The position numbers were made by a program, and so were the translations under genes. Positions 1 through 36,296 of a stretch of DNA of 36,296 bases are shown piece after piece. The stretch is taken from positions 1-36,296 of the forward strand of contig JAFYBN010000017.1 of assembly GCA_017540175.1 (NCBI GenBank). Reading direction: 5' to 3'. Numbering within the stretch: position 1 is the stretch's first letter; each line of letters starts with the position of its first letter. The notes under the pieces are model-generated. The model saw only the letters and a list, made by a program, of their open reading frames with translations, searched no databases and was not told where the DNA came from. The stretch comes from Clostridia bacterium. GTDB lineage: Bacteria; Bacillota; Clostridia; Oscillospirales; CAG-272.

Positions 1-366
1 CATGGAGACCCACCGCTCCTGATCGATCATCTGCACGACGCGGTAGAGGATGGCGGCGTTCGCGATCTTGTTGACGGCGCCGCGGAAGATCTTCCCGAGC
101 ATGCCGCCCTGTTCGCCGAGCTTTTCGAGGATCGCCTTGTATTTCTCCTCGAGCTCCGCGCCTTTGAGGGTGTTCATGTCCGCCCAGCCGTACCCCGCGG
201 GGATGCCCGTGTCGCGCTTATACGGCGGCTTCGCGTACTCGTCGGACATTTTCAGGAAGATCAGGTAGGTGAGCTGTTCCAGATAATCGCCGTAGGAAAC
301 CCCGTCGTCCCGGAGCGGATTGCACATCCCCCAGACTTTGGAGATGATGGTGGTGTTGTCAGACAT
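1..366 (-). CDS. hsdM: Type I restriction-modification DNA methyltransferase subunit M, N-terminal fragment
   Basis: HsdM is the adenine methyltransferase subunit of a type I restriction-modification complex; it works with HsdS, which chooses the site, and HsdR, which cuts. Only the first 122 codons are present, because the gene runs off the left edge in frame. The visible part is the helical HsdM N-terminal domain, with family-typical stretches such as DYLEQLTYLIFLKM and the segment around GYGWADM. The SAM-binding and NPPF catalytic motifs would lie outside the window. The start codon at 366 overlaps the end of the upstream ATPase gene by 8 bp (ATGTCTGA), so the two are probably translationally coupled. 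It is GC-rich like hsdR and unlike the AT-rich ATPase gene next to it. Confidence 0.93.
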   Translation of the reverse strand, partial: MSDNTTIISKVWGMCNPLRDDGVSYGDYLEQLTYLIFLKMSDEYAKPPYKRDTGIPAGYGWADMNTLKGAELEEKYKAILEKLGEQGGMLGKIFRGAVNKIANAAILYRVVQMIDQERWVSM

Positions 367-2395
367 TTTCTCCCCCCCTGTCATCATTGAGTATATCTCT
401 GATGACTTCAAAAACTCCAACAAAGTTCTCAAAGTTTATATTATCAAACGGAGGCTGCTTCTCTAATATCATTTTCGCAAACTTTGATTTAGGCAAGGCA
501 TAGTTAATGTCATTATCATCACTTATACTTGTTACTCTTTCTCCACTTGAACCATCAATTATTGCGATGCTCGAAGAACCACACTTGCTTCCCTTTTCAC
601 AGAATCGATCGATTTCTTTCGCTATGCCACGTTTATCAAACTCTTTTCCAATAAACAATCGACGTGTTATTCCAGTTTTAGGATCATACCATTCAATTCT
701 GATTTCATCATCAGTGTAATAGTGCTCAATACAAATATCAGGGGTATCCACACGATGAGGAGGTATTGGCAGAACAAAAGAATATACATTATTCCCCCAT
801 TTCTTGAACCTCTGACCATCAACAGACATTCTTTTGTTTGTGCTCTCAACATCCCTGTCACAAATAAAGATATATTTCACAGGTTGAGGAAGCTTAGCAA
901 CACTTTCGCACAATTCAACCAACACTTTGTTGCCCATATTCAGCTTATGTTCTGCTGGCTCTTCACTTCCAAGTGGTTCATACTCAAAGAACTCAATATC
1001 AAGATCCTCGAACAAACCACAAAGTGAATCGCTGTTCTTCAGGCTTTCATACGCAGCTTTCAGGTGTTTCCAATCAGTAGAGCCTTCAGTAACTATTATT
1101 GCTTTTTCCCCTAATGGAAGAGCTTCTATTGCTTTGTTTACATCATCTTGAAACATCTCCGTTCCTTTGATATACTCGTATGCTCTCCTAAATTCGGAAA
1201 ATTTCTCTGTAGTTATTTTTTCGGCACTTGGCATTTCATACATACAAAAACCATCTTCACCAAAACAATCTTTCATTCCGAGCAAAAACAAAGGAGCATG
1301 AGAGGTTATGATAAATTGGATTTTGGGAAATAGTTTGATCAATTCTGGAAGTACTTCTTTTTGAAGTATTGAATGTAAGTGCAATTCGATTTCATCGATT
1401 ACAACAATGCCGGTGATTTCATTGGGATGGAAACTTTGATTGATATTATTATTATCAGCATATCTAATAATTGTTGCAAATAGATTAAAAAGCGCAATTT
1501 GTCCTGTTGATAATGAATCAAGAGTTGGGCAAACAGTAGTGTTATCGCAGTTTTTCACAATTCTAAAACGCGAACCACCGCTATTTCTGTAATTCAATTG
1601 AAAATACACTTCTTCGCCCAGTATCTTACTTAAGATCATTTCCAAATTGTTTCTCGACTGTCTAAGCAACAAGAGGTTAGGTGCGCTCGTGTGATCTAAT
1701 CGCAAAGAACTTCCGTCTACTGCGATATCTGCTCGAGAATCAGCAATAACATCCAAAAGCCACTGGAGATTAGTAGAAGTGACATCTTGAACAATAATCG
1801 GGTTTTTTAGCACACCTTTCCAACTTTCGTTTAGTGAAGGGTGCAGGTATTCTTCTGTTTGATAGTATCTGTCTCCCATCCACGATGGTTTTTCATATCG
1901 ATCTGGTCCAAAATAACAAAAAACATTATTGTCCCAGATTTGTGATATCGTCTCTATGTCTGCTGTTACTTGTTTCTTGCTTTCATCGTACTTCCAAGAG
2001 ACAGCAACTGTATCATCATCTATTGCTCTCTTAAATTCATCAACAGCAATGTTACCGTGTTTAAAAATGTATTTACTATTTTTGCTGTTCAAAAATGATA
2101 TATACGAAAACATAAATGAGGTTCCATGATGTATTTCTGCGGCAGATAGTATTTTGTAATATTGATACCCATTCTGTCCGCTTGGAACTCTTGCGTTTGT
2201 GTACGCTTCCCCTGCCATTTCAAAAAAAGCATCAACAATATTTGACAGAACAGTCGATTTACCTGTCCCATTTTCTCCTACTAAAACAACCGGTTTTGGA
2301 TTACCATTCTCAAAAAAAGGAAAATCAATACGGACTTCTGATAATGGCCCCACATTTTTGTCAATTAACTGCTTTATGTACATTCTATTATCCAT
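359..2395 (-). CDS. OLD-like AAA ATPase with TOPRIM nuclease domain, inside the type I RM operon
   Basis: The protein has 678 residues. An ABC/SMC-type ATPase comes first: Walker A GENGTGKS at 40-47, signature-like LSTGQ at 295-299, Walker B ending in ID-E at 333-335, and a TSHAP switch at 364-368. A TOPRIM-like part follows, with the acidic residue in TEGSTDWKHL (E437) and DRD (D513, D515). ATPase plus TOPRIM is the architecture of OLD-family nucleases, which include the Gabija GajA subunit; a DNA-damaging or phage-sensing role is inference. An upstream ATG at 2413 is in frame, but the ATG at 2395 has a GGAGG at the right distance, so I use that. The gene begins 1 bp after hsdS and overlaps hsdM by 8 bp. 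It is strikingly AT-rich compared with hsdR and hsdM, suggesting acquisition. AAA proteins within type I RM loci (Rlo-type genes) are known, but I cannot assign a named family. Confidence 0.85.
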   Translation of the reverse strand: MDNRMYIKQLIDKNVGPLSEVRIDFPFFENGNPKPVVLVGENGTGKSTVLSNIVDAFFEMAGEAYTNARVPSGQNGYQYYKILSAAEIHHGTSFMFSYISFLNSKNSKYIFKHGNIAVDEFKRAIDDDTVAVSWKYDESKKQVTADIETISQIWDNNVFCYFGPDRYEKPSWMGDRYYQTEEYLHPSLNESWKGVLKNPIIVQDVTSTNLQWLLDVIADSRADIAVDGSSLRLDHTSAPNLLLLRQSRNNLEMILSKILGEEVYFQLNYRNSGGSRFRIVKNCDNTTVCPTLDSLSTGQIALFNLFATIIRYADNNNINQSFHPNEITGIVVIDEIELHLHSILQKEVLPELIKLFPKIQFIITSHAPLFLLGMKDCFGEDGFCMYEMPSAEKITTEKFSEFRRAYEYIKGTEMFQDDVNKAIEALPLGEKAIIVTEGSTDWKHLKAAYESLKNSDSLCGLFEDLDIEFFEYEPLGSEEPAEHKLNMGNKVLVELCESVAKLPQPVKYIFICDRDVESTNKRMSVDGQRFKKWGNNVYSFVLPIPPHRVDTPDICIEHYYTDDEIRIEWYDPKTGITRRLFIGKEFDKRGIAKEIDRFCEKGSKCGSSSIAIIDGSSGERVTSISDDNDINYALPKSKFAKMILEKQPPFDNINFENFVGVFEVIRDILNDDRGGENV

Positions 2396-2396
2396 G

Positions 2397-3704
2397 TTAG
2401 ATCCTCCCTTCAAACGCCTGTTTCAAAACAACTTGACGCATAGAATCTGTTTGTTGTAAGGTTGTTATAATTGTCTTTTCAATAGCATCACATACCGATA
2501 AGCGCGATTCTATCTCCGATACAATTTCTCGTTGTTCATCGAACGAAGCAAAAGGAAAGTGTAATGCACGAACCCGCTCTTTGTTCAATGCTTTTTGGTT
2601 ATTCCCAGACCCAACACGTCGCGTATTTTCATAATTCAGCTGAAAGAAATAATATAAATATTCAGGTTGGCATGGTGTCATGGATACAAGGATAGCAGCA
2701 GTATTCTGGTTATGAGCCGCTGGCACTTTGAGTATTGCGGCTTGCCCTCTTGTCTTTCCTTCTCCAATCATTGCCAACATGACAGTTCCAACTGGCTGAA
2801 TCTTAGTTGAAGCGTGTGCTAATCCCTCATCTGTTATCTGTTCTTTTGTTCTATATATATGGGAAAACTGGACTTCGCCACTACTAACCCAGTTGATATT
2901 ACCTTTCCAGTATTCCGGTACTTGTCTGCTTGGTGTAGCACCAACTTCAACAGAAAAAACATCACCTATTCTTAGCTTTAACCATGTCGAAGGAAGATCA
3001 AGATGTATTTCGTTTTCATCACCAGCTATATCTTTATATATGGGATCAATAATCCTAATCGATTCATAATCTGTTTTGGGAGAAATATCACGAGGCTGGT
3101 TACGCCACATAGAAGTAAGTTTTCCCTCAAACGCCTCCTTCAACACCGCCTGTCGATACACCTCAAGCTGCTGCTTCGTCTTTTTCAGCGTCTCCACGCC
3201 CGCGTCCAGCTGGGAGAAGAGTTCTTCGATCCGGGCGACGATGCGCTGCTGTTCGGGAAGGGGAGGGACGGGGATAGTACATTCAGATAGGTATTTGGCT
3301 GGAACTCTCTTCTGACCTGCACTTCCAGTCATATTTCCTTGACACTGTAAACGAAATGCTTTTTGTGAGAGGAAATAAAAGAGCCACTCACGGGTAATTT
3401 GCTCTAAATGAGGGCGTAGTACAATAAACTCTGTACTTCCTGCCCCATATCCATTCAGAAGATTAGAAACTATAGCTCCTTTTCCATTTTCCATACAGGG
3501 TGTTATCTTGGCAAATAGCACATCATCATTCTTGAACACTGAATAACTCTTGATACTAGAAACTGAAATTGTCTGACTGTAATCCACAAAACCCGTTGTT
3601 GAAACTGATTCCATGGGAATAAAGGTTATTATTGTATCTGGGGATAAAGGCACCGTCTTTTTCGGATTTATATCGCATACTTGTGATAGTTTCCAAATTT
3701 CCAT
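2397..3704 (-). CDS. hsdS: Type I restriction-modification specificity subunit S
   Basis: HsdS selects the bipartite DNA target for the HsdM and HsdR subunits. The 435-residue protein is full length for the family and has the usual two-fold layout: target-recognition domain 1 (about 1-145), a helical spacer starting with PPLPEQQRIVARIEEL (about 148-198), target-recognition domain 2 (about 225-380) and a final helical repeat starting at FDEQREIVSEIES. Both helical repeats end in the family-typical K-AFEG. The start at 3704 lies 2 bp after the hsdR stop. No strong ribosome binding site precedes it, so coupling to hsdR translation is likely. The two recognition domains are AT-rich while the first spacer (about 3125-3290) is GC-rich, which fits exchange of recognition domains between alleles. 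The recognised sequence cannot be read from the protein. Confidence 0.93.
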   Translation of the reverse strand: MEIWKLSQVCDINPKKTVPLSPDTIITFIPMESVSTTGFVDYSQTISVSSIKSYSVFKNDDVLFAKITPCMENGKGAIVSNLLNGYGAGSTEFIVLRPHLEQITREWLFYFLSQKAFRLQCQGNMTGSAGQKRVPAKYLSECTIPVPPLPEQQRIVARIEELFSQLDAGVETLKKTKQQLEVYRQAVLKEAFEGKLTSMWRNQPRDISPKTDYESIRIIDPIYKDIAGDENEIHLDLPSTWLKLRIGDVFSVEVGATPSRQVPEYWKGNINWVSSGEVQFSHIYRTKEQITDEGLAHASTKIQPVGTVMLAMIGEGKTRGQAAILKVPAAHNQNTAAILVSMTPCQPEYLYYFFQLNYENTRRVGSGNNQKALNKERVRALHFPFASFDEQREIVSEIESRLSVCDAIEKTIITTLQQTDSMRQVVLKQAFEGRI

Positions 3705-3706
3705 CT

Positions 3707-6445
3707 TTACGCCACCAACTCAACATTCATTTCCATCAAAATCTCCTCATACCGCTCCCCGAACACCTCATAGAATCTGCCCAGTCCGCCGCGGCGGTCG
3801 AAGGGGGTGAGGTCGAGGTCTTCCGGCTCTATGGCGAGGGACGCGGCGATGTGATCCCGGATCAGCCGGAGCCATTCCATCTGCTCCTCCGTGAAGTGAA
3901 CCGCGCCCGCGTTCCGCCGAAGCGTCCACTGCTGGAAGTTGTACCCGACGCGCTCCGCAAACGGCGTGAGGCTGTCCGCCGCTCCCAGCTCGAACCGGAT
4001 GATCGAAATGAGGTCGGCAAGCTGTGTCACCGTGCCGCGCTTCACCTTTTCAGGCTTCTTGATGGCGTAGCAGTCCCACAGCCTCTCCACCGTCACGCCC
4101 TTTTCCGTCAGCTTCCCGTACAGCGCTTTCAGCTTTTCGATCACCATCGGGCGTTCTTTATACGTCTCGCTGTACACGATCCGCAGGGCGATGATCTCGT
4201 CCCGGTTCTCTTCAATGAACTCCCGGAATGTGCGGATCGCGCGGTCCGCGTTCTCTTCCTTCTGGCTGTCGAACCCTGCGAAGAGCACCGAATCGAGGTT
4301 GACGTTGTCGATGATCTGATCGTGGCTCCGCCGGATGTTTTCTACAGTGTCCCGCACGTCGGGATCAAAAAAGGGAGCCGTCGCTTCTGCGAGCATTTCG
4401 TGCTGCGCCGCATTCCGCTGTTCTTCGGTGGGATCGGGCGTCCCGGTGTTTTCGATTGCCCTCTCCCGGATCCGGTCTTCGTCGAAGGCGTCGAGCAGCT
4501 TCCCGGCGACCTCTCCGGCGTCCTCGCCCACCTTGCGGCAGAATACCTGCTTTTCCTCCCGGGTCATGCGGCTGTTCAGGCGGGTGAGCCGGCTGGCGAG
4601 AGAGGTGAGGGTGTCCGCGTCCTTCGCCCCGAGCGCGACGTTCATCATCAGCTCTTTCAGAGAGACGGAGGGTTTGCGTTCCAGCGGGCGAGTGTCCGTC
4701 TTCTTCGATTTCGTGACGCCGACCGCGTCCACGATGACGAAGTGGTCCTTGTTTTCGGTGGCGGAGGGCGTGACCTCCTGCAAGGCTTCCTTGTCGAGCG
4801 TGCGGGTGCCCCGGCCCTTCATCTGCTCGAAATAGTTCCGGCTCCGCACGTCCCGCATGAAAATCAGACATTCGAGCGGCTTGACGTCCGTTCCGGTGGC
4901 GATCATATCCACCGTGACAGCGATGCGGGGATAATACCCGTTCCGGAACGAGCTGAGCACGGATTCCGGGTTTTCCGCCGCATAGGTGATCTTCCGGCAG
5001 AAATCGTTCCCCTCGCCGAACTCGTCCCGCACGATCTGGATGATGTCGTCGGCATGACTGTCGGTCTTGGCGAAGATCAGAGTCTTCGGCACCTCTTTCC
5101 GCCGCGGGAACAGGGTGGTAAAGAGCTGTTCTTTGAACGTGCGGATCACGGTGCGGATCTGGCTGGGGTTGACGATATCGCGGTCGAGCTGAGGCGGGAT
5201 ATAGTTGACGTCCTCGTCCATCTGTTCCCAGCGTTTTTCCCGCGACAGCCGGTTCCGCTTCTCGATCATCTGCTTCATGAGGAACGAGCCGTTTTTCGTG
5301 ACTTCCGTCTCGATCACGAAAACATCCTCGCCGACGTTCACGCCGTCCACGATAGCCTGCTCGCGGGGGTACTCACTGACGATATTCTGCTCGAAGAACG
5401 CGAAGGTCCGGTTGTCCGGCGTCGCGGTCAGTCCGACGATGAAGGCGTCGAAATAGGTCAGCACCTGGCTCCAGACGTTGTAAATGGAGCGGTGACACTC
5501 ATCCACCACGATGCAGTCGAAGAACTCCGGCGGGATCTTTGCGTTGTAGACGACTTCCTTCGGCGCTTTGGTATCCGCCGTCCTGTATTCAGCGAACGGG
5601 GTTTCCTCGAGGGATTCGTCCAGTTCCTCGCCTTTCAGGATGGAATACATCCGCTGGATCGTACTGATGCAGACCTGCACGTCCCGGGAAATGCTGGACG
5701 TTTTCAGCCGCTGGACGCCGTAGATATTGGCGAAGGAGCGGGGATCGTCGTTCGGGACATACGCGCGGAATGCGTCTTCCGCCTGTTCGCCGAGGCTTTT
5801 CGTGTCCACGAGGAACAGGATACGGTTCATTTTGCCGTATTTCAGCAGACGGTAAACCGAGGTAATGGCGGTGAAGGTCTTTCCGGCTCCCGTTGCCATC
5901 TGCACAAGGGCTTTCGGTTTGTTCGCGGCAAAGGAGGCGTCGAGGTTATGGATCGCCGTGATCTGGCACTTCCGGAACCCGGTTTCATCGAATGGGGGAA
6001 AGTGCTTCATGTTGTTCCGGATTGTATCCGGCTGATTCAGAAGGGAGCGCAGGGTTTCCGGACGGAAGAAGGAAAACACGACGCGGGAGCGGAATTTGAG
6101 ATCATGGTAATCCGTAAACCGGACGAGCTTGTCCGTCGCTTCATAGGCAAACCGGATCTCATAATCCGTTTTCATGTATTTGAACACACTGTGCGCGTAA
6201 TCTGAGGACTGGATCTCCACGGTCGTGATATTCTCTCCGAGCTCGCTCTTCTTGGCTTCGATCACACCGACCGGAAGACCGTCCACAAAAAGGGCGTAGT
6301 CCACCGGTCCCGTCGAAGTCGGGAACTCCCGTACTGCCACCCCGGGACCTGCCGACGGATTCAGGCGTTTCATATCCTGTACGATCCAGCCGGACTGTTC
6401 CAGTTTTTTGTCGATCACCGCCCGCGCTTTTGCCTCCGGCGTCAT
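3707..6445 (-). CDS. hsdR: Type I restriction endonuclease subunit R
   Basis: HsdR is the ATP-driven translocase and nuclease of the type I complex. The 912-residue protein begins with a PD-(D/E)xK nuclease domain: D49 in PVDYALF and E63-x-K65 in VIEAKK. A superfamily 2 helicase follows, with Walker A ATGAGKT ending at residue 190, DECH at 315-318, GLTATP, and the late motifs ATGTDVKP and QMKGRGTRT. The C-terminal part carries the coupling region. All key residues seen are intact and the frame is unbroken, so the enzyme is probably functional. The start at 6445 follows a GGAGG. It is the first gene of the operon and is preceded by a good promoter. Length and motif set resemble the shorter HsdR types. 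Confidence 0.95.
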   Translation of the reverse strand: MTPEAKARAVIDKKLEQSGWIVQDMKRLNPSAGPGVAVREFPTSTGPVDYALFVDGLPVGVIEAKKSELGENITTVEIQSSDYAHSVFKYMKTDYEIRFAYEATDKLVRFTDYHDLKFRSRVVFSFFRPETLRSLLNQPDTIRNNMKHFPPFDETGFRKCQITAIHNLDASFAANKPKALVQMATGAGKTFTAITSVYRLLKYGKMNRILFLVDTKSLGEQAEDAFRAYVPNDDPRSFANIYGVQRLKTSSISRDVQVCISTIQRMYSILKGEELDESLEETPFAEYRTADTKAPKEVVYNAKIPPEFFDCIVVDECHRSIYNVWSQVLTYFDAFIVGLTATPDNRTFAFFEQNIVSEYPREQAIVDGVNVGEDVFVIETEVTKNGSFLMKQMIEKRNRLSREKRWEQMDEDVNYIPPQLDRDIVNPSQIRTVIRTFKEQLFTTLFPRRKEVPKTLIFAKTDSHADDIIQIVRDEFGEGNDFCRKITYAAENPESVLSSFRNGYYPRIAVTVDMIATGTDVKPLECLIFMRDVRSRNYFEQMKGRGTRTLDKEALQEVTPSATENKDHFVIVDAVGVTKSKKTDTRPLERKPSVSLKELMMNVALGAKDADTLTSLASRLTRLNSRMTREEKQVFCRKVGEDAGEVAGKLLDAFDEDRIRERAIENTGTPDPTEEQRNAAQHEMLAEATAPFFDPDVRDTVENIRRSHDQIIDNVNLDSVLFAGFDSQKEENADRAIRTFREFIEENRDEIIALRIVYSETYKERPMVIEKLKALYGKLTEKGVTVERLWDCYAIKKPEKVKRGTVTQLADLISIIRFELGAADSLTPFAERVGYNFQQWTLRRNAGAVHFTEEQMEWLRLIRDHIAASLAIEPEDLDLTPFDRRGGLGRFYEVFGERYEEILMEMNVELVA

Positions 6446-6479
6446 CCCGAATTTTCCTCCGCGTTAGCTGCTTCAATAT

Positions 6480-6524
6480 ATAATACTCCAGTATTATTAT
6501 AGCACATCCTGTCGGAATATGCAA
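6480..6524 (-). promoter_or_regulatory. Promoter of the hsdR-hsdS-ATPase-hsdM operon with a palindromic operator-like site
   Basis: On the minus strand, a -35 box TTGCAT (6519-6524) and a -10 box TATAAT (6496-6501) are separated by exactly 17 bp, and TG one base before the -10 makes it an extended -10. The 18-bp sequence ATAATACTCCAGTATTAT (6480-6497) is a perfect inverted repeat with 8-bp arms around a 2-bp centre. It overlaps the -10 edge and the expected start of transcription, where a repressor could block the operon. The promoter is read directly; the operator role is inference. Confidence 0.8.
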
Positions 6525-6562
6525 TCAGTTTTTCCTGATATGAGCTCATTCTCCCATTCATG

Positions 6563-6593
6563 AAAAAACGTGGATTGCAACTGCAAATCCACG
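6563..6593 (-). terminator. Rho-independent terminator after tRNA-Gln
   Basis: On the minus strand a stem with outer arms CGTGGAT and ATCCACG, extended by TGCA/TGCA, is followed directly by six T. It lies 5 bp downstream of tRNA-Gln and ends the tRNA transcript before the restriction operon promoter. Confidence 0.85.
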
Positions 6594-6598
6594 ATAAC

Positions 6599-6669
6599 CT
6601 GGGATGACAGGGGTTGAACCTGTGACAGCGGAGTCAAAGACCGCTGTGTTACCGTTACACCACATCCCA
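6599..6669 (-). tRNA. tRNA-Gln (anticodon TTG)
   Basis: The minus strand folds into a cloverleaf of 71 nt: acceptor arms TGGGATG and CATCCCA with discriminator G, anticodon loop CTTTGAC giving anticodon TTG, and T arm CAGG-TTCAACC-CCTG. The U1-A72 first pair is typical for bacterial tRNA-Gln. The 3' CCA is not encoded. It is cotranscribed with tRNA-Ser and followed by a terminator. Confidence 0.93.
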
Positions 6670-6712
6670 ATGTTCTGAAAAAGGGCCATGCTTCCATGAC
6701 CCTTTTACCTAC

Positions 6713-6801
6713 CGGAGAAGGTGGGATTTGAACCCACGCAGCGCTATTAACGCCCTACGAGATTTCGAGTCACGCCTCTTCGACCTCTTGAGTACTTCTC
6801 C
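6713..6801 (-). tRNA. tRNA-Ser (anticodon CGA)
   Basis: The minus strand gives an 89-nt tRNA with acceptor arms GGAGAAG and CTTCTCC, discriminator G, anticodon loop CTCGAAA (anticodon CGA, reading UCG), a long variable arm as expected for serine, and T arm GTGGG-TTCAAAT-CCCAC. The anticodon stem CGTGA/TCTCG contains one T-T mismatch. No CCA is encoded. There is no convincing promoter directly upstream; the nearest good one lies about 210 bp upstream, behind a partial copy of the same gene. Confidence 0.9.
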
Positions 6802-6803
6802 GT
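6761..6803. repeat. 43-bp direct repeat, copy within tRNA-Ser (mate at 6964-7006)
   Basis: Bases 6761-6803 and 6964-7006 are identical over 43 bp. The first copy covers the 5' half of tRNA-Ser, from the acceptor arm to the 3' side of the anticodon stem. The second copy stands alone. The 160 bp between the copies contain no recognisable gene. Confidence 0.92.
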
Positions 6804-6963
6804 ATATGTCAACCCGGATGATCCGGGAAAACAAGCTATTCAGTTGTTCGGGAAATCGGATAGAAAACTGTCGACCGACCGCCGCGCTGCGCGCAGGTCC
6901 GATTCCCCGCGAACCCGTGCGGCGTAAGGATTTCCGGGAAGCGGCGAGGGACGGGGGGACCCG

Positions 6964-7004
6964 GATTTCGAGTCACGCCTCTTCGACCTCTTGAGTACTT
7001 CTCC
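6964..7004 (-). pseudogene. Truncated duplicate of tRNA-Ser (5' half only)
   Basis: This 41-nt stretch is identical to the 5' part of tRNA-Ser(CGA), including the acceptor 5' strand, the complete D arm, the anticodon loop and the first bases of the 3' anticodon strand. The following sequence (CCGGGTCC on the minus strand) has no variable arm, T arm or acceptor 3' strand, so it cannot form a tRNA. It sits 4-5 nt behind a strong promoter, the position the intact gene should have. It is therefore likely that the original 5' end remained here when about 200 bp were inserted or duplicated. Confidence 0.85.
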
Positions 7005-7014
7005 GTGTTTCGCT

Positions 7015-7043
7015 ATTATATCACAGTTTTTCGGGAAATGCAA
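7015..7043 (-). promoter_or_regulatory. Promoter of the tRNA-Ser/tRNA-Gln transcript
   Basis: On the minus strand TTGCAT (7038-7043) and TATAAT (7015-7020) are spaced by 17 bp. The expected start is around 7008, immediately before the truncated tRNA-Ser copy. If it is the only promoter, the half copy, the 160-bp spacer, tRNA-Ser and tRNA-Gln are one precursor. Confidence 0.82.
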
Positions 7044-7196
7044 GGGGTTTGCCAAATATTTTCGGACGTTTTCGGGGTGGGGTGAAAATCGGCTTCCTTA
7101 TTGCGTTTTGGGGCAGCCGACAGGGGGCGCGGCGGGGGAGCCGCAGTCGGGACGACTTTGCTGCGATTACCAGATATTGCCATTTGAGCCCGTGGG

Positions 7197-8585
7197 TCAG
7201 CAGTCGAAATCCTTGAGGCGCTCGCGGACTTTGTCATACCACCCGCCCTTGAAAAACAGGCAGGCGAAGGGGTCGGCGGCGAAATAGTCGATCACGCCGT
7301 CCTTCTCGACGGAGCCGAGCATCGCCAGCGCCCGGCAGCCGCCGCCGCAGGTGCCGAACCATGCGCACTTGCCGCACTCCCTGCTGTTTTTGCGCAGGGT
7401 ATGGTGATTCGCGCAGACCGCGTCGTGCCACTTCCCGCCCTCGATCACGTCGCGCAGGCGGCGCTCGTGCAGGTTGTCGCATTCATAGCCGAATTCCGCG
7501 GCGTAGCCCGCCATCTGAAGGCACGGAACGGCGTCGCCCTCGCAGGTGACGTTCATCATCGTCCGGTTTCCGACGCAGACCGGTCTTGTGGGAGTCACCT
7601 TGCCGTCCGGCGAGTTCACGTTTTCCATGTGGAAACGTTTTTCGGCGGGGTACGCGTGCAGAAACTGCCACACGATGACGTCCATTTTGTGATCCCCGCG
7701 CATATAGCGGTCGACGAGGTCGAGCGTTTTTTCGAAATACTCCGGGACCGAAAGCGTCTCGTCCGCTCCGTTTTTGATCCAGCGGGGGACCGCGGTCGTA
7801 CGGATGAGCCGGGTCGTGCGCACGCCCATCGAATCGAGCAGATCGAGCGTTTCGCCGAGCGAATCGAGATTGCCCCGGAAGACCTGCGTCTGCGCCATCG
7901 TGTCAAAACCTTCCGCAATGCAGAGGCGGAACGCGTCGAGCGTCCTCTTTTCCGCGCCCCGAAAGCCCCGCATCCGGTCGTGATGACCGACGCCGTCAAA
8001 GGAGATCTTGATCAGAGGGGAGCAGTTCAGACGCCGGAACTCTTCGAGGATCTCACGCGTCAGAAAATAGCCGTTCGTCGTCAGCTTGCCGAGCACCATG
8101 CCGCGTTTATAGATCTCCCGCACCGCGTCGAGAAAACGGGGGTAGAGCATCGGCTCGCCCCCGGTGAGCGTGATCGCGTGCATCCCGCATTCGGCGGCCT
8201 GATCGAAGAGATCCATGAGCTCGTCCCAGTCCCACTCCTTCATCACGTCGGCGTTGTCCGCCGCGTTGAAGCAGTGGAGACAGTTGTAGTTGCACTTGCC
8301 GGTGATCATGAGGTTCATCTTCGGAACGAAGCGGTGGTCGTATTTTCTGTACCGCGACCAGTCGTCGGGAGCGCAGCCCTTTTCGCAGGGGGCGACGACG
8401 CCTTGTTCCGCGAGGCGCCTCAGCTCCTCGCTTTCTTCGAGCTCATGCGCGCCGTCGCATTTGAGGAGCAACTCGAACGTGTCCGCGTCGACGCGGATCG
8501 GGTTTTCGGCATACCGAAAATACACTCCGTGGGGGGCGTATTTCCATGCCCGCAGCGCGTAATTTTCGGTCAGTCTGTAAAACAT
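7197..8585 (-). CDS. Radical SAM/SPASM enzyme, probable RiPP maturase
   Basis: This 462-residue protein has the radical SAM cluster motif CNYNCLHC (C98, C102, C105), a glycine-rich SAM-binding LTGGEPMLYP, and a C-terminal SPASM-type cysteine set (CVGNRTMMN, then C404-x2-C407-x5-C413-x3-C417 and a late Cys in DPFAC). Such domains bind auxiliary iron-sulfur clusters and are common in enzymes that modify ribosomal peptides. The first 70 residues look like a small PqqD-like peptide-binding domain (FELLLKCDG), which in related enzymes recognises leader peptides. The gene starts 3 bp after a short protein with a Nif11-like leader and has no ribosome binding site of its own, so the two are probably translated together. 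The reaction (thioether, C-C link or other) cannot be told from sequence. No exporter is adjacent. Confidence 0.88.
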   Translation of the reverse strand: MFYRLTENYALRAWKYAPHGVYFRYAENPIRVDADTFELLLKCDGAHELEESEELRRLAEQGVVAPCEKGCAPDDWSRYRKYDHRFVPKMNLMITGKCNYNCLHCFNAADNADVMKEWDWDELMDLFDQAAECGMHAITLTGGEPMLYPRFLDAVREIYKRGMVLGKLTTNGYFLTREILEEFRRLNCSPLIKISFDGVGHHDRMRGFRGAEKRTLDAFRLCIAEGFDTMAQTQVFRGNLDSLGETLDLLDSMGVRTTRLIRTTAVPRWIKNGADETLSVPEYFEKTLDLVDRYMRGDHKMDVIVWQFLHAYPAEKRFHMENVNSPDGKVTPTRPVCVGNRTMMNVTCEGDAVPCLQMAGYAAEFGYECDNLHERRLRDVIEGGKWHDAVCANHHTLRKNSRECGKCAWFGTCGGGCRALAMLGSVEKDGVIDYFAADPFACLFFKGGWYDKVRERLKDFDC

Positions 8586-8588
8586 CGG

Positions 8589-8972
8589 TCAGCAGCCCTG
8601 GCTCTTCCGTTCCTGTTTCGCCTGGTATTCGTCGCGGATCCTTTTGACGTCGTCCCAGTAAAGGTTATCCGTTCCGTAGAGGTTATTCTTCGAGTATTCA
8701 TACGCTTCGTCGTACGTCGCAAACCCCGTGATTTCCTCGCCGGTTTTGTTGTTGATGACCCGCCACGGCATACTCGATCTTGGGTCGGTTGATTTGAAAA
8801 TATGCCCGCCCGCGACCTGATCCAGCATTTCGTCGGGCAGCTCGATTTTTTCCTCGCCCGCAAGCTTCAAAAGCTCGTCAAGGCTTTTGCACGCCCTCGC
8901 CTTCTCCTTCTGCTCGTCTGTGAGAGAATCCCACAGCCCGGCGAGCGTCGCGTTCAGCTTTTCGTTTTCCAT
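8589..8972 (-). CDS. Putative RiPP precursor with Nif11-like leader and Gly-Gly motif
   Basis: The gene encodes 127 residues. The first 56 are helical and acidic, with LTDEQKEKARACKSLDELL and ending LPDEMLDQVAGG, a pattern typical of Nif11-type leader peptides with a double-glycine processing site (G55, G56). The remaining 71 residues are unusually long and ordered for a core. They contain WRVINNKTGEEITGF and FATYDEAYEYSKN, resembling a small folded domain, and finish in a lone Cys (SQGC). The ribosome binding site AAGGAG lies 11 nt before the start. The adjacent maturase supports a RiPP role. Whether the whole C-terminal part is released as product, or serves as a substrate-carrying domain, is open. 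No Cys-rich or Thr-rich core typical of sactipeptides is present. Confidence 0.75.
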   Translation of the reverse strand: MENEKLNATLAGLWDSLTDEQKEKARACKSLDELLKLAGEEKIELPDEMLDQVAGGHIFKSTDPRSSMPWRVINNKTGEEITGFATYDEAYEYSKNNLYGTDNLYWDDVKRIRDEYQAKQERKSQGC

Positions 8973-9125
8973 TTTTCTGTTTTCTCCTTAGGTGATGGAT
9001 GAATGGGGGCTTGATATAATACGGCGGGGCTCGGAGAACGCGCCGCTTGACGGACGGTTCCCGCCGGGTCGAAGGCTTTTCGGAATCCTCGGCGGAACCC
9101 CCGTCCGATGAGGGCTGCTTTTCGC

Positions 9126-10049
9126 TCAGATTCCGAAATGCCCGGTCAGCCGCGCGTACTCCTCTTCCGTGATCGGCATGACGCCGCCGTGCCGCTTTTT
9201 CATGACGCCCATGTCGAAAGCCTCCCGCGGCAGGAGGGTGAAATCCCGCTCGCCCGGCGCGTCCGTCGTCATGGGTAAATAGCCTTCTCCGGTCCAGATG
9301 AAATCGGCGATCAGACAGACGGTGCGTCCGTCGGGGAGCGGATAGCATTCCGGCCCCTCGATCCCCGAGAGCGCGTCGAGCGTCGGAGAGGAGATCTTCG
9401 TCCACGTCCCTTCGAGCGTATCCGCCGTCTCAAACAGAAGATGATGGGTGAAGTCGTCGCCCGAAACGCGGAAATACCGTCCCTCGTGCTCGAACAGAGT
9501 CGTGTCGATGACGTGGCCGGGGCGCTCGATCCATTGGAACGGCTCTGTGAACGCCTTAAAATCGGCGGTCCGGCAGGCGTAGATCCTCTGCTTCGGCTCC
9601 CCGCCGTTTTCCGAGACCATCGAAGCGAAAAAGACGAAGAAGTTTTCCTTCTCCGGGTCGTAGACCGCTTCGGGCGCCCAGACGCATCCCGCCTGAGGGA
9701 TCCCGACTGTCACGGCGCGCTCCCGGCTCCAGTGAACGAGATCGTCCGATTCCCAGACCACGATGTCCCGGCTGCCCTCGTACTGCGCCGCGCCCCATCC
9801 GAGCCCCGCCGCGATCCGCAGATCGGTCGCGAGGATGAAGCATTTTCCCGTTTTCGGGTCGCGGACGGGGAAGGGGTCGCGCACGCCCTTCATGCCGACC
9901 GACGAACGGAGGACGGGTTTTTCGGACAGATCCGCCCAGCAGAGCCCGTCGCGGCTCAGCGCCATGTAAATCTGTTCGCCGTCGGGATGCTCGCCCGTGA
10001 AGTGGACGAAGAGATACCCGCCCGGCGCGGCGTTCTTTTCCGGTTTCAT
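9126..10049 (-). CDS. Glycoside hydrolase family 43-like protein
   Basis: The 307-residue protein has the pattern of a five-bladed beta-propeller glycosidase: GVRDPFPVRDPKTGKCFILAT, SRDIVVWESDDLVHW, CVWAPEAVYDPEKENFFVFF and a late IEGPECY. Family members remove arabinose or xylose units from arabinoxylan or arabinan. Candidate catalytic acids are D58 in RDPF and the Glu in IEGPE, by analogy only. No signal peptide is present, so it acts on imported oligosaccharides in the cytoplasm. The start at 10049 overlaps the stop of the upstream membrane protein gene (ATGA) and is preceded by GGAGGGAA; a longer reading frame with an earlier start is not supported. It lies 153 bp upstream of the RiPP precursor. 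The intervening 8973-9125 has only a weak imperfect stem. Confidence 0.85.
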   Translation of the reverse strand: MKPEKNAAPGGYLFVHFTGEHPDGEQIYMALSRDGLCWADLSEKPVLRSSVGMKGVRDPFPVRDPKTGKCFILATDLRIAAGLGWGAAQYEGSRDIVVWESDDLVHWSRERAVTVGIPQAGCVWAPEAVYDPEKENFFVFFASMVSENGGEPKQRIYACRTADFKAFTEPFQWIERPGHVIDTTLFEHEGRYFRVSGDDFTHHLLFETADTLEGTWTKISSPTLDALSGIEGPECYPLPDGRTVCLIADFIWTGEGYLPMTTDAPGERDFTLLPREAFDMGVMKKRHGGVMPITEEEYARLTGHFGI

Positions 10050-10495
10050 TGTTCCCTCCGTATCGCGTTTTGAAGCGTTACATAAATATGCCCGACGGCG
10101 AACAGGACCGCGAAGCCGACGAGCAGCCAATGCCGCAGCAGAATGCCGCTCTGCAGAAAGATACAGGCGGGGAGGATCGCGAGCGTCAGCGCGAGTCCCA
10201 CGCTTCTATGCTTCATCCAAACGGCGAACGCGATCCAGTACGCCAAAAGAAGAATTCCGTTGCCCGCCAGATAGAGCAGCATTTCGAAAACGCCCGCGAA
10301 GGCGAACTTCTTCACGAGAAGGGGCAGCCACATCAGCACGATGCAGCCGTACCGTCCGATCTGCTCGATCACGTTCATCGCGGGACTTTCGCAGAGATTC
10401 TTTTCCCCCTTGTTTTTAAGCGCGCAGATGATGTTCGGGATCAGCATGAGGATCACCCATCCCGCTCCGAACACATTGATCCACCCGAATTCCAT
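10046..10495 (-). CDS. Small multi-pass membrane protein, function unknown
   Basis: I do not recognise the family. The 149-residue protein consists largely of hydrophobic segments: around WVILMLIPNIICAL, GCIVLMWLPLLV, MLLYLAGNGILLLAYWIAF, LALTLAILPACIFL and LLVGFAVLFAVGHIYV, giving about five membrane passes with short loops. A GTG at 10507 is in frame, but the ATG at 10495 has AAAGGTGG at proper spacing and is preferred. Its stop overlaps the start of the GH43-like gene by 4 bp, implying coupled translation. A role in transport is not evident. Confidence 0.75.
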   Translation of the reverse strand: MEFGWINVFGAGWVILMLIPNIICALKNKGEKNLCESPAMNVIEQIGRYGCIVLMWLPLLVKKFAFAGVFEMLLYLAGNGILLLAYWIAFAVWMKHRSVGLALTLAILPACIFLQSGILLRHWLLVGFAVLFAVGHIYVTLQNAIRREQ

Positions 10496-10558
10496 TCTGA
10501 ATACCACCTTTGAAGTCCGCCGGTCCGATCCGACTCCTGCCCGCGTTCCCCGGCGGGA

Positions 10559-11566
10559 TCAGAGCCGCTTCTCAAGTTCATGCGCCGTGTGCCCCCGCGG
10601 GTAGTCCTCGAGTCCGCCGCACGAGACAAATCCGTTTTTGAAGAAAAAGCCGGATGCCCAGTCGCAGGCGTATGAAAGGATCACATACGCGCCCTTCTCC
10701 TTCGCCTCGCGTTCGATCTCGCCCAGAAGATACGAGCCGATCCCCCGCCCGCGGTACCGTTCGTCCACCCAGATACCGGGGAGCACGGCGGTGTCGTCGC
10801 CATAGATCCCCGCGACGGCGGCGGCAATCAGTCCGCCGGTTTCATCCGTGAGCTTTTTGTTGAGCCTGATATATTCGTGCCGGTCCGGTACGACCTCGAC
10901 ACAGAACCGATTGAACTCCTCCCGGATGTATGCGGCGTCCTCCTTCGATCCGGGCTTGATTTGGTACCGCCGCTCGCCGGTGTTGTCCGTCGGGATGTAG
11001 TCCGGGGCGGCTTTATCGAGCCGTTTCGAGAGGGACCAGCAGGTATGTCCCGGAGGGAGGTCGTTGTGAACGGTGAACACCCGATAACCGTGCTTTTCAT
11101 AAAACGGTCTTGCCATATAATCCTCGGTGCTGAGGCACAGATAATAGCAGTCTCTCTCTCTTGCGGCGTTTTCCGCCGCGCGGAGCAGCATCGAGCCCAG
11201 TCCGTGACCGCGGTGTTGTCCGTCCACCCAAAGCACGGCGAGCACCGCTCTGCCCCACGCGTGAACGTTCACGATGCACCCGCCGACGGTTTTGCCGTCC
11301 CCGATTTTGAAGACCAGTCGTTCCTCTTCGGTATGGGGGTCGAGAGGCGCCGCGGAATCGGCGAACGCGCGAATTTTTTTCTCTATCAGATCTTTCTCTT
11401 CCTCGGTCATGGGCATCGGTTCGCGGTTCAGCTTTTTGTCCTCCGCCGGCTGCAAACAGTTCATGTGTTCTTCGCTCATCGAAACGCGCATGAGGGCCCC
11501 CTCCCGCATCCTGCCGAAATCTTCTTGTCCCGTTTTGAAGTCCGTCGCCCCATCCGTCAAAGACAT
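10559..11566 (-). CDS. Tandem GNAT-family N-acetyltransferase
   Basis: The protein (up to 335 residues) contains two GNAT acetyltransferase domains, each with the acetyl-CoA binding motif: LWVDGQHRGHGLGSMLL in the first and IWVDERYRGRGIGSYLL in the second, both followed by a family-typical FYEKHGY or FFKNGF. GNAT enzymes move an acetyl group from acetyl-CoA to an amine; the substrate is unknown. The two halves are similar (each closes with a PPGHT/PRGHT segment), so the gene arose by internal duplication or fusion. The start is uncertain: the ATG at 11566 has AAAGGAG only one base away, a TTG two codons later would be better spaced, and an ATG at 11491 follows GGGAGGGGG. It lies 7 bp after the 5'-nucleotidase gene. 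Confidence 0.85.
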   Translation of the reverse strand: MSLTDGATDFKTGQEDFGRMREGALMRVSMSEEHMNCLQPAEDKKLNREPMPMTEEEKDLIEKKIRAFADSAAPLDPHTEEERLVFKIGDGKTVGGCIVNVHAWGRAVLAVLWVDGQHRGHGLGSMLLRAAENAARERDCYYLCLSTEDYMARPFYEKHGYRVFTVHNDLPPGHTCWSLSKRLDKAAPDYIPTDNTGERRYQIKPGSKEDAAYIREEFNRFCVEVVPDRHEYIRLNKKLTDETGGLIAAAVAGIYGDDTAVLPGIWVDERYRGRGIGSYLLGEIEREAKEKGAYVILSYACDWASGFFFKNGFVSCGGLEDYPRGHTAHELEKRL

Positions 11567-11573
11567 ACTCCTT

Positions 11574-12455
11574 TTACAGCACTCTTGCCGCGGGAACCAG
11601 CTTTGACGCGGGCTCGGTGTGAACGGCCTGATCGTCGAAGAAGATGTCCGCGTCGAACGCCTTCAGGATCTCGCTCTTTTCGATCCCGCCGAGGAAAAAC
11701 GCCTCGTCGATCCGCACGTTCCAAGCCCTCAGCGTGCGGACGACCCGTTCGTGAGCGGGGGCGTTGCGCGCGGTCACGAGCGCGGTGCGGATGGGGACCG
11801 CTTCTTTCGGATAGCTTCTCTGGATCACGGAAAGCGTTTTGAGGAGCTTTGCGAACGGCCCCTCCGGCAGGGGTTTCTGCGCGTTTCGCTTTTCGTGCTC
11901 CGTGAACGCCTCGAGCCCCTGCTCCTGAAACACCCGCTCCGCCTCGTCGGAGAAGAGGACCGCGTCCCCGTCGAACGCGATGCGGATCTGCGGCGTCTCC
12001 TTCGTGGGATCGATGGGCGGTTTCTGGCAGATCAGACCGGACGCGACCCCTGCGGCCAGCGCCTCCTTCACGTCGCTTTCGTTGGCGGACAGGAAAAGGT
12101 CCGTCCGGAAGGGGATGAGATACGGCGCGATGGAGGCCCCGCCGACCAGAGCCGCGCGGCTGATGTCAAGACCGTAATGGTTGATCGAGTTGAAAATGCG
12201 CAGACTCGTGTCGGCGCTGTTGCGGGAAACGATGATGATCTCCGTGAGCTCCTTCCCGTTCGTGTTGAGGTTGTGCAGGGCTTTGACCAGCGGGAAAGCG
12301 GTCCCGGGGCGCAGGATATCGTTTTCGTGTTCGAGCTGATGCGCGGAATACGCGTCGAGCCCGTCGTTTTCGTAAATCCGGTTTTCCTCTTCCAGATCGA
12401 ACAGGGCGCGGGAGGAGATTCCGACGACGAGTTTATGATCGAGCAGGTACGGCAT
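11574..12455 (-). CDS. Cytosolic 5'-nucleotidase family protein
   Basis: The 293-residue protein matches the cytosolic 5'-nucleotidase I family, HAD-like phosphatases that dephosphorylate nucleoside monophosphates. Supporting stretches are LVVGISSRALFDLEEEN at the start, EIIIVSRNSADTSLRIFNSI, the acidic IRIAFDGDAVLFSDEAE, and a closing DIFFDD. Length is normal. The start at 12455 follows AAGGAAACC; upstream in-frame codons lack support. It is the first gene of the minus-strand group and has a good promoter about 65 bp upstream. Confidence 0.88.
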   Translation of the reverse strand: MPYLLDHKLVVGISSRALFDLEEENRIYENDGLDAYSAHQLEHENDILRPGTAFPLVKALHNLNTNGKELTEIIIVSRNSADTSLRIFNSINHYGLDISRAALVGGASIAPYLIPFRTDLFLSANESDVKEALAAGVASGLICQKPPIDPTKETPQIRIAFDGDAVLFSDEAERVFQEQGLEAFTEHEKRNAQKPLPEGPFAKLLKTLSVIQRSYPKEAVPIRTALVTARNAPAHERVVRTLRAWNVRIDEAFFLGGIEKSEILKAFDADIFFDDQAVHTEPASKLVPAARVL

Positions 12456-12520
12456 GGTTTCCTTCCTTCCGTGGCTGTCGGGCGGGCGTTCGCCGGGCGT
12501 TTGCCGGGGTATTTGCATTT

Positions 12521-12549
12521 ATTATACTTGATTTGCCCCGCTTCTTCAA
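12521..12549 (-). promoter_or_regulatory. Promoter of the 5'-nucleotidase operon
   Basis: Minus-strand TTGAAG (12544-12549) and TATAAT (12521-12526) are spaced by 17 bp. It is divergent from the promoter at 12627-12656. Confidence 0.8.
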
Positions 12550-12626
12550 GAGGTTTCACACGAAAAAAGGAAAAAGAAGGGGGATGCGCGGCGGCGGTTT
12601 TTCGGAGACAATCTTTCGCCGCATTG

Positions 12627-12656
12627 TTGACAGAGCCGCGGCCGGTGCGGTATAAT
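12627..12656 (+). promoter_or_regulatory. Promoter of the heparinase-like gene operon
   Basis: Consensus TTGACA (12627-12632) and TATAAT (12651-12656) are spaced by 18 bp. About 50 nt of leader precede the start codon at 12716. Confidence 0.85.
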
Positions 12657-12715
12657 TGAAGCGGAATCCGTGTCCGAAAGCGACGCGCGGACGCGGGGAA
12701 GGGAGCGAGCAGCCT

Positions 12716-14665
12716 ATGAACAACACCCGTTTGACCGACCGCAGGTTTTTCACCGAATGTCTTGACTCCTCCGTGCCGGAACTCGCTCCGCTCGGGGAGC
12801 TTGCCGCAAAGGGGGACGAAGCGGGGGCGGCGCGCCGCTTTGCCGCCTACGTGCGCAAAACGCTGTGCCCGGAGGTTTATCTGAGAGGAGAGAAGGAGAG
12901 GCTCGCGCCGCGCGCGGAACAGATCGCGGAGGCATGCCGCGCGGCGATGGGACACACCTTCGTGTCCTGCCGCGTCCCGTACACCTTCGGGGAGACGATC
13001 GACTGGTGCGCGAACCCCACCTACAACAACTACTGCGAATGGCCGTGGCAGCTCAACCGTCACCCCGAATGGCGGTCGATGGCGGCGGAATACATCCTTA
13101 CCGGGGACGAGGCGATCCCCGCGGAATGGTCCCGTCAGTTCATGAGCTGGGCGATCCAGGCGCAGGTCCCCGAAAACGCGAGCGGGTACGCCACGGTGTG
13201 CTGGCGCACGATCGAGGCGGGTATCCGCATGGCGACGTGGACCTATGTGATCCACGCCTTCCTCCGTGCCGTGGACGACGCGACGCTGACCGTTTTCTGC
13301 AAATCCGTCTGGGAGCACGGGTGGCGGCTCCGCAATTTCTGCACCTCCCACAACTGGCTGATCATGGAGATGCACGGGCTCGCGCGGATCGGGCTGTTCT
13401 TCCCCTTCTTCCGGGAAAGCGCCGAGTGGCTCGCCTATGCGCATGAAAGACTCGCGGACGAGATCGACAAGCAGATCTATCCCGACGGGATGCAGTACGA
13501 GCTGACGCCCGGGTATCATCAGGTCTGCGTTTCCAATTACGAAGCCGTCGCCGATATGATCCGGCTGAGCGGGGGCGAGGTTCCGCGGTACCTCATGGAC
13601 GGGCTCGCGCGGATGTATTCGGTCTATCCGAAGATCGCCGCCCCGGATTTCCGCACACCGGCGGTGAACGACAGCGGCAGGGAAAACGCCGCGGCGATCC
13701 TCAAGCGGGCGTTGTGCTTTCTGCCGGACAAGGATGAATACCGTTATTTCGCCTCCGAACGTGCCGAGGGAGAGCCGCCCGCGTACAAATCGCTGCTGCT
13801 GGCGTACAGCGGCATGGTCATCTTCCGCTCGTCGTGGGAAAAGGACGCCCTCTGGGCGTATATGGACGCCTCCCCCTTCGGCAAGGCGCACCAGCATGAG
13901 GACAAGCTCAGCGTGCAGCTGTGGGCGTACGGACACGAGCTTCTGCCGGAGGCGGGGACCTTCGATTACGACACCTCCGAAATGCGGTCCTATGTGCTCT
14001 CCACCCGGGGGCACAACACCGCCCGGATCGACGGCTTCGACCAGAACCGCCGGGAGGGATACGCGTGGTCGCCGGACGACATCGCGAAAAAGGCGGACGT
14101 CCGCTTCGAGACCGGCGAGGGGTGCGAAGAGGCCGAGGCGTCGTACAGCGAGGGCTACGGCCCGTCGAAGAGCCGGGTCCGTGTGCGGCACACGAGGAAG
14201 CTGATCTTTCTGAAAAAGGAGGCATCCCTGCCGCCGATGTTCGCCGCGGTGGACCGCTTCGAGGCGGAGAGCGGCGACGACGGGGAGCACAGCGTCGAGC
14301 TGATCTGGCATCTCCATGACAACCCCACGACCATGGACGGGCGCGCCGTGCACAACACCTTCCCGGACGGGGTCGGCGTCACGGTCGCCTCCTCCGACGG
14401 CGGGATCCGGCTCGCGCGCGGGGTGAAGACCCCCGAGTTCCAGGGTTGGCTGCCGAAATTCGGCGTCGGCGACGTCGAGCACTACGCCGTCCCCACGGTG
14501 CTCTGCTCGTTCCGCTTTGCGCGATCGCGGCGGATCGTGACCGTGCTCTGCCCCTATCGCGGCGGTGAGCCTCCGGTTTGCGCGGTTGAGGCGTCCGGGG
14601 ACGTCGGTGCGCGCGATTTCACGGTCGTGACGCGGGACGGGAGCCGGATCACCGTGCGGGAGTGA
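12716..14665 (+). CDS. Heparinase II/III-like polysaccharide lyase
   Basis: The 649-residue protein has the two-part fold of heparinase II/III-type lyases: an alpha/alpha toroid (about 80-330), with TSHNWLIMEMHGL (H212, N213) and YELTPGYHQV (Y267 area), then a beta-sandwich part opening with HQHEDKLSVQLWAYGHELLPEAG (H392, H394). Enzymes of this superfamily cleave uronic-acid-containing polysaccharides by beta-elimination using Tyr and His. The substrate (alginate-like, glycosaminoglycan or other) cannot be assigned. No signal peptide is seen, so an imported oligosaccharide is the likely substrate. The start at 12716 has AAGGGAG about 11 nt upstream; an earlier in-frame ATG at 12656 falls within the promoter -10 box and is excluded. 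Confidence 0.88.
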   Translation: MNNTRLTDRRFFTECLDSSVPELAPLGELAAKGDEAGAARRFAAYVRKTLCPEVYLRGEKERLAPRAEQIAEACRAAMGHTFVSCRVPYTFGETIDWCANPTYNNYCEWPWQLNRHPEWRSMAAEYILTGDEAIPAEWSRQFMSWAIQAQVPENASGYATVCWRTIEAGIRMATWTYVIHAFLRAVDDATLTVFCKSVWEHGWRLRNFCTSHNWLIMEMHGLARIGLFFPFFRESAEWLAYAHERLADEIDKQIYPDGMQYELTPGYHQVCVSNYEAVADMIRLSGGEVPRYLMDGLARMYSVYPKIAAPDFRTPAVNDSGRENAAAILKRALCFLPDKDEYRYFASERAEGEPPAYKSLLLAYSGMVIFRSSWEKDALWAYMDASPFGKAHQHEDKLSVQLWAYGHELLPEAGTFDYDTSEMRSYVLSTRGHNTARIDGFDQNRREGYAWSPDDIAKKADVRFETGEGCEEAEASYSEGYGPSKSRVRVRHTRKLIFLKKEASLPPMFAAVDRFEAESGDDGEHSVELIWHLHDNPTTMDGRAVHNTFPDGVGVTVASSDGGIRLARGVKTPEFQGWLPKFGVGDVEHYAVPTVLCSFRFARSRRIVTVLCPYRGGEPPVCAVEASGDVGARDFTVVTRDGSRITVRE

Positions 14666-14751
14666 ACGGCAGCCAAAAACACGCGGACGGCATCCGGCGG
14701 GTCTTCGGGGAAGGGACCGGATGCTCCGGACAGAATCTTTTCGGAGAAAAA

Positions 14752-15204
14752 ATGATCGATATCGAAGAATTCAGAAGGATCGCGGCGGAGCTGACGGACG
14801 AGCTTCCGGAGGAGTTTTTCAAAGAGCTGAACGGCGGCGTGATCGTGTCGGAGACGGCGGTGATCCCGCGCTACGCCCGTGGAAACGACCTCTTCGCCAT
14901 GGGACAGTATCAGGTTTACGCGGGGATGAGGCAGATCGTTCTGTACAAAGGGTCCTTTGACCGGGTTTACCCCTGGGCGGACGCGGAAGAGACGCGGAGG
15001 ATCCTGCGGGGCGTGCTGCGCCACGAGTTCCGCCATCACCTTGAATCCCTCGGCGGCGTCCGCGGCCCCTCCTCCCTTGAGGCGGAGGACGCGCTGAAAA
15101 AGGCGGCGTATCTCGCCCGGCACCAAAGCGCCGCGGACGCTGACGGGGAAGGCGCGCGGGGCAAGAAGGGGTGCCGGGGAAAAACGAACGCCGGGGAAAA
15201 ATGA
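14752..15204 (+). CDS. Small zincin-like metallopeptidase family protein
   Basis: This 150-residue protein carries HEFRHHLE (residues 91-98), a HExxH zinc site, after a beta-rich first half with QYQVYAGMRQIVLYKGSF. The context GVLRHEFRHHL resembles the family of short predicted zinc metallopeptidases in many Gram-positives, of unknown substrate. A third metal ligand is not certain. The tail after residue 125 is basic and low in complexity. The start at 14752 is set by GGAG 6-7 nt upstream; earlier in-frame codons are unsupported. It lies 86 bp after the lyase gene, in the same direction, and probably shares its transcript. Confidence 0.78.
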   Translation: MIDIEEFRRIAAELTDELPEEFFKELNGGVIVSETAVIPRYARGNDLFAMGQYQVYAGMRQIVLYKGSFDRVYPWADAEETRRILRGVLRHEFRHHLESLGGVRGPSSLEAEDALKKAAYLARHQSAADADGEGARGKKGCRGKTNAGEK

Positions 15205-15336
15205 GCCCCGGACGACAATCAATACCGACGGAGAATGAATGCCGATGAAGAACCGGAAATGCCCGATAAGAGATTTCCGGCGGGCGGGAGGTCGTCAAGC
15301 CGCCCGCGAAATCACGGAACATTGAGGAATGAGCGT

Positions 15337-16659
15337 ATGACAGATCAAAGATTTATGGCAGCCGCAGCGCGGGAGGACATCACCCCTCCCGTCGGCACGC
15401 TCCTCTACGGCTACACGCCGGACACGGTCAGCACCTCCGTGCACGATCCGCTTTCGGTGACCGCCGTCGCGTTCCGGCAGGGGACCGATACCGCCGTGCT
15501 CATGAGCGTCACGGTGGGGGATTTCGGCACGGCGCTGTGCGATGAGATCCGCGCGGAAATCGGACGGGAGCTCGGCATCCCCGCCTCCCGGATCGTCGCC
15601 GCGGCGACGCACACCCACTCCGCGCCGAACGTCTCCGGGATGGAGGGCTGGGGAGAGATCGACCGGCCTTACGTCGACAGCATCCTCTTCCCCGCGATGA
15701 AAAAAGCGGCGCGGGACGCGGTGAGCGCCCTCGCCCCCGCGGAGCTTGCCGTGGGTGTGGTGGAATCGAAGATCGGCGTCAACCGGAGACAGCAGCTGCG
15801 GGACGGCACGATCACCTTCGGGCAGAACCCGTGGGGGTGCTTCGACCCCGCGCTCACCTGCATCGCCGTGCGGAACGCCGACACGAAACAGGGCATCGTC
15901 AATCTGCTCCACTACGGATGCCACGGGACCGCCGCGGGGCGCAATCACGAGATCACACGCGACTGGTCTGGGATCATGACGGACCGGCTCGAGGCGCAGA
16001 CCGGCGTCCTGACCGCCTATCTCAACGGCGCGCAGGGAGACGTTGGCCCGCGGCTGACGAACGGCGAAACGGTCGGGAATATCCGCTTCGTCGAGGAACT
16101 CGGCGGAGCCGCGGCGCAGGACGCCCTGAGAGCGTGGCGGGCGCTCGGTCCGTACAAGGAAGGGACGCTCACGGTCCGCGAAGGAGAGGTGCGCATCCCG
16201 CGCAGATCCCTCCCGCAGGAAGAGTTCGTGCGCGAAAAACTCGCGTCGTATGAAAACCCCGACGCGCTCATCAACATCGAGCGGCTGGAATACGCCTATT
16301 ACCGCGCGGTCATGGACGAATACAAAGCGTCCCGATCGGCGGACGGGGAGGATTTCGTTTTTCACGAGACCGTGATCGATCTGGGAGACGCCGCGTTCGT
16401 GCCGTTCCCGTTTGAGATCTTCGCGGAGACCTCCCTGCGGCTGCGCGCGTATTCCCCGCGCCTTTATACCCTCTGCCTGTCGAACGCGAACGGATACAAC
16501 GCTTATCTGCCCACGGAGGATCAGATCGTCCGCGGCGGGTACGAGGTCGGCTGTTTTCGGTACAGCAGCGCGAGGCCGCTTGTGGACAACGCGGATCAGA
16601 TCATCCTCGAAGAGGTTTTGCGGATCATGGAACAGAGACCGGGTGTGCCGGAAAAGTAA
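15337..16659 (+). CDS. Neutral/alkaline ceramidase-like protein without the nucleophilic serine
   Basis: The 440-residue protein resembles the N-terminal catalytic domain of neutral ceramidases: EDITPPVGTLLYGY at the start, zinc-ligand candidates H92 and H94 in THTHSAPN, H196 in HYGCHGT, and late YNAYLPT. In characterised ceramidases a GDVSPN motif contains the serine nucleophile. Here the matching stretch is GDVGPR (234-239), with Gly at the Ser position. Ceramide amide hydrolysis by the known mechanism is therefore unlikely; another hydrolytic or metal-dependent role is possible. It lacks a signal peptide and the C-terminal domain of secreted ceramidases. The start at 15337 follows a GAGGAA-type site; an in-frame start at 15235 is less likely. 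The next gene begins 12 bp downstream. Confidence 0.8.
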   Translation: MTDQRFMAAAAREDITPPVGTLLYGYTPDTVSTSVHDPLSVTAVAFRQGTDTAVLMSVTVGDFGTALCDEIRAEIGRELGIPASRIVAAATHTHSAPNVSGMEGWGEIDRPYVDSILFPAMKKAARDAVSALAPAELAVGVVESKIGVNRRQQLRDGTITFGQNPWGCFDPALTCIAVRNADTKQGIVNLLHYGCHGTAAGRNHEITRDWSGIMTDRLEAQTGVLTAYLNGAQGDVGPRLTNGETVGNIRFVEELGGAAAQDALRAWRALGPYKEGTLTVREGEVRIPRRSLPQEEFVREKLASYENPDALINIERLEYAYYRAVMDEYKASRSADGEDFVFHETVIDLGDAAFVPFPFEIFAETSLRLRAYSPRLYTLCLSNANGYNAYLPTEDQIVRGGYEVGCFRYSSARPLVDNADQIILEEVLRIMEQRPGVPEK

Positions 16660-16671
16660 GGAGGAAAGACT

Positions 16672-17844
16672 ATGTACAGGATCGGACGGGAAGAAACCGA
16701 GGCGGTCGCGCGCGCCATTCTGAGCCGCGATTTCTTCAAAATCAACGGAAGCGGCCAGGAGGTTTATCACTTCGAGGAAGAATGGAAGAAGACGGTCGGA
16801 GCGGACTACGCCCTGACGATGACCTCCGGCTTTGCCGCACTCTCCTCCGCCCTCATCGGCATGGGGATCGGACCGGGGGACGAGGTCATCGTCCCGGCGT
16901 ATACCTACATCGCCTCCGCGCTCGCGGTCACCGCGGTCGGGGCGATCCCGGTCATCGCGGACACGGACGAGACGCTGACGCTCGATCCCGCGGACGCGGA
17001 AAAGAAGATTTCGAAGCACACAAAGGCGATCATGCCCGTGCATATTCAGGGCTTCCCTTCGGATATGGACGCCTTCGGGCACCTCTCGGAGAAATACGGC
17101 GTCTACATCCTCGAGGACGCGTGCCAGGCGGACGGCGGCATGTACCGCGGGAAACACCTCGGCACGATCGGGGACGCGGGGGCGTACTCCTTCAACTACT
17201 TCAAGGTCATCACGGCGGGGGAAGGCGGCGCGCTCGTCACGAACGACCGGACGATCTACGAGCGCGCGCTGATCTACCACGACGCCGCGGCGGTCGCGTT
17301 CTTCGGCAATCAGCTCGACGGCATCACCGAGCCCCTTTTCGGCGGGACCGAATTCCGCGTTTCCGATCTGACCGGCGCGATCCTCAGGGAACAGCTGAAA
17401 AGGCTCCCCGGACTGCTCGCCGATCTGCGGCGGAATCGCGCGGCGCTCGAAGAACTGACCTGCGGGAGCGGGAAAGCGGTCCGCGCGCCGTCCCACGACG
17501 TCGAAGGCGACTGCGGGACCACCCTCGCGCTGCGCTTTGAGACGGCGGAGGAATGCCGCGCTTATCAGAAGAAATGCGCGGACGGCGGGCTTTATTCGAC
17601 GGTCCCGATCGACACGGGCAAGCACGTCTATACCAACTGGACGCAGATCATGGAAAAGCGCGGCGCGCTCAATCCTTTGATGGACCCCTTCAAAATGGAA
17701 GCCAACCGGGGGCTGAACATGAACTATTCGCCCGACATGTGCCCGCGGGCGCTGGATCTCTTATCCCGCACGCTGTACATCGGGATCGAGCCCGACTGGA
17801 CGGAGGCGGATATCGAAAACATCGCCGCCGTGATGAACGGATAA
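16672..17844 (+). CDS. DegT/DnrJ/EryC1/StrS-family aminotransferase
   Basis: The 390-residue protein is a PLP enzyme of the sugar aminotransferase class. Visible features are MTSGFAALSSAL (cofactor phosphate site), EVIVPAYTYIAS, VYILEDACQADGG (D149, pairing with the PLP ring) and SFNYFKVITAGEGG, in which K178 should form the Schiff base. Members transaminate keto-sugars or make aminohydroxybenzoate-like compounds; the substrate is unknown. The gene starts 12 bp after the ceramidase-like gene with GGAGG upstream, so both are probably translated from one message. A terminator follows 20 bp after the stop. Confidence 0.92.
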   Translation: MYRIGREETEAVARAILSRDFFKINGSGQEVYHFEEEWKKTVGADYALTMTSGFAALSSALIGMGIGPGDEVIVPAYTYIASALAVTAVGAIPVIADTDETLTLDPADAEKKISKHTKAIMPVHIQGFPSDMDAFGHLSEKYGVYILEDACQADGGMYRGKHLGTIGDAGAYSFNYFKVITAGEGGALVTNDRTIYERALIYHDAAAVAFFGNQLDGITEPLFGGTEFRVSDLTGAILREQLKRLPGLLADLRRNRAALEELTCGSGKAVRAPSHDVEGDCGTTLALRFETAEECRAYQKKCADGGLYSTVPIDTGKHVYTNWTQIMEKRGALNPLMDPFKMEANRGLNMNYSPDMCPRALDLLSRTLYIGIEPDWTEADIENIAAVMNG

Positions 17845-17863
17845 GCGGGCGGAAACGGGACGG

Positions 17864-17902
17864 AAAACCCGGCGCGTTCTTTGCGGCGCAGCCGGGTTTT
17901 TT
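17864..17902 (+). terminator. Rho-independent terminator after the aminotransferase gene
   Basis: Arms AACCCGGC (17866-17873) and GCCGGGTT (17891-17898) form a perfect GC-rich stem followed by a run of T to 17902. It closes the operon starting at 12716. Confidence 0.9.
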
Positions 17903-17960
17903 ACGGGAGACAGATCGGGGAAGAAAGGGCGGCGTTTTTTCGGCACGGCCGCCGCTCCTC

Positions 17961-17989
17961 TTGACAAACTCAGCAAAAAAGACTACAAT
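17961..17989 (+). promoter_or_regulatory. Promoter of the large membrane-anchored protein gene
   Basis: TTGACA (17961-17966) and TACAAT (17984-17989) are spaced by 17 bp. It leaves a leader of about 180 nt before the start codon at 18175, in which I see no known RNA element. Confidence 0.8.
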
Positions 17990-18174
17990 GTAATGGGCTT
18001 TATAGATGCTCCCGCTCCGTGTCTTCGGAAAGCCGCGATACGCCGCCGCACCGGCCGCTTCCAGAACAACGAAGGACGGGGGACGAAGGCTGACGGACAA
18101 CGGTCAACGCTCAAGGGGCGGGAAGCTGCCTGTTGTGATCGAAATCAAACATAACCGCGAAGGAGAAGAACGAT

Positions 18175-21100
18175 ATGGACAAACAGCCGATGAACGGAAT
18201 GCCCCCGTCCGAGGGGAATGCCGGGCAGAGTCCGCGTCCGGACGGCACGGCGCCGCAGCAACAGGGATATCCTCAGTCCGCGCCGCAGCAGCGGTATGGG
18301 CAGCAGGTTTCTCCGCAGCAGCCGCAGGGCTATCCCGGACAAGAACCGCAGCAGCAGGGAATTCCTCAGTCCGCGCCGCGGCAGCCGTATGGGCAGCCGG
18401 TTTACCCGCAGCAGCCGCAGGGCTATCCCGGACAAGCGCAGCAGCAGGGAACTCCTCAGTCCGTGCAGCAGCCGTATGCGCAGCCGGTTCCTCCCGAGGC
18501 GCAGACCGCCGCGCCGCAGAAAGCCGCCGCAAAGAAGAAATCCCACGGTTGGATCGCCGCGCTGGTCATCGTCGGCGTGCTCGCGGTCGGGGGAGTGGGA
18601 TTCTTCGCCGCGACGCGGCTCTTCGGAAAAGCCCCGGCGCCCATCGTGTATCCGGTCAACCCCGCCACCCCCGACGATATCGAAGAGGTCCTCATGCGCC
18701 TGACGGAGCTTGAGGCGGTCGTCGCCTCCGGGAACGGCGGCTATGTGTATCGGGATGAAGAGGCGGAGGTGACGCTTACCGTCGTCCCGTCCGATACGGT
18801 CGAAAAAGAGGCTGTCCCGAAGTCCGCGAAGGACGAGGCTCCCTCCGTCGTCACCGGAATAACCGGGGACACCGCGTACACGGCGTTCACGACGCCCGAG
18901 AAAACCGTCGTCTACGTAACGGCGGGCGAGAAGACCGTACGCGCCGAAACGAAGACCGGCTCCGCCGCGGAAAAGACGAAGACGATCAAAAAAGCGGCTT
19001 CGGTGGCGGCGTCGGCGGTGACGGCGGCGCGCGTCAAGGAGGCGTACGAGAAGAACCGCGACGACTACGATCACAATGCCGACGCGTATTTCATGGAGGT
19101 CGCGGACTGCCTGATCTTCTATCCCGCCCAGCTGACGCAGAAGAAGGCGTTCGAGGATCAGAGCGTCGTCTTCTCGGACAAGCGCAGCAGCGCGACCTGC
19201 TCCGTGAAGCTCGATTACAATCCGTACCGGAACATCGACGAGCTGATTTCCCTGATGAAAAACAGTCCGAACAACACGGTGCTCGCCGTGGGCGACGACT
19301 GGATGACCTCGGAAACGGTCCAAAGCGGCACGGTGACCTTTATCTATACCGGATTCGGCGAGAAATACATGATCACGGCGTCGTTCTCCTATCCGCGCAA
19401 ATACAGCTTCGTATTCGACGAGCTGCGCGAGCTGATCCGCTGCCGCTTCCTCGAGAACGGCAAATGGAAGAGCGGATCCCGCCCCCCGCTGAAGACTAAG
19501 GCGACGGAATTCGGCGCGCCGACCTACGGCATGCAGGATATTTTCTACGGGGAACACGATCTGTATCTTGCCATTCCGGACACCCTCGACGAGCAGCAGG
19601 AGGACACCTCCCTCATCGTCTTCCACGACTTCACGAACGGAAAATCCGCGAGGGTGCAGTTCTTTGAGACATCCGAGACGGCGGCGGACAATCTGTTCGG
19701 CACGTTCTCCGTGATCGCCGCCGACGGGGACGTGACGCTCGGGGACGATTATGTGCGGTGGCACAACAAATACGGCATGTACGTCGGAACGGTGCACGGC
19801 ACGGACGCCGCGCTTCTGGAGTTCGAGGGCGAGGAGACCTATCACGCCTACGAGGCGGTCTACGACCAGATCGTCTGCCGCATCGTCCCGACCTATTATG
19901 AGGATCAGCCCACCTCCCCCGCGAAGAGCAGCGCGGCGGGGAAGGAGACGACACAGCCCGCGGAAGAGCCGCTTGAGGATCAGCCGACCTCGGGCGAGAC
20001 CGGCGGCGAGACAGGGGGCAAAACCGGAGGCGAGACGGGGGGCAAAACCGGCGGAAAGACCGAAGGAAAGAAAAAGCCGGTCACGCCGGTCGTTCCCGAA
20101 AACAAGATCGACGACGTCATTCGGGAGGAAACCATTCGGAATATCCGCGACGAGAACATCGTAACTCCCGAAACTCCGGTGAAGAACAATCCCCTGGTCT
20201 ATCACACGGACGCGGACCGCATCGCCGCGAATTCCACCGTCTGGGATTGGGACGCGCTTTCCCTGTCCGGGCGCAGTTCCCTTCTCGATACGCTTCTCAC
20301 GGTGCTCGCGTACAACGGGTATACGCACGAGGTCGAATACGCGCCCGGCAAGGCGATCATACAGGACGATATGAACGAAATGCTCGACGACATGTTCTTC
20401 GCGCATCCGGAGCTCTTCACGGACGAGCTCGAAGGGAGCGTGCCGCAGGACATCTTCCCGTATTTCACCGACGCGCTCGGCATGGACTTCATTCCGGAAT
20501 ACCGCGCGCGCTCGGAGACGGCCCTGCCCGAGCCGGACTGGCTCTCCGTGCTCAGGGAGGAGGACGATTTCGATCCCGACGAGCTGGCATGGGAGCGCAT
20601 CCGGGATATCCTGGACGAAGGGGAAGACCCCGCCGCATACGATCCGGAAACGCTTTACGTCCGGGGCGGCTCTTCGTCGGAGTCGGGGAGCTCCGGCGCC
20701 GTGACCGTCGGCAGATCCCGGATCAATACGGACGTCTCCGATCTCTCGTGGGACGAGTACGGCGTCCGGTTCAGCGCAGAAGAGGTGATCGAGCTCGAAA
20801 AGCAGCTCGCGGAGTTCTTCTGGGATTACTATGAGGAAGCCATTTCCGCGGGTCAGATCGAGGACGAGCTGCACTTCTGGTCGACCGAGGAAGAGGGCTT
20901 CACCATGCACGGACCGCCGAATTTCGATTCCATCGGCGAATTCGACGATGAAGAGGATGTGGGGATCTATGTCGGCATGTACAACGACCTTGTGGGGATC
21001 GAGCCCGAGATCCGGGACACCGAGCTTTTCGCCATATCGGAGGACGGCATCTGGATCCTCTACGATTCCGCGTCGGGGCGTGTGGAGGATTACGGGATTT

Positions 21101-21228
21101 TGATCTGGGACATGGACTACAGCGTGCTGTACACCGTGACCTCGAACGGCGATTTCATGACGCTTTGGTTCTGGGACACTCATACGCTCACCACGAGCGA
21201 ATACGGCTGGCTGGAGTATCGGTACTGA
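18175..21228 (+). CDS. Large single-pass membrane protein with P/Q/G/Y-rich cytoplasmic repeats, function unknown
   Basis: I do not recognise a family for this 1017-residue protein. Residues 1-120 are rich in Pro, Gln, Gly and Tyr in repeats of about 30 residues and contain no hydrophobic stretch. One membrane segment follows at 126-148 after KKK, so the N-terminus should be inside and the large acidic C-terminal part outside. The outer part has a first domain (about 150-440, with a KK/EK-rich stretch), a second beta-rich part, a low-complexity linker of GETGG and GKTGG units (about 605-630), and a third domain with many aromatic and acidic residues ending at YGWLEYRY. The start has AAGGAG 10 nt upstream. 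It has its own promoter and terminator, so it is monocistronic. A sensing or envelope role is only a guess. Confidence 0.8.
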   Translation: MDKQPMNGMPPSEGNAGQSPRPDGTAPQQQGYPQSAPQQRYGQQVSPQQPQGYPGQEPQQQGIPQSAPRQPYGQPVYPQQPQGYPGQAQQQGTPQSVQQPYAQPVPPEAQTAAPQKAAAKKKSHGWIAALVIVGVLAVGGVGFFAATRLFGKAPAPIVYPVNPATPDDIEEVLMRLTELEAVVASGNGGYVYRDEEAEVTLTVVPSDTVEKEAVPKSAKDEAPSVVTGITGDTAYTAFTTPEKTVVYVTAGEKTVRAETKTGSAAEKTKTIKKAASVAASAVTAARVKEAYEKNRDDYDHNADAYFMEVADCLIFYPAQLTQKKAFEDQSVVFSDKRSSATCSVKLDYNPYRNIDELISLMKNSPNNTVLAVGDDWMTSETVQSGTVTFIYTGFGEKYMITASFSYPRKYSFVFDELRELIRCRFLENGKWKSGSRPPLKTKATEFGAPTYGMQDIFYGEHDLYLAIPDTLDEQQEDTSLIVFHDFTNGKSARVQFFETSETAADNLFGTFSVIAADGDVTLGDDYVRWHNKYGMYVGTVHGTDAALLEFEGEETYHAYEAVYDQIVCRIVPTYYEDQPTSPAKSSAAGKETTQPAEEPLEDQPTSGETGGETGGKTGGETGGKTGGKTEGKKKPVTPVVPENKIDDVIREETIRNIRDENIVTPETPVKNNPLVYHTDADRIAANSTVWDWDALSLSGRSSLLDTLLTVLAYNGYTHEVEYAPGKAIIQDDMNEMLDDMFFAHPELFTDELEGSVPQDIFPYFTDALGMDFIPEYRARSETALPEPDWLSVLREEDDFDPDELAWERIRDILDEGEDPAAYDPETLYVRGGSSSESGSSGAVTVGRSRINTDVSDLSWDEYGVRFSAEEVIELEKQLAEFFWDYYEEAISAGQIEDELHFWSTEEEGFTMHGPPNFDSIGEFDDEEDVGIYVGMYNDLVGIEPEIRDTELFAISEDGIWILYDSASGRVEDYGILIWDMDYSVLYTVTSNGDFMTLWFWDTHTLTTSEYGWLEYRY
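18256..18495 (+). repeat. In-frame tandem repeats coding for P/Q/G/Y-rich units
   Basis: Three units lie head to tail: 18256-18348 (31 codons), 18349-18438 (30 codons) and a shortened third at 18439-18495. Each begins with QQQG and contains PQS, then YG or YA, and the first two end in PQGYPGQ. They are similar at DNA level and differ in length by whole codons. Confidence 0.85.
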
Positions 21229-21294
21229 ATCCCGCACCCCTCCCGGGCGGGCAGCGTGCCGCAAGCGCACGCGTCAGGGGAATCAACCAAATCG

Positions 21295-21342
21295 AAAAGC
21301 GTGAAGCCGGGCTTTTGCGTCCGCTTCACGCTTTTGTTTTTT
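21295..21342 (+). terminator. Rho-independent terminator after the large membrane protein gene
   Basis: A perfect 13-bp stem, AAAAGCGTGAAGC (21295-21307) with its complement at 21323-21335, is followed by G and six T. The A-rich left arm also gives a short T run on the other strand, so it may act in both directions. Confidence 0.9.
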
Positions 21343-21463
21343 ATTCGGATCTCAAACGAAACAGACGATCATCGCGCATACGGTGTACGGCTGCGCATGG
21401 GTCCGCACTGCGCACAGAGAGGACGCCGCGCCGGCCGCTTGAGCGTTTCTGCCGGGCCTTCAA

Positions 21464-21483
21464 AAAGCCGCGTTTCCCCTTTT
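21464..21483. repeat. 20-bp motif downstream of the GH51 gene (second copy at 29440-29459)
   Basis: The sequence AAAGCCGCG followed by TTTCCCCTTTT on the plus strand occurs identically here and at 29440-29459. Both copies lie 10-15 bp beyond the stop codon of a minus-strand gene (GH51 here, the AraC regulator there). On the minus strand, A-rich and T-rich ends could pair as a short weak hairpin. Confidence 0.8.
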
Positions 21484-21493
21484 TGCAGGAGGT

Positions 21494-23113
21494 TTATTCC
21501 CGTCCCGCGCCTTTCCGCATGAAGCGCAGGACGTTCCATGATTCCTTTCTCAGCCGCGCGGAGACGACGCCGTTTTCCGCCCTCGTATCCGGGTTTCTGT
21601 GCGGAACGATGCGGTCGGGGGTCTCCCACGTGTCCGCGTCGTCCTCGTTTTCGGCGAACATCTCGACGTGCCCGCCGAATTCCCAGCCTTCGAAGCCCCG
21701 CGCGTCCAGCGTCAGCTCCTGATCTTCAGCGAGATCGGCGTTGATGACGAAGACGTTCAGCTCTCCCGCCTCCTCGTCGAGCGCGGCGGCGGTCTGAATC
21801 GTCATGACGTTTTCAAAGCCCCCGTACTGGTTCATGTCGTCGATGGCGTAGCCCGGCACGTCGTAGGTTTCGCACCCGACCTCGCAGAGCAGGGAAGTCC
21901 CCTTCGCCATCCCGATCAACTGGGTGAAGGGATAGTGCGCCGCGCCCTTCCAGACGTGCTCCCGATCCGTGGCGCACAGCGCGCTGAGTCCCCCCGTCGC
22001 GCAGCCGATTTTGATCCGGTCCGCGTGGCGCAGCATGACGAGCATGGTGCTCGCCGTGCCGAGCGCGAACAGCATTTCATGCTTCCGGGCGCGGGGCTTG
22101 CGTCCCGACCAGTCGTCCGGGTCGTGCCGCACGTACGTCCGCGACGGGTTGAACACGCCGAACATGTCCGCGTTCTGCCTGCCGCCGAGTCCGAGCCGCG
22201 CTTCTCCGCGCGGCCGGAACATGCTGCCGTATTCGTCGAGGGAGAGCATCATGGTTTTCTTCGTTCTGAGCTTGGTTTTTACGTAGTCGCAGAGGGCGAT
22301 CTCCGTGCGGATGTAATCCTCGAACGCCCGATATCCCGCGAGCAGAGCTTCGGGCATCTCGGGCGGCGCGGAATGGTAATGGTGCAGGGAGATATAGTCC
22401 ACGGCGGCGTAGCATTCCTCGAGAACTTCACGGTCCCAGTCCGGATAGTGGTTCAGAAAGGGGGAACTCGACACGCAGGCGACGGTTTCGATCGAGGGAT
22501 CGATCCACTTCATCGCCTTGCTCGTCTCGTGCGCGAGGATCCCGTAGCCGCGCGGGTTCTTTTCCCACGACGCGATCTGCCAAGGGCCGTCCGTCTCGTT
22601 GCCGAGGCACCAGGTGCGGACGCGGTAGGGCGCCTCGTGCCCGTTCTTTTTCCTCAGATCGGACCACCAGGTGCCGCCGGGGAAATTCGTGTATTCCACG
22701 CAGTCCGCGGCATCCTGCAGGGTCCCCGTGCCGAGGTTGACCGTATAGATCGCCTCCGCGCCCGCCTTTTCCGCCCAGCGGAGGTACTCGTCGTGTCCCA
22801 CGTCGTTCGGAATGTACTGCGCCCACGCCATGTCGAGATGCGTTTTCCGCCCGTTCCTGGGACCGATGGAATCCTTCCACTGCCAGCCGGAGACGAAATT
22901 GCCGCCCGGCAGGCGTACCGCGGGAAGACGCGCGGCTTTCAGAGCTTCGTAAAAGTCCGCCCGCATCCCCTCGCTGTCCGCCGAGGGGTGCTTCGGGTTA
23001 TACATGCTGCCGTTGACCATGGAGCCGATGGGCTCGAGAAACGCCCCGAAGAGGCGTGGGGAGATTTCCCCGATCTTATAATCCGGATGAACGGTGATTC
23101 TCGCCTGTTTCAT
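21494..23113 (-). CDS. Alpha-L-arabinofuranosidase, glycoside hydrolase family 51
   Basis: The 539-residue protein fits GH51 enzymes, which release terminal arabinofuranose from arabinan and arabinoxylan fragments with retention. The barrel begins with GAFLEPIGSMVNG. The acid/base is E173 in WCLGNETDGPW and the nucleophile is E294 in MLSLDEYGSMF. The C-terminal part (VGCETYDVPGYAIDD onward) is the usual beta-sandwich. No signal peptide is present, so it is cytoplasmic. The start at 23113 is fixed by GGAGG 6 nt upstream and by the promoter; the frame stays open much further upstream but that part has no support. It is divergent from the GH95-like gene. Confidence 0.94.
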   Translation of the reverse strand: MKQARITVHPDYKIGEISPRLFGAFLEPIGSMVNGSMYNPKHPSADSEGMRADFYEALKAARLPAVRLPGGNFVSGWQWKDSIGPRNGRKTHLDMAWAQYIPNDVGHDEYLRWAEKAGAEAIYTVNLGTGTLQDAADCVEYTNFPGGTWWSDLRKKNGHEAPYRVRTWCLGNETDGPWQIASWEKNPRGYGILAHETSKAMKWIDPSIETVACVSSSPFLNHYPDWDREVLEECYAAVDYISLHHYHSAPPEMPEALLAGYRAFEDYIRTEIALCDYVKTKLRTKKTMMLSLDEYGSMFRPRGEARLGLGGRQNADMFGVFNPSRTYVRHDPDDWSGRKPRARKHEMLFALGTASTMLVMLRHADRIKIGCATGGLSALCATDREHVWKGAAHYPFTQLIGMAKGTSLLCEVGCETYDVPGYAIDDMNQYGGFENVMTIQTAAALDEEAGELNVFVINADLAEDQELTLDARGFEGWEFGGHVEMFAENEDDADTWETPDRIVPHRNPDTRAENGVVSARLRKESWNVLRFMRKGAGRE

Positions 23114-23152
23114 GTCTTCCTCCGTTGGTTTGAAGGTTTTGTTCCGTTTTGT

Positions 23153-23181
23153 ATTATACAGCGGATCGGGCGAAAACGCAA
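23153..23181 (-). promoter_or_regulatory. Promoter of the GH51 gene
   Basis: Minus-strand TTGCGT (23176-23181) and TATAAT (23153-23158) are spaced by 17 bp, about 40 bp before the start codon. Confidence 0.8.
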
Positions 23182-23315
23182 GAGGGCATTTTTCTTTCCG
23201 AACGGATTTCGGGCGGGGCCGCCGCGTTTCTCCGTTTTCCGGGGGCTGCCCCCTGCGCTTTTCGGACGAAAACACGCTTTCTCCCCGGTTTTCGGTACAA
23301 ATCGCTCCGCGGCGG

Positions 23316-23344
23316 TTGCGAACGCGCGCGAAATCTGCTATAAT
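23316..23344 (+). promoter_or_regulatory. Promoter of the GH95-like gene
   Basis: TTGCGA (23316-23321) and TATAAT (23339-23344) are spaced by 17 bp, about 31 bp before the start codon. Together with 23153-23181 it forms a divergent pair. Confidence 0.78.
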
Positions 23345-23375
23345 CGGTATGAACAACATCGGGAGGTGTGAGAGT

Positions 23376-25472
23376 ATGAGCAAACATGTTTTTTCCACCA
23401 ACACCCCGGCGAAGGCGACGCCGTCGGGCGCGCTGCCGGACGGACTGATCGCCGGCAACGGCGACGTGACAGTCACGCTCGGCGGGAGCGCGGACCGGGT
23501 AAAGCTCTATATCGGCAAGGCGGACTTCTGGAAGGCGGACGGCAGGGTGTACACAAGCGAGCGCGGCGGTATCGCGCCCCTCGGGCTTGCGGAGCTGCTT
23601 CTGCCCCACCTCGCCTACGCGGATTATTACGCGGAGCAGGACCTCGACGGGGCGTTCATCACCCTGCGCCTGACCGACGGCGGTGAGAGCGCGGCGGTGA
23701 AGATCACCGTCTGCGCGACAGAAAACACGATCCTCGTCGAACTCGATCACACGTTCCCCGCGGTGTCCGCGTCCCTGTCCCTGCGCGCGGTGGAGGGATC
23801 GGAGGCGGTCGCCGAGACCGGCGCGGACGGGGAAGTCTCGTGGGCGTCGCGGAGCTTCGACACGCCCGAATGCCGCTTCCCCTCCTTCGGCATCTGCGCC
23901 CTGAAGCGGATCTCGCGCCATATCGGCGGCGGGCGGGAGCGCGTTCTGTGGGCGATCGGCGTCGGGACGAACCACGACACCGCCTCGTGGAGGAAGCAGG
24001 TGCCCGAACGGGTCGCCGCGCTGGATGAGGCGGCTTGCGAAAGACTGCTCGCGGCGCACACGGCATGGTGGGCGGACTTCTGGTCGAAGAGCGGCGTGAC
24101 GCTCGGAGACAAGACGCTCGAGAACTTCTGGTACGCGGGCATTTATTCCGTGGCGTGCACCGCGCGGAACAAGAAATTCCCGCCCGGGCTCTGGGGCGCG
24201 TATTCCACCGCGGACGGCATGGGTTGGTTCGGGGATTACCACATGAACTACAACTACGAGGCCCCGTTCTACGCCCTCACCGCGTCGAATCACCCGGAAC
24301 TGCTCGACTGCTATATGGCTCCGCTGAACGATTTTCTGCCGACGGCGAAGCGGTACGCAGCGGACTACCTCGGCATCCCCGGCGCGTATTTCCCCGTCGG
24401 CATCGGTCCGCTCGGCATGGAGACCGACGTGCGCCCGGACACGAAGGAGCACGGGCACCTCTTCCTCGGGCAGAAGAGCAACGGGGCGTACGCCGCCGTG
24501 ATCCCCATGATGCACTGGTACGCCACCCGGGACGCTCAGTTCGCGCGGCGCGAGTACTATGAATTCCTCCGCTCCGTCACGGAGCTGTGGGAGAATTATC
24601 TCGTCCTCGCAGACGGGGTTTATCAAATCTACAACGATTCTCTGAACGAGGTCGGCTGGTACAGCGGTCCCGATCACATGCCCTCCGGTCACGACGACAA
24701 AAACCCCATCGTGTCGAAGGGGCTCGTGCGGATGCTCATGAAGCTGATGATCGACCTCGCCGGAGAGCTCGGGACGGACGCGGACAAAATCCCGCTCTGG
24801 CAGGACATCCTCGAGCGCCTTCCCGAGGCGTCGACCTTTGAAAAGGACGGCGAGACGATCCTTCAGGGGATCGAAGGGAGCGAGGGGCTGCGGGAACTCG
24901 CGCTCGAATACGCCTACCCCATCGGACAGATCGGGAAGGTTTCGACGCCGGAGCTCTTCGAGGCGGCGAAGCACACGCACAGGAAGCTTTCGATCTGGGA
25001 CAGCCACAACCGCTTCTGTTCCTATTACCCGCTCGCAGCCCGGCTGGAGCTGCCGCCGGAGGAGATCATCGGGCATATTCACGACGTCATCCGGGACCGC
25101 TCCCTGCCGAACGGGATGTTCCGGTATGGGGGCGGCGGCCTCGAGAACAGCGCGGCGATCCCCGGCACGGTGAACGAAATGCTGCTTCAGAGCTATGAGG
25201 GCTTTCTCCGCCTCTTCCCGTGCTGGAACCGCAGGGACGACGCCTCGTTCTTCGGACTGAGGGCGTACGGCGCGTTCGTCGTCGACGCGGAACTGAAGGA
25301 CGGCGCGATCTGCGCCTCGATCCTCAGCGAAAAGGGCATGCCCCTGCGGCTCGAAAAGCCCGGAGAGGGATACGCCGTGCGGAGAGAGAACGGGGAGACC
25401 GTTCTGCTCTCCGATCCGGTCACCGTGCTCGAAACGGCGCCGGGCGAACGCCTGACCGTCATGCACACATGA
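23376..25472 (+). CDS. GH95-like (alpha/alpha)6-barrel glycosidase
   Basis: The 698-residue protein has an N-terminal beta-sandwich (GLIAGNGDVTVTLGG, KLYIGKADFWKADG), a helical barrel and a small C-terminal beta domain. The barrel contains LWGAYSTADGMGWFGDYHMNYNYEAPF. In GH95 alpha-fucosidases and alpha-galactosidases the two Asn of an H-x-N-x-N stretch are catalytic, and HMNYN matches that pattern. Further barrel pieces are WDSHNRFCSYYPL and GGGGLENSAAIPGTVNEMLLQS. The sequence is distant from the well-known fucosidases, so I call it GH95-like; a related inverting family is possible. There is no signal peptide. The start at 23376 follows GGGAGG; upstream in-frame codons overlap the promoter and are excluded. 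Confidence 0.75.
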   Translation: MSKHVFSTNTPAKATPSGALPDGLIAGNGDVTVTLGGSADRVKLYIGKADFWKADGRVYTSERGGIAPLGLAELLLPHLAYADYYAEQDLDGAFITLRLTDGGESAAVKITVCATENTILVELDHTFPAVSASLSLRAVEGSEAVAETGADGEVSWASRSFDTPECRFPSFGICALKRISRHIGGGRERVLWAIGVGTNHDTASWRKQVPERVAALDEAACERLLAAHTAWWADFWSKSGVTLGDKTLENFWYAGIYSVACTARNKKFPPGLWGAYSTADGMGWFGDYHMNYNYEAPFYALTASNHPELLDCYMAPLNDFLPTAKRYAADYLGIPGAYFPVGIGPLGMETDVRPDTKEHGHLFLGQKSNGAYAAVIPMMHWYATRDAQFARREYYEFLRSVTELWENYLVLADGVYQIYNDSLNEVGWYSGPDHMPSGHDDKNPIVSKGLVRMLMKLMIDLAGELGTDADKIPLWQDILERLPEASTFEKDGETILQGIEGSEGLRELALEYAYPIGQIGKVSTPELFEAAKHTHRKLSIWDSHNRFCSYYPLAARLELPPEEIIGHIHDVIRDRSLPNGMFRYGGGGLENSAAIPGTVNEMLLQSYEGFLRLFPCWNRRDDASFFGLRAYGAFVVDAELKDGAICASILSEKGMPLRLEKPGEGYAVRRENGETVLLSDPVTVLETAPGERLTVMHT

Positions 25473-25537
25473 CCGTCCGCCACACCTGACCGTCAGCCGC
25501 GCAGGAGCGGATCCGTTGACGGAGCCGCGGAATCTTC

Positions 25538-25566
25538 TTGACACCTTGTCCGCCGCGCGGTATAAT
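25538..25566 (+). promoter_or_regulatory. Promoter of the xylanase gene
   Basis: Consensus TTGACA (25538-25543) and TATAAT (25561-25566) are spaced by 17 bp, about 98 bp before the start codon. Confidence 0.85.
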
Positions 25567-25663
25567 GGAGTCGGACAACACAGGGTTATTGCCCGATCGA
25601 ACGAACGCCGCACAGCGGCTGCCGAAGCGCGACCGTATGACCGTATAAAAAAGGAGGAAATCA

Positions 25664-26710
25664 ATGATGCAGAATCCGGCTTACGCCTGCGATCCCGGCG
25701 CGCCTTCCCTGAAGGAAGCCTTCGCGGGCAGACTGAAAATCGGAGCGGCGATCAATTCGTGGAATCTCGATCCCGCGACGCCCGCCTGCTCCGCGATCCT
25801 TCGACAGTTTAATATTCTGACGCTTGAGAACGAGTCCAAACCCATCATGGTTCAGCCCGAGGAGGGGAGATTCGTCTTTGACAAGGTGGACCGCTTCGTC
25901 GATTTCGGCGAAAAGAACGGCATAACCCTGCGCGGGCACACCCTCGTCTGGCACGGCCAGTGCCCGCGGTGGTTCTTCTGTGAGGAAGACGGGTCGCCGG
26001 CCTCGAAGGAAAAGCTGCTCGAGCGGATGCGGACGCACATCCGCACCCTCGTGGGGCGGTATAAGGGACGCGTCGACCGGTGGGACGTCGTGAACGAGGT
26101 CCTGACGGATGAGGGCGGCATGCGCAATTCCCTGTGGTATCAGATTGCGGGGGAGGATTTCATCGCCGAAGCGTTCCGCGCGGCGCACGAGGCGGACCCC
26201 GCGGCGCGCCTCGTCATCAACGACTACAACCTCGAATCGCACGACGCAAAAGCGGACGCGATGTTCGCGCTTGTGAAGCGCCTGCTCGAGGCGGGCGTCC
26301 CTGTGGGCGGGGTCGGCATGCAGATGCACCTCGGCCCGGCGACCGATCTCGAAAAGCTGAAGGCGAACGCGGAAAAGCTCGCGTCGCTCAGGCAGTTCAG
26401 TCCCGATCTGAAGCTCGAGGCGACCGAGCTCGACGTCTCCGCGTTCCGGTTCGAGGATCCGTCGGAGACGCTCGAATGGACGGACGAGCGGGAAGCGGCT
26501 TTCCGCGCGTTCTATACGGAGCTCTTCCGCTTTTATCTGAAGCTCGCGGACGAGGGCAAGCTCGACGCGGTGATTTTCTGGGGACTGCACGACGGCGTGT
26601 CGTGGCTCAACGGGTTCCCGCGCCGCCGCCGGAACGTGCCCCTGCTCATCGGACGGGACCTTGTCTTAAAACCCGCGTTCTACGACGTCATCGGGACGGC
26701 GAAGGGCTGA
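25664..26710 (+). CDS. Intracellular endo-1,4-beta-xylanase, glycoside hydrolase family 10
   Basis: The 348-residue protein is a single GH10 catalytic barrel. It shows FNILTLENESKP, GHTLVWHGQCPRWF, the acid/base E145 in WDVVNEVLTD, INDYNLE, GVGMQMHL and the nucleophile E255 in EATELDVS, with WGLHDGVSWL near the end. GH10 enzymes cut xylan main chains and xylo-oligosaccharides with retention. The lack of a signal peptide or binding module marks it as an intracellular form that acts on imported oligomers. GGAGG precedes the start; two ATG codons stand in tandem and the first is used. The next gene begins 21 bp downstream. Confidence 0.95.
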   Translation: MMQNPAYACDPGAPSLKEAFAGRLKIGAAINSWNLDPATPACSAILRQFNILTLENESKPIMVQPEEGRFVFDKVDRFVDFGEKNGITLRGHTLVWHGQCPRWFFCEEDGSPASKEKLLERMRTHIRTLVGRYKGRVDRWDVVNEVLTDEGGMRNSLWYQIAGEDFIAEAFRAAHEADPAARLVINDYNLESHDAKADAMFALVKRLLEAGVPVGGVGMQMHLGPATDLEKLKANAEKLASLRQFSPDLKLEATELDVSAFRFEDPSETLEWTDEREAAFRAFYTELFRFYLKLADEGKLDAVIFWGLHDGVSWLNGFPRRRRNVPLLIGRDLVLKPAFYDVIGTAKG

Positions 26711-26731
26711 GAGCGGGCATCGGAGGATGAT

Positions 26732-27658
26732 ATGAACAAGTTTGATTTTTACCTGAACTCCGCCGCGCAGGGAAAGCGCGTGCACACCGTCGTCTGGGAG
26801 CCGGACGACGACCCGCGCGCCGTGCTGCAGCTGGTGCACGGCATGGCGGAATACATCGAGCGTTACGACGAATTCGCGCGGTACCTTGCCGCGCGGGATA
26901 TCGCCGTCATCGGGCACGATCACCTCGGGCATGGGCAGACCGCGCAGTCCGAGGCGGAGCTCGGCTTCTTCGCGGAGGGCGACGCCTCCGAGATCGTCAT
27001 CCGGGACATGAAGACCGTGACGCTCGAGGCGAAGCGCCGCTGGCCCGGCGTGCCCGTCTTCATTCTCGGGCACAGCATGGGTTCGTTCTTCACGCGCCGG
27101 TATCTCGCGGTCTGCGGCGGCGAGGTCACGGGCGCGGTGATCATGGGCACGGGCTTTATTCCCGCGCCCGTCGCCAAGCTCGCAAACTCCCTTTCGCGCA
27201 AGGTCTGCCGCTTCAAGGGCGAGCGGCATCCGAGCCCGCTGCTCGAAAAGCTCATCCTCGGCAAGAGCGCGAAAAGATTTCCGACGGAGGGGCGTCTCGG
27301 ATGGCTCTCCGCCAACCGGGAAAACGTGAAGCGGTATGAGGCGGACCCGCTCTGCGGCTTTACGTTTACCGCGGGCGCGTACCGGGATTTCACGAAGATC
27401 CTCGTCTCCGTCGCGAAGGAGGAGGATTTCGACGGCATCCGCAGGAGCCTCCCCATCCTCGTGATATCCGGCGAGCTCGACCCCGTCGGCGGAAAGGACG
27501 CCGTCGGGAAGCTTGCCTCCGCCTACCGCCGCCTCGAATTCACGGACGTCACCGAAAAGATCTTCCCCGGCGACCGGCACGAGATCTTGAACGAAAACGA
27601 CCGGGAAGCGGTTTACGCCTATATCGCCGCGTGGCTCGGCGAGAAAATGCCGGGATGA
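26732..27658 (+). CDS. Alpha/beta hydrolase, monoacylglycerol lipase/lysophospholipase type
   Basis: The 308-residue serine hydrolase shows the oxyanion segment LVHGMAEYIERY, GHDHLGHGQT, the nucleophile elbow GHSMGS with S115, the acid in ISGELDPVGG and the His in GDRHEILNE. This is the hydrolase_4 pattern of monoacylglycerol lipases and lysophospholipases. In this neighbourhood it might remove acyl groups from sugars, but nothing in the sequence proves that. GGAGG precedes the start. It follows the xylanase by 21 bp and likely shares its transcript. Confidence 0.9.
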   Translation: MNKFDFYLNSAAQGKRVHTVVWEPDDDPRAVLQLVHGMAEYIERYDEFARYLAARDIAVIGHDHLGHGQTAQSEAELGFFAEGDASEIVIRDMKTVTLEAKRRWPGVPVFILGHSMGSFFTRRYLAVCGGEVTGAVIMGTGFIPAPVAKLANSLSRKVCRFKGERHPSPLLEKLILGKSAKRFPTEGRLGWLSANRENVKRYEADPLCGFTFTAGAYRDFTKILVSVAKEEDFDGIRRSLPILVISGELDPVGGKDAVGKLASAYRRLEFTDVTEKIFPGDRHEILNENDREAVYAYIAAWLGEKMPG

Positions 27659-27735
27659 GCGGCCCGCCGCCGAAGGTGATATGGTGATACGGACGGGATG
27701 ACGGGATGCGGAGCACACGGAGGGGGAGTTATCCG

Positions 27736-28164
27736 ATGACTAAAATGCTGTTTGCACGGGCGCTTGGTGCGCGGGCGCTCGGGCTCCTGCTCGCCGCCCT
27801 CCTGCCGCTCGCCGCGTTGTCCGCCTGCGCCTCGACCGGGCAGGCGGACGGGGACGCCCCGGGAAACACCCCCGGGGACAACATGGAAACCGATCTTCCT
27901 TCCGTGGAGCAGGAGACCGATCCCGCGGATGAGGAGCGGATGGGATACGGCAAGATCCTTGGGATCTCGGACGGAAAACTGAAAATCGAGCCGGGGTCCG
28001 CGCGGGACCGGGACCTGTACGGAGCGGTCGTATGGGTCGTTTGTTCCGAGGCGGAGGCGTACAGCGTCGGCCAGGTCGTCACCTATATTTTTCACTCCGT
28101 TCAGCCTCCCGAGGCGGAGGGCGAACCGATCCGAATCATCGCCTCGGTGGTTTATATGGAGTAA
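27736..28164 (+). CDS. Small lipoprotein, function unknown
   Basis: The 142-residue protein starts with a lipoprotein signal: a hydrophobic stretch GLLLAALLPLA and lipobox LSAC with the modified Cys at 31. A linker rich in Gly, Pro, Asp and Glu follows to about residue 65. A small domain then opens YGKILGISDGKLKIEPGS and includes VGQVVTYIF and a closing IRIIASVV, which looks like a short OB-type beta domain of the DUF3221 kind. It would be anchored outside the membrane. The start at 27736 has GGGGGAG 7 nt upstream, better than the in-frame codon at 27706. Confidence 0.78.
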   Translation: MTKMLFARALGARALGLLLAALLPLAALSACASTGQADGDAPGNTPGDNMETDLPSVEQETDPADEERMGYGKILGISDGKLKIEPGSARDRDLYGAVVWVVCSEAEAYSVGQVVTYIFHSVQPPEAEGEPIRIIASVVYME

Positions 28165-28232
28165 GGATCCGGACGTGTTCAAAGAAAACGACCGCAGCAA
28201 GAATCTGTTTACAGAATAAAGGAGGCAGCAAA

Positions 28233-29054
28233 ATGGGACTTTTCGACAAGAAAAACTGCTCCATATGCGGAGCGAAGATCGGACTGCTCGGAGGACATAA
28301 GCTTTCGGACGGGAACCTTTGCAAGGACTGCGCGAAAAAGCTCTCTCCCTGGTTCTCGGATTACAAATCCTCCACGGCTCAGTCCATCGGCGCGCAGCTC
28401 GAAGACCGTGAGGAGAACAAAAAACGTCTGGCCGCTTTCAAAACGACCAAGTGCTTCGGCGAGTACGGCTCCATCGTCATCGACGAGGACGCGGGGGTGT
28501 TCGCCGCGATTTCCGACAGTGCCGCGTCCCTGTTCGGCGAGAGAAAGGAGATCACGGACATCGCCCAGATCATCGACCGGAATCCGGACGTGGTGCGCTT
28601 CGATCAGGTGACGGACGTCGACATCGACATCGTTCAGACCCAGCGGGAAGAGAAGCAGACGGTGAACGGCCAGCAGGTCAGCTATAACCCGAAACACATT
28701 TTGTACATGTACATGTTTTACGCGGTGATCAAGCTGGATCATCCTTATATTCCCATGATGCGCATCCAGCTCAACAACGACGCCGTGCAGATCCCGAACG
28801 AGGGCGAGCGCCTCTCGAACAAGATCGGACTGCGGCTTGCCGCGTATCTGCTCGACCTGCCGATCCGGGACGTGAGAGAGACGGAGCGGATCTACAGCAA
28901 CAACTCTCTGAAGGACGTTCTGCTCCGCAATCCCTATGCCATGCCCGATTACTCCTACGGCTTCAAGTGCAGTCTCCGGAACTGGGACGGGATCCAGCGC
29001 TACGGCTACTATCTCCTGATGACAAGGGAGATCCTCGAAACCTTACGCAGGTAA
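28233..29054 (+). CDS. DUF4428-type zinc-binding protein
   Basis: The 273-residue protein begins with a treble-clef-like zinc site C9-x2-C12 and C30-x2-C33, in CSICGAKIGLLGGHKLSDG and LCKDC, typical of DUF4428. A helical, charged stretch follows (about 35-75), then a mixed beta domain with GSIVIDEDAGVFAAI, VVRFDQVTDVDIDIV and HPYIPMMRIQL. No membrane segment is present and no function is known for the family. GGAGG precedes the start at 28233. It lies 68 bp after the lipoprotein gene and ends shortly before the hairpin-rich element, which may stop its transcript. Confidence 0.82.
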   Translation: MGLFDKKNCSICGAKIGLLGGHKLSDGNLCKDCAKKLSPWFSDYKSSTAQSIGAQLEDREENKKRLAAFKTTKCFGEYGSIVIDEDAGVFAAISDSAASLFGERKEITDIAQIIDRNPDVVRFDQVTDVDIDIVQTQREEKQTVNGQQVSYNPKHILYMYMFYAVIKLDHPYIPMMRIQLNNDAVQIPNEGERLSNKIGLRLAAYLLDLPIRDVRETERIYSNNSLKDVLLRNPYAMPDYSYGFKCSLRNWDGIQRYGYYLLMTREILETLRR

Positions 29055-29095
29055 AAAAGGCGAGCGCTGTACAGCGAAAAACCGAAAATCAAAAA

Positions 29096-29327
29096 GGGCT
29101 GTCGCATTAACTCCAGAAACGGAGAAATGCAACAGCCCGCTTGCTTTTCAGAGCCGACAGCTGTCCTTTTTCTCCTTTATCGAGGAGAAAAAGGACCAAA
29201 AAGAGGAACTCTTTCTGTGTCTTGGGTGTTCCGAGGTCTGCGGACCTCGGGTCAGGGCTCCGCCCCGACACCCCACCACCTTTTGAAAAAGGTGGACGAA
29301 AACTTTTGGGACTATTTGCGACAGCCC
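29096..29327. repeat. Hairpin-rich non-coding element with inverted ends
   Basis: The ends GGGCTGTCGCA (29096-29106) and TGCGACAGCCC (29317-29327) are perfect complements. Within lie further inverted repeats: 29096-29108 with 29126-29138 (12 of 13), a 14-bp perfect stem at 29163-29176/29183-29196, CCGAGGTC/GACCTCGG at 29231-29250, GGGC/GCCC at about 29254-29264, and CCACCTTTT/AAAAGGTGG at 29276-29295. No reading frame in it looks real. It fills the gap between two convergent genes and may end both transcripts; its layout also resembles a small mobile (MITE-like) repeat. Confidence 0.8.
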
Positions 29328-29473
29328 GTTTTCGTTTGCGGTATATAAGACAACGTCATCATGAAGAATCCGAAAACGGTTTATCGGCGCGCTTCAAACT
29401 GCCCCAGTCGTATAAAAGTTCTTTGCCAGGCTTTCTAAGAAAGCCGCGTTTCCCCTTTTCGCTTGAGATACGA

Positions 29474-30364
29474 TTATTCCCGGTTCGTGTGGATCTTGAA
29501 ATACGTGTTCCGGTACTCGCTCGGCGTGAGATCGGTCTGTTTGCGGAACAGCCGGGCGAAATACCGCGCGTCCGCGTAGCCGACCGCCTGCGCGATCTCT
29601 GCGACGGTGAGACCCGTGGAGAGAAGCAGCCGTTTCGCTTCCTCCATCTTCGCGCGGTTGATGTGCTCGAGCACGGAAAGCCCCGTCGCGCGCCGCACGA
29701 CGGTCGTCATGTATTCCGGATTGTAGCCGAAGACCTCGGCGATTTCGGCGACCGATCCGACCGACGCCGCCTTGGAGCGAATGTATTCGACGATCTTTGC
29801 CGCGGTCGCCTGTCCGCGGTCCGTGCCCGCGCGTTCGGCAAGAAACGCGTCCGAGAGCTCGCAGAGAAGCTCGGTCAGGATCAGATCGCACTCCTTTTCC
29901 CGGTAGGCGTCCATGCCGCGCGATTTGTCGATCAGGGAGTGAAAGAGCAGCTGGATCCTCTCGGGGGACGGGACGCGACCGAATTCCGGCAGCAGCAGAA
30001 GGTCGTTCGCGCCCCCCTCGGACGCCCGCCGCCGCAGCCGGTCCGCCGTCTTTTCCATGCTTTCCTCATCGATAAGATTTACCTCGCCGTGAAGAAAGAA
30101 ATGACACCAATAGTGCTTCAGTCCCGGTAGGCAGGGAGCCGTTCCCGCGTGACGGAAACCGGCGAGCAGGATGAGATACGTTCCCGGCGTCAGGGCGTAT
30201 TCCGTCCCGTTCTGCCGGATGCGGTACTCTCCTTCGCTTCCGAACAGAACGACATAGGTGCTCAGCAGCCTGTCCGGGTGGACCGCGCCGCCCGTGTCCG
30301 AAACGAAGCGTCCGCTCGTGCAGTATTCCGCAGGTGTTTTGAGATCCGTCGTCAGATACAGCAT
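29474..30364 (-). CDS. AraC-family transcriptional regulator
   Basis: The 296-residue protein has an N-terminal cupin-like ligand domain (about 1-165, with YRIRQNGTEYALTPGTYLILLAG) and a C-terminal AraC DNA-binding domain with two helix-turn-helix units: SVAEIAEVFGYNPEYMTTVVRR and TVAEIAQAVGYADARYFARLFRK, closing in TPSEYRNTY. Such proteins usually switch on sugar genes when a sugar binds. It is divergent from the GH127 gene, and three spaced repeats lie between, so it probably senses an arabinose-containing ligand and activates that operon. The start at 30364 has GGAGGGG just upstream. The nearest repeat is 16 bp from its start codon, which suggests self-regulation. Confidence 0.92.
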   Translation of the reverse strand: MLYLTTDLKTPAEYCTSGRFVSDTGGAVHPDRLLSTYVVLFGSEGEYRIRQNGTEYALTPGTYLILLAGFRHAGTAPCLPGLKHYWCHFFLHGEVNLIDEESMEKTADRLRRRASEGGANDLLLLPEFGRVPSPERIQLLFHSLIDKSRGMDAYREKECDLILTELLCELSDAFLAERAGTDRGQATAAKIVEYIRSKAASVGSVAEIAEVFGYNPEYMTTVVRRATGLSVLEHINRAKMEEAKRLLLSTGLTVAEIAQAVGYADARYFARLFRKQTDLTPSEYRNTYFKIHTNRE

Positions 30365-30379
30365 AGCCCCTCCGAAAAC

Positions 30380-30445
30380 AAAGAATTGTCCCCATTCTCC
30401 CCTCCCAAAGAACTAAGAATCGTGCACACATTAAAAGAATTGTCC
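30380..30445. promoter_or_regulatory. Three 27-bp-spaced repeats, likely AraC-type regulator binding sites
   Basis: AAAGAATTGTCC occurs at 30380-30391 and at 30434-30445, and a diverged form AAAGAACTAAGA lies midway at 30407-30418. The three starts are exactly 27 bp apart. The last copy ends 2 bp before the -35 box of the GH127 promoter, the place where AraC-type activators contact RNA polymerase. Confidence 0.65.
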
Positions 30446-30447
30446 TC

Positions 30448-30476
30448 TTGCGCGGGGTGGCCGTTTGTGCTATTCT
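30448..30476 (+). promoter_or_regulatory. Promoter of the GH127 operon
   Basis: TTGCGC (30448-30453) and TATTCT (30471-30476) are spaced by 17 bp, with TG one base before the -10. Both boxes depart from consensus, as expected for an activator-dependent promoter. Confidence 0.65.
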
Positions 30477-30573
30477 TAACGTGAAGAAGGGCGATTTTTT
30501 TCATTTCAAGCATACCGCAAAAAACAGAATTTGTCAAGACTCTCTTTGAGCCCGAAAAGAAACGGAGGACAGT

Positions 30574-32433
30574 ATGACGACTCAGCATTCGAGCAGTCTC
30601 CCCCGTCCCATTCCAGCGGAGCCGGGACACGTGAACGTCACCGACGCCTTCTTCGCGCCGTTTATCGAAAAGATCAGAACCGTCACCGTCCCCGACGTGC
30701 TGAAAAAGTTTCTCGCGGACGGAGCGGTGGAGAATTACGAGCGCGTCGCCAGGAGGGAAAAGGGCGGTCACGCCGGTCCCCCGTGGTACCACGGGCTGAT
30801 CTGCGAGGTGATCCGCGGGATGGCCGATCTTGCCGCGTATTCCCGCGACCTTTCGATGCTCGATCCGCTAGACGGCGTGATCGACGCGATCCGCCGCGCC
30901 CAGAGCGAGGACGGCTGGCTGCACCCCTACGACACCCTCATGTGCCCGGATCAGGTCTGGGGGCTTCGCGGAGGGAACGTGCGCTGGCAGCACGAAACCT
31001 ACGACTGCGGCTGTCTGATCGAAGCGGGCGTGCATCATTTCGGCGCGACCGGGAAGACAGAACTGCTCCGGTGCGCCGTGAAGTGCGCGAATTACCTCAC
31101 CGACCGGATCGGTCCCCCGCCGAAGTGGAACATCGCCTGCGAGCACTCTCTCGCCGAGCTTGCGCTCCTTTCCCTCGACGATCTCATGGACCGTGAGCCC
31201 GTGCTCGCCGACGAGCTCGGGGCCAAACGGGGAGAATACAGAAAGCTCGCCCGTTTTTTCATTGACAACAAAGGCAACAACAAGAACCGGCACCAGTTCC
31301 CCGCGTTTCTGCAGGAATACGCGCAGGACCACCGCCCGGCAAAGGAACAGCGGGAGGCCGTCGGACACGCCGTCCGGGCAACGCTGTTCTACGCGGGCAT
31401 GGCGGAGGCCGCCGTCTCGTGCGGGGACGCGGAGCTTGAAGAAGCCGCCCGCACGATCTGGCGGGATATCGCGGAAACGAAGCTCCACATCAACGGCTCG
31501 GTCGGGGCGCACCGGGACGACGAGCGCTTCGGTCAGCAGTATGAGCTTCCGAACGACGCCTATCTCGAAACCTGCGCCGGCGTCGGTCTGATCTTCTTCG
31601 CGCACGCCATGTTCCGGCTGACGGGGGAAGCCTCGGTCTGGGACGCGGCGGAAAGCACCGTCGTCAATCTGCTTCCTGCGGCGGTCTCGGAGGACGGCGT
31701 GCACTACACATACGAAAACCCGCTCGAGAGCCGCGGCGGCAGGGAACGCTGGTCGTGGCACGGATGCCCCTGCTGCCCTCCCATGCTTCTCAAAGCGGTC
31801 GGAGCGCTCCCGACTTACATCTTTTCGTCCGCGGGGAACCGGGTGTGGATGAACCTCTACATCGACGCGGACGTAGAACTCGGAGACGTTGCCGTCTCGC
31901 TGAAATCGTGCGGAGGCGGCAAAAAGCTGACGGTGAGCGCGCCGCGCGAGACGGTCGTTTTGATCCGCGTGCCGGAGTGGGCGCGCGATTTCACCCTCTC
32001 CGTGCCTTATACGACGGAGAAGGGGTACGCGGCCGCTGTGGTGCCCGCCGGGATAACGGAAATCGGGATCCGCTGTGCCGAGCCGCCCGTGAAGATCTCG
32101 GCGCATCCGTGGGTCGGCGCGGATCGGGGACGGGTCGCCGTGAAGCGCGGACCGGTGCTTTACTGCTGTGAAAAAGCTGTGGAGAAATGGGAGGATCTCG
32201 ACCCCGTTCTCTCGCGGGAGCCGCCCACACCGAACGAAGAAGGCGGCATTACGGCAAAAACGGCCGACGGCGGCGAGATCCGCCTGATCGAATACCGCCG
32301 ATGGAACAATGCCGGCGCGCTCCCCATGCGCGTCTGGTTCCGTCAGGAAGGGAAGCGGGACAACCCCAAAAGCACCGACGGCTGGGAGGGAAAGCTGTAC
32401 CGCGAATGGGAACCGCTTGCGGAGGAGGGATAA
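30574..32433 (+). CDS. Beta-L-arabinofuranosidase, glycoside hydrolase family 127
   Basis: The 619-residue protein matches GH127 (formerly DUF1680), which removes beta-linked L-arabinofuranose from arabino-oligosaccharides, for example those of plant hydroxyproline-rich proteins. Characterised members use a zinc-bound Cys as nucleophile. The expected ligands are present: E332 and C334 in LETCAGV, and C400-C401 in WHGCPCCPP. The N-terminal two thirds form the helical barrel and the last third a beta-sandwich. No signal peptide is present. GGAGG precedes the start at 30574. It is divergent from the AraC regulator, and the next gene starts 2 bp after its stop. Confidence 0.93.
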   Translation: MTTQHSSSLPRPIPAEPGHVNVTDAFFAPFIEKIRTVTVPDVLKKFLADGAVENYERVARREKGGHAGPPWYHGLICEVIRGMADLAAYSRDLSMLDPLDGVIDAIRRAQSEDGWLHPYDTLMCPDQVWGLRGGNVRWQHETYDCGCLIEAGVHHFGATGKTELLRCAVKCANYLTDRIGPPPKWNIACEHSLAELALLSLDDLMDREPVLADELGAKRGEYRKLARFFIDNKGNNKNRHQFPAFLQEYAQDHRPAKEQREAVGHAVRATLFYAGMAEAAVSCGDAELEEAARTIWRDIAETKLHINGSVGAHRDDERFGQQYELPNDAYLETCAGVGLIFFAHAMFRLTGEASVWDAAESTVVNLLPAAVSEDGVHYTYENPLESRGGRERWSWHGCPCCPPMLLKAVGALPTYIFSSAGNRVWMNLYIDADVELGDVAVSLKSCGGGKKLTVSAPRETVVLIRVPEWARDFTLSVPYTTEKGYAAAVVPAGITEIGIRCAEPPVKISAHPWVGADRGRVAVKRGPVLYCCEKAVEKWEDLDPVLSREPPTPNEEGGITAKTADGGEIRLIEYRRWNNAGALPMRVWFRQEGKRDNPKSTDGWEGKLYREWEPLAEEG

Positions 32434-32435
32434 CG

Positions 32436-33908
32436 ATGAAAACCAAACGCGCCTTCACAGGACTCTTTGCCCTGCTCGTCCTTTTGAGCTCCATCCTCGC
32501 GGGCTGCTCGGAAAGCCCGGCGAAGGAAACCGATAAACCGGCGGAGGCCGCAGAGGTACTTCCCGTGAATCCGGGTGAAACCGAGGCGGAGGTTGAGGAG
32601 GCCGTGCGGGACGATCTGGGCGAATACGATTTCGAAGACGCCGCGTTCGGCATGATGACCTTTGAGAACCAGAATTTCCACTATCGGATGCGCGCGGACG
32701 AATATACGGGCGTGCAGCTCAACGACGCCGTGTTCGACGCGACGCTCGCCGTGGAAGAGCGCTTCCGGGTCGCACTCGAAGAGCTTTATTACGCCGATTT
32801 TTCGAACACGCCGCGCGTCAACGTCGCGGCGGGCGACACGTCGATGGACGTCGTGCGCATCCGCTGTACGGACGCGACCGGATGGTGGACGGACGGCGCG
32901 CTCGTGACCGCCGACGAAATGCCGGTGATCGATCTCACGAAGCCGTACTGGGACAAGACGATCAACGATTCGCTGACCATCGCGAAGCAGCACTACGTCG
33001 CCCTCTCGTCCTACGATCTCTGCACCTACGATCTGACCTTCGCTCTGATGTTCAATAAGAGCTTCATCACGAACTACGGCTTCGAAATCCCCTACGAGCT
33101 CGTTCTGAACGGGCAGTGGACCATGGATAAAATGAACGAAATGATGATCACGGTCTCGGAGGACAAGGACGGCAACGGCGTGCGCGATCGGAACGATCTG
33201 TGGGGTTACGTGGCGCACCCGAAAATGGTCGCCCCGGGCTTTTGGATCGGAGCGGACGCGCTCAGCATCGAAAAGGACGAAAACGACGTTCCCCACCTGA
33301 ACATCGGCTCGGAAAAATTCATCAACGTGTGGGAAAAGCTCATATCGGTCTGCTACTCCGACAACCAGTATCTCGGGATCGACGACGCGGCGGACATTCC
33401 GGCGGACGCCATCCGCATCTTCTCGGAGAACCGCGCGCTCTTCATGGACATGTCGTTCTTCTTCTCCGAAGAGCTGCGCACCATGGATTCGGATTTCGGC
33501 ATCATCCCCTACCCGAAGTACAACGAGGAGCAGACGCATTATTCCGCCCGTCTCTGCTACTACATGCCCACGGTCGTTCCGGTCACAAAGGTCGGAGACG
33601 AGCTGGAGCGCTGCGGCGTGATGCTCGAGGCGCTCGCGTGCGAGTACTATAAGATCGTGATCCCCGCGTACTACGACCTTGCCCTGCGCTACAAGGTCGC
33701 CCGCGACGAAGAATCGCAGGGGATGCTGGACATCATCTTTGCCTCCCGCGTGATCGACATCGGCGACTCGACGCTTTGCTCCAACATCCGCGACGGCATC
33801 ATGAGACAGATGTTTGAAAACCGCTTTACAAACGTCGCCTCCCGCGCCGCGAGCCTTGACAAGGTCATCTCCGCGCTTCTGAACAAGCTGCCCGGCGTGG
33901 AAGACTGA
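32436..33908 (+). CDS. Extracellular solute-binding lipoprotein of a sugar ABC transporter
   Basis: The 490-residue protein begins with a lipoprotein signal, lipobox LAGC with Cys at 24, and an acidic linker rich in Glu and Pro. The rest has the features of family 1 sugar-binding proteins: ALMFNKSFITNYGFEIP, GQWTMDKMNEMM, the EF-hand-like KDGNGVRDRNDLWGY, and FGIIPYPKYNEEQ. It should capture oligosaccharides outside the membrane for an ABC importer. It starts 2 bp after GH127 with its ribosome binding site inside the end of that gene, so enzyme and binding protein are coexpressed. No permease or ATPase gene is in the window. Confidence 0.9.
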   Translation: MKTKRAFTGLFALLVLLSSILAGCSESPAKETDKPAEAAEVLPVNPGETEAEVEEAVRDDLGEYDFEDAAFGMMTFENQNFHYRMRADEYTGVQLNDAVFDATLAVEERFRVALEELYYADFSNTPRVNVAAGDTSMDVVRIRCTDATGWWTDGALVTADEMPVIDLTKPYWDKTINDSLTIAKQHYVALSSYDLCTYDLTFALMFNKSFITNYGFEIPYELVLNGQWTMDKMNEMMITVSEDKDGNGVRDRNDLWGYVAHPKMVAPGFWIGADALSIEKDENDVPHLNIGSEKFINVWEKLISVCYSDNQYLGIDDAADIPADAIRIFSENRALFMDMSFFFSEELRTMDSDFGIIPYPKYNEEQTHYSARLCYYMPTVVPVTKVGDELERCGVMLEALACEYYKIVIPAYYDLALRYKVARDEESQGMLDIIFASRVIDIGDSTLCSNIRDGIMRQMFENRFTNVASRAASLDKVISALLNKLPGVED

Positions 33909-33976
33909 TCCGCCGGGACCCCTCAACCGTTCGAAATCCAATGCTCATAAATCAACCTCAAAGAAAGGAAACTGCC

Positions 33977-36004
33977 ATGAAAAAGACCGTTCTCATCCTG
34001 TTCGCGCTCCTTCTTGTCTGTGCGCTCGGCATGACCGCGTTCGCGGCGGATACCCGCCCCGTCGTCCGTGTCGGGGAAGGAAGCGGCATCAAGCTCGACG
34101 GTGTCCGCGAGGACTGCTACGGGGAACCCGTCGAGGTCGCAAAAGCGGGCGTCGCGCACAACGCCGACTTTCCGCTCACCACGGCGACTCTCTCCGTCGC
34201 GTGGGAAGGCAATACGCTCTACTATTACATCGAGGTGCGCGACACCACCCCGAACGCGGTATCCCCGAACTTCTGGGAGGTGGACGGCGTCGAATTCGTC
34301 GTCGACCTTTTGGATACCCGCGCGCTGACCTATCCCGGCGACAACACCGTGGCGCGGTTCGCCATCCTGACGGGCGTGGACGACACCAACGCCTATTTCC
34401 TCTTCCCGTATATGCTCGACCATGTGACCGCCGATCAGATCGACTGGTATTTCACGCCGCAGGACGAGTGGGAAGGCAGGGGCGGCTACGTGCTCGAATG
34501 CTCGTTTGAGTCCCCCGTCGATCTCGAGGACGGCGCGGTCATGGGCTTCGACGTGCAGATTTACGACGACCAGAGCGGCGAAGGACACCGCGATTCCCAG
34601 ACCTATCTCGAGGACACGAGCGACACCTTCCACTACTGCCCTGCCAATCTCGGCGCGCGCCTCGTGCTCGGAAACGGTGAGATCGTATCCGACGGGGAGG
34701 ACGCGGAAGAGACGGATGACCGCGTCGTCATTCAGACCGGTTACGGGGAAGCGGTGCTCGACGGCGAAAAAGACGTCTGCTACGGTGAGACCGTGAAGAT
34801 CGAAAAGGCCGGCGTTTCCCACAACGCGGACTGCCCGCTGACCACCGCCGATATTTCGTTCAGCTGGGCGGGGGACAAGATCTGGGCTTATGCCGCGGTC
34901 GCGGATACGACGCCGAACGCGGTGTCCGGCAACTTCTGGCAGTGCGACGGTCTGGAGCTCTTATACGACCTGCTTGACACCCGCGCGAACACCTACCCGT
35001 CCGACTCGAGCGTAGCGCGCTTTGCCGTGCTCCCCGAGAACACGCCCGATTCTCCTTACGCCTCGAACTACTTCCTCGCAACGGCGAGCGAAGAGCAGAT
35101 CCGGTACTTCTACAAGCGCACGGCGGACGGGTACGTCCTCGAAGTGGAATTCACCGTGCCCGAATCCGTTTCCGGAAAACTTCAGGGCGGCGCGTCCGTC
35201 GGTTTTGACGCGCAGATCTACGACGACCAGTTCGGCAACGGAAACCGCGACTCCCAGACCTTCTTCGGCAATACCGAGGACATCATCGGTCAGTATCCCG
35301 CTGTGTTCGGCGGCAAGCTGATTCTCGCGCAGGCTCCGGCGGACGCCGAACCCTCTCCCGCCGAACCCGAGACTCCCGCCGAACCCACCTACACTTACCC
35401 GGCTTCCGGTGAATCCGGAAACGCGCTTGTCGGCACCGTGATCGGCAACGAGACCGGTTGGGGCGGAAACGCTGACGCCGGCGCTGCCGCCGCGTTCGAC
35501 GGCAATCCCGCCACGTTCTTCGATCCGCTCGGACAGGGCGACGGCTACTGCGGCATGGACTTCGGCAGGAAGGTCGTTCTTGACAAGGTCGTCATCCTCT
35601 CCCGCGCCGATTGGAACGCCCGCTTCAAGGGCGCCGAGATCCGCGGCAACAACGAGGACAACGTCGACACAGCCGTGACGCTCTGGAAGTCTGACGTCGA
35701 GGGCACGAACCCCGATTACTTCGTCATCACCGACTTCGAGAACAACGACGGCTACCGGTACTACTTCTACTACAACACCGCGAACCACGGCGACGTTGCG
35801 GAAGTTGAGTTCTACGGCACCGACGCTCCCGCTGAGGATGAAGCTCCGGCTCCGGAGACTCCGGCTGAACCCGAGACGCCCGCTGAACCCGAAACTCCCG
35901 CCGAACCCGAAACCTCTCCGAACACCTTCGACTTCGGCGTCATCGCCGCCGTCGCTGCCGTGATCTCCCTCGCCGGAGCTGCCGCCGCGAAGAAAAAGCA
36001 CTGA
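33977..36004 (+). CDS. Secreted surface protein: two CBM9-like domains, a discoidin-like domain and a C-terminal anchor
   Basis: The 675-residue protein has a signal peptide (1-24, cut after AFA). Two similar domains follow (about 27-235 and 250-465), sharing KAGV-HNAD-PLTTA, DTTPNAVS-NFW and LLDTRA-TYP. They resemble CBM9-type sugar-binding modules. A Pro/Glu linker leads to a discoidin (F5/8 type C or CBM32-like) domain (about 490-635), with WGGNADAGAAAAFDGNPATFFD and an ending in AEVEFYG. A PAEPET repeat linker follows, then SPNTFD, a hydrophobic segment and KKKH. The last part resembles a sortase-type sorting signal, but with TFD in place of TGD. The start at 33977 has AAAGGAA upstream. 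It probably binds plant polysaccharide at the cell surface and may belong to the GH127 operon (68-bp gap). Confidence 0.85.
   Translation: MKKTVLILFALLLVCALGMTAFAADTRPVVRVGEGSGIKLDGVREDCYGEPVEVAKAGVAHNADFPLTTATLSVAWEGNTLYYYIEVRDTTPNAVSPNFWEVDGVEFVVDLLDTRALTYPGDNTVARFAILTGVDDTNAYFLFPYMLDHVTADQIDWYFTPQDEWEGRGGYVLECSFESPVDLEDGAVMGFDVQIYDDQSGEGHRDSQTYLEDTSDTFHYCPANLGARLVLGNGEIVSDGEDAEETDDRVVIQTGYGEAVLDGEKDVCYGETVKIEKAGVSHNADCPLTTADISFSWAGDKIWAYAAVADTTPNAVSGNFWQCDGLELLYDLLDTRANTYPSDSSVARFAVLPENTPDSPYASNYFLATASEEQIRYFYKRTADGYVLEVEFTVPESVSGKLQGGASVGFDAQIYDDQFGNGNRDSQTFFGNTEDIIGQYPAVFGGKLILAQAPADAEPSPAEPETPAEPTYTYPASGESGNALVGTVIGNETGWGGNADAGAAAAFDGNPATFFDPLGQGDGYCGMDFGRKVVLDKVVILSRADWNARFKGAEIRGNNEDNVDTAVTLWKSDVEGTNPDYFVITDFENNDGYRYYFYYNTANHGDVAEVEFYGTDAPAEDEAPAPETPAEPETPAEPETPAEPETSPNTFDFGVIAAVAAVISLAGAAAAKKKH
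35861..35914 (+). repeat. Three 18-bp tandem repeats coding for PAEPET
   Basis: Units at 35861-35878, 35879-35896 and 35897-35914 each encode PAEPET with a few silent differences. A related stretch lies near 35360-35390. They form the stalk before the C-terminal anchor. Confidence 0.88.
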
Positions 36005-36044
36005 GCTCCAATCCCAAATAACTGATTAACTCCTTTCGGGGAAG

Positions 36045-36127
36045 GCGCGGTTCTCTTTTGAGGCCGCGCTTTCTCTGTTCCCGCGTTGTGACCGCCCCGC
36101 GGGAGCTTCTCCGCGGGAACAGAGAAA
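36045..36127 (+). terminator. Hairpins after the surface protein gene, probable terminator region
   Basis: GCGCGG (36045-36050) pairs with CCGCGC (36064-36069), followed by a short T-rich stretch. Overlapping it is a 16-bp perfect inverted repeat: TTTCTCTGTTCCCGCG (36070-36085) with its complement at 36112-36127. Inner arms around CCCGCGGGA (36096) and TCCGCGGG (36110) offer an alternative fold. At least the first hairpin is likely to end transcription. Confidence 0.6.
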
Positions 36128-36296
36128 AAGGGACTGTTCTGAAAACCCTCAAAGCAGCGTAGGAAAAAAGGCAGAACAAAAGGGCAGGTCTTCAAAAGAA
36201 GGCTTGCGGGAAACAGAGTATAAAAGAAACTTAAGACAGAGAGACGGAGAACCCCAGTTTTTGAAGGGATTTGACGTTTCTCTGTTTTATCTTTTC
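36128..36296. other. Non-coding right end of the window
   Basis: No gene is seen. ACAGAGAGAC (36236-36245) and GTTTCTCTGT (36276-36285) are complementary in 9 of 10 positions and are followed by a T-rich end at 36286-36296, possibly a second terminator or the start of a repeat continuing beyond the window. Confidence 0.4.

What the first reader, a model, noticed from the sequence alone, without database searches (positions are those of the whole stretch)
7197..8972. Candidate RiPP cassette: Nif11-leader precursor with a long, ordered core and a dedicated radical SAM/SPASM enzyme
The 127-residue protein has a Nif11-like leader ending in VAGG, and the maturase starts 3 bp later without its own ribosome binding site. 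Its PqqD-like N-terminus could bind the leader. Known families explain leader and enzyme. What is unusual is the 71-residue core, which looks like a small folded domain with one terminal Cys rather than a Cys- or Thr-rich peptide, and the absence of an exporter. The product type is not predictable and may be new.
Basis: partly seen in the sequence, partly recalled or inferred. Interest (0 to 1): 0.78.

Follow-up and report, generated by a model that had tools for sequence, protein, structure and literature searches.

The report
Radical-enzyme cassette for an exported mini-protein
Two adjoining genes of an unnamed bacterium, with relatives in ruminant-gut species, appear to make a small folded protein that a radical enzyme modifies, most likely at its last residue, a cysteine, before export; the parts are of known types, but the protein-sized cargo is unusual.

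Summary
The pair is real. A 127-aa peptide (8972-8589, minus) whose leader ends in VAGG is followed 3 bp later by a 462-aa radical SAM/SPASM enzyme (8585-7197).

The window genome has a second cassette (maturase 63% identical, three precursors), partly broken. A third, in another genome of the order, is 68% identical. "No exporter" is explained: one full NHLM peptidase-ABC exporter lies on another contig, in an operon that in a relative also carries precursors and maturase.

The leader is Nif11-like only through relatives; the peptide itself matches no Nif11 model. AlphaFold gives the core three strands and two helices with no confident PDB match, and the enzyme a SuiB-like fold including the N-terminal domain.

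Main new evidence: cores of this type in a maturase cassette end in Cys (11 of 12; strict HMM set 8 of 8). Homologous cores with no maturase beside them mostly do not (1 of 8; strict 0 of 5).

Best reading: a Nif11-class radical SAM RiPP cassette whose cargo is a folded mini-protein and whose target is probably the terminal Cys. The chemistry (my guess: a thioether ring) is untested. New variant of a known kind.

The parts
8589..8972 (-). precursor gene, 127 aa
   Evidence: 37-46% identical to eight precursors of relatives in A3
8984..8989 (-). AAGGAG ribosome-binding site of the precursor, 11 nt before the ATG
   Evidence: sequence
8805..8972 (-). leader, residues 1-56, helical, ends IELPDEMLDQVAGG
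   Evidence: AF2 helices 2-14, 19-26, 31-40, 47-50; profile match to Nif11-like leaders 96.5%, E 8.3e-10
8592..8804 (-). core, residues 57-127, predicted three-strand two-helix mini-domain
   Evidence: AF2 strands 56-60, 70-74, 80-84, helices 87-96, 106-125; homologous cores
8592..8594 (-). codon of Cys127, the only Cys of the core and last residue; proposed target
   Evidence: 11 of 12 cores of this type in maturase cassettes end in Cys; 1 of 8 away from a maturase
7197..8585 (-). radical SAM/SPASM maturase, 462 aa, starts 3 nt after precursor stop
   Evidence: AF2 pLDDT 92.7 and SuiB-like fold
8361..8585 (-). N-terminal domain (about residues 1-75), probable leader-binding (RRE/PqqD-like) domain
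   Evidence: AF2 beta-beta-beta-alpha-beta-alpha-beta; alignment to SuiB starts at residue 3
8271..8294 (-). CxxxCxxC radical SAM motif, C98, C102, C105
   Evidence: 46 of 46 rows of A5 and 17 of 17 of A2
7260..7577 (-). SPASM region, seven auxiliary-cluster Cys (337, 355, 404, 407, 413, 417, 442)
   Evidence: 17 of 17 rows of A2; 46 of 46 of A5 except C442, 45 of 46

Best explanation
A Nif11-class RiPP-like cassette whose cargo is a folded mini-protein. The helical leader of the precursor docks on the N-terminal RRE-like domain of the maturase. The SPASM enzyme then makes a 5'-deoxyadenosyl radical that modifies the C-terminal tail of the core at or through Cys127; my best guess is a single thioether that ties the terminal Cys back to an upstream residue (a ranthipeptide- or sactipeptide-like ring closing the tail). 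The NHLM peptidase-ABC exporter, encoded on another contig, cuts after Gly56 and secretes the 71-residue product. Shown by computation: gene pair, homology, recurrence in relatives, exporter co-occurrence, predicted folds, association of the terminal Cys with the maturase. Inferred: leader docking, Cys as the site, export in trans. Guessed: thioether chemistry. Biological role (competition or signalling among gut bacteria) is not known.
For: Second cassette in the same genome and eight further loci with leader peptide plus maturase in one clade. AF2 with Foldseek and VIA: best matches include peptide-modifying SPASM enzymes, SuiB over residues 3-444, then anSME, SkfB, ChlB, the sactipeptide-thioether entries 5wgg/5why, PqqE. 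Exporter: one TIGR03796 match over cut-off in the genome; 9 of 10 other clade genomes have one at E<=1e-150, 8 over cut-off; among 59 relatives (window genome included) 4 of 4 with a maturase relative have it and 6 of 55 without (Fisher p 4.6e-4). The exporter operon of the window genome is collinear with L063, where precursors and maturase sit inside it (ABC 82 and 79%, STAS 72%, MatE 76%, SpoIIE 73% identity). Terminal Cys: 11 of 12 cores of this type in maturase cassettes against 1 of 8 away from one (p 7.7e-4); strict HMM set 8 of 8 against 0 of 5. 46 of 47 cores ending within 200 nt upstream of a maturase in the wider family hold at least one Cys.
Against: No chemistry is shown. Rows are related (L177 and L178 are near copies), so the Fisher values are only a guide, and the Cys-lacking cores mostly differ in leader as well. 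One core of this type beside a maturase (L063) lacks the terminal Cys; one away from it (L175) has it. Residues around the terminal Cys are not conserved, so no thioether partner can be named. P0001 matches no Nif11 model directly. In G265, genome of the nearest maturase, no exporter was found (MAG, 93% complete). Leader-type peptides occur in G020 and G021 without a maturase match. 3 of 24 cores of the clade have no Cys at all. The 46-of-47 figure is partly due to Cys-rich zinc-ribbon-like cores elsewhere in the family.
Confidence: 0.6

Rival explanations
1. The enzyme modifies another residue (for example a Trp, Tyr or Lys crosslink of the kind made by SuiB and DarE), and the terminal Cys serves another purpose such as a disulfide or attachment.
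For: First Foldseek match is SuiB, a Lys-Trp cyclase (recalled). Trp or Tyr at the W70 position is present in all 12 cores of this type beside a maturase.
Against: The same aromatic is kept in the six short-leader cores of A8 without a maturase, so it looks structural, whereas the terminal Cys tracks the maturase.
Confidence: 0.2
2. The enzyme oxidises the Cys to another group (for example formylglycine-like chemistry of anSME) without making a ring.
Against: The anSME alignment starts at residue 86, so the N-terminal domain is not matched; I see no sulfatase-type motif around Cys127 (motif recalled, checked by eye only).
Confidence: 0.1
3. The locus is decaying or idle: a remnant of a RiPP operon that lost its exporter.
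For: The paralogous C120 cassette has a frameshifted leader in precursor 2 and an in-frame TAG in the maturase; the L066 maturase frame also holds a stop; the exporter is unlinked.
Against: Both window genes are open with all cluster Cys, a good ribosome-binding site, and a close open pair in G265.
Confidence: 0.08
4. Nif11 precursor of a splicease (TIGR04103; PlpX-like, recalled), cutting at the Tyr-Gly in NNLYGTDN.
For: Weak hit of P0002 to TIGR04103, 65.5 bits; a YG in the core.
Against: Cut-off is 725 bits; none of the other 11 cores has a YG at that place, though one (L062 1693-2040) has a YG elsewhere.
Confidence: 0.02

Closest known systems
Nif11-derived RiPP precursors (TIGR03798/PF07862) with TIGR03796/TIGR03797 exporters, Haft, Basu and Mitchell 2010 (PMC2887384; abstract and section 10 read)
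   Same: Long leader, GG cleavage site, paralogous precursors with different cores, the same type of ABC exporter, sometimes with the maturation enzyme elsewhere in the genome.
   Different: P0001 itself matches no Nif11 model; [quoted passage not shown] passages read)
   Same: One SPASM radical SAM protein as sole candidate maturase of a Nif11-type peptide, with the CxxCx5CxxxC motif.
   Different: TIGR04064 is not among the 25 (of 88) families shown for P0002, and all 25 are far below their cut-offs (best 85.9 bits against 500).
SuiB (streptide maturase), PDB 5v1s/5v1t
   Different: 14% identity; short substrate peptide (recalled).
Sactipeptide thioether synthase CteB (name recalled), PDB 5wgg/5why
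   Same: SPASM fold, highest identity among the rows shown (21%).
   Different: Alignment covers residues 83-461 only, so the N-terminal domain is not matched.
Lachnospiraceae C6A11 lah cluster, LahT PCAT (PMC6363468; passages read)
   Same: Nif11-type precursors with diverse cores and a broadly tolerant GG peptidase exporter in a Lachnospiraceae bacterium.
   Different: lah is a lanthipeptide operon with its own transporter.

Membership tests
Nif11-like leader RiPP precursors (TIGR03798 / PF07862) | Direct model match of the peptide | tested here: not met
   P0001: no Nif11 family at E<=10 in Pfam or NCBIfam; own genome 0 matches to PF07862 at 1e-3
Nif11-like leader RiPP precursors (TIGR03798 / PF07862) | Homology through relatives | tested here: met
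   Profile of 12 relatives against 11 leaders picked as Nif11-like: 96.5%, E 8.3e-10 over 44 columns; 25 of 40 family members match TIGR03798 and 20 of 40 PF07862 at E<=1
Nif11-like leader RiPP precursors (TIGR03798 / PF07862) | GG cleavage site ending the leader | tested here: met
   G55 and G56 invariant in 12 of 12 rows; cleavage itself not tested
Nif11-like leader RiPP precursors (TIGR03798 / PF07862) | NHLM peptidase-ABC exporter in the genome | tested here: met
   C114:27133-29268, 931 bits, cut-off 853
Radical SAM/SPASM peptide maturases | CxxxCxxC and seven-Cys SPASM motif | tested here: met
   Pfam SPASM 20 bits against gathering 21.5, so just under in P0002; 42 of 46 rows match it at E<=1
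Radical SAM/SPASM peptide maturases | N-terminal RRE/PqqD-like domain | tested here: inconclusive
   Fold supports it; PqqD not among the 14 families matched by the 46 rows at E<=1
Sactipeptide / ranthipeptide (thioether) RiPPs | Cys thioether to alpha, beta or gamma carbon | not testable with these tools
   needs mass spectrometry
Sactipeptide / ranthipeptide (thioether) RiPPs | Cys in core beside the maturase | tested here: met
   one Cys, terminal; 46 of 47 closely upstream cores have at least one
Splicease (TIGR04103) | Maturase over the model cut-off | tested here: not met
   65.5 bits against 725
Complex I NDUFS4-like or other known fold for the core | Confident structural match | tested here: inconclusive

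The most novel reading that the evidence does not exclude
A class of RiPP in which the modified object is a whole folded mini-protein: one exported domain family circulates in two forms, an unmodified form with a short GG leader and no terminal Cys, and a modified form with a Nif11-type leader and a terminal Cys that the radical SAM enzyme uses to lock the C-terminus. Cores are swapped under the same kind of leader (this domain, zinc-ribbon-like, short Trp-rich), and in two relatives a leader-and-core is even fused to the end of the maturase itself.
Probability: 0.3. Interest if true: 0.75.

Novelty: new variant of a known kind. Interest (0 to 1): 0.52.

Why it matters
As far as I recall, radical SAM RiPP enzymes are known mostly on short, unstructured cores. 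A family acting on protein-sized, probably folded cargo would widen what these enzymes can do and give a natural, genetically paired test (same domain with and without maturase and Cys). The maturase family is sizeable: 359 stretches of a collection of 84,980 species genomes encode a relative at E<=1e-3, and of the 80 best kept, 53 have titles that name ruminant-gut material or RUG/RUI isolates. I saw no characterised close member (and the paper searches).

Tried and rejected

Rows dropped: the tree used 93 of 101 maturases (L062 is the same contig as L042; eight rows under 300 bits left out; quick method, SH-aLRT only); the C120 maturase entered from query residue 36 on, after its stop, and the L066 maturase only as its first piece because its frame holds a stop. 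In the core counts, cores under 8 residues, ORFs of 300 aa or more and duplicates were left out (215 kept); of the 191 cores outside the clade 11 also end in Cys, but none with that Cys as its only one. The 12 cores of this type in maturase cassettes were picked by eye from alignment; they lie from next to the maturase to about 0.9 kb upstream. A core HMM seeded with 7 cores (4 of the 12, 3 short-leader ones) recovered 8 of the 12 and 5 of 6 short-leader homologues, and neither L175 nor L189; counts are given for both sets. A6 holds P0001 plus 39 of 121 listed precursors; A7's 11 leaders were picked by eye as Nif11-like and not scanned singly.

Full report
Observation. The leader ends VAGG at residue 56; the 71-residue core has one Cys, the last residue. 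AAGGAG lies 11 nt before the precursor start, while the maturase starts 3 nt after the precursor stop without an evident site of its own.

The precursor. P0001 alone matches no Nif11 model. Across the wider family, 25 of 40 precursors match TIGR03798 and 20 of 40 PF07862 at E<=1, and the profile of the window-type precursors aligns with Nif11-like leaders at 96.5%, E 8.3e-10. So the leader is Nif11-like by descent, not by direct model. AF2 from nine sequences (pLDDT 81.9, pTM 0.56) gives a helical leader and a core of three strands and two helices; the last seven residues, with Cys127, form the lowest block of the core (mean 72). No confident fold match was found.

Family and neighbours. In the window genome a second cassette on contig C120 has three precursors and a 63%-identical maturase, with a frameshift in one leader and an in-frame TAG in the maturase. 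Counting the window genome, 4 of 59 relatives have a maturase match at 1e-20, 14 of 394 genomes of the order at 1e-40 and 5 of 391 of the class at 1e-55. An alignment scan of 84,980 species genomes found 359 stretches encoding a relative; the best 80 were kept. In a quick tree of 93 maturases the window lies in a 12-row clade (SH-aLRT 100) and beside G265/L042 (99). Not every leader-type peptide has a maturase: G020 and G021 carry such peptides (zinc-ribbon-like and other cores) with no maturase match at 1e-20.

Exporter. The missing exporter is on contig C114: of 48 TIGR03796 matches in the genome it is the only one over the cut-off (931 bits). It lies next to a second ABC protein, a lone leader peptide with a Cys-free core, a STAS protein, a MatE protein and a SpoIIE phosphatase. 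In L063 the same gene order holds three precursors and the maturase between ABC2 and STAS (ABC 82 and 79%, STAS 72%, MatE 76%, SpoIIE 73% identity); L064 and L069 also have the ABC pair in the same locus. Of 10 other genomes of the clade 9 have a TIGR03796 match at 1e-150, 8 over cut-off; G265 has none. Among 59 relatives 4 of 4 with a maturase have it against 6 of 55 without (p 4.6e-4). The window cassette is therefore best read as a part of such a system split from its exporter.

The terminal Cys. Twelve precursors in eight maturase loci (window; C120 three; L042 two; L063; L064; L065; L066 two; L067) share the window-type core, and 11 of 12 end in Cys. A single Cys that is also the last residue occurs in 9 of 24 cores of the clade and in 0 of 191 others, of which 11 end in Cys but have more than one. 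Searching the genomes of the clade with the precursor profile brought up homologous cores away from any maturase: six with a short or truncated GG leader (L177, L178, L184, L186, L192, L194), none ending in Cys, and two with a Nif11-type leader (L175 ends in Cys; L189 does not). No maturase-like ORF was found around any of the eight in the larger stretches L199-L206 (3.2 to 16 kb, some whole contigs). Together 11 of 12 against 1 of 8 (p 7.7e-4; rows are related, L177 and L178 near copies, so only a guide). With a strict core HMM the counts are 8 of 8 against 0 of 5. Contrasts occur inside single genomes: G801 has L067 with maturase and Cys, and L192 with neither; G799 has L065 and L184. The other recurrent positions (aromatic, glycine, alanines) are shared by both sets and look structural.

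Mechanism. I commit to: leader docking on the N-terminal domain, radical modification of the C-terminal tail at Cys127 (inferred), most simply a thioether (guess), then GG cleavage and export in trans. How sure I am: RiPP-like cassette about 0.85; Cys as target about 0.55; thioether about 0.3. LahT, a Lachnospiraceae exporter peptidase, removes Nif11, nitrile hydratase-type and shorter leaders (PMC6363468, passages), which makes export by an unlinked exporter plausible. Small GG-exported proteins can act in biofilm formation rather than killing (PMC4997328, passages), so I do not claim a bacteriocin.

What is known and new. [quoted passage not shown] PMC3023750 passages). New here, within the searches made, are the folded single-Cys core, the same domain with and without maturase and Cys, and leader-and-core tails fused to the maturase in 2 of 101 ORFs, L042 (by pattern) and L045 (by eye). 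I rate it a new variant of a known kind.

Noticed in passing
L042 2053-3561 and L045 1089-2705: Two relatives of the maturase (2 of 101 ORFs looked at) carry a C-terminal leader-like stretch with a GG site and a core-like tail fused to the enzyme, as if enzyme and substrate were one chain.
   Followed up: partly
window 6761-6803 and 6964-7006: Exact 43-nt repeat of the 5' part of the tRNA-Ser gene (6712-6802, minus) between the tRNA and the cassette; looks like an integration scar.
   Followed up: no
L013 2080-2426 and 2875-4266 (contig C120): The second cassette has a frameshift in the leader of precursor 2 and an in-frame TAG early in the maturase; decay or assembly error.
   Followed up: partly
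L014 4731-5391 and 7809-9482 (contig C114): The exporter operon holds a lone leader peptide with a Cys-free core, a STAS protein and a SpoIIE phosphatase, a partner-switch-like set shared with L063.
   Followed up: partly
L015, L016, L044, L045, L081, L121, L125 and others: Many precursors of the wider family have zinc-ribbon-like cores with CxxC pairs; several of the 40 scanned match zinc-ribbon Pfam models weakly. A strange cargo for a RiPP leader.
   Followed up: no
window 359-6445: An AAA ATPase gene, HsdS and HsdR genes of a type I restriction system lie next to the tRNA pair.
   Followed up: no
P0001 residue 28 (window 8889-8891): A Cys in the leader is invariant in the 9 rows of A3 and present in 25 of 40 rows of A6 (column printed, counted by hand), absent in the 11 leaders of A7; purpose unknown.
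   Followed up: partly
L131: A maturase relative lies on a contig titled Thermoplasmata archaeon; horizontal transfer or misbinned contig.
   Followed up: no
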